From the IMG/VR virus record IMGVR_UViG_3300025652_000218, positions 1 through 36,833 of that record: a DNA stretch of 36,833 nt. One strand, written 5' to 3'. Made by a program: the position numbers and the translations under genes. This DNA is from a virus. The notes under the pieces were generated by a model. The model saw only the letters and a program-made list of their open reading frames with translations. It did no database searches and was not told the DNA's origin. This document shows positions 1 to 36,833 of this stretch, in pieces. How positions within the stretch are numbered: position 1 is the first letter of the stretch; every line of letters begins with the position of its first letter.

Positions 1-3000
1 ATTTAGCTGAGGATAACCGTCAGCAAGTATACCAATCAATTCAGCTATGCTCTCCTCACTCTCTAGTGCTTTTTTGTAATTAGAGCTAAACTTCTCAAGC
101 CTATCAATCAGTTCTTGGTCAGCGTTTTTCTTTACCGCTTCCATCATTCTTTCTGTGATAGCTTGAGCTTGTTGGTCAGTTCTTCCCTTAGATAAAAGTA
201 AAGCGTGAAATACCTCGTGAGCAACAGTTCTTTTGTTTGCTCTATTCGGGTTAATATAAATCTTACCATCAACATACCTTCCTCCAGTACTTTGATTACG
301 TCCTTCCTTGGTTGCCTTCTTGTATTCAGCCTCAGACTCAGAAACAATAATTTCTACTTCTGGTGCAACCTTGGATAGAGCTTTTTTTGCGTTATCTACT
401 TGATTATCAATTTGTTTTCTAGGTAATGCTTTTGTTTCTTCTACAGGTGTTTTCCCTTCTAATATATTAGTTAATAAATCTACCTGTTCATCTACAGACA
501 TTTCCTTTTTTTCTGCTTCACTCTCAACAGGTTTTTTTTCTATTTTTTTAGAAACAGGTTTCTTAACTTCAACCTCACTAGTTTGTTGTGCTGATTCTAG
601 AGCAGCTAATTCAGCATCGTATTTAGCATTGATTTGATTTACCTTAGCATTATAAGACACACCAAACATTCCACCACTAAATTTAACATTAAACTCTTTG
701 GATAATTTATCTTTAATTTCTTGTATACTCCAACCATTTTTTCTTGCCATATTTAAAATAGCTGAAGCTTTCTTGTATTCTTTTGAAGTTAAGTTATTTC
801 TCGCTTCAACTTCTAATTCTTTTGTGGCTTGATAATATATTTCATTTAAAGAATCTTCTTCTTGGATTTGGCCATTAATATTAATAATAGTTGCGTTATC
901 TTTTTCTTCTTCTCTTCTTCTTTCTATATCAGCTTTCTTAGCTTCAACCTCATTAGTTTGTTGTGTTGGTTTAGACTTTAAAGCTTCTACCTTGTCATCA
1001 TAAACTTTATTGATACGGTCTTGCTCAGCTTTCTTTTGCCTAGCCTTTGTATTTCTATATGTTTTTCCGTTTTCATCTGTTACAAGATCCAATGTGTCAT
1101 CAAACTTCTTGTCGTCAATTTCTTTTAATTCTTTACTTCTATTCTCTTCTAATAGCTTTATTTCATTGTCTATTTCATCAATAGGTGATTTTTCTTTCTT
1201 TGAAAAAACTCCCTTTACTTTATCAATTAAAGTTTTTGGTTTATTTAATCTTTTTTTAATCTCAGACACTTCATCATCTATAGCTTTCTCTATAGCTATC
1301 TTAGTATCCTTTTCCATTGGCATATTTGAAATCGCTTCCTTGTTAGCTTCTAATATTTCTATTTTTTCATTAGCATATTCAGTCTCAGTCTTAGAAGAAA
1401 TGGTTTTTAATCTCTCATTTATTTCATCTATTTCTGATTTTTTATCACCAACAAGCTCAGGTGACTTCCCTGACATCTCTTGTTCCAAATCTTTTTTTCT
1501 TAATAATAAATATGCAGCTTCTTTTGTCTGGTCAGTAGTATAGTTTTTTGGTATCTGACTTAGTGTAGATTTTGATGTATGAAAATTATCTAATTGCTCT
1601 TGAGCTTGTTCCTGTGTTATTTCTCCCCTAGACATTTTTATCTTAAGGTCTTGAGAAAATAACTTTGCAAACCCCTCGTCCTTAGTCATTGCCGAAAACA
1701 TCTCAAACACATCATTAGGAAGATCCATAGTCTTCCCCTTTTTAAGTGATTTGTATACTGACCCTGGTAGCGTCATGGCAAATCCACCTATAGCCTCAGA
1801 TGCTGATGCTTCAAAAACTCGTTCAACAAAAGCGCCTACACTTTTTGGATTTTTAAAAACATCCTTATCTTTTATTGTGTTATATATGGCTGTGATACTT
1901 ATATCTGAAATTTCTTGAATTCCACCAGTCAAACCTTCTCCCGCTGTACCTGAACCAACCTTTTTGAATAGTTGAATAGCATTCCTTTTTAGGGCGCTAA
2001 AGATAGCTATTTCGCTAGCTTCTTTCGGTAAATCTTTTAATGTTTTAGAAATAAGCTTGTTAATCATTCCTGTACTCGTGAATGCGTTATCAAAACCAGC
2101 TTTTTCTAACAAAGCACCAGCAGCAGATGTCAATGTTTTTATTGTAATTTTTTCGAATATACCTAAATCGTCATAACCTTTATATTGTCTAAGCAATTTC
2201 TCTTTACCTCCGTACCCTTGCATGTAGAATCCTCCTAGAGTTAGGGAGCTACCTGCCCCAGGAACTATATTTAAAAGCATTGGAGCTACACTCTCTAAAC
2301 TTCCCAATAGAGCTGCCCCTACGAAGCTTTCTTCTTTTATCCTATCTATAGCTTCCAATGTAGTACCAAAGTACTCCATGTCTTTTTTAAGCCTGTTCGC
2401 TCCATTAATAATCATATCTCTCTCTATATTACCTTGAGTGGTAATGACGGAGTTAACGGCTTCCATTTCCTTATCTGAAAAACCTTTGTAATTTCCATAA
2501 ATTGACATACCTGCCTTTAAAAGAGCTTCTTTAAAATCTGCTTTATGTCCTGAAACTCCTTCTCCGATTCCTACAAAACCTGTTAATATAGATTGAACTG
2601 AAATAGATCCTAAATCCCATTTTTCAGCTTGATAATGAGTATATCTACCTACCAACTCATCATGTTCTGACTTTATGGACTGAACATCACTATATTTAGT
2701 TTTTAGTTCTGCTGCAATATTATTTAACTTCTCAGCAGATAAGTTATAACTATCTACTTCTTCTTGTGTTTTAGGGTCAGAAGACTCTAGTTCTATTCTT
2801 AGTTTTTCGTAGTCATCATATTGACTCTGAAGACCATCAAGCTTAGTGTTTACTAATGATGTTCTTTCGTTTAGATCCTTCTCAGTAAGTATGTCAGCAT
2901 AAAGTTTTCTTTTTTCTGGAGAGCGAACTCCTTCCGAAATAAGAATATTGGTTCTTTTTTCTTTAAATCCATGAACTTTATCTTCTATTAATTCGCTCTC

Positions 3001-3978
3001 AACTCTATGCTTACTCATAAAGTGCCATATATCTGTAACTGCAGAGTTAATAATGTTTTCTGTACCCTTCTTAGAGACGGCAGAAGTTCCGTAATCAACA
3101 GTTATTTTTTGTCCGTTTGCAGACTCTATACCAATAGCATTTCTTCCTCCAAGCTCTTCTGTAAATTTGTATCCATACTGATTAAACACTTTATTTAAGT
3201 CAGCGACTGAATGCTCTTCGTTTTTGAGTAAAAAAGACTTAACATACTTCATTCCTCTTGTGAATGGGTCATTTCCAGACTCTATAGCTGAATCTATCTC
3301 AGCTCTTTTAACTTCCTTATCTTCCTCTGTAAGTTTAGCGGTTCTAACTGCTTTTATATCTTCTTCTAACTTTACAGCAGCAGCATCCTCTTCCTCTTCC
3401 GACACTTGCTTTTCCTCTACTTTTTTCTGCCAAGTAGGGTCGTCTTCTTTATTTAAAAACTTACTGCCTCCTTCTTTTAAAAATTCTCTTCCTTCTGTTG
3501 ATTCTATATCTACATTTTGTTCTTGTAGGTCTTTTGTTGAAGGAGTTAATTTTATCCTCTTAGGAGATGAACCAGAAGATTCTCTTTTTGTAGGTGCATC
3601 AGAAGCAGGAGCTTCTGCTCTTTGCATATTTTTTATAAAATCTAATGCCTCCGAAGACTCAGATTCACTTAATCCATTATTTACCTGAGCAGAAGATTCC
3701 ACAGAGATAGGTTCTTCCACCACTTGTTCTGTAGGTGAATCCGTACCTTCCTCTCGAGAAGTAACCTTTGAATTGACTTTTTTTTTTACTTGACCAACAC
3801 CCATCAAAAGGTTAAAATCTTCAGGTTTTTTTTTATAACCTTCCGACACAAAAAGATCAAACATATCTTTCCTAGCGTTCTCATTTTCTCTCATAAGAAC
3901 TTTAAATTCTTCTACAGACTTACTGTACCCGTTATTTACAAATAATTGATATGCGTCTTTTATTGCTTCTTCGTTCAT
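1..3978 (-). CDS. Giant internal/ejection virion protein with C-terminal zincin motif, truncated by left edge
   Basis: The reverse strand is open without a stop from an ATG at 3978 to base 1: 1326 codons visible, C-terminus missing. Residues 8-29 and 38-59 are two copies of a helical motif (D..xLFVxxGYxKxxE.F..LM) with a 30-residue period. Residues ~60-250 are Glu/Ser/Lys-rich and probably disordered. The middle (~550-750) is Gly/Ala-rich with hydrophobic and amphipathic helices, and ~760-1200 is charged coiled-coil-like sequence. Near the end, residues 1254-1258 read HEVFH within TVAHEVFHALL, and E1313 (SIAELIG) could be the third zinc ligand, which suggests a gluzincin-type metallopeptidase. 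Size, composition and position after the nozzle and other internal proteins suggest a protein packaged in the head and ejected with DNA. The start lies 13 bases after the stop of the 500-residue gene. Ejection is inferred from context; the open frame and motif are seen directly. Confidence 0.8.
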   Translation of the reverse strand, partial: MNEEAIKDAYQLFVNNGYSKSVEEFKVLMRENENARKDMFDLFVSEGYKKKPEDFNLLMGVGQVKKKVNSKVTSREEGTDSPTEQVVEEPISVESSAQVNNGLSESESSEALDFIKNMQRAEAPASDAPTKRESSGSSPKRIKLTPSTKDLQEQNVDIESTEGREFLKEGGSKFLNKEDDPTWQKKVEEKQVSEEEEDAAAVKLEEDIKAVRTAKLTEEDKEVKRAEIDSAIESGNDPFTRGMKYVKSFLLKNEEHSVADLNKVFNQYGYKFTEELGGRNAIGIESANGQKITVDYGTSAVSKKGTENIINSAVTDIWHFMSKHRVESELIEDKVHGFKEKRTNILISEGVRSPEKRKLYADILTEKDLNERTSLVNTKLDGLQSQYDDYEKLRIELESSDPKTQEEVDSYNLSAEKLNNIAAELKTKYSDVQSIKSEHDELVGRYTHYQAEKWDLGSISVQSILTGFVGIGEGVSGHKADFKEALLKAGMSIYGNYKGFSDKEMEAVNSVITTQGNIERDMIINGANRLKKDMEYFGTTLEAIDRIKEESFVGAALLGSLESVAPMLLNIVPGAGSSLTLGGFYMQGYGGKEKLLRQYKGYDDLGIFEKITIKTLTSAAGALLEKAGFDNAFTSTGMINKLISKTLKDLPKEASEIAIFSALKRNAIQLFKKVGSGTAGEGLTGGIQEISDISITAIYNTIKDKDVFKNPKSVGAFVERVFEASASEAIGGFAMTLPGSVYKSLKKGKTMDLPNDVFEMFSAMTKDEGFAKLFSQDLKIKMSRGEITQEQAQEQLDNFHTSKSTLSQIPKNYTTDQTKEAAYLLLRKKDLEQEMSGKSPELVGDKKSEIDEINERLKTISSKTETEYANEKIEILEANKEAISNMPMEKDTKIAIEKAIDDEVSEIKKRLNKPKTLIDKVKGVFSKKEKSPIDEIDNEIKLLEENRSKELKEIDDKKFDDTLDLVTDENGKTYRNTKARQKKAEQDRINKVYDDKVEALKSKPTQQTNEVEAKKADIERRREEEKDNATIININGQIQEEDSLNEIYYQATKELEVEARNNLTSKEYKKASAILNMARKNGWSIQEIKDKLSKEFNVKFSGGMFGVSYNAKVNQINAKYDAELAALESAQQTSEVEVKKPVSKKIEKKPVESEAEKKEMSVDEQVDLLTNILEGKTPVEETKALPRKQIDNQVDNAKKALSKVAPEVEIIVSESEAEYKKATKEGRNQSTGGRYVDGKIYINPNRANKRTVAHEVFHALLLSKGRTDQQAQAITERMMEAVKKNADQELIDRLEKFSSNYKKALESEESIAELIGILADGYPQLN

Positions 3979-3990
3979 ACTTTAGTTTAA

Positions 3991-5493
3991 TTAATATTTT
4001 GAACCTACTCCTCCTGTTGAAGACTGCGTGTTACTAGATTTCCCGGAAAGAGAGTAAGGAATCTGACCAAAACCTACATAGGTATCAGCGTATTTTTCAG
4101 CAGCTTCTCGATCTGCTCTCTCTTTTCTATCATCTAAACTATCCTCTCCTTTCTGAAGCATATCTTCGAATGACCTTGTGTATTTTTCTAAGTCACTGTA
4201 TTTATCCTTATACTTGTTTACTATATTACTATCTTGTATACCAACTTTCCCAGCTAAACTCTCTAAGAAATCTGGCAGACTTAGTTCCTCAATATTGTAA
4301 GGTACAAAATTATCGCCAACCTCATCCCATACACGTACCTCACTACCAATAATTTCTATTTTATCAGTTACTTTTTTCTTTTCATTTAAGTAGTTCCTAA
4401 TTGTGTTAGCAGCTACAGTTCTGTCTTTTTTATTTCCATAATAAAGTTTCGCAATAGAATCCATTAAGTTACCTTTAATTCTTCTAGTTGCTCCAGAGCC
4501 ATTAGAACTACTAGAAGAAGGTGCTCTATACGTTTCTCCTTTTCCTATCTGAACCTCGTATACACCCCTAACTATTTTAGCAGCATCTTCTTTCTGTTTA
4601 TCAGTTATCACAGCTTTAGGAATATTACCGGAATTATCTATATATATAATACCTTCTTTTCCTTTATCTTTAATATCATAAGAAGTCTTGTAATTATTTT
4701 TTGAGAATTGATTTAATATACTAGCTACATTGTTAGGGTCAACTAATTTAGCTTCAACATAATTATCTAATGCTCCTTTAAACTCTGGGTTTCTTCTTAT
4801 ATCATCTATAGAAGCAATACGACCTTTACCTACAACTTCGGAGTATTTTTTAGCTAAATCAGCAACATCTAGTGCCACTTCATCACTAAGAAAATATTTG
4901 TCAACAGTAACTCCTAAACCAGTGATAACACTCTGAATACTCATAATGTCATTAGGGTCATCGCTAGGACTTCCGTCATCATTCCTCTTAGTAAATACCA
5001 TTTTACCACTTTTAGGGTCTATTCTAGTCACTGAATTATTTAAGTCTGTAAAAGATTGAATCTTTTTCATTTGATCTATCTCTATCTGACTAGCTACACC
5101 CTCGTCTATTCTTTTTTTAGTTTTCGTAAAAGCATCTTGAGCTGTCTTAACAACAGTTGTAAAAGTTTTATTACTATCTAATAGATTCTGCTTAAGCATA
5201 GTAAATTCAGCAGGATTCATTTTTCCATTTTTCATTGACTTATACCAAATCAACTCTTGCTGTTTAGCTTGCTCTGCATTACTTAAATATATTTCGTTTA
5301 AGGTTTTATTATCTCCTATATTTGGAGTGTCAAAAATATTCTGAGCAGCCCTATGAGCGTCTTCTAATTCCTTCTTTGCAGTGGCTCTTCTAGTGTTTTC
5401 ATCATCTAATTTTTTATTAACATCAGTACCTACCTTATTCCAGTCTATATAGTCTGAATCCTTTCTTTCTGCGTACCCATAATATTCTGCCAT
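3991..5493 (-). CDS. Internal virion (cargo-like) protein, 500 aa
   Basis: It starts MAEYYGYAERK, an opening I associate with internal virion proteins of marine Bacteroidota podoviruses. The protein is hydrophilic and mostly helical. Residues ~25-150 have coiled-coil character, a Ser-rich linker lies near residues 325-335, and the C-terminus is a Ser/Gly/Thr-rich tail (GKSSNTQSSTGGVGSKY). There is no signal peptide, membrane segment or catalytic motif. It lies between the 284-residue internal protein (11-base gap) and the giant ejection-type protein (13-base gap), so the three probably form one translated block. A role as packaged or ejected protein is inferred from this context. The family recollection is from memory, not a search. 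Confidence 0.7.
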   Translation of the reverse strand: MAEYYGYAERKDSDYIDWNKVGTDVNKKLDDENTRRATAKKELEDAHRAAQNIFDTPNIGDNKTLNEIYLSNAEQAKQQELIWYKSMKNGKMNPAEFTMLKQNLLDSNKTFTTVVKTAQDAFTKTKKRIDEGVASQIEIDQMKKIQSFTDLNNSVTRIDPKSGKMVFTKRNDDGSPSDDPNDIMSIQSVITGLGVTVDKYFLSDEVALDVADLAKKYSEVVGKGRIASIDDIRRNPEFKGALDNYVEAKLVDPNNVASILNQFSKNNYKTSYDIKDKGKEGIIYIDNSGNIPKAVITDKQKEDAAKIVRGVYEVQIGKGETYRAPSSSSSNGSGATRRIKGNLMDSIAKLYYGNKKDRTVAANTIRNYLNEKKKVTDKIEIIGSEVRVWDEVGDNFVPYNIEELSLPDFLESLAGKVGIQDSNIVNKYKDKYSDLEKYTRSFEDMLQKGEDSLDDRKERADREAAEKYADTYVGFGQIPYSLSGKSSNTQSSTGGVGSKY

Positions 5494-5504
5494 TTCTTAA
5501 TAAT

Positions 5505-6359
5505 TTATTTTGTTACAGGATTTCCAAACATGTCTAGATAAGGATAACTAGTTATAGCTGGTAAAGCAAAGGGGTTAATTCGGGTTGATCCGTCAGGATA
5601 GAGAGTAAAACCTCCACCACCTAATTGATTAGGGTCTATTGGAGAATTACTTCCGTCAGGATAGAGAGTAAAACCTCCACCACCTAATTGATTAGTAGCC
5701 AATGCTGAATTACTTCCGTTAGGAATAGTAAAACCTCCACCACCTAATTGATTAGTAGCCAATGCTGAATTACTTCCGTTTGTTATTGGGGTTTCTCCTT
5801 TGTCTTGAAATAAAGGAACAAAAGTCTCCACACCTTTTACAAGTGCATCTCCTCCTGACTTAATAGATTGTGCAATAGCAGCGTTTCTCGCTTGCTGAGC
5901 ATCTCTAGATGCTAGTTGAGCACCTTCTGCTGTTTTTAAATCTAAAGTAGCTAATTTAGTAGCTATATTTGAATCTTCTTGTGCTGAAAGCTGGTCTAAC
6001 CTTGCTATATCCTGAGACATAGTAGATGCAATCTGTTGTTGAGCTTTATTTTGTCCTGCAACAACTCTACCTGCTGTTGCTGCCGCACCTCTAGAGCTTC
6101 CTTCTCTACCTGCTTCTAATGCCTGAGCACCTGAGCTTAAAGCAGCCTCTCTAGCTAATCTATAAGGTTCTTTAGCAATAGATAGCTGATCCATATAATT
6201 AACGTCTATTTCTTTTTTTGCGTCTGATATAGCCTGAGTAGCTTTAATATCGGCATCTTCTTTTAATCTTTTTTGTTTAGCTGCTTGACCAATAGACATT
6301 CCCATTGTTCCTAAGTTTACTACTACACCTGCTGCTGCTACTGCTGTTGCTACTGCCAT
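5505..6359 (-). CDS. Internal virion protein with Ala-rich N-terminus and LGGGGF tandem repeats, 284 aa
   Basis: The N-terminus (residues 1-30, MAVATAVAAAGVVV...) is Ala/Gly/Val-rich and could insert in or lie on a membrane. Residues ~30-175 are Ala/Gln-rich coiled coil. Residues ~190-257 hold tandem repeats of about 20-21 residues built on NGSNSALATNQLGGGGFT, and the end is aromatic and Pro-rich. This build (hydrophobic start, Ala-rich helix, Gly-rich tail) resembles the small T7-like internal core proteins that go with larger ejection proteins, but I cannot assign it to a named family. It is followed after 11 bases by the 500-residue gene and preceded by the GNAT gene with 1 base between, so it is co-transcribed with both. 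Confidence 0.7.
   Translation of the reverse strand: MAVATAVAAAGVVVNLGTMGMSIGQAAKQKRLKEDADIKATQAISDAKKEIDVNYMDQLSIAKEPYRLAREAALSSGAQALEAGREGSSRGAAATAGRVVAGQNKAQQQIASTMSQDIARLDQLSAQEDSNIATKLATLDLKTAEGAQLASRDAQQARNAAIAQSIKSGGDALVKGVETFVPLFQDKGETPITNGSNSALATNQLGGGGFTIPNGSNSALATNQLGGGGFTLYPDGSNSPIDPNQLGGGGFTLYPDGSTRINPFALPAITSYPYLDMFGNPVTK
5588..5790 (-). repeat. Tandem coding repeat (LGGGGF units)
   Basis: The block whose plus strand begins GTAAAACCTCCACCACC occurs at 5605, 5668 and 5728, giving periods of 63 and 60 bases. The copies are nearly identical over about 45 bases and keep the reading frame, so the encoded repeat number could change by slippage or recombination without breaking the protein. 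The repeat lies in the C-terminal third of the 284-residue protein. Confidence 0.85.
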
Positions 6360-6360
6360 A

Positions 6361-6774
6361 TTATATTATTTTAATCATCTCTTTAGTATAAGAATCACCT
6401 TCTGTATACCCTAATTTCTTGTAAGTCTCAATAAGACCATTGTGCTTTATTAAAGCGTAAACAAATTTTGCTTGTAGTTTATTTTCACAAATACTAGTTA
6501 GCTCTTCTATTAAAAAACTTATAGCTTCTTTCCTGTTAGGTTTTTTGTTATATGTTTTACTTGATATTATCCAATCAACCCAAGCCACTTTTGAATTTGT
6601 GCTGTACAAATATCCTGCACAAACTGGAGTATCTCCATCATAAACCATTAAGCCTCCAGTGCCATTCTCAGGAAGAAAATCTCTAGGTGGAGCTGGCCAT
6701 CCCCAGTCTTCCCACCATTTTACAAGTATTTCATCGTAATCTTTTTCTTCTAATATTCTAATTTCAAATTTCAT
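6361..6774 (-). CDS. GNAT-family N-acetyltransferase, 137 aa
   Basis: I chose the ATG at 6774 (MKFEIRILEEKDYDEI); the frame can be extended three codons to a TTG at 6783, but the ATG is the standard start. The layout fits a compact GNAT fold: an N-terminal beta strand and helix, VCAGYLYSTNSKVAWVDWII as the central strands 50-70 residues in, a helix (RKEAISFLIEELTSIC) where the acetyl-CoA helix lies, and a closing NGLIETYKKLGYTEGD motif typical of GNAT ends. The pyrophosphate-binding Q/RxxGxG/A loop is poor (NKKPNRKEA), so acetyl-CoA binding is likely but not proven. It sits among tail and internal virion genes, so a virion-protein or host-protein substrate is possible; the substrate is unknown. 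Confidence 0.7.
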   Translation of the reverse strand: MKFEIRILEEKDYDEILVKWWEDWGWPAPPRDFLPENGTGGLMVYDGDTPVCAGYLYSTNSKVAWVDWIISSKTYNKKPNRKEAISFLIEELTSICENKLQAKFVYALIKHNGLIETYKKLGYTEGDSYTKEMIKII

Positions 6775-6780
6775 ATAATG

Positions 6781-6788
6781 CAAATATA
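6781..6788 (-). promoter_or_regulatory. TAnnTTTG -7 element upstream of GNAT gene
   Basis: On the minus strand this reads TATATTTG, matching the Bacteroidota -7 consensus. No TTTG is found about 19 bases further upstream. It ends only 6 bases before the GNAT ATG, so a transcript from it would be essentially leaderless. Weak as a promoter on its own. Confidence 0.3.
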
Positions 6789-6795
6789 CAAAAAT

Positions 6796-7629
6796 TTACG
6801 GATAACTCTTCATTATCTCTGATTCAACTGCAAATAAATTTACTTCAGTCGTTTCATCATTAGTCATGTCAAAAATACAGTAGTGTCCTAACACTCCGTG
6901 AGATTCTGCAACAGCATCTTTTAAAAACATAAAATACTCAGTTGTCGACCCTGGTGGTATAGGAGTAGGAGGAGGAAGTGGTGGTGTCGGAGGGCTTATA
7001 TCTACAATAACTTGATTAATTCCTGCTGGTAAATCTACATTTACAGAAGTTACTGTACCTGCCCATTCCGGTGTTCCTGGAACTATTGGTGAAGCACCTG
7101 TTACAAAGTAAAAGGCATCTCCAACACTTAATATGCTACCTATTGACGTTAACGGAGAAATTGAAAAATCTATAGTTGCTGTAGTAGCAGTTAAAACAAT
7201 ATTTGATGAAGTTCCTATACCATTTAGTGAACGTAGTGCATATTGGTCTAGTGTAGCAGGATTACTTCCTGAATTTCTAACAAAAGCATACCAAGACGAC
7301 TCTTTCTTTTCAAAGTAAGGTGCTTTAACAAATCCTGAGTTCTGTAAATCTGTTGATAAAGTAACACCCCAAGAGGAGTCTCCCTCTAAGTTTATAGTTT
7401 TAAATAACTTATTTTCTAAAGGAGACTGATTAAATACACTCTTCATTGTAGTGGTGTATTGTATCCCGTAGAAGTTATTCCTAACAGCATTTACGTTATG
7501 CCTGTAAAGATTTCCTCCCTTAAAGGTATAGAAATAATTATTCATACCAATCATCCAATCTGGAGAAAAGGAATAAAATGAAGGAAATCCTTGCGCGCTA
7601 TCAGCGTATGTTATAGTGTAATTTGGCAT
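6796..7629 (-). CDS. Tail structural protein with Pro-rich linker, 277 aa
   Basis: The protein is rich in aromatic residues and beta strands. It starts MPNYTITYADSAQGFPSFYS and contains MIGMNNYFYTFKGGNLYRH, a stretch I associate with the C-terminal part of nozzle/tail structural proteins in other marine phages, here carried as a separate gene. Residues 213-226 are a Pro/Thr linker (PPTPPLPPPTPIPP), after which the conserved-looking end ESHGVLGHYC...VESEIMKSYP follows. It lies just downstream of the nozzle gene and the 59-residue gene. The most likely role is a nozzle-associated or fibre-attachment tail protein; this rests on composition and position. Confidence 0.65.
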   Translation of the reverse strand: MPNYTITYADSAQGFPSFYSFSPDWMIGMNNYFYTFKGGNLYRHNVNAVRNNFYGIQYTTTMKSVFNQSPLENKLFKTINLEGDSSWGVTLSTDLQNSGFVKAPYFEKKESSWYAFVRNSGSNPATLDQYALRSLNGIGTSSNIVLTATTATIDFSISPLTSIGSILSVGDAFYFVTGASPIVPGTPEWAGTVTSVNVDLPAGINQVIVDISPPTPPLPPPTPIPPGSTTEYFMFLKDAVAESHGVLGHYCIFDMTNDETTEVNLFAVESEIMKSYP

Positions 7630-7638
7630 ATATTTTTA

Positions 7639-7818
7639 TTAAGGACAGGTTTGACATTCTTGAGCTGGTAGTAGTACACCATTTAATTGCTCCCTTGAGA
7701 TGTTACTATCCGAGTAAAATCCATCAGAGGCTAGTGTTGTTAACTCTGAATCTATGAAGACAGCCGTAGCTTGTAAGAAGGTTTTAGCGTCTATGTAATT
7801 TATTGCGTTAGTTGGCAT
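7639..7818 (-). CDS. Small tail-cluster protein ending in CQTCP, 59 aa
   Basis: ATG at 7818, TAA at 7639-7641. The protein begins MPTNAINYIDAKTFLQATAV and ends LLPAQECQTCP. It fills a gap between the nozzle stop (7830) and the 277-residue gene start (7629), leaving only 11 and 9 bases on either side, which is what a real gene in a tightly packed cluster looks like. The N-terminal half resembles the start of small tail proteins (an Asn/Asp/Thr-rich helix). The C-terminal CxxC could bind metal or form a disulfide. I do not recognise a family. Confidence 0.65.
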   Translation of the reverse strand: MPTNAINYIDAKTFLQATAVFIDSELTTLASDGFYSDSNISREQLNGVLLPAQECQTCP

Positions 7819-7829
7819 GTTATTTTATT

Positions 7830-10800
7830 TTATGATGAGCATCCGCATCTTGTGTAAGTAATTGTTACCCCTTCTACAATATCTGTAGTCGTAGGAATAG
7901 ACCTTGAACATATAGTTTCAACTCTTCCATTTGAAATAGTACCCTCAGCCTCTAGCCCTGTAGTGCAGTCTAAGTAGTCGTATAACACTACACCTCCACT
8001 GTTGTTTAGTATCTCATACTCTGAGCATAGCTCAGTACAATCATAACCACAACAAGCATCAGCAGCATCTACCGTTGAATGAGATAGTAGAAGTGAACTC
8101 TTGTCCCTTAAATCCCAAATCAAATAAAGATTTTCTCCTACATTTTCCTCTGCAGGCATCATAAAAGTAGCAGACACAAATTCATCTGTTTCAACTGGGT
8201 TTAAGGCTACCGAAGCATTTTCAAGAAGTAACATCATATCTGTAGAGTTATTCTCATAAACCTGAGAAGACCTTAGATACATAAACCTGTTTGTGTTTAC
8301 GTCAAAACTGAAAGAACTATTGCTATTTTTCTCTACAAACAAAGTAATATCTGAATTGTCAGTAGGTACTGAAGAAGCTCCTTGAGGCCCTGTAAACTCA
8401 TCGTATAAACTTAATGTTGGATTCCCTGCGTAGGTTACAAAAGGAACATCCGTTGATGATACTGGTGACTCAACTATTCCGTCAACATAGCTAAATCCTA
8501 ATCTAGTTGGTGTTAATATAGGACTTCCAGGGTTAGGAGAATAAACAATCCATCTTACGTTAATATTGTTAGGGTCTGGGCATCCTGTAACAACCTCTAA
8601 TCCAGTCGCTACACCTGTACTAATTACAGTTATGTCAAACTTAGTTTCTCCAGTTAGACTCTTTGGTATACTTATATTTCCCGATGTAGATACAGGCCCT
8701 GATGTGTAAGTTGTTGAGTTGTAAACAACATTAATGGTTACAGTTCCTACCATTCCAGCAGGAATATTCCATTTCACGTCAGTATATCCAATTATAGTAC
8801 CTACGTTTATGCAGTAGGTGTAATCATTTCCTGATTGAACATTAAAGGTTCTGTAGTCCTCGCAGTCTAAACACTTAACCTCAGCAGGAAGTAGTACATC
8901 GTTTGAAGACAGTACATACTCGTTCATGTAAGGGTCAAACCCTCCTAGCTTCTGAGTGTTAAAATCATTGATGAACAAATCCCTAAACCAAGAACGCATA
9001 CCCTGCTCGGATATTACTTTAACTTGGTCTCCTGCAGCCTCATCTGCACCCTTCATTTGTATCACAGCTCCTCTCTTTGCGTCAGTAAAGAATTTATCGT
9101 ATCCCCACTTAACATAACTCTCAGGGTTATGGCTAATACCATACTCCTCAGTCTTCGTTACTTGCTGACCTAATACTTGAGGAATAGAAGTTAAAGCACT
9201 TCCACCGCCTGCATCAGAAAGAATATTCTTGCCTGCCAGTACATAAGAAATCTTGTCCTCCTGTAGTACTAGTACGTTTGTTTGTTTTCCGTCAAGAATC
9301 TGAATTTTTCCAAAAGAATCCTCTAACGGTTTAAAGTTAAGTAGGCCTAGGTTAAACTCGTTCAGCTTGTTTACATTAGTTTCATCATTATAAACGCCAC
9401 TGTAGGTAAGGTCTGCAAACCTGTGAGCTTCTTTGTAATCCTCTGCAGAGACAGATAAAACCCTGTTTCCTAAGTTAAACTGCTTTCCTGTAATAGAATC
9501 TAAAGCCTTATAACTCTCAGCTCCGTTTCCAAACATATAACAGTTATAGAAATCAGTGTCTATAATCGCTGACTGTAAATTTGTTTGATTTTGAACATTA
9601 CCCTGGTGGAATCCATTTGTTATTGGAAATGATTCGCTTGACTCATAAAATACGTCTGGCAAAGCGTCCAATGGTTGTGTTTCAAATATTAAAGAAGACT
9701 CAGGTAGATATATTTGCAATGAAGCCTGACCGTTAGCCTCTCCATTCTTAGTTGTTGAACACGCATTAGTACCTGTGATTACCAGCTCTAAATATCCTGT
9801 TGAACCTCTGTAGAAATACCAATTATTAGTACAAAGAGAAGGAGCAGCAGGTGATGTTGTATGAATTGCTGGATAGAAAACATTATTAGGTATACATTGA
9901 GAATTTCCGGCAAAACCTGTTCCTCTTACGAAACTGCTTGATATACTATCTCCTACAAACCAATCGTACATATTATTGTAGTCAGCAGTAGAAGTGAATG
10001 TTTCATCATAAGTAAAGCTTCTTTCCTCGCATTTTTTCTTTCCAAACGTACCGTTTCTCTTATACCTAAACTTTATTTTAATTATAGAGTTGATAGGAAT
10101 AGCTATGTCTGTATGAGTAGTTCCGTTAAAAGTACTACATCTCAACTGAGTAAAACAGTAATTATTTTGTCTATTAGCGTTAGTAAAGTTTGAAACAGAA
10201 TGAACGGCAGAAGGAACGAACTGAGCACTAAAGTCATCCGAAGTAATCTTCATATATACCCCTGCTGGAGGTACAACCCCTGTCGTTGTTGTTATGAAGT
10301 TTGATGACTGTGCCTTCTTTTCTAGAACAGTGGCTGTTACGCACTCGTTAATAGCTCCACTAGTGTCAGACTTAACAGTGTACCTGTCTCCCTCCTCTAC
10401 TTTTCTTGCGTTTTCGCCCTCTAACAGAAAATATATGTTATTAGTTCCATCCTGAATCCAATAAAATTGAGCGTAAATTGTTTCGTACCCTTGTTTGTCT
10501 GGCTTTATTAAAAACTTATACCTAGTCGCCCAATATGGTGGCTTTTGTATGCTTGGTATTGTAACCTTAATGCTATTTTTACTGTCTGAATATTCACAAG
10601 GAACATGCTCTGTATTCCTGTTACTTACCAAAGCTGTAGTTGAACGATTAAAATCGTCCATGTAAGCTATTGCTATTTCGTACCCCCTATTGCTATGAAG
10701 ACTTTTTGAGAATCCACCTGTAGAATAAGCTCCTTCTGCTTCATGAACTCCGTAATATTCGTAAGCGTATGCCCCGGTTGGGTTGTTTGCATCAGCAACG

Positions 10801-12458
10801 TATTGAATAGCAGGAAATTTAAAGCTAATAAAATTACTAGAAGGCGTTGAAAATACTTCTATAGGCTGACCGTTTGCCGTTATACCACTTGCATACTTAG
10901 TAAGAGTAGCTAGAATAGGAGAGTTACAGTTATATATATCTGTAAACGTAGTTCCACTACAAGAAGTTGGGTTTGTAGGGTCGTAAACAGGAAGTATGTT
11001 TGATGTAGTACCTACCTTATCTAAAAACTCTGTACTTGAAGCTAAATCATAAACAGATGTATAGCTTCTAGGAAGAGTAAATAGCAGAGATACTTTGAAC
11101 GAGCTGGATGCAGTAATAGGAATTGTTCCAGAACTAAAAACTCGTAAGAAAGTTATGTCAAACGATATAGAACTACCTGCCACCATATAGTTTACACCTG
11201 CACTTGGGTTTAATACGCTTAAATCAAAGTCAACAATTCCTTTATAATAAACAACAGTCCCCGGGGCTGGGTCTATATTATAGTTTGTAAATCTTTTGGT
11301 ATATGGAAAAGTGTAGCCAGTAGAAGTGCTTCCTGTTATTAATTCAGTATAGTACTCTAATTTTAGCTTATTTCCGGATACATCAATCAAGTCGTACCCC
11401 TCTGTGTAGTTACCATAAACAAGTCTATTACTCATAACCGTCTGAGCCTTAGCAAATCTAGGTACATTATCGTAAAGCCTTAATATCTCAGAAGAAGGAA
11501 GTATTGTATAAATCTTACTGTTGTCAAATGTATAAGTCCTAGATTGGTTATCTCCCCATCCATTATCTACTTTGTCCAGCTTCTCTATCACCCTAATTAC
11601 TGAGTCGTCAGCATCCTTAAACAGTAAATCTATACCAACAACCAAATCTCCTCCTGTTTGAAATGTAATGATGGCTGCGTTAAACTTATTCTCCATTCCC
11701 TCATTAAGTACACTCTCTGCACTTAAAAAGAAATCTTTAGGCTCAAACGCAGGTTGTGAAAATTGAGATGTAGCAGAGTATTCATTGTTTGCGTACCTGT
11801 AACGGTATCCAAAGCAGATAAACCTATCCTCCATGTAATTAATGTCATTTCCTATGTCAATAAGACTAACTGAAGGAGATGTAAGCGGTGCTTTCTTGAT
11901 TACAAGTAAAGACTCATCGCTAAATGTATCTACATTTGCAAGAGGAAACGAATAGCTATTATCTACGTCAATCCTTCTAGGAGCGTTGTAGTCATCTGTA
12001 AAGAACAATAGGTTTTCAACCAAAGAAACCCCTGTTATTAAATACTCAGGGTTGAAGTTTAAGGTGGTAATTATACCAGCTCCAATGTTATTTAAAATAC
12101 TTACAACGTGATAGTTTAAGAAGGAAGTCTTAGTATCAAATGATACTATCAAATCAAGTTTTCCACTAGCTCCCACTGTAAATGTTGGGTCATGAACAAA
12201 CCAAAACAGTCTTTCATTTGCTCCGTCTTCAAAAGCTCCAATGCATCTAGCGTTAGCACTCAGTGGAGTACCATCTATATACTTAAGGCTTGTCAACGGA
12301 AGGTTTCCTAATGAGTTCTCTATCGATCCAACATTATTTCCCTCCGTAGAGTTAACCCTTACGTTTAATGCATCAATGTATTCACCGTCCTGCATAAGAC
12401 GTACATCGGTAGACTTATTCATCTTACCCTTGGTAAAGCTTTTAGTTATATTCGCCAT
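7830..12458 (-). CDS. Tail nozzle/muzzle protein (T7 gp12-like/crAss muzzle-like), 1542 aa
   Basis: Very large beta-rich structural protein. The N-terminus (FTKGKMNKSTDVRLMQDGEYIDALN..., then SIENSLGN) is the signature opening I associate with the nozzle/muzzle proteins that close the short tail of marine and crAss-like podoviruses. A region resembling beta-propeller strands follows (residues ~60-200, e.g. ENLLFFTDDYNAPRRIDVD), then long beta-rich segments. The last 77 residues hold eight cysteines (CCGYDC..LC...C...C...RCGCSS), unusual for a cytosolically made virion protein. The gene lies 1 base after the 306-residue neck gene and is followed by small tail genes, matching ring-ring-nozzle order. 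Confidence is high that it is a tail structural protein, lower for the exact equivalence. Confidence 0.8.
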   Translation of the reverse strand: MANITKSFTKGKMNKSTDVRLMQDGEYIDALNVRVNSTEGNNVGSIENSLGNLPLTSLKYIDGTPLSANARCIGAFEDGANERLFWFVHDPTFTVGASGKLDLIVSFDTKTSFLNYHVVSILNNIGAGIITTLNFNPEYLITGVSLVENLLFFTDDYNAPRRIDVDNSYSFPLANVDTFSDESLLVIKKAPLTSPSVSLIDIGNDINYMEDRFICFGYRYRYANNEYSATSQFSQPAFEPKDFFLSAESVLNEGMENKFNAAIITFQTGGDLVVGIDLLFKDADDSVIRVIEKLDKVDNGWGDNQSRTYTFDNSKIYTILPSSEILRLYDNVPRFAKAQTVMSNRLVYGNYTEGYDLIDVSGNKLKLEYYTELITGSTSTGYTFPYTKRFTNYNIDPAPGTVVYYKGIVDFDLSVLNPSAGVNYMVAGSSISFDITFLRVFSSGTIPITASSSFKVSLLFTLPRSYTSVYDLASSTEFLDKVGTTSNILPVYDPTNPTSCSGTTFTDIYNCNSPILATLTKYASGITANGQPIEVFSTPSSNFISFKFPAIQYVADANNPTGAYAYEYYGVHEAEGAYSTGGFSKSLHSNRGYEIAIAYMDDFNRSTTALVSNRNTEHVPCEYSDSKNSIKVTIPSIQKPPYWATRYKFLIKPDKQGYETIYAQFYWIQDGTNNIYFLLEGENARKVEEGDRYTVKSDTSGAINECVTATVLEKKAQSSNFITTTTGVVPPAGVYMKITSDDFSAQFVPSAVHSVSNFTNANRQNNYCFTQLRCSTFNGTTHTDIAIPINSIIKIKFRYKRNGTFGKKKCEERSFTYDETFTSTADYNNMYDWFVGDSISSSFVRGTGFAGNSQCIPNNVFYPAIHTTSPAAPSLCTNNWYFYRGSTGYLELVITGTNACSTTKNGEANGQASLQIYLPESSLIFETQPLDALPDVFYESSESFPITNGFHQGNVQNQTNLQSAIIDTDFYNCYMFGNGAESYKALDSITGKQFNLGNRVLSVSAEDYKEAHRFADLTYSGVYNDETNVNKLNEFNLGLLNFKPLEDSFGKIQILDGKQTNVLVLQEDKISYVLAGKNILSDAGGGSALTSIPQVLGQQVTKTEEYGISHNPESYVKWGYDKFFTDAKRGAVIQMKGADEAAGDQVKVISEQGMRSWFRDLFINDFNTQKLGGFDPYMNEYVLSSNDVLLPAEVKCLDCEDYRTFNVQSGNDYTYCINVGTIIGYTDVKWNIPAGMVGTVTINVVYNSTTYTSGPVSTSGNISIPKSLTGETKFDITVISTGVATGLEVVTGCPDPNNINVRWIVYSPNPGSPILTPTRLGFSYVDGIVESPVSSTDVPFVTYAGNPTLSLYDEFTGPQGASSVPTDNSDITLFVEKNSNSSFSFDVNTNRFMYLRSSQVYENNSTDMMLLLENASVALNPVETDEFVSATFMMPAEENVGENLYLIWDLRDKSSLLLSHSTVDAADACCGYDCTELCSEYEILNNSGGVVLYDYLDCTTGLEAEGTISNGRVETICSRSIPTTTDIVEGVTITYTRCGCSS

Positions 12459-12459
12459 A

Positions 12460-13380
12460 TTATTTTATAATCTTATTCTGACCTCTCATATTCATTAAAA
12501 GTCTTCCGGGATGTATATTGCTGATTCTGATTTTTGCGTTCCTTAGAAGTGCTGATTTGTCCTTTTTAGCTCTATTTACTACATACTCTTGAACTCCTAA
12601 CTTGGAATTTAGTATAGAATATCTAATATAAGCGTAAATAAACTCCTCAAACATCTTGTTTACACTAATGCTTGATTCATCTCCATTCTCCATTCCATCT
12701 GAAACGTATTCTAATACACATAATTCACCTGCCATACTAGAGCTAAAGTTAATTACTCCTGATTTTTTATCTATAGTAAATGTAGGGTTTACATTAGCTG
12801 TTTCAGTATTTAAGCCAAATCTTGCTCCTATTGAGTAATCAAAGTACCAATCACCATCAATATTGTATCCTGATTTTCCGTTATAAGCTCCTCCACCCAT
12901 GTAAATGCTTTTCTTAGTTCCTGCTATTCTATCCGTGTCCAAGAAAGAAAACTGAGGTTTTAAAACATTTCCATTGATATCAAAAAGTATTCTGTAGTTA
13001 TTATCCTGAAGATAAGCGTCAGAAGATGTTGCTTGAATATTTTCTGTAAGTGGTCTTAATACTCCTCCTGAATATAAAGACACTCTAACCCAATTTACAT
13101 AGTCAGGTGGTAATACAAATCTAAGTAAGTCAGATACATTAAGCTCTAACGCTTTAATTTCTTTAAACGCATCGTAGTTTAATTCTTGTATCCCTCTCTT
13201 AGCATGAAATAAAACCTTATACCTCTCTTCGTTATTAATTAATGAGTGGTTTCCAGCATACATCACCATAAAGTTATTTACTATGTCCTTAAGTGTAACG
13301 TATTGATAAGAGCCCCAGTTTTCATTTTCTGGTAGTGCTCCTCCGTTCTCGTAGTATTGATATTGTGATATATATGCCAT
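12460..13380 (-). CDS. Neck/ring (tail tubular) protein, 306 aa
   Basis: Soluble mixed alpha/beta protein starting MAYISQYQYYENGGALPENENWGSY. It has motifs typical of short-tail neck proteins: a helical segment (ERYKVLFHAKRGIQELNYDAFKEIKALEL), a strand motif PPDYVNWVRVSLYSGG, and a C-terminal helical Arg/Lys-rich part (YAYIRYSILNSKLGVQEYVVNRAKKDK). These resemble T7 gp11/crAss ring proteins. Its ATG shares one base with the stop of the 314-residue gene (TAATG), so the two are probably translationally coupled. It sits between that gene and the nozzle, as expected for a ring joining portal to tail. Confidence 0.65.
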   Translation of the reverse strand: MAYISQYQYYENGGALPENENWGSYQYVTLKDIVNNFMVMYAGNHSLINNEERYKVLFHAKRGIQELNYDAFKEIKALELNVSDLLRFVLPPDYVNWVRVSLYSGGVLRPLTENIQATSSDAYLQDNNYRILFDINGNVLKPQFSFLDTDRIAGTKKSIYMGGGAYNGKSGYNIDGDWYFDYSIGARFGLNTETANVNPTFTIDKKSGVINFSSSMAGELCVLEYVSDGMENGDESSISVNKMFEEFIYAYIRYSILNSKLGVQEYVVNRAKKDKSALLRNAKIRISNIHPGRLLMNMRGQNKIIK

Positions 13381-14324
13381 TATGCTTCAGTTTGGTTTGC
13401 TTGTTGTTCTTCTGCTTGAGCGAATTGTACTATTTGAATTTCTCTTATAGACATTCCTGCGTATTGAAGTATTCTTGTTACTAATGAAACTTCATCATCT
13501 AATGTAAGTTCAAAATCTTGGTAATCAGATCTAGTTGAATCAAATGCAGGTTCTCCATTTGGTAAAAGGATGTAAGTCCACTTTGGTTCTTTTGGATATC
13601 TAATATACTGAGCTACAACTCTTCCAGGTTCAATAATTGTTTTAGGGAAAAGACTCATAAGTATTCCTTCCTCTGTGTATACAGGAAATATCTCAGAAGG
13701 TGCTGTAAACGAAGTGCTGTTAAGCATTGTTATTTTACTATGGTTTACTTTCTCCGCTTCGTTCTGTACTGATAAAAATATAGAATAATCTTGAGGAGTA
13801 GCCGTGAATATATCTGCATCTAAAGATAAAACATTGTCACTTACTATAGAAATTACCTCTGCTGAGGTATAAGTAGTCGTGTTAACTACAATATCTCCAA
13901 TAGCTACAGTAGCTGTAAAAGTAGCTGTAGAGTCTACTAATTCATTAGGAGTACCGGAAACAGAAGTGTTAGCACCACTGGTTCTAAACTTTTCATAAAC
14001 AAGAGCTTTGTTTATTAAATAATAATCATCTCCTGTAGTTGTCGCAGAAGGCAATAGAAATTTATTAGAAGATCCATAGTGCATATAACTTGTTACACTA
14101 AACATATCTATAACCTCTTCTATCCCTTTTGTGATATCTGCATACCCTGTTCCTGAAGAACGAGCATTTTCTTTATTTATTTGTCTATTATACTGATAAA
14201 AATATTCGTTAAATAAATCCATCTGAGCTTGTTTTGAAAACAAGTTGAAGTCTGATGGAGAAATATAACCGTAGTTATTTTTATTAAGTATAGATAAAAC
14301 TGTGTTTCTAACTGAATTTATCAT
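13380..14324 (-). CDS. Neck/head-tail connector protein, 314 aa
   Basis: It begins MINSVRNTVLSILNKNNYGYISPSDFNLFSKQAQMDLFNEYF, a helical start followed by beta-rich domains, e.g. a YIRYPKEPKWTYI strand pair near residue 240. The end is acidic and Gln/Ala-rich (FAQAEEQQANQTEA). The helical opening is what I expect of phage head-to-tail adaptor or ring proteins. It is the first gene after a terminator and carries its own -7 element 14 bases before the ATG, so it probably opens the tail transcription unit that continues through neck, nozzle and internal proteins. Confidence 0.6.
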   Translation of the reverse strand: MINSVRNTVLSILNKNNYGYISPSDFNLFSKQAQMDLFNEYFYQYNRQINKENARSSGTGYADITKGIEEVIDMFSVTSYMHYGSSNKFLLPSATTTGDDYYLINKALVYEKFRTSGANTSVSGTPNELVDSTATFTATVAIGDIVVNTTTYTSAEVISIVSDNVLSLDADIFTATPQDYSIFLSVQNEAEKVNHSKITMLNSTSFTAPSEIFPVYTEEGILMSLFPKTIIEPGRVVAQYIRYPKEPKWTYILLPNGEPAFDSTRSDYQDFELTLDDEVSLVTRILQYAGMSIREIQIVQFAQAEEQQANQTEA

Positions 14325-14338
14325 CTTTTACGTTTTTA

Positions 14339-14346
14339 CAAAGATA
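14339..14346 (-). promoter_or_regulatory. TAnnTTTG -7 element heading the tail unit
   Basis: Minus strand TATCTTTG, 14 bases before the ATG at 14324 and directly downstream of a terminator T-tract. The region where a -33 TTTG would sit is the terminator hairpin and has no match. Placement right after a terminator supports a real promoter. Confidence 0.5.
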
Positions 14347-14350
14347 AGCA

Positions 14351-14382
14351 AAAAAAAAGAGTAGTCCTTTTACAGACTACCC
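14351..14382 (-). terminator. Rho-independent terminator after 247-aa gene
   Basis: Read on the minus strand: stem GTAGTC / GACTAC (14375-14380 with 14361-14366), 8-base loop, then a run of T from the A-run at about 14350-14358. It lies downstream of the head-associated gene stop (14409) and upstream of the 314-residue gene. Confidence 0.75.
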
Positions 14383-14408
14383 TAATTAGTTTTAACTTTT
14401 ATTTAATA

Positions 14409-15152
14409 TTAAAGATTGCTTTCCAACATCTTTAAAGATTCTATTCCATCGTCAGTTTGTAAATATGAAGTTACGCTATCAATAGCATCACCTCCAAATG
14501 GAACTGTAAGCATTCTCTTTTTATTTGAAGCTGTATTATACCATACTTCAGTCTTGTTTTTTCTGAATGTAAGTAGTCCTCCGTCAAAGAAAGATTGTGC
14601 TTGAGATTTTAACTTCAAAGAAGAGTCATCTAATATATCTAAAAATCCTTCCGGATCTTGTTTTGCATAAATTAATAAATCCCTTTTAAGTTCTTGTGTA
14701 GTGATTGTAGAAGATTTATGCCCAAATAATACTCTGCTTACTATCTCAATCTGATCTAAATCTAATTGTCTAGCAGCTACAAGTGCATCTACCTCTACGT
14801 TAAGTCTTTCAACTACTTCTGAAGCATCTTGTTCTTCATCAGCTTCTTCATAAGTAACTCCATTTCCAGGATGATACTCTAAAAATTCTTGTAATACAGG
14901 ATTAGTTTTTTGAACCATCAAAAGACCATCCTCAAAAATAATAGGCTCTAGTATTGCATTTCCATCCTGCTCATCTTCAAATGGTGATTTTTGATTTCTA
15001 GCATATCTTAAAGGTCTATTCTCATTCTTTTCTTCGTCATACCATAATAATGGTTGTCTTGAAGAACCTCTTGTAGAAATCATTAATGATAATGGGGCTG
15101 CATCAGCCAATAATCTGTATACTTTATCCTTTGGTGTTTTTTTGTTTTTCAT
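14409..15152 (-). CDS. Head-associated structural protein candidate, 247 aa
   Basis: Acidic soluble protein located directly after the major capsid gene. A central motif NPVLQEFLEYHPGNGVTYEEADEE is followed by a helical segment (VERLNVEVDALVAARQLDLDQIEIVSRVLFG); I associate this combination with a conserved head-cluster protein of large phages whose role is undefined (head stabilisation or completion are options). The N-terminus is basic (MKNKKTPKDKVYRLL). The gene has a terminator on each side (15181-15210 before, 14351-14382 after), so it should be expressed at a lower level than capsid unless it has its own promoter; no TAnnTTTG is visible in its leader. Confidence 0.5.
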   Translation of the reverse strand: MKNKKTPKDKVYRLLADAAPLSLMISTRGSSRQPLLWYDEEKNENRPLRYARNQKSPFEDEQDGNAILEPIIFEDGLLMVQKTNPVLQEFLEYHPGNGVTYEEADEEQDASEVVERLNVEVDALVAARQLDLDQIEIVSRVLFGHKSSTITTQELKRDLLIYAKQDPEGFLDILDDSSLKLKSQAQSFFDGGLLTFRKNKTEVWYNTASNKKRMLTVPFGGDAIDSVTSYLQTDDGIESLKMLESNL

Positions 15153-15180
15153 TTGATATAATTTTTATTTGATTTATAAT

Positions 15181-15210
15181 AAAAAAATAGAGGTCGCAAA
15201 TTGCGACCCC
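15181..15210 (-). terminator. Rho-independent terminator after the major capsid gene
   Basis: The minus strand forms GGTCGCA-AAT-TGCGACC style pairing (15192-15208, seven perfect base pairs, 3-base loop) followed by T7 from the A-run at 15181-15187. It starts 18 bases after the capsid stop codon. It would end the scaffold-capsid transcript. Confidence 0.85.
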
Positions 15211-15227
15211 TACCTTTAGTTTTAAAC

Positions 15228-16649
15228 TTATGCTTGTTTGAACAAGAAGAAGTTGTTTGCACCTAGTGTACATACAGCTCTTTCAGACAAGAAGTTTACT
15301 TCCATAGCATCTAAATCGCTATTTGAAGCACCACCTGCTGAACCTGTCATCCATGTCTTGTAACGTCTGTCTTCAGTTTCAGAAGCTCTGTATCTAACGT
15401 GTAAGAATGGTCTCTTAGCATTTTTTCCTAAGATTTGGTCATAAACAGTAGTAGAACCTGCAGGAACTAATAGTCCGTTGACTTTACCATTTGTTAATCC
15501 ACCTCTCATTGTTGGGTCATTCAAGTATTTCCAATCTGACTTGTAGAAATCATACCCTCTTCTGAATCCTGTGAATCCTAAGTTAAGAGCCATGTCCTTG
15601 TCATTATCGAAAAGACCGTAAGAAGTACCATTTGTACCGTAAGAGTTCTGACCAGCTAACATATCATCGATAGCAAAACCAAATGCTCTATCTAAGAATA
15701 ATACATTCTCTTCAATAGAACCTTGCTTGTCTAATCTTTGTACGATAGTATCCCAATCAGATAATGCAGCTGGATTAGTTCCTGCCCACACGTTTCCTCT
15801 GTTACCTACAGTGTAGAATACACCTTCAGAACCTTTGTTTCCTACGTTACCTGTAGCTGCAGCAGCCCCTGAACCAGTCGCAGCAGGAACAGCTTCAATC
15901 ATTGCTGTCTCTAAGTAATCATCGAATCTCAAACGAGTTTCGTGCTCAGACTTCATGTACCAGTAGTATCCTGAAGCTCCGTTTTCAGTAGTTACTTCAA
16001 TCCATCCAATTTGAGCCATATCAGAACCTGATACTGCATACTTATCTTTTAAGATAATTGGAGAGTTTTCGAAGATTTCATCATCTGCTTCTAAAGAACC
16101 TACCATTCCTGTAGTTCCTTTTTTGAATTCAGAACCGTAGATGAACATTTCGTAAATGTTTCCTACGTTATCATTTGTCATACCACTTGCTTCGTAGAAA
16201 GCCACCTCGATAACACCTGTAGCAGTATTAACAGAAGTTACGATTGCTTTGTTTACTGTAGCAACTGTACCTACGATAGTTTTAGGCGACAACATGATTG
16301 TTTGTCCAACTCTTACAGCAATACCTCCAGTACCAGGTACTAAAGTATCGTTAATTGTAAATACAGCTGTATCTTGTGTCGTTATCACTGTAGTTGTACA
16401 GTTTACATATTTTGTGTGTAGTCTTCCTTGCTCTGCCCATTTGATAAGGTCTGAGTTAGAAGGCATTTCAGCTCCTACCATTCTTAAGAATGAAGATACT
16501 GATCTATTACCATATCTTTCGAATTCTTTCTCGTAAGTATCTGGAAGATACTGATTCAAGAAATTGAAGTTAGTAATGTAGTTTGTTGATAGGGCAACTT
16601 GCTCTGCACTTGGCTGCAAGTTAAACCCTGGTGACGCTTGTACTGACAT
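15228..16649 (-). CDS. Major capsid protein, 473 aa
   Basis: Position right after the scaffold gene, size, and a strong stand-alone terminator all fit a major capsid protein. The sequence has low Cys and a balanced alpha/beta composition. It has an N-terminal helical arm (residues ~20-75, NFNFLNQYLPDTYEKEFERYG), a beta-rich region with a Thr/Val-rich inserted domain (~85-165), a helical part with WYMKSEHETRLRFDDYLETAMIEA (~228-255), a Gly/Ala-rich loop (~256-275), and a C-terminal strand block ending SERAVCTLGANNFFLFKQA. This is compatible with an HK97-type fold as in crAss-like capsids, though the fold itself cannot be proven by eye. Its leader is A/T-rich with no Shine-Dalgarno. Confidence 0.8.
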   Translation of the reverse strand: MSVQASPGFNLQPSAEQVALSTNYITNFNFLNQYLPDTYEKEFERYGNRSVSSFLRMVGAEMPSNSDLIKWAEQGRLHTKYVNCTTTVITTQDTAVFTINDTLVPGTGGIAVRVGQTIMLSPKTIVGTVATVNKAIVTSVNTATGVIEVAFYEASGMTNDNVGNIYEMFIYGSEFKKGTTGMVGSLEADDEIFENSPIILKDKYAVSGSDMAQIGWIEVTTENGASGYYWYMKSEHETRLRFDDYLETAMIEAVPAATGSGAAAATGNVGNKGSEGVFYTVGNRGNVWAGTNPAALSDWDTIVQRLDKQGSIEENVLFLDRAFGFAIDDMLAGQNSYGTNGTSYGLFDNDKDMALNLGFTGFRRGYDFYKSDWKYLNDPTMRGGLTNGKVNGLLVPAGSTTVYDQILGKNAKRPFLHVRYRASETEDRRYKTWMTGSAGGASNSDLDAMEVNFLSERAVCTLGANNFFLFKQA

Positions 16650-16677
16650 AATTTTTGTTTTTGTTTTTTGTTAATGT

Positions 16678-17796
16678 TTATTTTTTACTCCTAATCTTTA
16701 ATCCACGACCCGAGTCGTTACTTAAAGACCTTACCTGTGTTCCTCCTTTTGAACTGACTTCTCCGGTGGTACGTTCAGACATGTTAATGTTTTTCATTGT
16801 CTTCATCATTCCATCCTTTGCAGTCGACTTGCCTTGATCATAAAAGAACTGGGCAAACTTCTCAGGATTCATCGCGACAGCTAACGACTTGTGGTATCCT
16901 CTAGCATTACTAACCATTCCATTTTCATCCAAAAACTTTTTAATAAAGTTCTCTGGATTAGACTGTATTTTTTTTAGTTCTGCAGCATCTCCGGGATTAA
17001 AAACAACTGAATTATCATCTAATTTAAACTCAAAACCTTTGAACTCATTAGAAAACACCTCATCAGTCTTTTGTGAAAACCACTCAGACTTACGCTGATT
17101 CTCCTCCTGTGTAGTCTTCGCTGACTCTACATATTGCTTGTACTCTTGATACCCTTCATCTTCACTTAAAGAATTAGAAGATCCGCTTGACTCAAGAGGA
17201 ACTTTATATTTTTCTTTTTGCTCGTTGAAAAATTTCTTAGCTTTAGCAACAATTTTTTTCTTTTTAATTTTTATTTTCTTGATGTCTGACTCTTCATCAT
17301 AATCTTCGTCATAATCAAAGTCTTCCATCAATGAATCGATATCGTCTTCGTCTAAACCTTCTTCGGTAGACAGAAGATAATCCTTTAGTAATTTATCATC
17401 ACTAACAGAATCAATGTCTCTGTTTAATTTAACAAAGTCATCAAGACCTCTTCCTGTTTCTTTTTTATACTTATAGTAAGCAGCTACATCGTCTGGAAGT
17501 TCTTCAGCTTCTTCTTTAGCTGCGTTAATCTCATCCAATGAAGATAACTCTCTTCCGTATTTATTCTTAATAAATGAAAGAATATCCTCCTCTCTTAATT
17601 CAGCAGAAGGAGATTTCTCTTCTTCAGTCGCTACTTCATTATTTACTTCAGTTTCTACTTCAGTTTCTACTTCGACTTTTGCCTCGGTAGTCTCGCTGTC
17701 TACAAACTGGTCCTCGTGCTTTTCCAATAGTTCATTTTCAACTTCTTGCATTGACTTTGTTTCTATAGGCTTTACTTCTCTTACTTTAATTTCCAT
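16678..17796 (-). CDS. Capsid scaffold protein, 372 aa
   Basis: Highly charged, acidic and helical protein immediately upstream of the major capsid gene (28-base gap), the classic place for a scaffold. Residues ~35-65 are Glu/Val/Thr repeats (ETEVETEVNNEV), and residues ~140-175 are an Asp/Glu run followed by a Lys-rich run (IKKIKIKKKKIVAKAKKFF). The C-terminal third (GYHKSLAVAMNPEKFAQFFYDQGKS, then a basic tail GRGLKIRSKK) resembles the capsid-binding end of scaffolds from Bacteroidota phages. There is no membrane segment or enzyme motif. It heads the scaffold-capsid transcript from its own -7 element. Confidence 0.75.
   Translation of the reverse strand: MEIKVREVKPIETKSMQEVENELLEKHEDQFVDSETTEAKVEVETEVETEVNNEVATEEEKSPSAELREEDILSFIKNKYGRELSSLDEINAAKEEAEELPDDVAAYYKYKKETGRGLDDFVKLNRDIDSVSDDKLLKDYLLSTEEGLDEDDIDSLMEDFDYDEDYDEESDIKKIKIKKKKIVAKAKKFFNEQKEKYKVPLESSGSSNSLSEDEGYQEYKQYVESAKTTQEENQRKSEWFSQKTDEVFSNEFKGFEFKLDDNSVVFNPGDAAELKKIQSNPENFIKKFLDENGMVSNARGYHKSLAVAMNPEKFAQFFYDQGKSTAKDGMMKTMKNINMSERTTGEVSSKGGTQVRSLSNDSGRGLKIRSKK
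17643..17673 (-). repeat. 12-base coding repeat in scaffold gene
   Basis: On the plus strand the unit ACTTCAGTTTCT is repeated back to back, encoding the ETEVETEV run of the scaffold. Short and in frame, so copy number could vary. Confidence 0.6.
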
Positions 17797-17815
17797 TGTT
17801 ATTTGATTTTATTTG

Positions 17816-17823
17816 CAAAGATA
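17816..17823 (-). promoter_or_regulatory. TAnnTTTG -7 element heading the scaffold-capsid unit
   Basis: Minus strand TATCTTTG, 19 bases before the scaffold ATG (17796), in the 44-base gap after the portal stop. No TTTG at the expected -33 position. With the terminator at 15181-15210 it would delimit a two-gene scaffold-capsid transcript. Confidence 0.5.
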
Positions 17824-17840
17824 CATAAATTTTATTATAA

Positions 17841-20276
17841 CTATCTAGGATTGAACTCAGCGAAGTCGAAGCCATCAAGGCTGTCTTCGTTAGATTCAAA
17901 ATTGACAGGTGGTAAATTATTTTTTCTTTGCTCGATTAATTTTGATTGTTGTGTACTCTGTTGGCTTATTCTTTGGGATTTAGCATCCTCCTTCATAACC
18001 TCTTTATCTTTTACAGCATTAACTTCTACTCCCTTAAGCTGCATCTGTAAAGAGAACTCTTTATCCATTAGCTCCACTTTCAAGGAAGCTTCGTTTTTAA
18101 GCTTTTCAATGTCAAAAGCAGTTTCAGCTTGTTTAACTTGTATTTTCCCTTGAGTTTCAGCTTGTATCTTCTGCATAGCTGATTGAGCAGCAATTTGCTG
18201 AGACTGTTGTTGTTGAGCAGCAACCATAGACTGTTGTTGAATCTGCATCTTTTCCTCTCTGTCTTGCTTCTTAATACGCTTCATTTTTAGAAGCTGATTA
18301 GCTAACTTGAGATTTCTTAATTCTCTAATATCAATAGCGTCCTCAAGATTAATATCTCCTTTAGATAATGCTATCTGAATATTTTGTTCTAATTGTTGTC
18401 TTTGTTCTTCATCAGGAGAAATTTCAACAAAAATACCAAAGTCATAAATGTACAAATCAGAAATCTCCCCTAATATATTTACATTATACTTCCCTATCTT
18501 ATTTATAAAGTCTTCCTTGAAGTCTGAGTATTCTAAAATATCAGCAACTCTATAAGTTAATGCTTGAGCTAAAGATTTATATAAGTATAAACCTCCTTCA
18601 AGAATATGTCTTGTTGCTGTGTTTGAATTTAAAGCTGCTAGCTTCTGAACTCCTACTAAAGCATTTGAATCTGGAGTAGAACCATCTCTAGCTTCATTCA
18701 ATCCTGTTACAGCTCTAATCATATCTAAGTAATGATTATAACTTCCTGTAAGCATTTGTAATTTACTAGCTCCTGAGCTAGATGTAAGTTGTTGAATTGG
18801 AACTCTTGCGTTGTTAAACTCTCCGTCTTGAGTATAAGACCTACCAATAACAGAACCTGTTTGGAAGTATAGCCTTAATGCATCCTCCGGATTGTATGCA
18901 GCTCCTGTACCAAGGTCTACCTCGTTAAGACCATCTGCATCGATGAATACTCCGTCAGGAACAACCTTAGCAATTACTTGCTGTATTTTTAAATGAGTAA
19001 TTTGTATTAAATCTGCAAAAGGAATCATCCTTCTAACTAAAGACTCAATACTACCTTTATACATTCTTGGAGCACAAGCCACATAGTTAGGAATAGCGTG
19101 CTGAGCTGAAGACTTTGGTCTTACCATATTCTCAGACATTTCCCACTTAAGCATAATGTTAGTACCCATAACCATAACTCCCTCATACCAAACGTCAATA
19201 GTTTTAGAAACCTTCTCAAACTGAGCGTCTTCCATCATTTCTTCAGGTGGATTGAAGCTATCATCCTTCTCTATCATTTTAACATTTCCGTTATCAGAAA
19301 TCTTTTTCTTATAGACAATCTTTTTGGTAGTCTTATAGTTAAAATAAAGAAGTGTAGCTGTATCTCTTAGAAATATATCGTTATCATGAAACTGAGAAAC
19401 ATTATAATGGTCATACCAGCTTTGGCTAGATTTAGATATTGTCTCCAGCTCTTCTTTCGTTATTGTAGGGTCAATCTTAAATAGCTCAGTAATTGGAACA
19501 GTTTTAACTTCACCCCAATAAAAACAATCTTTAAAATGAGGGTCTTCAGTATAGCTGTAAATTACATTAGCAGGGTCAACATAAGAAATCTTTACTCCTT
19601 CTCCTGAAAGAAACTCATGCTTTGCAACAGATATTCCTATTACAGTAGCATCGTAATCAAGTCTTTTCCTTGTATCATCATAATGATTTTCATCAAATAT
19701 AGTATTGATAGCCGTCTCTTCTGCAATTTCTATTGCAGGCTTATAGTTAAGCTGCATATAAAGAGATAGTTCTTCATCTGTTTTAGGAAGCTCATCTGGA
19801 TCCATAGTAAACGGATCAACTCCTGAATCTTTTTGTATTTGTTCCAACACAGGTTTAGCAATCATCTGACCTTCAATATTGTCTTGAAAAGAACCTCTCT
19901 TCTCTTGAGACATTGCGTCTTGAGAGTACACTTTAACTTTGAATAATCTATCAGACATTCCGTTAACCACAATGTCTACAAATTTTGGTAGAATAGGTAC
20001 GGGTGTCCAATCAAGATTTAGATAAGACAAATCTCCATCAACTGATAGTTCATTCTTATATTTTGATACTGACTGTTCGCCTCTTGCGTACAATCTTAAT
20101 CTTGCAAATTCTTTTTTTTGGTTATAAAACCTTGAACTTGACCCGTCGTTTTTAAACCATTCATATTGAATAGTCTGACCTACCATTAGCCCGTATTCAA
20201 CAGTTTTTTTCTCTTCATCTGAAGCGAACTGATTCGGGAAACTTTGAGGATTTACTGATATCTTTACTTCTTTCAT
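17841..20276 (-). CDS. Portal protein, 811 aa
   Basis: It directly follows the large terminase with a 4-base ATGA overlap, as portals usually do. Visible portal-like features are an N-terminal segment with RFYNQKKEFARLRLYARGEQS, a wing/clip region with conserved Asp/Tyr strands, the helical stem (HLKIQQVIAKVVPDGVFIDADGLNEVDLG around residues 425-455), and GLNEARDGSTPDSNALVGVQKLAALNSNTATRHILEGG near residues 530-570, a pattern common to podoviral portals. Residues ~640-760 are a Gln-rich coiled coil (QQQSMVAAQQQQSQQIAAQS) that may form the barrel or bind internal proteins. The length fits crAss-like portals. Confidence 0.85.
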   Translation of the reverse strand: MKEVKISVNPQSFPNQFASDEEKKTVEYGLMVGQTIQYEWFKNDGSSSRFYNQKKEFARLRLYARGEQSVSKYKNELSVDGDLSYLNLDWTPVPILPKFVDIVVNGMSDRLFKVKVYSQDAMSQEKRGSFQDNIEGQMIAKPVLEQIQKDSGVDPFTMDPDELPKTDEELSLYMQLNYKPAIEIAEETAINTIFDENHYDDTRKRLDYDATVIGISVAKHEFLSGEGVKISYVDPANVIYSYTEDPHFKDCFYWGEVKTVPITELFKIDPTITKEELETISKSSQSWYDHYNVSQFHDNDIFLRDTATLLYFNYKTTKKIVYKKKISDNGNVKMIEKDDSFNPPEEMMEDAQFEKVSKTIDVWYEGVMVMGTNIMLKWEMSENMVRPKSSAQHAIPNYVACAPRMYKGSIESLVRRMIPFADLIQITHLKIQQVIAKVVPDGVFIDADGLNEVDLGTGAAYNPEDALRLYFQTGSVIGRSYTQDGEFNNARVPIQQLTSSSGASKLQMLTGSYNHYLDMIRAVTGLNEARDGSTPDSNALVGVQKLAALNSNTATRHILEGGLYLYKSLAQALTYRVADILEYSDFKEDFINKIGKYNVNILGEISDLYIYDFGIFVEISPDEEQRQQLEQNIQIALSKGDINLEDAIDIRELRNLKLANQLLKMKRIKKQDREEKMQIQQQSMVAAQQQQSQQIAAQSAMQKIQAETQGKIQVKQAETAFDIEKLKNEASLKVELMDKEFSLQMQLKGVEVNAVKDKEVMKEDAKSQRISQQSTQQSKLIEQRKNNLPPVNFESNEDSLDGFDFAEFNPR

Positions 20277-22528
20277 CTAATTATTTGGCTACGATTTCCA
20301 TCATTACTATACCTTGCAAAGGTAATGCTTATTTTTGACTCTTGTTTTTGAGGTGTATATAATGTCTTTTGACAAGCCATTACGGCTAATCCAGAGCTAA
20401 TAGAAGCATCATGCTTTGTTCTGTTATTAATATCAAACTTTGCCCAATCTTCCAATGTTCTATTAAATAACATAGAGCCAACTTCATCACTAGGTCTATA
20501 AGTTCCATCTAAATCAAATCCAACGTGTTTTTCTATATATGACTCTATAGCGGCTGCGTGAGCTTGTTTTATATCTTCAGACGAGTTAGGTATCCCTCCA
20601 AGCTCTTTCTCTGTCTTAGATAGCTTATTATATATCTTATCAGGTCTGTTCATAGAAAACCCTCTATACCCTCTATTCTTAAAATGATATAAAAGCCTCG
20701 GCTTATTATTCTCTGCAAGTATCGGCATACCATAAAACACACAAGCCATAAGGACATCTTCAAAGAATATCTCTGCTGTCTGAGGTCTAGCTATGTACTC
20801 TAAGAAAAATTCATTACTAGGAGCTTCATCCATACTAAACATAGTAAGTCCGTGAAGAGAACCGTTAGATCCACCGCCACCAACAGTACCTGATATATCG
20901 TAACTATCACAACCAAAAGCTCCAATATGTTCGTTTCCTGGATATTTTATTCCATTCTTGGTTATCATGTTGTTTTGTAAATGCTTATTAGGAGTCCAAC
21001 CAACATAAAACCTTCCTCTTTTATCAGGGCTAAATATAACCTCTGTATCTTGAATTCCATTCTTCCAATGGAAAGACCCTCTAGTAACGTGCCTATCAGT
21101 AATTAAAGATTCGTTATAATCTACCTGCTGATATATCTTAGTAAGATTAAATAATGACTGCTTACTTTCATCTCTAAATGCGTGAGATTCCGTTCTTGGA
21201 AACTGTCTATAAAATTCATTCAAAGCATCCGGGTCACCCTTTAGTGAATCCACCTCTGCGTCCCAATAATCAATAGCTCCAATCTCTATCATCTCACCAT
21301 CAGCCCCCAACAATGGTTTTTTAGGATTTCTAAATACAGGCATTCCATGTATATCAATGAACCCTTCCATATTCCACTCCATAGGAATAAAAAGAGAATA
21401 CATGCCACTTTTTGTCTGTCCGTTTTTATTTCTGGAAGTAACTGACGAATCCTCGTATAACTTTTTAAAATTATCTCCACCTTTACTTAATGCATTGGAT
21501 GTTGAACCCATCATACACTTCCCTATAACTTTACTACCTAATCTAAGACAGGTTTTAGTTACACGCCAGTTGTTTAAAATATTGTTTGGCTTAATCCACT
21601 TTCCTGATTCATCATGAACTAATAAAAGTAACTTCTCTCCATCATAACTGTTATCGTCTGTATTCTTCCAGTCAATAGTAGTATCAAGTCCTTCAAAACT
21701 TTCTTCAGCTATAGTAGCCATATTCTTTTTAGTAATCTTAGACGCAGGAACTCTAAATGCTAATTCAGTTTTTGGTTTATCCATTCCATCCTGGATAGGT
21801 TTAAAAAAGAAAGGAAGTCTATTGGATATAGGAACTACCTTATCCGTAAACATCTTCTTTGCATCAGAACCTGTCTTTGATAATATCCCAACCCTTGCAT
21901 CTGTAGCTAGTGTTCCTGTATTTACACATTCAGAAGAACCCATAAAAGAAAATCCAGAACGTCTAATTTTTAGATACGACATTCCAAAAGACCTTTTATC
22001 AGCTTTACAAGCTTCCCAAAATATGAAAAATATTCTGTTTGCTTCTCGGTAATCAGGATAACCAACATCTATATTTGTCCATTGAAGGTACATGTAATGA
22101 GAACCTGTTATGTAGGTAGACTCACCTTTATTCATAAACCAATAACCTAACTCTCTATTATCAAATTCAGTCTCAATATATTCAACCCACTTATCTTTGA
22201 ATGAACTGTGCATATCATTCCATTGAAATATAGACTTTATTTTAAATAATTCTCTTGGTAATTCTTCTCTCTCCCAATATTGTTTTTCAGGTTTAGTGCT
22301 TCTCATATTAGCACGCAAAGGCTTCATAGGAAGACCTATGACTAACCCACTAACACTAATAATATCACCCAATGTTCCGTCACGAGATATTATCACTATG
22401 TCATATTCCTGGTTATATCCGTAATTCCAAGAAGATTTTTTATTCTTTCTCTTAATTACCGAATCAGATATATAGTCCTCTAGGACTGTATATAATTTAA
22501 CCTCTAGCTCTTTTTTCTGCAAATCCAC
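20273..22528 (-). CDS. terL: Terminase large subunit (DNA-packaging ATPase/nuclease), 751 aa
   Basis: The ATPase half shows a degenerate Walker A (LKIRRSGFSFMGSSE, residues ~187-200) and a clear Walker B (LLLLVHDES, D306/E307). The nuclease half has an RNase H-type acidic set: D541 in GAFGCDSYDISG, E606 in MPILAENN, and D707 in RTKHDASISSGLA. The start is a GTG at 22528 (MDLQKKELE); the next in-frame ATG would remove 67 residues, so GTG or the following TTG is more likely. The gene overlaps the preceding 95-codon gene by 32 bases and the portal by 4 (ATGA). The Walker A lacks the usual Lys-Ser/Thr, as in some crAss-like terminases. The enzyme pumps DNA through the portal and cuts it. Confidence 0.88.
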   Translation of the reverse strand: MDLQKKELEVKLYTVLEDYISDSVIKRKNKKSSWNYGYNQEYDIVIISRDGTLGDIISVSGLVIGLPMKPLRANMRSTKPEKQYWEREELPRELFKIKSIFQWNDMHSSFKDKWVEYIETEFDNRELGYWFMNKGESTYITGSHYMYLQWTNIDVGYPDYREANRIFFIFWEACKADKRSFGMSYLKIRRSGFSFMGSSECVNTGTLATDARVGILSKTGSDAKKMFTDKVVPISNRLPFFFKPIQDGMDKPKTELAFRVPASKITKKNMATIAEESFEGLDTTIDWKNTDDNSYDGEKLLLLVHDESGKWIKPNNILNNWRVTKTCLRLGSKVIGKCMMGSTSNALSKGGDNFKKLYEDSSVTSRNKNGQTKSGMYSLFIPMEWNMEGFIDIHGMPVFRNPKKPLLGADGEMIEIGAIDYWDAEVDSLKGDPDALNEFYRQFPRTESHAFRDESKQSLFNLTKIYQQVDYNESLITDRHVTRGSFHWKNGIQDTEVIFSPDKRGRFYVGWTPNKHLQNNMITKNGIKYPGNEHIGAFGCDSYDISGTVGGGGSNGSLHGLTMFSMDEAPSNEFFLEYIARPQTAEIFFEDVLMACVFYGMPILAENNKPRLLYHFKNRGYRGFSMNRPDKIYNKLSKTEKELGGIPNSSEDIKQAHAAAIESYIEKHVGFDLDGTYRPSDEVGSMLFNRTLEDWAKFDINNRTKHDASISSGLAVMACQKTLYTPQKQESKISITFARYSNDGNRSQIIR

Positions 22529-22784
22529 TTGTACTAGGTTTAGTTTCTTTTTTATCAGACTCTTCTCTTAAATTATCCTCCTCAATATCAATTCTAGAAA
22601 GTATTTCAAACGCATCAAATATAGCTAATTTTTTAGCAGCTGCAGCATTCTTTAATTTATCTGCTGCCAAATCATCTTCAATGTCATATCCAACTATTTT
22701 TTCTTGAGCAACTTTTATAAGCTCCTCAACAGCTCTTCTTCCTGCTATTACAAGCTCCAATCTTAATTCATTTGAGTTCTTCAT
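22497..22784 (-). CDS. Possible terminase small subunit, 95 aa
   Basis: Small charged helical protein just upstream of the large terminase, overlapping it by 32 bases. Residues 1-70 are predicted helical (LRLELVIAGRRAVEELIKVAQEK; AAAAKKLAIFDAFEILSRI), and the C-terminal tail is polar and ends in basic residues (GFAEKRARG). Position, size and helicity fit a small terminase or a packaging accessory. I see no clear helix-turn-helix, so the assignment is by context. Confidence 0.45.
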   Translation of the reverse strand: MKNSNELRLELVIAGRRAVEELIKVAQEKIVGYDIEDDLAADKLKNAAAAKKLAIFDAFEILSRIDIEEDNLREESDKKETKPSTSGFAEKRARG

Positions 22785-22802
22785 AATTTAATTGTTATAT
22801 AA

Positions 22803-23369
22803 TTATTTATAAAACATTACATACACCATTCTTCCTCCTTCCCATCCTGTATTAGGATATTTACTATGAAAGTAAACAGAAGGATACATAAGGGCTCGAT
22901 TAGGTCTATACCCAATTACTGAATGAAGTTCCCAGCTATCTAAGTTATTAGATTCCTCTAAAAGAAACTTGTCAAACTCTTCGTTAGTAAAATCATCAGG
23001 TATTTGATATCCCTTTTCCTTATGTTTCCAAAAAGCAGTTCCATGTAGCCCTTTTTTGGTGGATGGAGATATATATAGAACAAGTGCTCTTTCCGGACTA
23101 ATATCTCCTACATTTGAGTCTGCATGTATTCTCCAATCAGTATCAAAGTCTTCTGTTGCTACTCTAAAAAATCCTAAAAGACATTCTCTTTCAACACCTT
23201 CAATGACAGAAATTTTTTTCAATATCATGTCGTTAAAATCCTTATCGCTATTCTGAACACGAAAATCCTTATCTCCTAATGATATTTCTATAAAGTCATT
23301 ATCTAATAGTTTTTGATATGTCGAATCATAGGTTTCTTTATCTAAAAAATTATCTAAAGTATTTATCAT
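22803..23369 (-). CDS. 2-oxoglutarate/Fe(II)-dependent oxygenase, 188 aa
   Basis: The double-stranded beta-helix motif set is complete by eye: H82-x-D84 (WRIHADSN), a second His at H168 (SVYFHSKYP), and R180 (WEGGRMVY) as the 2-oxoglutarate carboxylate ligand. Between them lies ALVLYISPSTKKGLHGTAFW, the strand and loop typical of prolyl-hydroxylase-like members. The protein would use Fe(II), O2 and 2-oxoglutarate to hydroxylate a protein, nucleic acid or small molecule; the substrate is unknown. The start overlaps the preceding gene by 4 bases (ATGA), and packaging genes follow, so it is co-expressed with virion assembly. Such oxygenases recur in marine phages. Confidence 0.75.
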   Translation of the reverse strand: MINTLDNFLDKETYDSTYQKLLDNDFIEISLGDKDFRVQNSDKDFNDMILKKISVIEGVERECLLGFFRVATEDFDTDWRIHADSNVGDISPERALVLYISPSTKKGLHGTAFWKHKEKGYQIPDDFTNEEFDKFLLEESNNLDSWELHSVIGYRPNRALMYPSVYFHSKYPNTGWEGGRMVYVMFYK

Positions 23370-23929
23370 AATTTAATTGTTATTTGGTGATCATAAACTC
23401 TATACATAGTCTTTTCATCAACAATAAATTCGTATTCGCTTTCCGGAGTGAAACAAACTTTATCTCCATTAGAAACCCCTTGTGATTTTAGATATTCATT
23501 AGGATATCTCATTACCCCCATTAAAGGCTCTTTAGATGTAGCTTTATATATATATGAATCCTGAACTTCTAACGGCTCTACGAAACAATATCTATCGTAT
23601 GCATTCCATTCTCCATCCTGCTTGTACATGAAGAACTGCTCCTGATCTATGAAGAATAAATCATCTTTAAAAAAGCTTTGACCACTTTTTTTTCTTCCCT
23701 GCATATCAAAATAAAACTTAAAAACATTATGATGAACAAGTAAAGTGTCACCAATTTTAATTTTACCTTCATATCCTAATGGCGTTTCTATTACTTCTGC
23801 GTAACGATTTGAAAACTTATGGTCTTCTTCTGATGTGCTTGTTATAAACTCAGTACCTGATATTTCTTTTGTGTTGTTGTATCTCTTGCCGTTAAGTGGC
23901 TTTACGATAAATTGGAATGGTGATTTCAT
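23366..23929 (-). CDS. GroES-like two-domain protein, 187 aa
   Basis: Two stretches resemble the GroES beta-barrel. Residues ~5-75 have FQFIVKPLNGKRY, a loop rich in Thr/Ser/Glu/Asp (GTEFITSTSEEDHKF, where a mobile loop would lie) and then AEVIETP...IKIGDTLLVHHNVF. Residues ~135-187 have GVMRYP..., NGDKVCFTPESEYEFIVDEKTMYRV, like the second half of GroES (G-D-x-V-x-F ... E-Y-x-I-x). I recall similar ~190-residue proteins labelled co-chaperonin in marine phages, but no search was run. The gene lies between tail genes and the oxygenase gene, far from groEL. A barrel-fold assembly protein without chaperonin partnership is the main alternative. Confidence 0.5.
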   Translation of the reverse strand: MKSPFQFIVKPLNGKRYNNTKEISGTEFITSTSEEDHKFSNRYAEVIETPLGYEGKIKIGDTLLVHHNVFKFYFDMQGRKKSGQSFFKDDLFFIDQEQFFMYKQDGEWNAYDRYCFVEPLEVQDSYIYKATSKEPLMGVMRYPNEYLKSQGVSNGDKVCFTPESEYEFIVDEKTMYRVYDHQITIKL

Positions 23930-23938
23930 AGTTGGTGC

Positions 23939-24118
23939 TTACGAGCCGCAACCAATACAATCTATTTGACTATCTGTTGGCTTGACCCCATTTAATTTCA
24001 TTTTAATATTGTGGATTTCGTCAGATAATTCTAACTTATCCATCCAAGTCTTCCCCTCCTTTTGAGACTCCAACTCTTCTATCTTTAATTGTAGTAATCT
24101 TCTTTCTGCTTCAGTCAT
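23939..24118 (-). CDS. Small coiled-coil protein ending in CIGCGS, 59 aa
   Basis: ATG at 24118, TAA at 23939-23941. The N-terminal 45 residues are a charged helix (MTEAERRLLQLKIEELESQKEG...LELSDEIHNIKMKL) and the C-terminus ends DSQIDCIGCGS. The neighbours leave only 2 bases before it and 9 after, so the frame fills the gap exactly. The CxxC end may bind a metal or form a disulfide. No family recognised; similar short proteins with a CxGCGS end are something I associate with Bacteroidota phages. Confidence 0.65.
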   Translation of the reverse strand: MTEAERRLLQLKIEELESQKEGKTWMDKLELSDEIHNIKMKLNGVKPTDSQIDCIGCGS

Positions 24119-24120
24119 CC

Positions 24121-24345
24121 TTAAAAGTTTATATTGTACTCAATAGAAATAGGCATCGTAGAAGTAAATCTTTTCCACATAACTATTCCGTCATCTCCTT
24201 CTATCCATATATTTATATCTCCAGATTCAGATTGGTTTTGTATAAGATGAATTGTATAGCTTCCTCCAAGGACTTGTTGCCCCACTATGTAGTGCATCGC
24301 CCCTCCCTTGTAGTCAGGGCCTATTGATATTTTTCTAATATTCAT
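24121..24345 (-). CDS. Small conserved tail-cluster protein, 74 aa
   Basis: I take the ATG at 24345 (MNIRKISIGPDYKGGAMHYIVGQ); an earlier in-frame ATG at 24369 would overlap the preceding gene by 23 bases. With the chosen start, the gene begins 1 base after the preceding stop. The protein is a small beta-rich domain with QQVLGGSYTIHLI and a WIEGDDGIVMWKRF segment. I associate the DYKGGAMHYIVGQ motif with a small conserved phage protein of unknown role. It is embedded between a tail protein and the 59-residue Cys protein. Confidence 0.6.
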   Translation of the reverse strand: MNIRKISIGPDYKGGAMHYIVGQQVLGGSYTIHLIQNQSESGDINIWIEGDDGIVMWKRFTSTMPISIEYNINF

Positions 24346-24346
24346 A

Positions 24347-24946
24347 TTATACGCTTTTCCAAACTTCAATTTGAGCAGATGGAGTAGTACCCACCCATCC
24401 TAATAAATTTGCACCCTCTAATCTTCCAGAGTCACTACCAGAAGAATCTCTCATAATTTCATACGTTAAAACGTCATTTGCATTAGCAACAACAGGAACT
24501 GTTAACTCGTAAGGTGTTAACAAACCTGCCTCTATTATTTTAAAAACTTTAGGGTCTCCTACCTGAACCCCATTTATTAAAGCTCTAAAAGCAAAAACAG
24601 AAACGCTCCCTGAAACCCCTTCTTTTGTAACAGAAATAAAAGTGTTTACTAGGTAGTTACCTGCTGTACTAAATACAACGTCACCACTTGATATTATTTC
24701 TACATTTGTAGATGTCTGAGTAGCGCCAAACTCAACCTTTAAGGCTGTTCTCCCTAATGGACTTTGAATGCCATAAGAAGTTCCCTTTATTTGAAAAACA
24801 TATTGAGCTGTTGAATTAGGAACTAACGCTATTATGTCTCCAATCAAATAACTCTTGGTTATGTTGGAATCTTCAAAATCAGTTCCTACAAGGAAATCAT
24901 CTACAGTTACTGCGGTATCAAAATTATAAGTGCTTATCTTACCCAT
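24347..24946 (-). CDS. Tail protein with MGKIS-type N-terminal module, 199 aa
   Basis: The N-terminal ~40 residues (MGKISTYNFDTAVTVDDFLVGTD...TKSY) match the pattern MGKISxY..D..V...D..xGTD....TK also found at the start of the 238-residue protein at 28060-28776, so it is a shared attachment module. The rest is beta-sandwich-like (TSTNVEIISSGDVVFSTAGNYLVNTFISV...), similar in style to C1q/TNF-like phage head or tail adhesins. It overlaps the preceding gene by 8 bases. Likely a small tail or decoration protein facing outside; receptor binding is inferred. Confidence 0.6.
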   Translation of the reverse strand: MGKISTYNFDTAVTVDDFLVGTDFEDSNITKSYLIGDIIALVPNSTAQYVFQIKGTSYGIQSPLGRTALKVEFGATQTSTNVEIISSGDVVFSTAGNYLVNTFISVTKEGVSGSVSVFAFRALINGVQVGDPKVFKIIEAGLLTPYELTVPVVANANDVLTYEIMRDSSGSDSGRLEGANLLGWVGTTPSAQIEVWKSV

Positions 24947-25169
24947 TTTCTTTTTTTATTTCTCCTGTTTGTATATTTATTACAGCGTCTTCGCCATATT
25001 TTTTCATTAGTTTTTGCTCCTCTAAAGCGTACTCAGATTTCATTTCTGAAATGTCAGACATTAAAGCGTTCTGCTGAATAACCGTATCTCCCAATGAGAT
25101 TTTTAGTTTGTTGAAGGAGTTCACTAATTCTTGTATTCTTTCTAATTCTTTTTTAGTTAATTTATTCAT
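24939..25169 (-). CDS. Small coiled-coil protein, 76 aa
   Basis: A single long charged helix with heptad-like hydrophobics (LTKKELERIQELVNSFNKLKISLGDTVIQQNAL...LEEQKLMKKYG) followed by a short tail VINIQTGEIKKENG. I associate this build with a small conserved protein of marine Bacteroidota phages, role unknown. Its end overlaps the following tail gene by 8 bases, suggesting coupling. It could act as a tail-assembly chaperone or spacer; this is speculation from its shape and place. Confidence 0.6.
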   Translation of the reverse strand: MNKLTKKELERIQELVNSFNKLKISLGDTVIQQNALMSDISEMKSEYALEEQKLMKKYGEDAVINIQTGEIKKENG

Positions 25170-25244
25170 TTTATTTGATTTTTTATAAAGATAGTAAATT
25201 ATTTATTAATCCCTAAACCTTATTAACATTTATATTTTATTTTT

Positions 25245-25979
25245 TTAAGATAATACCCACATAGAGTCATCAATATAGTTTGGAGTTGTGTTTGTTGTTA
25301 TTATAGTCCCAGTATAAGAAGAGTTTATATCTTGGATGGTTGCTCCACTCCCTTCTGCCGTAGGGAAGTAAGCTTTTAGTCCAGTTTCTGAACCAGTAAA
25401 AGTTCTTGTCATATCTGCTGCAATCTCTGATTGAGTTCTTGCCGTAGTCCAAACAGCTAACTCCTTTTGAGTTCCAGTATTTCCTAAAGTAGATATTACT
25501 GGACCAAACCCTCCAAAATAAAAGTTAGAACCACTTCGTGTAAATCCTAATGTTGCACTTGCTCCTACATTTGTTTGTGCCACTCCATCAACATACATAG
25601 TTCCACCAGTAGAAGCATCTAATGAAATTGAAATGTAGTACCATTGTCCAGCGTTAAAATATTGACCAGCATTTGATTCAATTAAAACAGCAGAATTTCC
25701 ACTCGAGGAAGTTGGTAAATACATTCTAATAACCCCAGTATCTCTAAACTCAGCATAAAAAGTACGTTGTCCACTACTTTTATATTGTGCACACAAAAAT
25801 TGCCTTGCTTGACCGTTAAAAGTGGTTACGTCTGGCTTAGCCCAAAACGATACCGTTCTTGTGCTTGTAACAAAATTTAAAGGTAACTGAACCCACTCGT
25901 TATAAGTAGCGTCAAAGTGTAAAGCATCTTTGACTGCAGAAACATTTCTCTGTGCGTATGTTCCTATTCTATAAATCAT
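25245..25979 (-). CDS. LamG/concanavalin A-like tail lectin, 244 aa
   Basis: I take the ATG at 25979, which gives a 4-base ATGA overlap with the preceding tail gene; a GTG at 26003 would lengthen it by 8 residues. Residues ~20-190 have the LamG/concanavalin jelly-roll pattern: ALHFDATYNEWVQLP, TRTVSFWAKPD, FLCAQY, AGQWYYISISLDASTGGTMYVDG, NFYFGGFG and a C-terminal strand block. The W-x-Y-I-S-I-S-L-D...MYVDG stretch is the most characteristic. Such domains bind carbohydrate, so this is a candidate receptor-binding tail protein recognising host surface glycan. The 75-base gap after it is A/T-rich with a weak TATCTTTA. Confidence 0.7.
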   Translation of the reverse strand: MIYRIGTYAQRNVSAVKDALHFDATYNEWVQLPLNFVTSTRTVSFWAKPDVTTFNGQARQFLCAQYKSSGQRTFYAEFRDTGVIRMYLPTSSSGNSAVLIESNAGQYFNAGQWYYISISLDASTGGTMYVDGVAQTNVGASATLGFTRSGSNFYFGGFGPVISTLGNTGTQKELAVWTTARTQSEIAADMTRTFTGSETGLKAYFPTAEGSGATIQDINSSYTGTIITTNTTPNYIDDSMWVLS

Positions 25980-27157
25980 ACTAGTTCCCCGATTAAGTTC
26001 CACTCATCAGTTCCTATCTTTAATAAACTTGCTCCACAATTTCTTCTCCCCATTTCGACTAAACCGTCAACACTATTTAACTGTGTCCCTGTAGTAGGGT
26101 CAAAAGTAATAGTTTCAGCTTTCTTTGTGAAAAATATCTGAGTCCCTATAGGAAACGCAACACTTGAGTTTAAAGGTATCTCAATAATAAGGTCATCGTT
26201 ATTTTCTATATTAGTGTCCCTATCGGAAAGTATTAAAGAATGAGTTCCAGAGTAAACTGATGTCTGTATTAAAGTTGTATTATCTAAAGCCGTATTCAAA
26301 TCAGTTTGACTTGATAGCGTTCCTGTAATACTCCCCCAGGTAGTAGCACTTAAGGTTATCCAATCTGTTCCTGTTGCAGTTGAACTTAGTACTTGTCCTG
26401 TAGTTCCACTTTGGTTATTAGAATCAATAAAAGCTCCTGTTACTCTAGCGTTTCCTTCAACGTGTAATTTCTCTGTTGGAACAACTATCCCTAACCCTAA
26501 TCTTAAATTAGGCTCATCTACGAACACTGTATTAGATACTAATGTATTACCATCTCCAACCCAAATTCTTCCCGTAGGAAGGTTAGGAACATCATTAGCC
26601 CTCATTATAGATGACACCGTAATAGAACCTGAAGTTCCTGTTGATACCTTACCAACAAGTCCCATGTTTTGAATAGCGTTACCTTCTCCTGTAGGTTTAG
26701 TTAACGTAAGTCCTCCTCCTGATTTTAGATATACAGTATCTCCTGTAGTTGGAACAACTCCATCAATAGGAGATGTTATAATATTTGTTAACGCTCCAGT
26801 GATTACCACAAAGCCAATATCATTGTTTCCTAATGTAGTTTTAAGTAATCCAATAGCTGGATAATTACCTGCACTTATTAAAGCATTTGCAGGAGCTACC
26901 TCTATTGTGGCTGTTGCACCAACAGTACCTATTTGATATACAGGTGTGCCTACTGTTATAGTTCCGCCTGAAGTGTTTTTACACGCTATTTCTACAAGTG
27001 TTGAAGCTCCTGATACTACATCAGACCACTGACTTACACTACCTGTAGATGTTAATATTTGACCTATAGTTCCTGCAGAATTATTCGAGTCAATAAAGGC
27101 TTGACTTGCTTTTATATTTCCATCAACATCTATCGAATCCTTAAATTCTATTGGCAT
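25976..27157 (-). CDS. Tail fibre protein with repeated FIDSNN modules, 393 aa
   Basis: A low-Cys, Thr/Ser/Gly/Val-rich fibre-like protein. Two related modules are visible, FIDSNNSAGTIGQILTSTG (residue ~21) and FIDSNNQSGTTGQVLSST (residue ~241). Before the second lies LGLGIVVPTEKLHVEGNARVTG, a recurrent pattern in phage fibres of Bacteroidota. The middle is a beta-rich region with many glycines (GGTITVGTPVYQIGTVGATATIEVAPANALISAG). The C-terminus (NSVDGLVEMGRRNCGASLLKIG...WNLIGELV) resembles a compact capping domain. It is followed by the lectin gene (ATGA overlap), so together they may form the host-contact unit. Confidence 0.65.
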   Translation of the reverse strand: MPIEFKDSIDVDGNIKASQAFIDSNNSAGTIGQILTSTGSVSQWSDVVSGASTLVEIACKNTSGGTITVGTPVYQIGTVGATATIEVAPANALISAGNYPAIGLLKTTLGNNDIGFVVITGALTNIITSPIDGVVPTTGDTVYLKSGGGLTLTKPTGEGNAIQNMGLVGKVSTGTSGSITVSSIMRANDVPNLPTGRIWVGDGNTLVSNTVFVDEPNLRLGLGIVVPTEKLHVEGNARVTGAFIDSNNQSGTTGQVLSSTATGTDWITLSATTWGSITGTLSSQTDLNTALDNTTLIQTSVYSGTHSLILSDRDTNIENNDDLIIEIPLNSSVAFPIGTQIFFTKKAETITFDPTTGTQLNSVDGLVEMGRRNCGASLLKIGTDEWNLIGELV

Positions 27158-27158
27158 A

Positions 27159-28055
27159 TTATCCTATTTTAGTTATTACTACCCTAACTGCTGCTGTAGC
27201 AAGAGCAACCGTAGTTGCCAGAGTGATTGTATTAGTTGTAGTTCTTTCAACACTTAAAAATACTGTTTCAAATGTTGTTGTATTGTAACACTGAACAGAC
27301 ACGTCTCTAGTAGCTAAATTATGAGTAACAACGTATGAAGTTAAAGTACCATTTCCTATATTAGCAGCAAACTCCCTTGTTGCAACCTCAGTATCAACAG
27401 CAGTAGCAAAATCAGTAATCTGTGATGCCGTTATAGCTATAGTCGTACTAGAAGCAGCAGTTATAAGTCCCTTTCCATTCACAGTGAAAGTTCCTACGGA
27501 TGATGCAGTTCCAAAAGAACCTACATTAGCATTAACGGTTGCTAGCGTGCTTGACAACACAACATTCGCAGTTCCATCAAATGAAACGGTAGGTGCTGTC
27601 ATATCTCCAGATATAGAGAAGTCTCTAGCTGTAGCTAAGGCAGTTGCCGTGCTTATATTTCCTGTTATAGAACCAGTTACAGTTAATCCTCCTGTTATTG
27701 TAACAGTACTCCCGTTATCAACTATAGAAGAGTCAACAAATTGAGTTCCTGTATTATCCCACTTTAATATGGCATTGTTTGTAAACGCAGAAGCATTTTT
27801 CAAGCTTATAGTTCCTGATGTACTTATAGGGCCTCCAGTTAACCCCTCTCCTGTCGCTACAGAAGTTACAGTTCCTGACGAACTTCCTATAGCTACCCAA
27901 TTAGCACCGTCATAGTATTTAAGAGCTGTTGAGGCTGTATTAAAAATAAGCTGCCCTTGACCTGATACTACAGGGTCTGATGCTAGGTTTTGAATTTTTA
28001 CGTTCTGTATTTCATTATTCTCTAGCGAAATATTGTTTAGATACTTTATTGCCAT
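27159..28055 (-). CDS. Tail fibre protein, 298 aa
   Basis: Starts MAIKYLNNISLENNEIQNVKIQNLASDP, followed by a segment GQLIFNTASTALKYYDGANWVAIG typical of fibres that begin with a short baseplate/neck-binding motif. The middle is Thr/Ser/Gly/Ala-rich repetitive beta sequence (e.g. TGGLTVTGSITGNISTATALATA). The C-terminal ~60 residues (TSYVVTHNLATRDVSVQCYNTTTFETVFLSVERTTTN...) resemble the C-terminal end of the 238-residue neighbour (both have a V/I-x-H-x-L...VSV core), a common phage tail-fibre C-terminal domain. It ends 1 base before the next fibre gene. Confidence 0.65.
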   Translation of the reverse strand: MAIKYLNNISLENNEIQNVKIQNLASDPVVSGQGQLIFNTASTALKYYDGANWVAIGSSSGTVTSVATGEGLTGGPISTSGTISLKNASAFTNNAILKWDNTGTQFVDSSIVDNGSTVTITGGLTVTGSITGNISTATALATARDFSISGDMTAPTVSFDGTANVVLSSTLATVNANVGSFGTASSVGTFTVNGKGLITAASSTTIAITASQITDFATAVDTEVATREFAANIGNGTLTSYVVTHNLATRDVSVQCYNTTTFETVFLSVERTTTNTITLATTVALATAAVRVVITKIG

Positions 28056-28059
28056 TGTT

Positions 28060-28776
28060 TTAGTTTAAAAATGCCTCTCCTGCAAAGGCTGAAGAGAATG
28101 TTATTGTTATTTGTGATAAGTTTATGTATTGTACCTGTCCAAACACCTCAGTTCCTGCTGAATCTACAACAGACACAGAAGGGAATTTGCTTAATGTGTG
28201 GTTTATAATCCAAGTATTAGAAGCTACGGTTTGAGTAAACACAAAATTTTTATCTCCAGTTGCTCCATAAGAAAGTATTGATATAATATAGTTTGAGTTA
28301 GCTACTAAATCTCCGTTTCCTGTCGCGTAGGTTAATCCTATATCATAAAATGTTGGCTCTAATATATTTTGAACAGATGAATCCCACTTGAATATTCCAA
28401 AAGTAGAAATGTCATCACCTCTAGAAATCATTACGGTAGCACCTATCAGTGGATTAGTATAAAAAGAACTTATATCTGGAGAACTTCCTAACAACCTTTC
28501 ACTTAACATAAATGTCGATACAGAGCTAAAAGGAACTGATGCTCCTAATGAAATATCAAAAGATATTGTTCCTGAATCTCTACTATCTAAAGCGGTTTTA
28601 TTTTGAAACTTATAATGTAAATCAGGATTGTCAATACGATTCTGATTGTTCAGAAAGTTAGCTACTTTTTGAGCTGTAAAGTTTTTTGTAGAATCATTAG
28701 ACTGAGAATCTGTTCCGATCCATCTGTCAGACCCCACAACTTCTGCGTCATTCGTATATTGACTTATTTTACCCAT
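28060..28776 (-). CDS. Tail protein with MGKIS-type N-terminal module, 238 aa
   Basis: N-terminal module MGKISQYTNDAEVVGSDRWIGTD...TKNFT matches the start of the 199-residue protein at 24347-24946. The middle (residues ~55-165) is a beta-rich domain. The C-terminus (NTWIINHTLSKFPSVSVVDSAGTEV...ITITFSSAFAGEAFLN) is a tail-fibre end domain similar to that of the adjacent 298-residue protein. It heads the fibre cluster from its own -7 element. Likely an adaptor or short fibre. Confidence 0.6.
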   Translation of the reverse strand: MGKISQYTNDAEVVGSDRWIGTDSQSNDSTKNFTAQKVANFLNNQNRIDNPDLHYKFQNKTALDSRDSGTISFDISLGASVPFSSVSTFMLSERLLGSSPDISSFYTNPLIGATVMISRGDDISTFGIFKWDSSVQNILEPTFYDIGLTYATGNGDLVANSNYIISILSYGATGDKNFVFTQTVASNTWIINHTLSKFPSVSVVDSAGTEVFGQVQYINLSQITITFSSAFAGEAFLN

Positions 28777-28794
28777 AGTAATTTCTTTGAATTA

Positions 28795-28802
28795 CAAAGG
28801 TA
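28795..28802 (-). promoter_or_regulatory. TAnnTTTG -7 element heading the fibre cluster
   Basis: Minus strand TACCTTTG, 18 bases before the ATG at 28776, in the 48-base gap after the spanin gene. No TTTG at the -33 position. Confidence 0.45.
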
Positions 28803-28824
28803 CATATTTTTTAATAAAGATTTT

Positions 28825-29232
28825 TTATGTATAGAATATAATCCTCACAATAAATACAAGAGCTAAAATTGAAACTATTGCTATAAATACAAAATTCCAT
28901 TTAAAGACTTTTTCCTTGTAGTACTTAACTGGGATATTTCTTACAATTACTTTCTCAATGAATATCGTGTCGCATTCACCATTAATATATATCGAATCCC
29001 TGAATCTAAGAACCCTCACGGAAAGATTGTCCTTGTTTAGTGTAATAGTATCGGTTAAGTATTTTTCATGCACCACAGTGTCTGAAATGACTTTATACGT
29101 GTTTAGCTTAATCGTATCAATTAATTGAATACTGTCCACCGTGTGAACGTAAGGAAATTTTTTAACTATTCGAGTATGCCTTTGAATAGGGCTGCAAGAA
29201 AAAAAAATAAATATTATTAATAAGTATTTCAT
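28825..29232 (-). CDS. Unimolecular spanin (u-spanin) candidate, 135 aa
   Basis: I chose the ATG at 29232 (MKYLLIIFIFFSCSPIQRH), not the upstream in-frame ATG, because it gives a short lipoprotein signal with a lipobox Cys at residue 13. The body (residues ~20-105) is periplasmic-looking, beta-strand rich (IQLIDTIKLNTYKVISDTVV...). The last ~25 residues (WNFVFIAIVSILALVFIVRIIF) are a transmembrane helix. A lipid anchor in the outer membrane plus an inner-membrane helix in one polypeptide is the defining layout of u-spanins such as T1 gp11 (similar length), which fuse the membranes at lysis. It directly follows the M15 endolysin gene (4-base gap). Confidence 0.65.
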   Translation of the reverse strand: MKYLLIIFIFFSCSPIQRHTRIVKKFPYVHTVDSIQLIDTIKLNTYKVISDTVVHEKYLTDTITLNKDNLSVRVLRFRDSIYINGECDTIFIEKVIVRNIPVKYYKEKVFKWNFVFIAIVSILALVFIVRIIFYT

Positions 29233-29236
29233 AATT

Positions 29237-29632
29237 TTAAAAATTAAATAAACTCGAATTATCCCACATTGCTTTTTTCCCTCTAATATCGTAGTGAACA
29301 AATCCATTGTATAAACCAACCCCTCCCTCAGTCATTTTGCCTTGTTTAATGAGTTTTAAGATAGTTCTGGCTAATTTCTTTGGCGTAATATTTTTAGATG
29401 TAATATCGCTTGCAGAAGCTGTTAAATGTTGACTGTATTTAGCACCTCCAATTTTCTTATTGTAAGCTGTGTGTCTGTAAGATGAATTAATATGAATCGG
29501 CTGACCAATGAAATCTCTTAGTGCTTGTAAATTATTCGCTAACTCTTGAACATTATCCATAAACTTCTCAGGAACAGGTGTTCCGTCATTACAACTAAAC
29601 TCGTGTAGGTAAAAGTTTTTGGTTAATTGCAT
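29237..29632 (-). CDS. Peptidase M15-type endolysin, 131 aa
   Basis: Compact M15 (D-Ala-D-Ala carboxypeptidase-like) zinc peptidase. The zinc set is visible as H69 in SQHLTASASDI, D76 and H113 in GFVHYDIRG. The N-terminal MQLTKNFYLHEFSCNDGTPVP and the NSSYRHTAYNKKIGG segment are typical of phage M15A endolysins that cut the peptide cross-links of peptidoglycan. It has no signal peptide and would need a holin, for which the upstream small membrane proteins are candidates. It is the second last gene of the lysis cassette, followed by the u-spanin. Confidence 0.85.
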   Translation of the reverse strand: MQLTKNFYLHEFSCNDGTPVPEKFMDNVQELANNLQALRDFIGQPIHINSSYRHTAYNKKIGGAKYSQHLTASASDITSKNITPKKLARTILKLIKQGKMTEGGVGLYNGFVHYDIRGKKAMWDNSSLFNF

Positions 29633-29965
29633 TTAAGAATGATTTCTTTTATATGTATCAAATTGCTTTTTTAAAGAATTGTATTTAGCCTTCCAACTTT
29701 TTACCTCTTCTTTTAAATTTCTGCTCTCTTCTTTTACAATTTTTAACTCTTCACGAACATAATTTAGTTCAAACTTTAACTCTGTATATCTTTCCTTTTG
29801 GTCAACTACAAATTCGTTATAAGCATTCTGCATAGAACCCAAAGCGTCAGTATCTGCTTGTTTCTCGTTAATGCTTTTCATCTTTAAACCCCCGAAATAA
29901 GCACCAACACCACCTAAAGCAATTATAACGTTATCCCAATTAGTCTTCAAAAATTCTAATATCAT
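29633..29965 (-). CDS. Membrane-anchored coiled-coil protein (holin or lysis accessory), 110 aa
   Basis: Residues ~10-28 (WDNVIIALGGVGAYFGGLK) form a Gly-rich hydrophobic segment, and residues ~55-105 are a long charged coiled coil (ELKFELNYVREELKIVKEESRNLKEEVKSWKAKYNSLKKQF). One N-terminal TM and a coiled-coil tail is the layout of a class III/pinholin-like protein or of an inner-membrane spanin. As the downstream lipoprotein looks like a complete u-spanin, holin or holin regulator is the more likely role. It sits directly before the endolysin; its start overlaps the preceding gene by 4 bases (ATGA). Confidence 0.55.
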   Translation of the reverse strand: MILEFLKTNWDNVIIALGGVGAYFGGLKMKSINEKQADTDALGSMQNAYNEFVVDQKERYTELKFELNYVREELKIVKEESRNLKEEVKSWKAKYNSLKKQFDTYKRNHS

Positions 29966-30360
29966 TTCACTTCTTTTTTTTCTTCAAACATAAATATTGA
30001 GTTTAAGCAATGACCACCTTTAGACCAGTGTTTGATATCGATTATATATAAAATTATTACCACTAACCATCCGAAACCAGATAAAGTCTTATCTCTTTGA
30101 TTTTTACCTAAAGCACTTGAGATAGTCTCCCCTTTATATCCGAAGCTGTACCCTCCAAATCTACGGAATACAACATTCCATAAACTCCTAAAGTGAAAGT
30201 TCATTAATATATCCAACTCCAAGGCGTTGTTAAACCAAAACGTATTCATTGCTTTTAAAAATCCGAATACTTTAATGTTCTTATACATCACAACAATAAA
30301 ATTAATTATTGCAGTAGGTATAAGAAGTAAGTAAGCTATTATTGATAATATAAACCCCAT
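29962..30360 (-). CDS. Two-TM membrane protein of the lysis cassette, 132 aa
   Basis: Residues ~3-27 (FILSIIAYLLLIPTAIINFIVVMY) and ~95-111 (GFGWLVVIILYIIDIKHW) are membrane segments. Between them is a soluble part with several aromatic residues and FRRFGGYSFGYKGETISSALG. The end is short and charged (EEKKEVK). It could be the holin or a membrane accessory; I associate such proteins with Bacteroidota phage lysis clusters but cannot name a family. It shares one base with the preceding stop (TAATG). Confidence 0.5.
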   Translation of the reverse strand: MGFILSIIAYLLLIPTAIINFIVVMYKNIKVFGFLKAMNTFWFNNALELDILMNFHFRSLWNVVFRRFGGYSFGYKGETISSALGKNQRDKTLSGFGWLVVIILYIIDIKHWSKGGHCLNSIFMFEEKKEVK

Positions 30361-30746
30361 TATAGACCTTCTTTGGTCTCAATGTAAGCAATAGCTGGAA
30401 TAAGTAAGATGTCACCAACAGTCTTGTACCAGTCAGATACAACTAAGTTTTCATCAGTTACCTTAACGTAACTACCAGGTATCTCTAAAATCGGGTCTTC
30501 TAAGCTATACTCAACAGTTCCAATCTCTGGAACGTCTTTAAATCTAACTTTTTTTGTGTTGTAACTTACATCACTAAATACATTACCTTTTGAATCTAAT
30601 CTCTCAACGAAATATTCAACAGTAAAAGAATCAGTCATAGGCTCAATTAATATTGATTTTATAACTCCCCTTCTATTGTCAGTGCTTATTTTAGTTTTTT
30701 TCAAAACAATGCCTGTCGCAGCACTGCTTAACTCTTTATATTTCAT
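30360..30746 (-). CDS. Unknown soluble protein, 128 aa
   Basis: Beta-rich small protein with no membrane segment, signal or catalytic motif. Visible features are a basic N-terminus with KKTKISTDNRRG, a beta-strand core (ILIEPMTDSFTVEYFVERLDSKGNVFSD, RFKDVPEIGTVEYSLEDPILEIPGSYVKV) and SDWYKTVGDILLIPAIAYIETKEGL at the end. It resembles small phage tail accessory proteins in composition only. It stands between a small structural gene and the lysis genes and ends by sharing one base with the next start. Confidence 0.6.
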   Translation of the reverse strand: MKYKELSSAATGIVLKKTKISTDNRRGVIKSILIEPMTDSFTVEYFVERLDSKGNVFSDVSYNTKKVRFKDVPEIGTVEYSLEDPILEIPGSYVKVTDENLVVSDWYKTVGDILLIPAIAYIETKEGL

Positions 30747-30845
30747 AAGTTATATATTTTCAATGAAAACGTAGTTAATTACCACATCATCAATTAGTAA
30801 GGTTGTTGTTTGTGTGTACATGCTATATAGCTATTATTATTCCTA

Positions 30846-31112
30846 TTACCATAATGCTAGGATATTAGATGCACCAGTTCCTGTAGCAAATACTCTAACA
30901 ACTTGAACTGGTAGAAAAGTTCCATTCGCAATATTTACGAAAGTAATATCGTCTCCTGCTGCAGTCCTAACCTTTAAAGTTCCTCCTGTTCCAACGTATA
31001 ATACGTTTCCGTTGTTTCCTAATCCACTTGCATTAGCAGGATTAGGTATATCTGTTGTGTCGTTAGGAACAACTGCTGCTGCCCTTGATGCTTGTAATTT
31101 TTGATATGCCAT
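30846..31112 (-). CDS. Small structural protein, 88 aa
   Basis: Starts MAYQKLQASRAAAVVPNDTTDIPN and ends FLPVQVVRVFATGTGASNILALW, a pattern I associate with a small conserved virion protein in phages of Bacteroidota and others, rich in Gly/Ala/Thr with short beta strands (GNVLYVGTGGTLKVRTAAGDDITFVNIANG). No catalytic motif. Likely a head or neck decoration protein. The 99-base gap before the next gene contains a 10-base perfect palindrome GCTATATAGC (30822-30831) and a possible 23-codon ORF (30750-30821) that I do not call. Confidence 0.6.
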   Translation of the reverse strand: MAYQKLQASRAAAVVPNDTTDIPNPANASGLGNNGNVLYVGTGGTLKVRTAAGDDITFVNIANGTFLPVQVVRVFATGTGASNILALW

Positions 31113-31116
31113 TATT

Positions 31117-31272
31117 TTATTTTTTATATGGGAAAGCCCTGTTTAATGTATCTTGTCTTTTGTTGCATCCGCAGTCCTTACCTACTGTCTTGGAAACCTT
31201 ATCCACAACCTTTTTTATTCCTGTTGCTTTTGTTATCTTAGCAACCGTGTCTCCTAATCCTTTTGATTTCAT
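31117..31272 (-). CDS. Small basic protein with CGC motif, 51 aa
   Basis: ATG at 31272, TAA at 31117-31119. MKSKGLGDTVAKITKATGIKK, then KDCGCNKRQDTLNRAFPYKK. The Lys-rich helix followed by CGC-x-K-R and NRAFPY is something I associate with a widespread small phage protein of unknown role. It stands 4 bases before the 88-residue gene and has a -7 element 12 bases before its ATG. It may bind DNA or a metal. Confidence 0.65.
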   Translation of the reverse strand: MKSKGLGDTVAKITKATGIKKVVDKVSKTVGKDCGCNKRQDTLNRAFPYKK

Positions 31273-31284
31273 ATTACTTTTTTA

Positions 31285-31292
31285 CAAATATA
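31285..31292 (-). promoter_or_regulatory. TAnnTTTG -7 element before the 51-aa gene
   Basis: Minus strand TATATTTG, 12 bases before the ATG at 31272. No -33 match about 19 bases upstream. Confidence 0.4.
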
Positions 31293-31298
31293 CTAATA

Positions 31299-31553
31299 TT
31301 ATTTTTTAGATTTTGCTCCTGAGCATTTCCACCTTTTACGAGACAAGTTGTTTGGGGTGTTAGGATTGTTTTGTTTTTTCTTAGACAACCTCTTCTTTAT
31401 ACCCAAGCTTCTTGCACAATAACTGTCGCCCTTAGATGTCCCTGGTTTAACCCTCGGCCCTCCACCTTTTGCATTACCTGCCTGTCCGTAGCTAACCTTT
31501 TTACCTGACTTAGTTACCTTTACTTTTGCTTTACCTGCTCTTGGCTTTACCAT
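31299..31553 (-). CDS. Small basic two-Cys protein, 84 aa
   Basis: Very basic (Lys/Arg/Ser/Asn) with Gly-rich start MVKPRAGKAKVKVTKSGKKVSYGQAG, then SYCARSLGIKKRLSKKKQNNPNTPNNLSRKRWKCSGAKSKK. The two cysteines flank a conserved-looking core that I associate with a small virion protein in large tailed phages. Nucleic-acid binding is likely from charge; the role in the virion or packaging is not known. The next gene's stop is 3 bases from its ATG, so translation is tightly linked. Confidence 0.6.
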   Translation of the reverse strand: MVKPRAGKAKVKVTKSGKKVSYGQAGNAKGGGPRVKPGTSKGDSYCARSLGIKKRLSKKKQNNPNTPNNLSRKRWKCSGAKSKK

Positions 31554-31556
31554 AAT

Positions 31557-31724
31557 CTACTTCTTTTTTTTCATAGACATCTCTATCATATCACCCATCA
31601 TATCACCTTTCATTACACCTCGAGCAATCATGGAAACCTTCTTAGATTCTTTTCTTTCTTTCTTGGCTTGAACCGCCATCTGAATAGCTGTCATCCCATT
31701 TGGTATTCTTACTTTCTTATCCAT
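31557..31724 (-). CDS. Small Met/Lys-rich protein, 55 aa
   Basis: ATG at 31724, TAG at 31557-31559. MDKKVRIPNGMTAIQMAVQAKKERKESKK, then SMIARGVMKGDMMGDMIEMSMKKKK. It fills the space between its neighbours exactly (2 and 3 bases). The sequence is amphipathic, basic and Met-rich. No family recognised. Confidence 0.6.
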   Translation of the reverse strand: MDKKVRIPNGMTAIQMAVQAKKERKESKKVSMIARGVMKGDMMGDMIEMSMKKKK

Positions 31725-31726
31725 AG

Positions 31727-32011
31727 TTATTTTTTTTTCTTTTTACCTCTAGCTTTTTTATCTCCCTTGGTATCGTTAGTATCACCCCTGTTTTTACTCT
31801 GAGGTCTTAAGGTTACCTTTCCGTTACTCTTGTGAGAAACATCCTTCTTATCGCCATTACCATAAGTTCCCATCTTCCTGTTTAACTTAACAAGCTCAGA
31901 TCTCCTCTTTATTTCACTAGGTCTTTTGTTGTATTTCTTTTGATACGCGTTCTTTTTCTTCCTTGCTTCAGGATTATCTTTATAATATTGTGCTGTTCTT
32001 CCTAATGCCAT
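31727..32011 (-). CDS. Small very basic virion-associated protein, 94 aa
   Basis: MALGRTAQYYKDNPEARKKKNAYQKKYN, then KRPSEIKRRSELVKLNRKMGTYGNGDKKDVSHKSNGK and a Lys-rich tail. I associate the opening RTAQYYKDNPEARKKKNAYQKKYN and the core TYGNGD..DVSH with a small conserved protein of large tailed phages, possibly packaged with DNA. DNA binding is likely from charge. It has a -7 element 24 bases before its ATG and faces the forward gene across a 47-base divergent gap. Confidence 0.65.
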   Translation of the reverse strand: MALGRTAQYYKDNPEARKKKNAYQKKYNKRPSEIKRRSELVKLNRKMGTYGNGDKKDVSHKSNGKVTLRPQSKNRGDTNDTKGDKKARGKKKKK

Positions 32012-32023
32012 TTAAAATGTTTG

Positions 32024-32031
32024 TATCTTTG
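32024..32031 (+). promoter_or_regulatory. TAnnTTTG -7 element for the forward winged-helix gene
   Basis: Plus strand TATCTTTG, 27 bases before the ATG at 32059. No TTTG at the expected -33 position. It lies 4 bases from a minus-strand -7 element, so divergent use is likely. Confidence 0.4.
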
Positions 32032-32035
32032 ATTG

Positions 32036-32043
32036 CAAAGTTA
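32036..32043 (-). promoter_or_regulatory. TAnnTTTG -7 element before the 94-aa gene
   Basis: Minus strand TAACTTTG, 24 bases before the ATG at 32011. A TTTG is present upstream only at a 26-base spacing, too long for the consensus. Confidence 0.4.
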
Positions 32044-32058
32044 CAAAAATAAAATTTA

Positions 32059-32514
32059 ATGATAGATTACAAAGATAGGCCTGAAGAATACGACTATTTA
32101 AAATACTACACAGTAGTACACAGGTATTTTAGGAAAAAATATGAACTAACGAGAGAAGAACTAGATTTAATTCTTTTTCTTATGTCAGAACGTATTTTTA
32201 ACAAGAGAAAATTCCAAGAATTTAACGAATTACTGATGTGGGACAGGAAAAGATTCGATAATATGCTGGATAACGGATGGATATCCATATTTAGAGCCCC
32301 GAGTGACGGAATAAGTGCAAGATACGAGCTGTCTTATAAGGCTAGACGAATGGTGCGTCAGCTATATAAAACTATTATAAACAAAGAAATCCCTCAGTTG
32401 CCTGAGAGAAATCCAATGTTTAAAAAAGAAGTAGGTTTTTCAGATAAGGTTTACAGAAACTTTATTAAAAAAATGAATAAAGAGACTAAAACAATCCGTA
32501 GGAAGTCTAAATAA
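32059..32514 (+). CDS. Winged-helix (MarR-like) DNA-binding protein candidate, 151 aa
   Basis: The only forward gene inside the leftward virion region. The protein is helical with a wHTH-like order: YLKYYTVVHRYFRKKYELTREELDLILFLMSERIFNKRKFQEFNELL (helices), then WDRKRFDNMLDNGWISIFR (recognition helix and wing, with a loop APSDGISARYELSYKARRMVRQLYKTI). I recall such proteins in marine Bacteroidota phages labelled helix-turn-helix. It converges on groES, overlapping its stop by 8 bases (32507-32514). A regulator of virion or chaperonin genes is plausible; not shown. Confidence 0.55.
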   Translation: MIDYKDRPEEYDYLKYYTVVHRYFRKKYELTREELDLILFLMSERIFNKRKFQEFNELLMWDRKRFDNMLDNGWISIFRAPSDGISARYELSYKARRMVRQLYKTIINKEIPQLPERNPMFKKEVGFSDKVYRNFIKKMNKETKTIRRKSK

Positions 32515-32764
32515 CTACCACCACATTCCCCTCCTGTATGATAGTATACGATTCATCGTTTATCATCATCGTGAACCCAGAGTTTTTATCGTAATATATA
32601 ACATCTTCTGATTTTATTACGTTAACATCTGATCCAGGTTCAATAACCCTACCTTTTTTATACCTCATCGCAGATACATCATCCGCAGATAACAACAATC
32701 CAGAGGAGGTTTCTATTTCCTCCTCTATAGTTTTTATTACAATATACTTTCCTATTGGTTTCAT
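32507..32764 (-). CDS. groES: GroES co-chaperonin, short roofless type, 85 aa
   Basis: I take the ATG at 32764 (MKPIGKYIVIKTIEEE), matching the GroES start; the frame extends 13 codons upstream to another start. Residues ~16-33 look like the mobile loop, with hydrophobic LLL at 23-25 in place of E. coli IVL. The second half (SEDVIYYDKNSGFTMMINDESYTIIQEGNVVVVI) follows GroES well. Between G44 and I50 only about five residues remain where E. coli has the roof hairpin, so the dome roof is missing, as in T4 gp31. Overlaps the preceding gene by 4 bases (ATGA) and the forward gene by 8. It would cap the phage GroEL ring. Confidence 0.75.
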   Translation of the reverse strand: MKPIGKYIVIKTIEEEIETSSGLLLSADDVSAMRYKKGRVIEPGSDVNVIKSEDVIYYDKNSGFTMMINDESYTIIQEGNVVVVI

Positions 32765-32973
32765 ATTACATTCATTATTATAGGAGCATACGCCCCAATA
32801 CATTTTTTTAATATATATCTATTCAGATAATCTACAGACTCATTGTACATCATGCCATTCTTCATGAGGGTCTCTACTATTCTATCGAACGAGTAAACAA
32901 ACTTACCGTTGTTTTCGTCAAATCCAATTATAGAATCGTCAAACCCCTCTATTTTTACAAAATTTACTTGCAT
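32761..32973 (-). CDS. Small conserved protein between groEL and groES, 70 aa
   Basis: MQVNFVKIEGFDDSIIGFDENNGKFVYSFDRIVETLMKN, then MMYNESVDYLNRYILKKCIGAYAPIIMNVI. I associate the pattern G.D..IIG.D.....VYS..R.VE.LM...MxYxExxxYLxxxIxGAY with a small conserved phage protein of unknown function that also turns up in large phages. It lies between groEL (3-base gap) and groES (4-base ATGA overlap), so it is co-expressed with the chaperonin. Confidence 0.65.
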   Translation of the reverse strand: MQVNFVKIEGFDDSIIGFDENNGKFVYSFDRIVETLMKNGMMYNESVDYLNRYILKKCIGAYAPIIMNVI

Positions 32974-32976
32974 ACC

Positions 32977-34554
32977 TTATGAATCTTCAAGACTTCTGGC
33001 CATAGTTATTATAGCATTAGTGGATAAAATCGTAACTGCCACAGAAACAGCATTTTGCAATGCGTTCTTAGTTACTTTGGTCGGGTCAATAATCCCCATC
33101 TCGTACATATCTCCGTACTCGTGGTTCTTTACATCGTACCCTAAACCCGAAGGGTTTGATTTTTTTCCGTAAACATCATTGTAATCTAGTCCGGCATTTT
33201 CTAAAATCTGTTTAATCGGAGACTGCAGAGCAATTCTTAACATTTGTTCAGCTACATTGTCGCTTCCTTCAAATCTTTTCGATAATATATCAAGAGCGTA
33301 ACCTCCACCAGGCAAAATTCCTTCCTCCAGTGCTGATCTCGTGGCGCAAACCGCATCATCAACCCTATCATAAAGCTCCTTCTGCTCTAAATCCGTGTTA
33401 CCTCCAACATATATTACACCTATACCACCAGTCAATGACGCAATCCTAGATAAAATAAAATCTTTATCCGCCTTTTTCTTGGACTCCTTGGCCGCATCCT
33501 TTAGCTGAGATACTCTTTCTTCTATATCCGCACCGTTCTCTTCGTCTTTTATTAGTATAGTCGCTGATTTCTCAACCACAATCTTCTTCGCAAAACCTAA
33601 ATTCTCTGGTGTTATCAAACTTAAATCATCTCCTGTGCTCTGTGAGAAATATTTCGCACCAACCGATAACGCAATATCCTGCATCAACTCGTGCTGCTTG
33701 TACCCAAACGATGGCGGCTGTATTACACAAACCTTTAATCCTCGCTTCATTACATTCGCAGCCAAGGTGTTTATTACATTGGACGAACATTCCGCTATTA
33801 TCAACAGCCTGTCGTCATTCGCAATAACTGGTTTCAATATGTTTTCTATCGATAATATGTTGCTAATCTCCGTGTCGGCAACTAATACCTTCACATTCTC
33901 CAACACACACTCGTCTCTTTTAAAATCATTGATAAATAGATGTGACGAATAACCTCTGTCAATCTTTATTCCTGTCGTAGTTTCAAAATGAGTATCAGAC
34001 GTGTGCGACTTTTCAACGGTTACTATACCATTCTCGCCAACCTCATTGTATACTGACGCTATAATTTCACCTATCTCCGGCTCGTTATTCGCAGATATCG
34101 TGGCAATGTCTCGGAGCTTATCCCCGGTTACATCACGACTCATATCCTTCAGCTCTTCAATCACCTCTTCAGTTCTCGAAACCAACTCACGTAACGTGGC
34201 AGTCTTATCTTTCGTGATTAAATCAAACCCCGATGTCGCTAACGCCTCAGTTAACACTATCGATGTCGTAGTTCCATCACCTGCAGATGTCGCAGTCCTA
34301 TCCGCAGCCTCCTTCATCATCCTAACCGCAAGGTTCTCCACTGGATCCATCAGGTCAATCGATTTCGCAACCGTTACCCCATCCTTTGTTACAGTAATTC
34401 CGTGTGTATGATTCGGTGACTCTATTAATACAGTCTGGCCGGAAGGCCCTAACGTAGATTTTACAGCTTTAGACATCTGCTGTATCCCGTTAATTAATTT
34501 TTCCCTAGCATCCTTATCGAATACTAAATTCTTTGGTGTGTATCCACTGCTCAT
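32977..34554 (-). CDS. groEL: GroEL-type chaperonin (phage-encoded), 525 aa
   Basis: Clear group I chaperonin. The nucleotide site is intact: TLGPSGQ at 34-40, D58 (TKDG, E. coli D52), D93 in AGDGTTTS (D87), GGG in the LPGGG motif and D400 in RVDDAVCATR (D398). The C-terminal GGM tail is absent, and length is 525 against ~548 for E. coli. In the apical groove (E. coli numbering) Y199, S201, F204 and L237 are kept, but Y203 is Leu, L234 is Glu, V263 and V264 are Ala and L259 is Ile. A two-residue insertion lies near the inter-ring loop (E. coli 105-109), and E434 is not kept; R452/E461 appear as Lys/Asp. Base composition is visibly G+C-richer in places (34081-34140 and 33661-33720 are about half G+C by my count). 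It probably folds virion protein. Confidence 0.95.
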   Translation of the reverse strand: MSSGYTPKNLVFDKDAREKLINGIQQMSKAVKSTLGPSGQTVLIESPNHTHGITVTKDGVTVAKSIDLMDPVENLAVRMMKEAADRTATSAGDGTTTSIVLTEALATSGFDLITKDKTATLRELVSRTEEVIEELKDMSRDVTGDKLRDIATISANNEPEIGEIIASVYNEVGENGIVTVEKSHTSDTHFETTTGIKIDRGYSSHLFINDFKRDECVLENVKVLVADTEISNILSIENILKPVIANDDRLLIIAECSSNVINTLAANVMKRGLKVCVIQPPSFGYKQHELMQDIALSVGAKYFSQSTGDDLSLITPENLGFAKKIVVEKSATILIKDEENGADIEERVSQLKDAAKESKKKADKDFILSRIASLTGGIGVIYVGGNTDLEQKELYDRVDDAVCATRSALEEGILPGGGYALDILSKRFEGSDNVAEQMLRIALQSPIKQILENAGLDYNDVYGKKSNPSGLGYDVKNHEYGDMYEMGIIDPTKVTKNALQNAVSVAVTILSTNAIITMARSLEDS

Positions 34555-34583
34555 TATATTTTATATTTAATTTGATTTCGTTA

Positions 34584-34591
34584 CAAAGGTA
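34584..34591 (-). promoter_or_regulatory. TAnnTTTG -7 element before groEL
   Basis: Minus strand TACCTTTG, 29 bases before the GroEL ATG (34554), in the 57-base gap after the membrane protein gene. No TTTG at 19 bases upstream. It may boost chaperonin transcription inside the operon. Confidence 0.45.
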
Positions 34592-34611
34592 ATCATTTTT
34601 TATTAGATAAC

Positions 34612-34911
34612 CTAAATAAACGCAGATAAAAGATACGCTAACTTATATCCCGTGAACGCACCCAACGCTGCCGGAACTGGAAACATTATAAACTTACCCA
34701 AGCTGGTAACATATTTCGGCCTATTTATAACCTTTCCCACGTAAAAGTAGTACGTCATGTACGACAACAGAACCATTATGTCCATCCTCTGAGAGATAAA
34801 CACAACGAGTATCGACCCCAAGAAACCGTAAACGAAGTTTTCTACCGCCGCAACACTCAACTCCTTTCTCTCAGACTCCCTGTACTCCCTCCTAATGTTT
34901 TTTAAACTCAT
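34612..34911 (-). CDS. Small integral membrane protein, 99 aa
   Basis: Charged N-terminus (MSLKNIRREYRESERKELSVAAVENF) followed by about three hydrophobic segments (FVYGFLGSILVVFISQR; IMVLLSYMTYYFYVGKVI; FIMFPVPAALGAFTGYKLAYLLSAFI). No signal cleavage site or motif. It is the second gene of the leftward operon, just downstream of the promoter-proximal 56-residue gene. Not recognised; membrane modification early in infection is one option. Confidence 0.6.
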   Translation of the reverse strand: MSLKNIRREYRESERKELSVAAVENFVYGFLGSILVVFISQRMDIMVLLSYMTYYFYVGKVINRPKYVTSLGKFIMFPVPAALGAFTGYKLAYLLSAFI

Positions 34912-34925
34912 AGTATATTTTATTT

Positions 34926-35096
34926 TTATCCTATTTTTTTTACCGTGTACACAGAACCATTAACGGAGTTCCTCCTGAAAATATCAGCGAACCTATCCGC
35001 ATCATCCTTCTTAACAAACTCCATCGGAATCCCTTCCTCATCATTCACTAAAAAAGTGTGTTTTACGTTCCTAGTCTTCTTTAAAATTACATACAT
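34926..35096 (-). CDS. Small promoter-proximal protein, 56 aa
   Basis: ATG at 35096, TAA at 34926-34928. MYVILKKTRNVKHTFLVNDEEGIPMEF, then VKKDDADRFADIFRRNSVNGSVYTVKKIG. A small beta-alpha-beta-like domain of the kind seen in short phage proteins of unknown role. It is the first gene of the leftward operon, with a full promoter 25 bases upstream, so it is likely translated from the start of that transcript. Confidence 0.65.
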   Translation of the reverse strand: MYVILKKTRNVKHTFLVNDEEGIPMEFVKKDDADRFADIFRRNSVNGSVYTVKKIG

Positions 35097-35121
35097 ACTA
35101 TCAATAAAGTTTAGTGATGTG

Positions 35122-35152
35122 CAAAGCTACAATAATAATTTATAATACCAAA
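35122..35152 (-). promoter_or_regulatory. Complete Bacteroidota-type promoter for the leftward chaperonin operon
   Basis: On the minus strand: TTTG (35149-35152) as -33, a 19-base spacer, then TAGCTTTG (35122-35129) as -7. This equals the Bacteroidota vegetative sigma consensus TTTG-N19-TAnnTTTG. The ATG at 35096 lies 25 bases downstream, leaving a leader of roughly 18 bases. This is the only element in the window with both boxes. Confidence 0.75.
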
Positions 35153-35474
35153 AACAATACAAAAGTGTCAAGTGTTGATTTTTTGTCTCTATATAGGGGG
35201 TAAGGGAAAACAATAAACTATAAAAAACTCTACTGTATATTTTTGGTTAAAAAGTAACACTTTAACACTAACCCTTATAAACCCTAGAAAAAAGCAACAT
35301 TTTCTTAACACTGAAGTGTCATAGTTCAACACTTATGCGAGATATATGTAGTTTTTGGGTTACCACCATAAATTACAAAAAACTTTTAAAAAAGAAAACC
35401 GATCTTTTTTTCGGGGGTGGGGTCACTCCTTAACATTTTTTCTTGTATTTTTTTGGCTTTTAGTGTTGACACGT

Positions 35475-35504
35475 TAGCCGAACGTAGTCGTTTACATTCG
35501 GCTA
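35475..35504. other. Strong hairpin in the control region
   Basis: TAGCCGAA (35475-35482) pairs perfectly with TTCGGCTA (35497-35504). Inside, after a 1x1 mismatch, GTA pairs with TAC around a 6-base loop. Neither strand has a T-run after it, so it is not a standard terminator. It stands out in an A/T-rich tract, next to an AGTGTT copy (35462). Confidence 0.7.
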
Positions 35505-35536
35505 TATCTTCCTTATTCTTGTATCTTATATACTTA

Positions 35537-35544
35537 TATCTTTG
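35537..35544 (+). promoter_or_regulatory. Weak TAnnTTTG -7 element facing right
   Basis: Plus strand TATCTTTG. TTTG is absent at the -33 position. The first rightward ORF is more than 330 bases downstream, so it would imply a long leader or a non-coding transcript. Weak. Confidence 0.25.
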
Positions 35545-35880
35545 CGTCCTTTCTTTCTTTCTTTTGGTATGGTCTAAATTAATACTACAAGAAAATAAAT
35601 ACTATTAACACGTTTATAGATCTGAGGTAATAACCGTCCACAAAAAAAGATTCAAAAATAAATAAAAAACCTTTTGGAGTTAATAACTTATAACTCAATC
35701 AATTATACAATCAATTACTTAATTATATATATATAGACTAAATTATATATGAATTATATTAGGATTATCAATAAATTATATTACCTTTATCCAAGCGCAA
35801 ACGGAAAACGTCCAAAATTAACATAAAACGCTATTAATCAATAGATTAACTTAATAACACTACTTAAAACACTGAAAGCC

Positions 35881-36111
35881 ATGATAATAGAAATTAAAGC
35901 AAAAAATAAACATATACCTATTGAGTCATTAGGTAATTTGAATAGGACAAAAAATTTAGTACGTAAAAACGAAGCTAAACAAAAAATTGATAATACATAT
36001 AGTAATTTATACGACAAAAAAATTGAATTCAAAGCAAAGCGTAACAATGACAGAAAACAAAAGCGTAAAAACGCCTATAATTTGAGAGCTACAAAAAGGG
36101 GATTGATATAA
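35881..36111 (+). CDS. Small basic protein, 76 aa
   Basis: MIIEIKAKNKHIPIESLGNLNRTKNLVRKNEAKQKIDN, then TYSNLYDKKIEFKAKRNNDRKQKRKNAYNLRATKRGLI. Lys/Asn/Arg-rich, helical, no known motif. Start is preceded by AACACTGAAAGCC; GAAAG is only a mild Shine-Dalgarno-like match. First gene of the rightward side and next to the iteron-like region, so nucleic-acid binding is a fair guess but unsupported. The reverse-strand ORF over it looks like a shadow. Confidence 0.55.
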   Translation: MIIEIKAKNKHIPIESLGNLNRTKNLVRKNEAKQKIDNTYSNLYDKKIEFKAKRNNDRKQKRKNAYNLRATKRGLI

Positions 36112-36131
36112 TATAGAATACTACTTATTGG

Positions 36132-36148
36132 ATGCGATTAAATCGCAT
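36132..36148. other. Perfect hairpin between the two rightward genes
   Basis: ATGCGAT / ATCGCAT stem of seven pairs around TAA. No T-run follows on the plus strand, so a terminator is unlikely; it may affect mRNA ends or act as a binding site. The 188-base gap (36112-36299) also has a perfect 12-base palindrome TCTATATATAGA at 36233-36244 and a possible promoter (TTG at 36225-36227, 17 bases, TAGGTTTA at 36245-36252). Confidence 0.5.
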
Positions 36149-36299
36149 AGTTTAGAGCCTTAAACTTAAAAACAAGGGATTAACAAAGACAATTATTAAT
36201 TGTGCAAATATCAAAATTTTGGTATTGGTCTGTCTATATATAGATAGGTTTAGGTTCTTGAAATGCTCAAACAATTAACAATTTAAAAAACAAAACAAG

Positions 36300-36713
36300 A
36301 TGAAAAATTTAACAAAGGTTAGCGTAACATTATTACAAGAAAAAGGAGAAATTAAATTCACAAAAGAAATTAACACAATTCGAGCAAATGAAATTTCGGG
36401 CACTATTGCACAGTCAATTATTGATTTTAAGACAAAAGCAAAAAAGTTTAAAATAAAAACTGCAGGATTTAGTTTTTCAAGAAAATTTACAGCTGTTGTA
36501 AAGGTTAATGAGATTGAAATGAACGGTTCGGATATTTTCGGATTTAGTGAATTTACGACAAAGTTTGAATGTACTTTAAACAATGAATTGAATTTTAGAT
36601 ATTTTGTAAAAGAATATGTAGAAAGTATATTATTTCAATCAAGTGAAGAAATTTTTGATAATGAAGAAGCAATAAACGAATTAATTGCTCAAAACAATAT
36701 TGAATTGAATTAA
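36300..36713 (+). CDS. Unknown rightward protein, 137 aa
   Basis: MKNLTKVSVTLLQEKGEIKFTKEINTIRAN, then SGTIAQSIIDFKTKAKKFKIKTAGFSF and an acidic end (SSEEIFDNEEAINELIAQNNIELN). Mixed alpha/beta, no motif I recognise, no membrane segment. Codon use is strongly A/T-rich, like the 76-residue gene. Its leader is A-rich (AATTTAAAAAACAAAACAAG), as expected for a Bacteroidota phage. It ends before a clear terminator. Likely an early or replication-side gene by position only. Confidence 0.65.
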   Translation: MKNLTKVSVTLLQEKGEIKFTKEINTIRANEISGTIAQSIIDFKTKAKKFKIKTAGFSFSRKFTAVVKVNEIEMNGSDIFGFSEFTTKFECTLNNELNFRYFVKEYVESILFQSSEEIFDNEEAINELIAQNNIELN

Positions 36714-36740
36714 TCTAAAATAAAATATTAATTAATACAA

Positions 36741-36769
36741 AGGTGAGTACAATGTACTTGCCTTTTTTT
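36741..36769 (+). terminator. Rho-independent terminator after the 137-aa gene
   Basis: AGGTGAGTAC and GTACTTGCCT (36741-36750 with 36754-36763) form ten pairs, two of them G-T, around a 3-base loop, followed by T7 (36763-36769). It lies 28 bases after the stop codon at 36713 and 14 bases before the next ATG. Confidence 0.85.
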
Positions 36770-36783
36770 ATACCTTATATATT

Positions 36784-36833
36784 ATGAATCAGCAAGATTT
36801 AAAAGATACATTGACATTTGTAGCAATGGGATT
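36784..36833 (+). CDS. Start of a rightward gene cut by the right edge
   Basis: ATG at 36784, open through the end of the window for 16 codons (MNQQDLKDTLTFVAMG). It begins just after the terminator, so it needs its own promoter or antitermination. Too short to identify. Confidence 0.4.
   Translation, partial: MNQQDLKDTLTFVAMG

Follow-up and report, generated by a model that had tools for sequence, protein, structure and literature searches.

A gene-free region in a 36,833-nucleotide stretch of viral DNA (IMG/VR virus record IMGVR_UViG_3300025652_000218; hereafter, the window) probably represents, in this phage, a conserved cis element at which a large group of phages starts DNA replication. 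Arrays of short repeats flanking A/T-rich DNA recur at fixed places in related genomes, where they are conserved in position, orientation, spacing and composition. As judged from sequence comparison, the best reading of these arrays is that they are iteron-type replication origins, two to a genome, in an abundant group of phages whose hosts are probably Bacteroidetes. In the open-licence literature, we found no paper on these arrays.

A local hexamer cluster in a gene-free region

The window is a linear contig that ends before any replication gene. Its structural genes run leftward up to position 35096 and the first rightward gene begins at 35881; in the 784 bp between these two gene starts (35097-35880), no convincing gene was found. 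Counting both strands, this stretch holds eight AACACT and two GACACT sites. The first-pass annotation had described eight hexamers plus two AGTGTC variants, in both orientations, in a gene-free location between leftward and rightward transcription, and both the number and the setting are borne out: exact AACACT/AGTGTT copies begin at 35171 (minus strand), 35256, 35264, 35307, 35328, 35462 (minus strand), 35856 and 35868, and the AGTGTC variants at 35164 and 35315.

The density is local. Across the whole window, the count that the same annotation had proposed as a check gave 32 AACACT against 27.5 expected, that is, no enrichment. In 2000 dinucleotide shuffles of 35097-35880, the hexamer occurred 0.74 times on average and at most 5 times, compared with the 8 copies observed, and 0.1% of the shuffles contained 8 copies of some hexamer having two or more G/C.

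Anatomy of the window arrays

The hexamers had been described as one array next to an A/T tract; both components exist, but they form two modules rather than one, array A (35164-35333) and array B (35703-35873). The features of the region are as follows.

35122-35152, minus strand: Bacteroidetes-type leftward promoter TTTG-N19-TAGCTTTG, read from the sequence
35164-35176, minus strand: minus-strand pair of array A, AGTGTC (35164-35169) and AGTGTT (35171-35176)
35177-35250: A/T-rich gap of array A, separating the minus-strand pair from the direct pair, 73% A+T
35256-35269, plus strand: direct pair of array A, AACACTttAACACT, spacing 8 bp
35296-35301, plus strand: weaker site AACATT, also found as AACAT in relative L004
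35307-35320: dyad of array A, AACACTgaAGTGTC (in L004, AACATTgaAATGTT)
35328-35333, plus strand: last site of array A
35462-35467, minus strand: isolated AGTGTT
35475-35504: inverted repeat TAGCCGAA-N14-TTCGGCTA, with CGTTTACATT in the loop
35703-35782: A/T tract of array B, lowest in stability of all 80-bp stretches of the contig
35709-35721 and 35766-35778: IHF-consensus matches inside this tract
35818-35825, plus strand: array B site TTAACATA
35836-35848, plus strand: array B IHF-consensus match AATCAATAGATTA
35856-35873, plus strand: two AACACT of array B, 12 bp apart (11 bp in array 2 of the family, see below)

The leftward promoter, with its -33 element at 35149-35152 and its -7 element at 35122-35129, serves the operon of a 56-aa gene and groEL; the -7 consensus of Bacteroidetes promoters is TAnnTTTG (PMC9723704). 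The two minus-strand sites of array A, 7 bp apart, lie directly upstream of this promoter and abut its -33 element. Array B contains three of the ten matches of the contig to the IHF consensus used here (PMC8421141). Among these, AATCAATAGATTA is located 16 bp past the AACA core, compared with 14-15 bp in array 2 of the family, and the AACACT pair stands immediately upstream of the ATG at 35881.

Several other features of this neighborhood deserve mention. The stem sequence of the inverted repeat at 35475-35504 is changed in L004 and still pairs, a compensatory change. Inverted repeats with a CGTTTACATTCGG core occur in the window at this place, in L004 around 1420-1465, in L038 at 11427-11452 and in L034 at 5970-6055, and a perfect TTATCCG-TTTACATT-CGGATAA version is present in a flavobacterial prophage. 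Considered as a possible origin hairpin and set aside, CGTTTACATTCGG has 27 viral and 5 bacterial matches, the latter at chance level. The near-identical relative L003 differs from the window almost exclusively in two short clusters, 35546-35585 and 35876-36196, and L002 differs at 35614-35622; these differences leave the array sites intact and may reflect recombination or contig-end errors. Farther to the left, the window encodes GroES and GroEL (32507-34554), and a small phrog_17028 gene, a possible regulator, is inverted within the late block beside groES (32059-32514, plus strand); this gene is kept in L004, MW202828, G013, G016, Panino and elemo phages.

A close relative changes the sites and keeps the layout

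L004 shares with the window the 56-aa gene (77% identity) and groEL (68%), and CAAAGCTA of the leftward promoter is kept. Upstream of these genes, L004 carries an array with the spacings of the window: 8 bp within the direct pair, 43 bp from the direct pair to the dyad and 21 bp from the dyad to the last site. The sites themselves read AACATA/AACATT, with ATTAACATATTAACATA replacing the GTAACACTTTAACACT of the window and AACATTgaAATGTT replacing AACACTgaAGTGTC. Thus, the array sites switch together between the two phages, AACACT in the window versus AACAT in L004, under a constant layout. Because the sites co-change while the spacing stays, this comparison indicates that a single trans-acting factor reads the array A sites. 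It follows that the absence of the hexamer from close relatives, which the first-pass annotation would have taken as refutation, is a misleading sign: both L004 and the more distant MW202828 replace the hexamer and keep the geometry of the array.

Two arrays per genome in a wider phage family

The portal and terminase proteins of the window match a lineage of Flavobacterium, Cellulophaga and Maribacter phages. The best match, MW202828.1, is a complete circular 60,850-bp podophage with a portal protein 74% identical to that of the window. In this genome, array 1, built from the motif (C/T)GACATA, adjoins groEL on its upstream side in the layout of the window, and the counterpart of the window minus-strand pair is at 42621/42630; five of the seven genomic copies of TCGACATA fall within 170 bp there. 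A second array with this layout and motif lies directly upstream of the primase-helicase gene. G013 and G016 also carry both arrays, and in each of these phages the two arrays share a motif particular to that phage.

A search with the primase-helicase yielded at least 547 matches, of which 80 loci were taken; 73 of these had enough upstream sequence. In most of the 73 loci, array 2 shows the same order: a terminator, a minus-strand pair, an A/T segment, a direct pair, an IHF consensus, further sites and the ATG. We built a profile from 68 of these primase-side arrays, with MW202828 and G013 held out. In each of the two held-out genomes, the profile gave two strong matches, which are the two arrays, and no significant match was found elsewhere in either. 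It also detected array 1 in all 30 groEL loci, in a single orientation throughout, including those in which a gene separates the array from groEL. Matches in 79 of the 80 primase loci are not independent, most of these loci being the training set. Array 1 points away from groEL and array 2 points toward the primase gene; because of this difference, array orientation is not tied to transcription.

Sequence profiles gave no significant match to the arrays of the window and L004, but did match array 1 of G016 and the array of L098, which is built from AACACT. The window array lies upstream of the groEL gene/operon, with the minus-strand pair on the groEL side and the direct pair beyond. We accordingly place the window in the family, provisionally, by position, orientation, geometry and spacing, motif class and composition (the A/T tract). 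L004 serves as the bridge between the window and the family, and L098 as an instance of a recognized AACACT array. Two other routes to relatives were abandoned: phages sharing a 99-aa membrane-protein gene (L005-L014) were mostly unrelated and lacked such a region, and 7-mer clustering in distant phages returned mostly coding or low-complexity repeats.

Geometry, stability and promoters

The sites are clustered short repeats in a defined register, as in iteron-type origins. Within the direct pair, the spacing is 8 bp in the window and in L004; in the family, 66 of 71 cases have the modal 9 bp. An IHF consensus is present in 53 of 73 array 2 regions, compared with 1.6 expected, and its distance from the core of the second site is 14/15 bp in array 2 and 25/26 bp in array 1. 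The second and third sites are separated by 30, 41 or 51-53 bp; a fourth site mostly follows 11 bp further. These spacings shift by helical turns, which would suit an ordered nucleoprotein complex.

An A/T-rich candidate unwinding element accompanies the repeats, and the least stable tract of the window is the one in array B. The counterparts of the array A gap in relatives have a mean of 77-83% A+T. Ranked by instability within its contig, array 2 of MW202828 comes first, arrays 2 and 1 of G013 come first and second, and array 1 of G016 comes first.

The TAnnTTTG promoter directed toward groEL is found at array 1 in 30 of 30 loci; in array 2, it occurs in 6 of 73 against 9.3 expected, not above chance. 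Array 2 is embedded in the replication module, between the genes for an SSB-like protein and the primase-helicase. In the complete MW202828 genome, the GC skew reaches its minimum at 43.5 kb, at a distance of 0.7 kb from array 1, a position also expected because gene direction switches there. Elsewhere in this genome (43745-55154; L083), there are fourteen copies of a 16-bp palindrome, GTGTCGTTAACGACAC; several of them immediately precede early genes, in the context ACACAAAAATCAACACTATCATGG, which is suggestive of an operator or promoter element for these genes.

Candidate initiators

The binders suggested by the first-pass annotation, a forward winged-helix protein and a 76-residue basic protein, gained no support. 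In the relatives, two other genes lie near the arrays, in a region that the window contig lacks. One encodes a DnaA-domain-IV-like protein of 100 aa that matches Pfam Bac_DnaA_C and a solved DnaA structure; in MW202828, it is located at 51033-51335, 2-3 kb upstream of the primase gene, and it is found nearby in 63 primase loci, a few of these matches being partial or weak. The other encodes the primase-helicase, with BT4734-like_N, PriCT_1 and DUF5906 domains, which by analogy with the alpha protein of P4 is an equal candidate for binding the sites. No alignment column of the DnaA-like residues tracked the A/G change in the motif. At the far end of the early region, MW202828 encodes a second protein with a DnaA domain IV match (60107-60676) and G013 a weak homologue (27319-27867). 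In the elemo phage L086, tandem TTACAC with a period of 6 is present at 8895-8931, inside a gene annotated as a replication protein.

A probable replication origin as the best explanation

We infer from these patterns an origin role for the arrays, binding of an IHF-like protein and the likely identity of the initiator. A phage-encoded initiator, either the DnaA-domain-IV-like protein or the primase-helicase itself, would bind the short sites (AACACT in the window; AACAT, GACAT and GTACA in relatives), which flank the A/T-rich segment on either side in helical register. A host protein of the IHF/HU type would bend the DNA between the sites, the A/T segment would melt, and the phage primase-helicase would be loaded, in relatives at the two arrays upstream of groEL and of the primase-helicase gene. 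A more specific version, in which a stand-alone DnaA domain IV protein and the primase-helicase jointly open two IHF-bent direct-repeat iteron origins about 11 kb apart, with sites drifting in concert across both arrays from phage to phage, is no more than tentative.

The first-pass annotation had proposed either an origin or a multi-site operator; both readings still stand, and the comparison of relatives favors the origin. It does so because array orientation relative to the neighboring gene is opposite at the two places and constant at each; because host-type promoters accompany array 1 throughout and array 2 not above chance; because genes can intervene between the array and groEL; because, in several contigs, one of them a complete genome, no DNA is less stable than the arrays; because array 2 lies within the replication module; and because of the nearby skew minimum in MW202828, with the switch in gene direction noted above. 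Counting against an origin are the abutment of the window minus-strand pair on the -33 element, as would befit an operator, the failure of sequence profiles to detect the window arrays, the end of the window contig ahead of any replication gene, the lack of a DnaA-like alignment column that follows the motif change, and the absence of classical DnaA boxes: an oriC of that type was rejected, given that the region lacks TTWTNCACA boxes.

The main rival is a multi-site operator or phage-specific promoter, with one phage regulator acting on both arrays to switch the groEL/late and primase operons. We regard this as rather unlikely, although the arrays at both places have a terminator on one side and a gene start on the other, the window pair sits just upstream of the -33 element of a good leftward promoter, and elemo phages show TTAACACT beside leftward promoters (in the divergent region of L086, 18729-19027, such sites are just upstream of two leftward TTTG/ATTG-N19-TATATTTG promoters). 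The primase gene otherwise has no recognized promoter, and array 2 could contain one of a phage type. An operator would not require an A/T segment of about 70 bp with the lowest stability in the genome, nor does it fit the opposite orientations of the two arrays relative to their genes. In the relatives, placement and orientation relative to the promoter are not fixed: the array and the groEL promoter lie at varying distances from each other, in some cases with genes between them.

It is less probable still that the arrays act in partition, incompatibility or copy control, as iterons for titration or handcuffing, and that no more than one of the two is an origin. Two iteron sets per genome have parallels in P1 (oriR and incA) and P4 (ori and crr); yet both arrays here have a full A/T segment and, in most phages, an IHF-like site, and no par gene was found beside them. 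Chance alone might have gathered an A/T-rich hexamer in gene-free DNA of one phage, and this would agree with the lack of enrichment over the whole window and with the profiles missing its arrays, but it is very improbable in view of the shuffle test and the co-changed, spacing-conserved sites in L004.

Relation to known replicons and implications

The putative origins resemble several known systems. The pri-rep-ori origins of PICI/SaPI elements have two iteron sets around an A/T-rich region (PMC6092414, where P4 replicons are also referenced). The phages described here differ in having two complete arrays per genome with an embedded IHF consensus and a separate DnaA-domain-IV-like protein, and in being full-size phages of about 60 kb. 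The satellite phage P4, with its two separate iteron regions, ori and crr, and its alpha primase-helicase, is similar in combining such regions with a primase-helicase, but the domains, motif and genome are different, and binding by the primase-helicase is only a candidate function here. In lambda-type origins, iterons lie beside an A/T-rich element inside gene O, near replication genes; the likeness is in this juxtaposition, whereas the arrays here are intergenic and duplicated, and their sites flank the A/T segment on either side. Bacterial oriC shares the IHF consensus, an unwinding element and an encoded relative of DnaA domain IV; here, in contrast, there are no DnaA boxes, the sites read (G/A/T)ACA(C/T), and the phage protein has no ATPase domain.

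If the origin reading is correct, it would provide a predicted origin pair for hundreds of environmental phages, given the at least 547 relatives of the primase, and a compact initiation set with natural variation of the binding motif. It would also represent a use of the DnaA DNA-binding domain without its ATPase, and the origins of uncultured phage genomes would become locatable from sequence.
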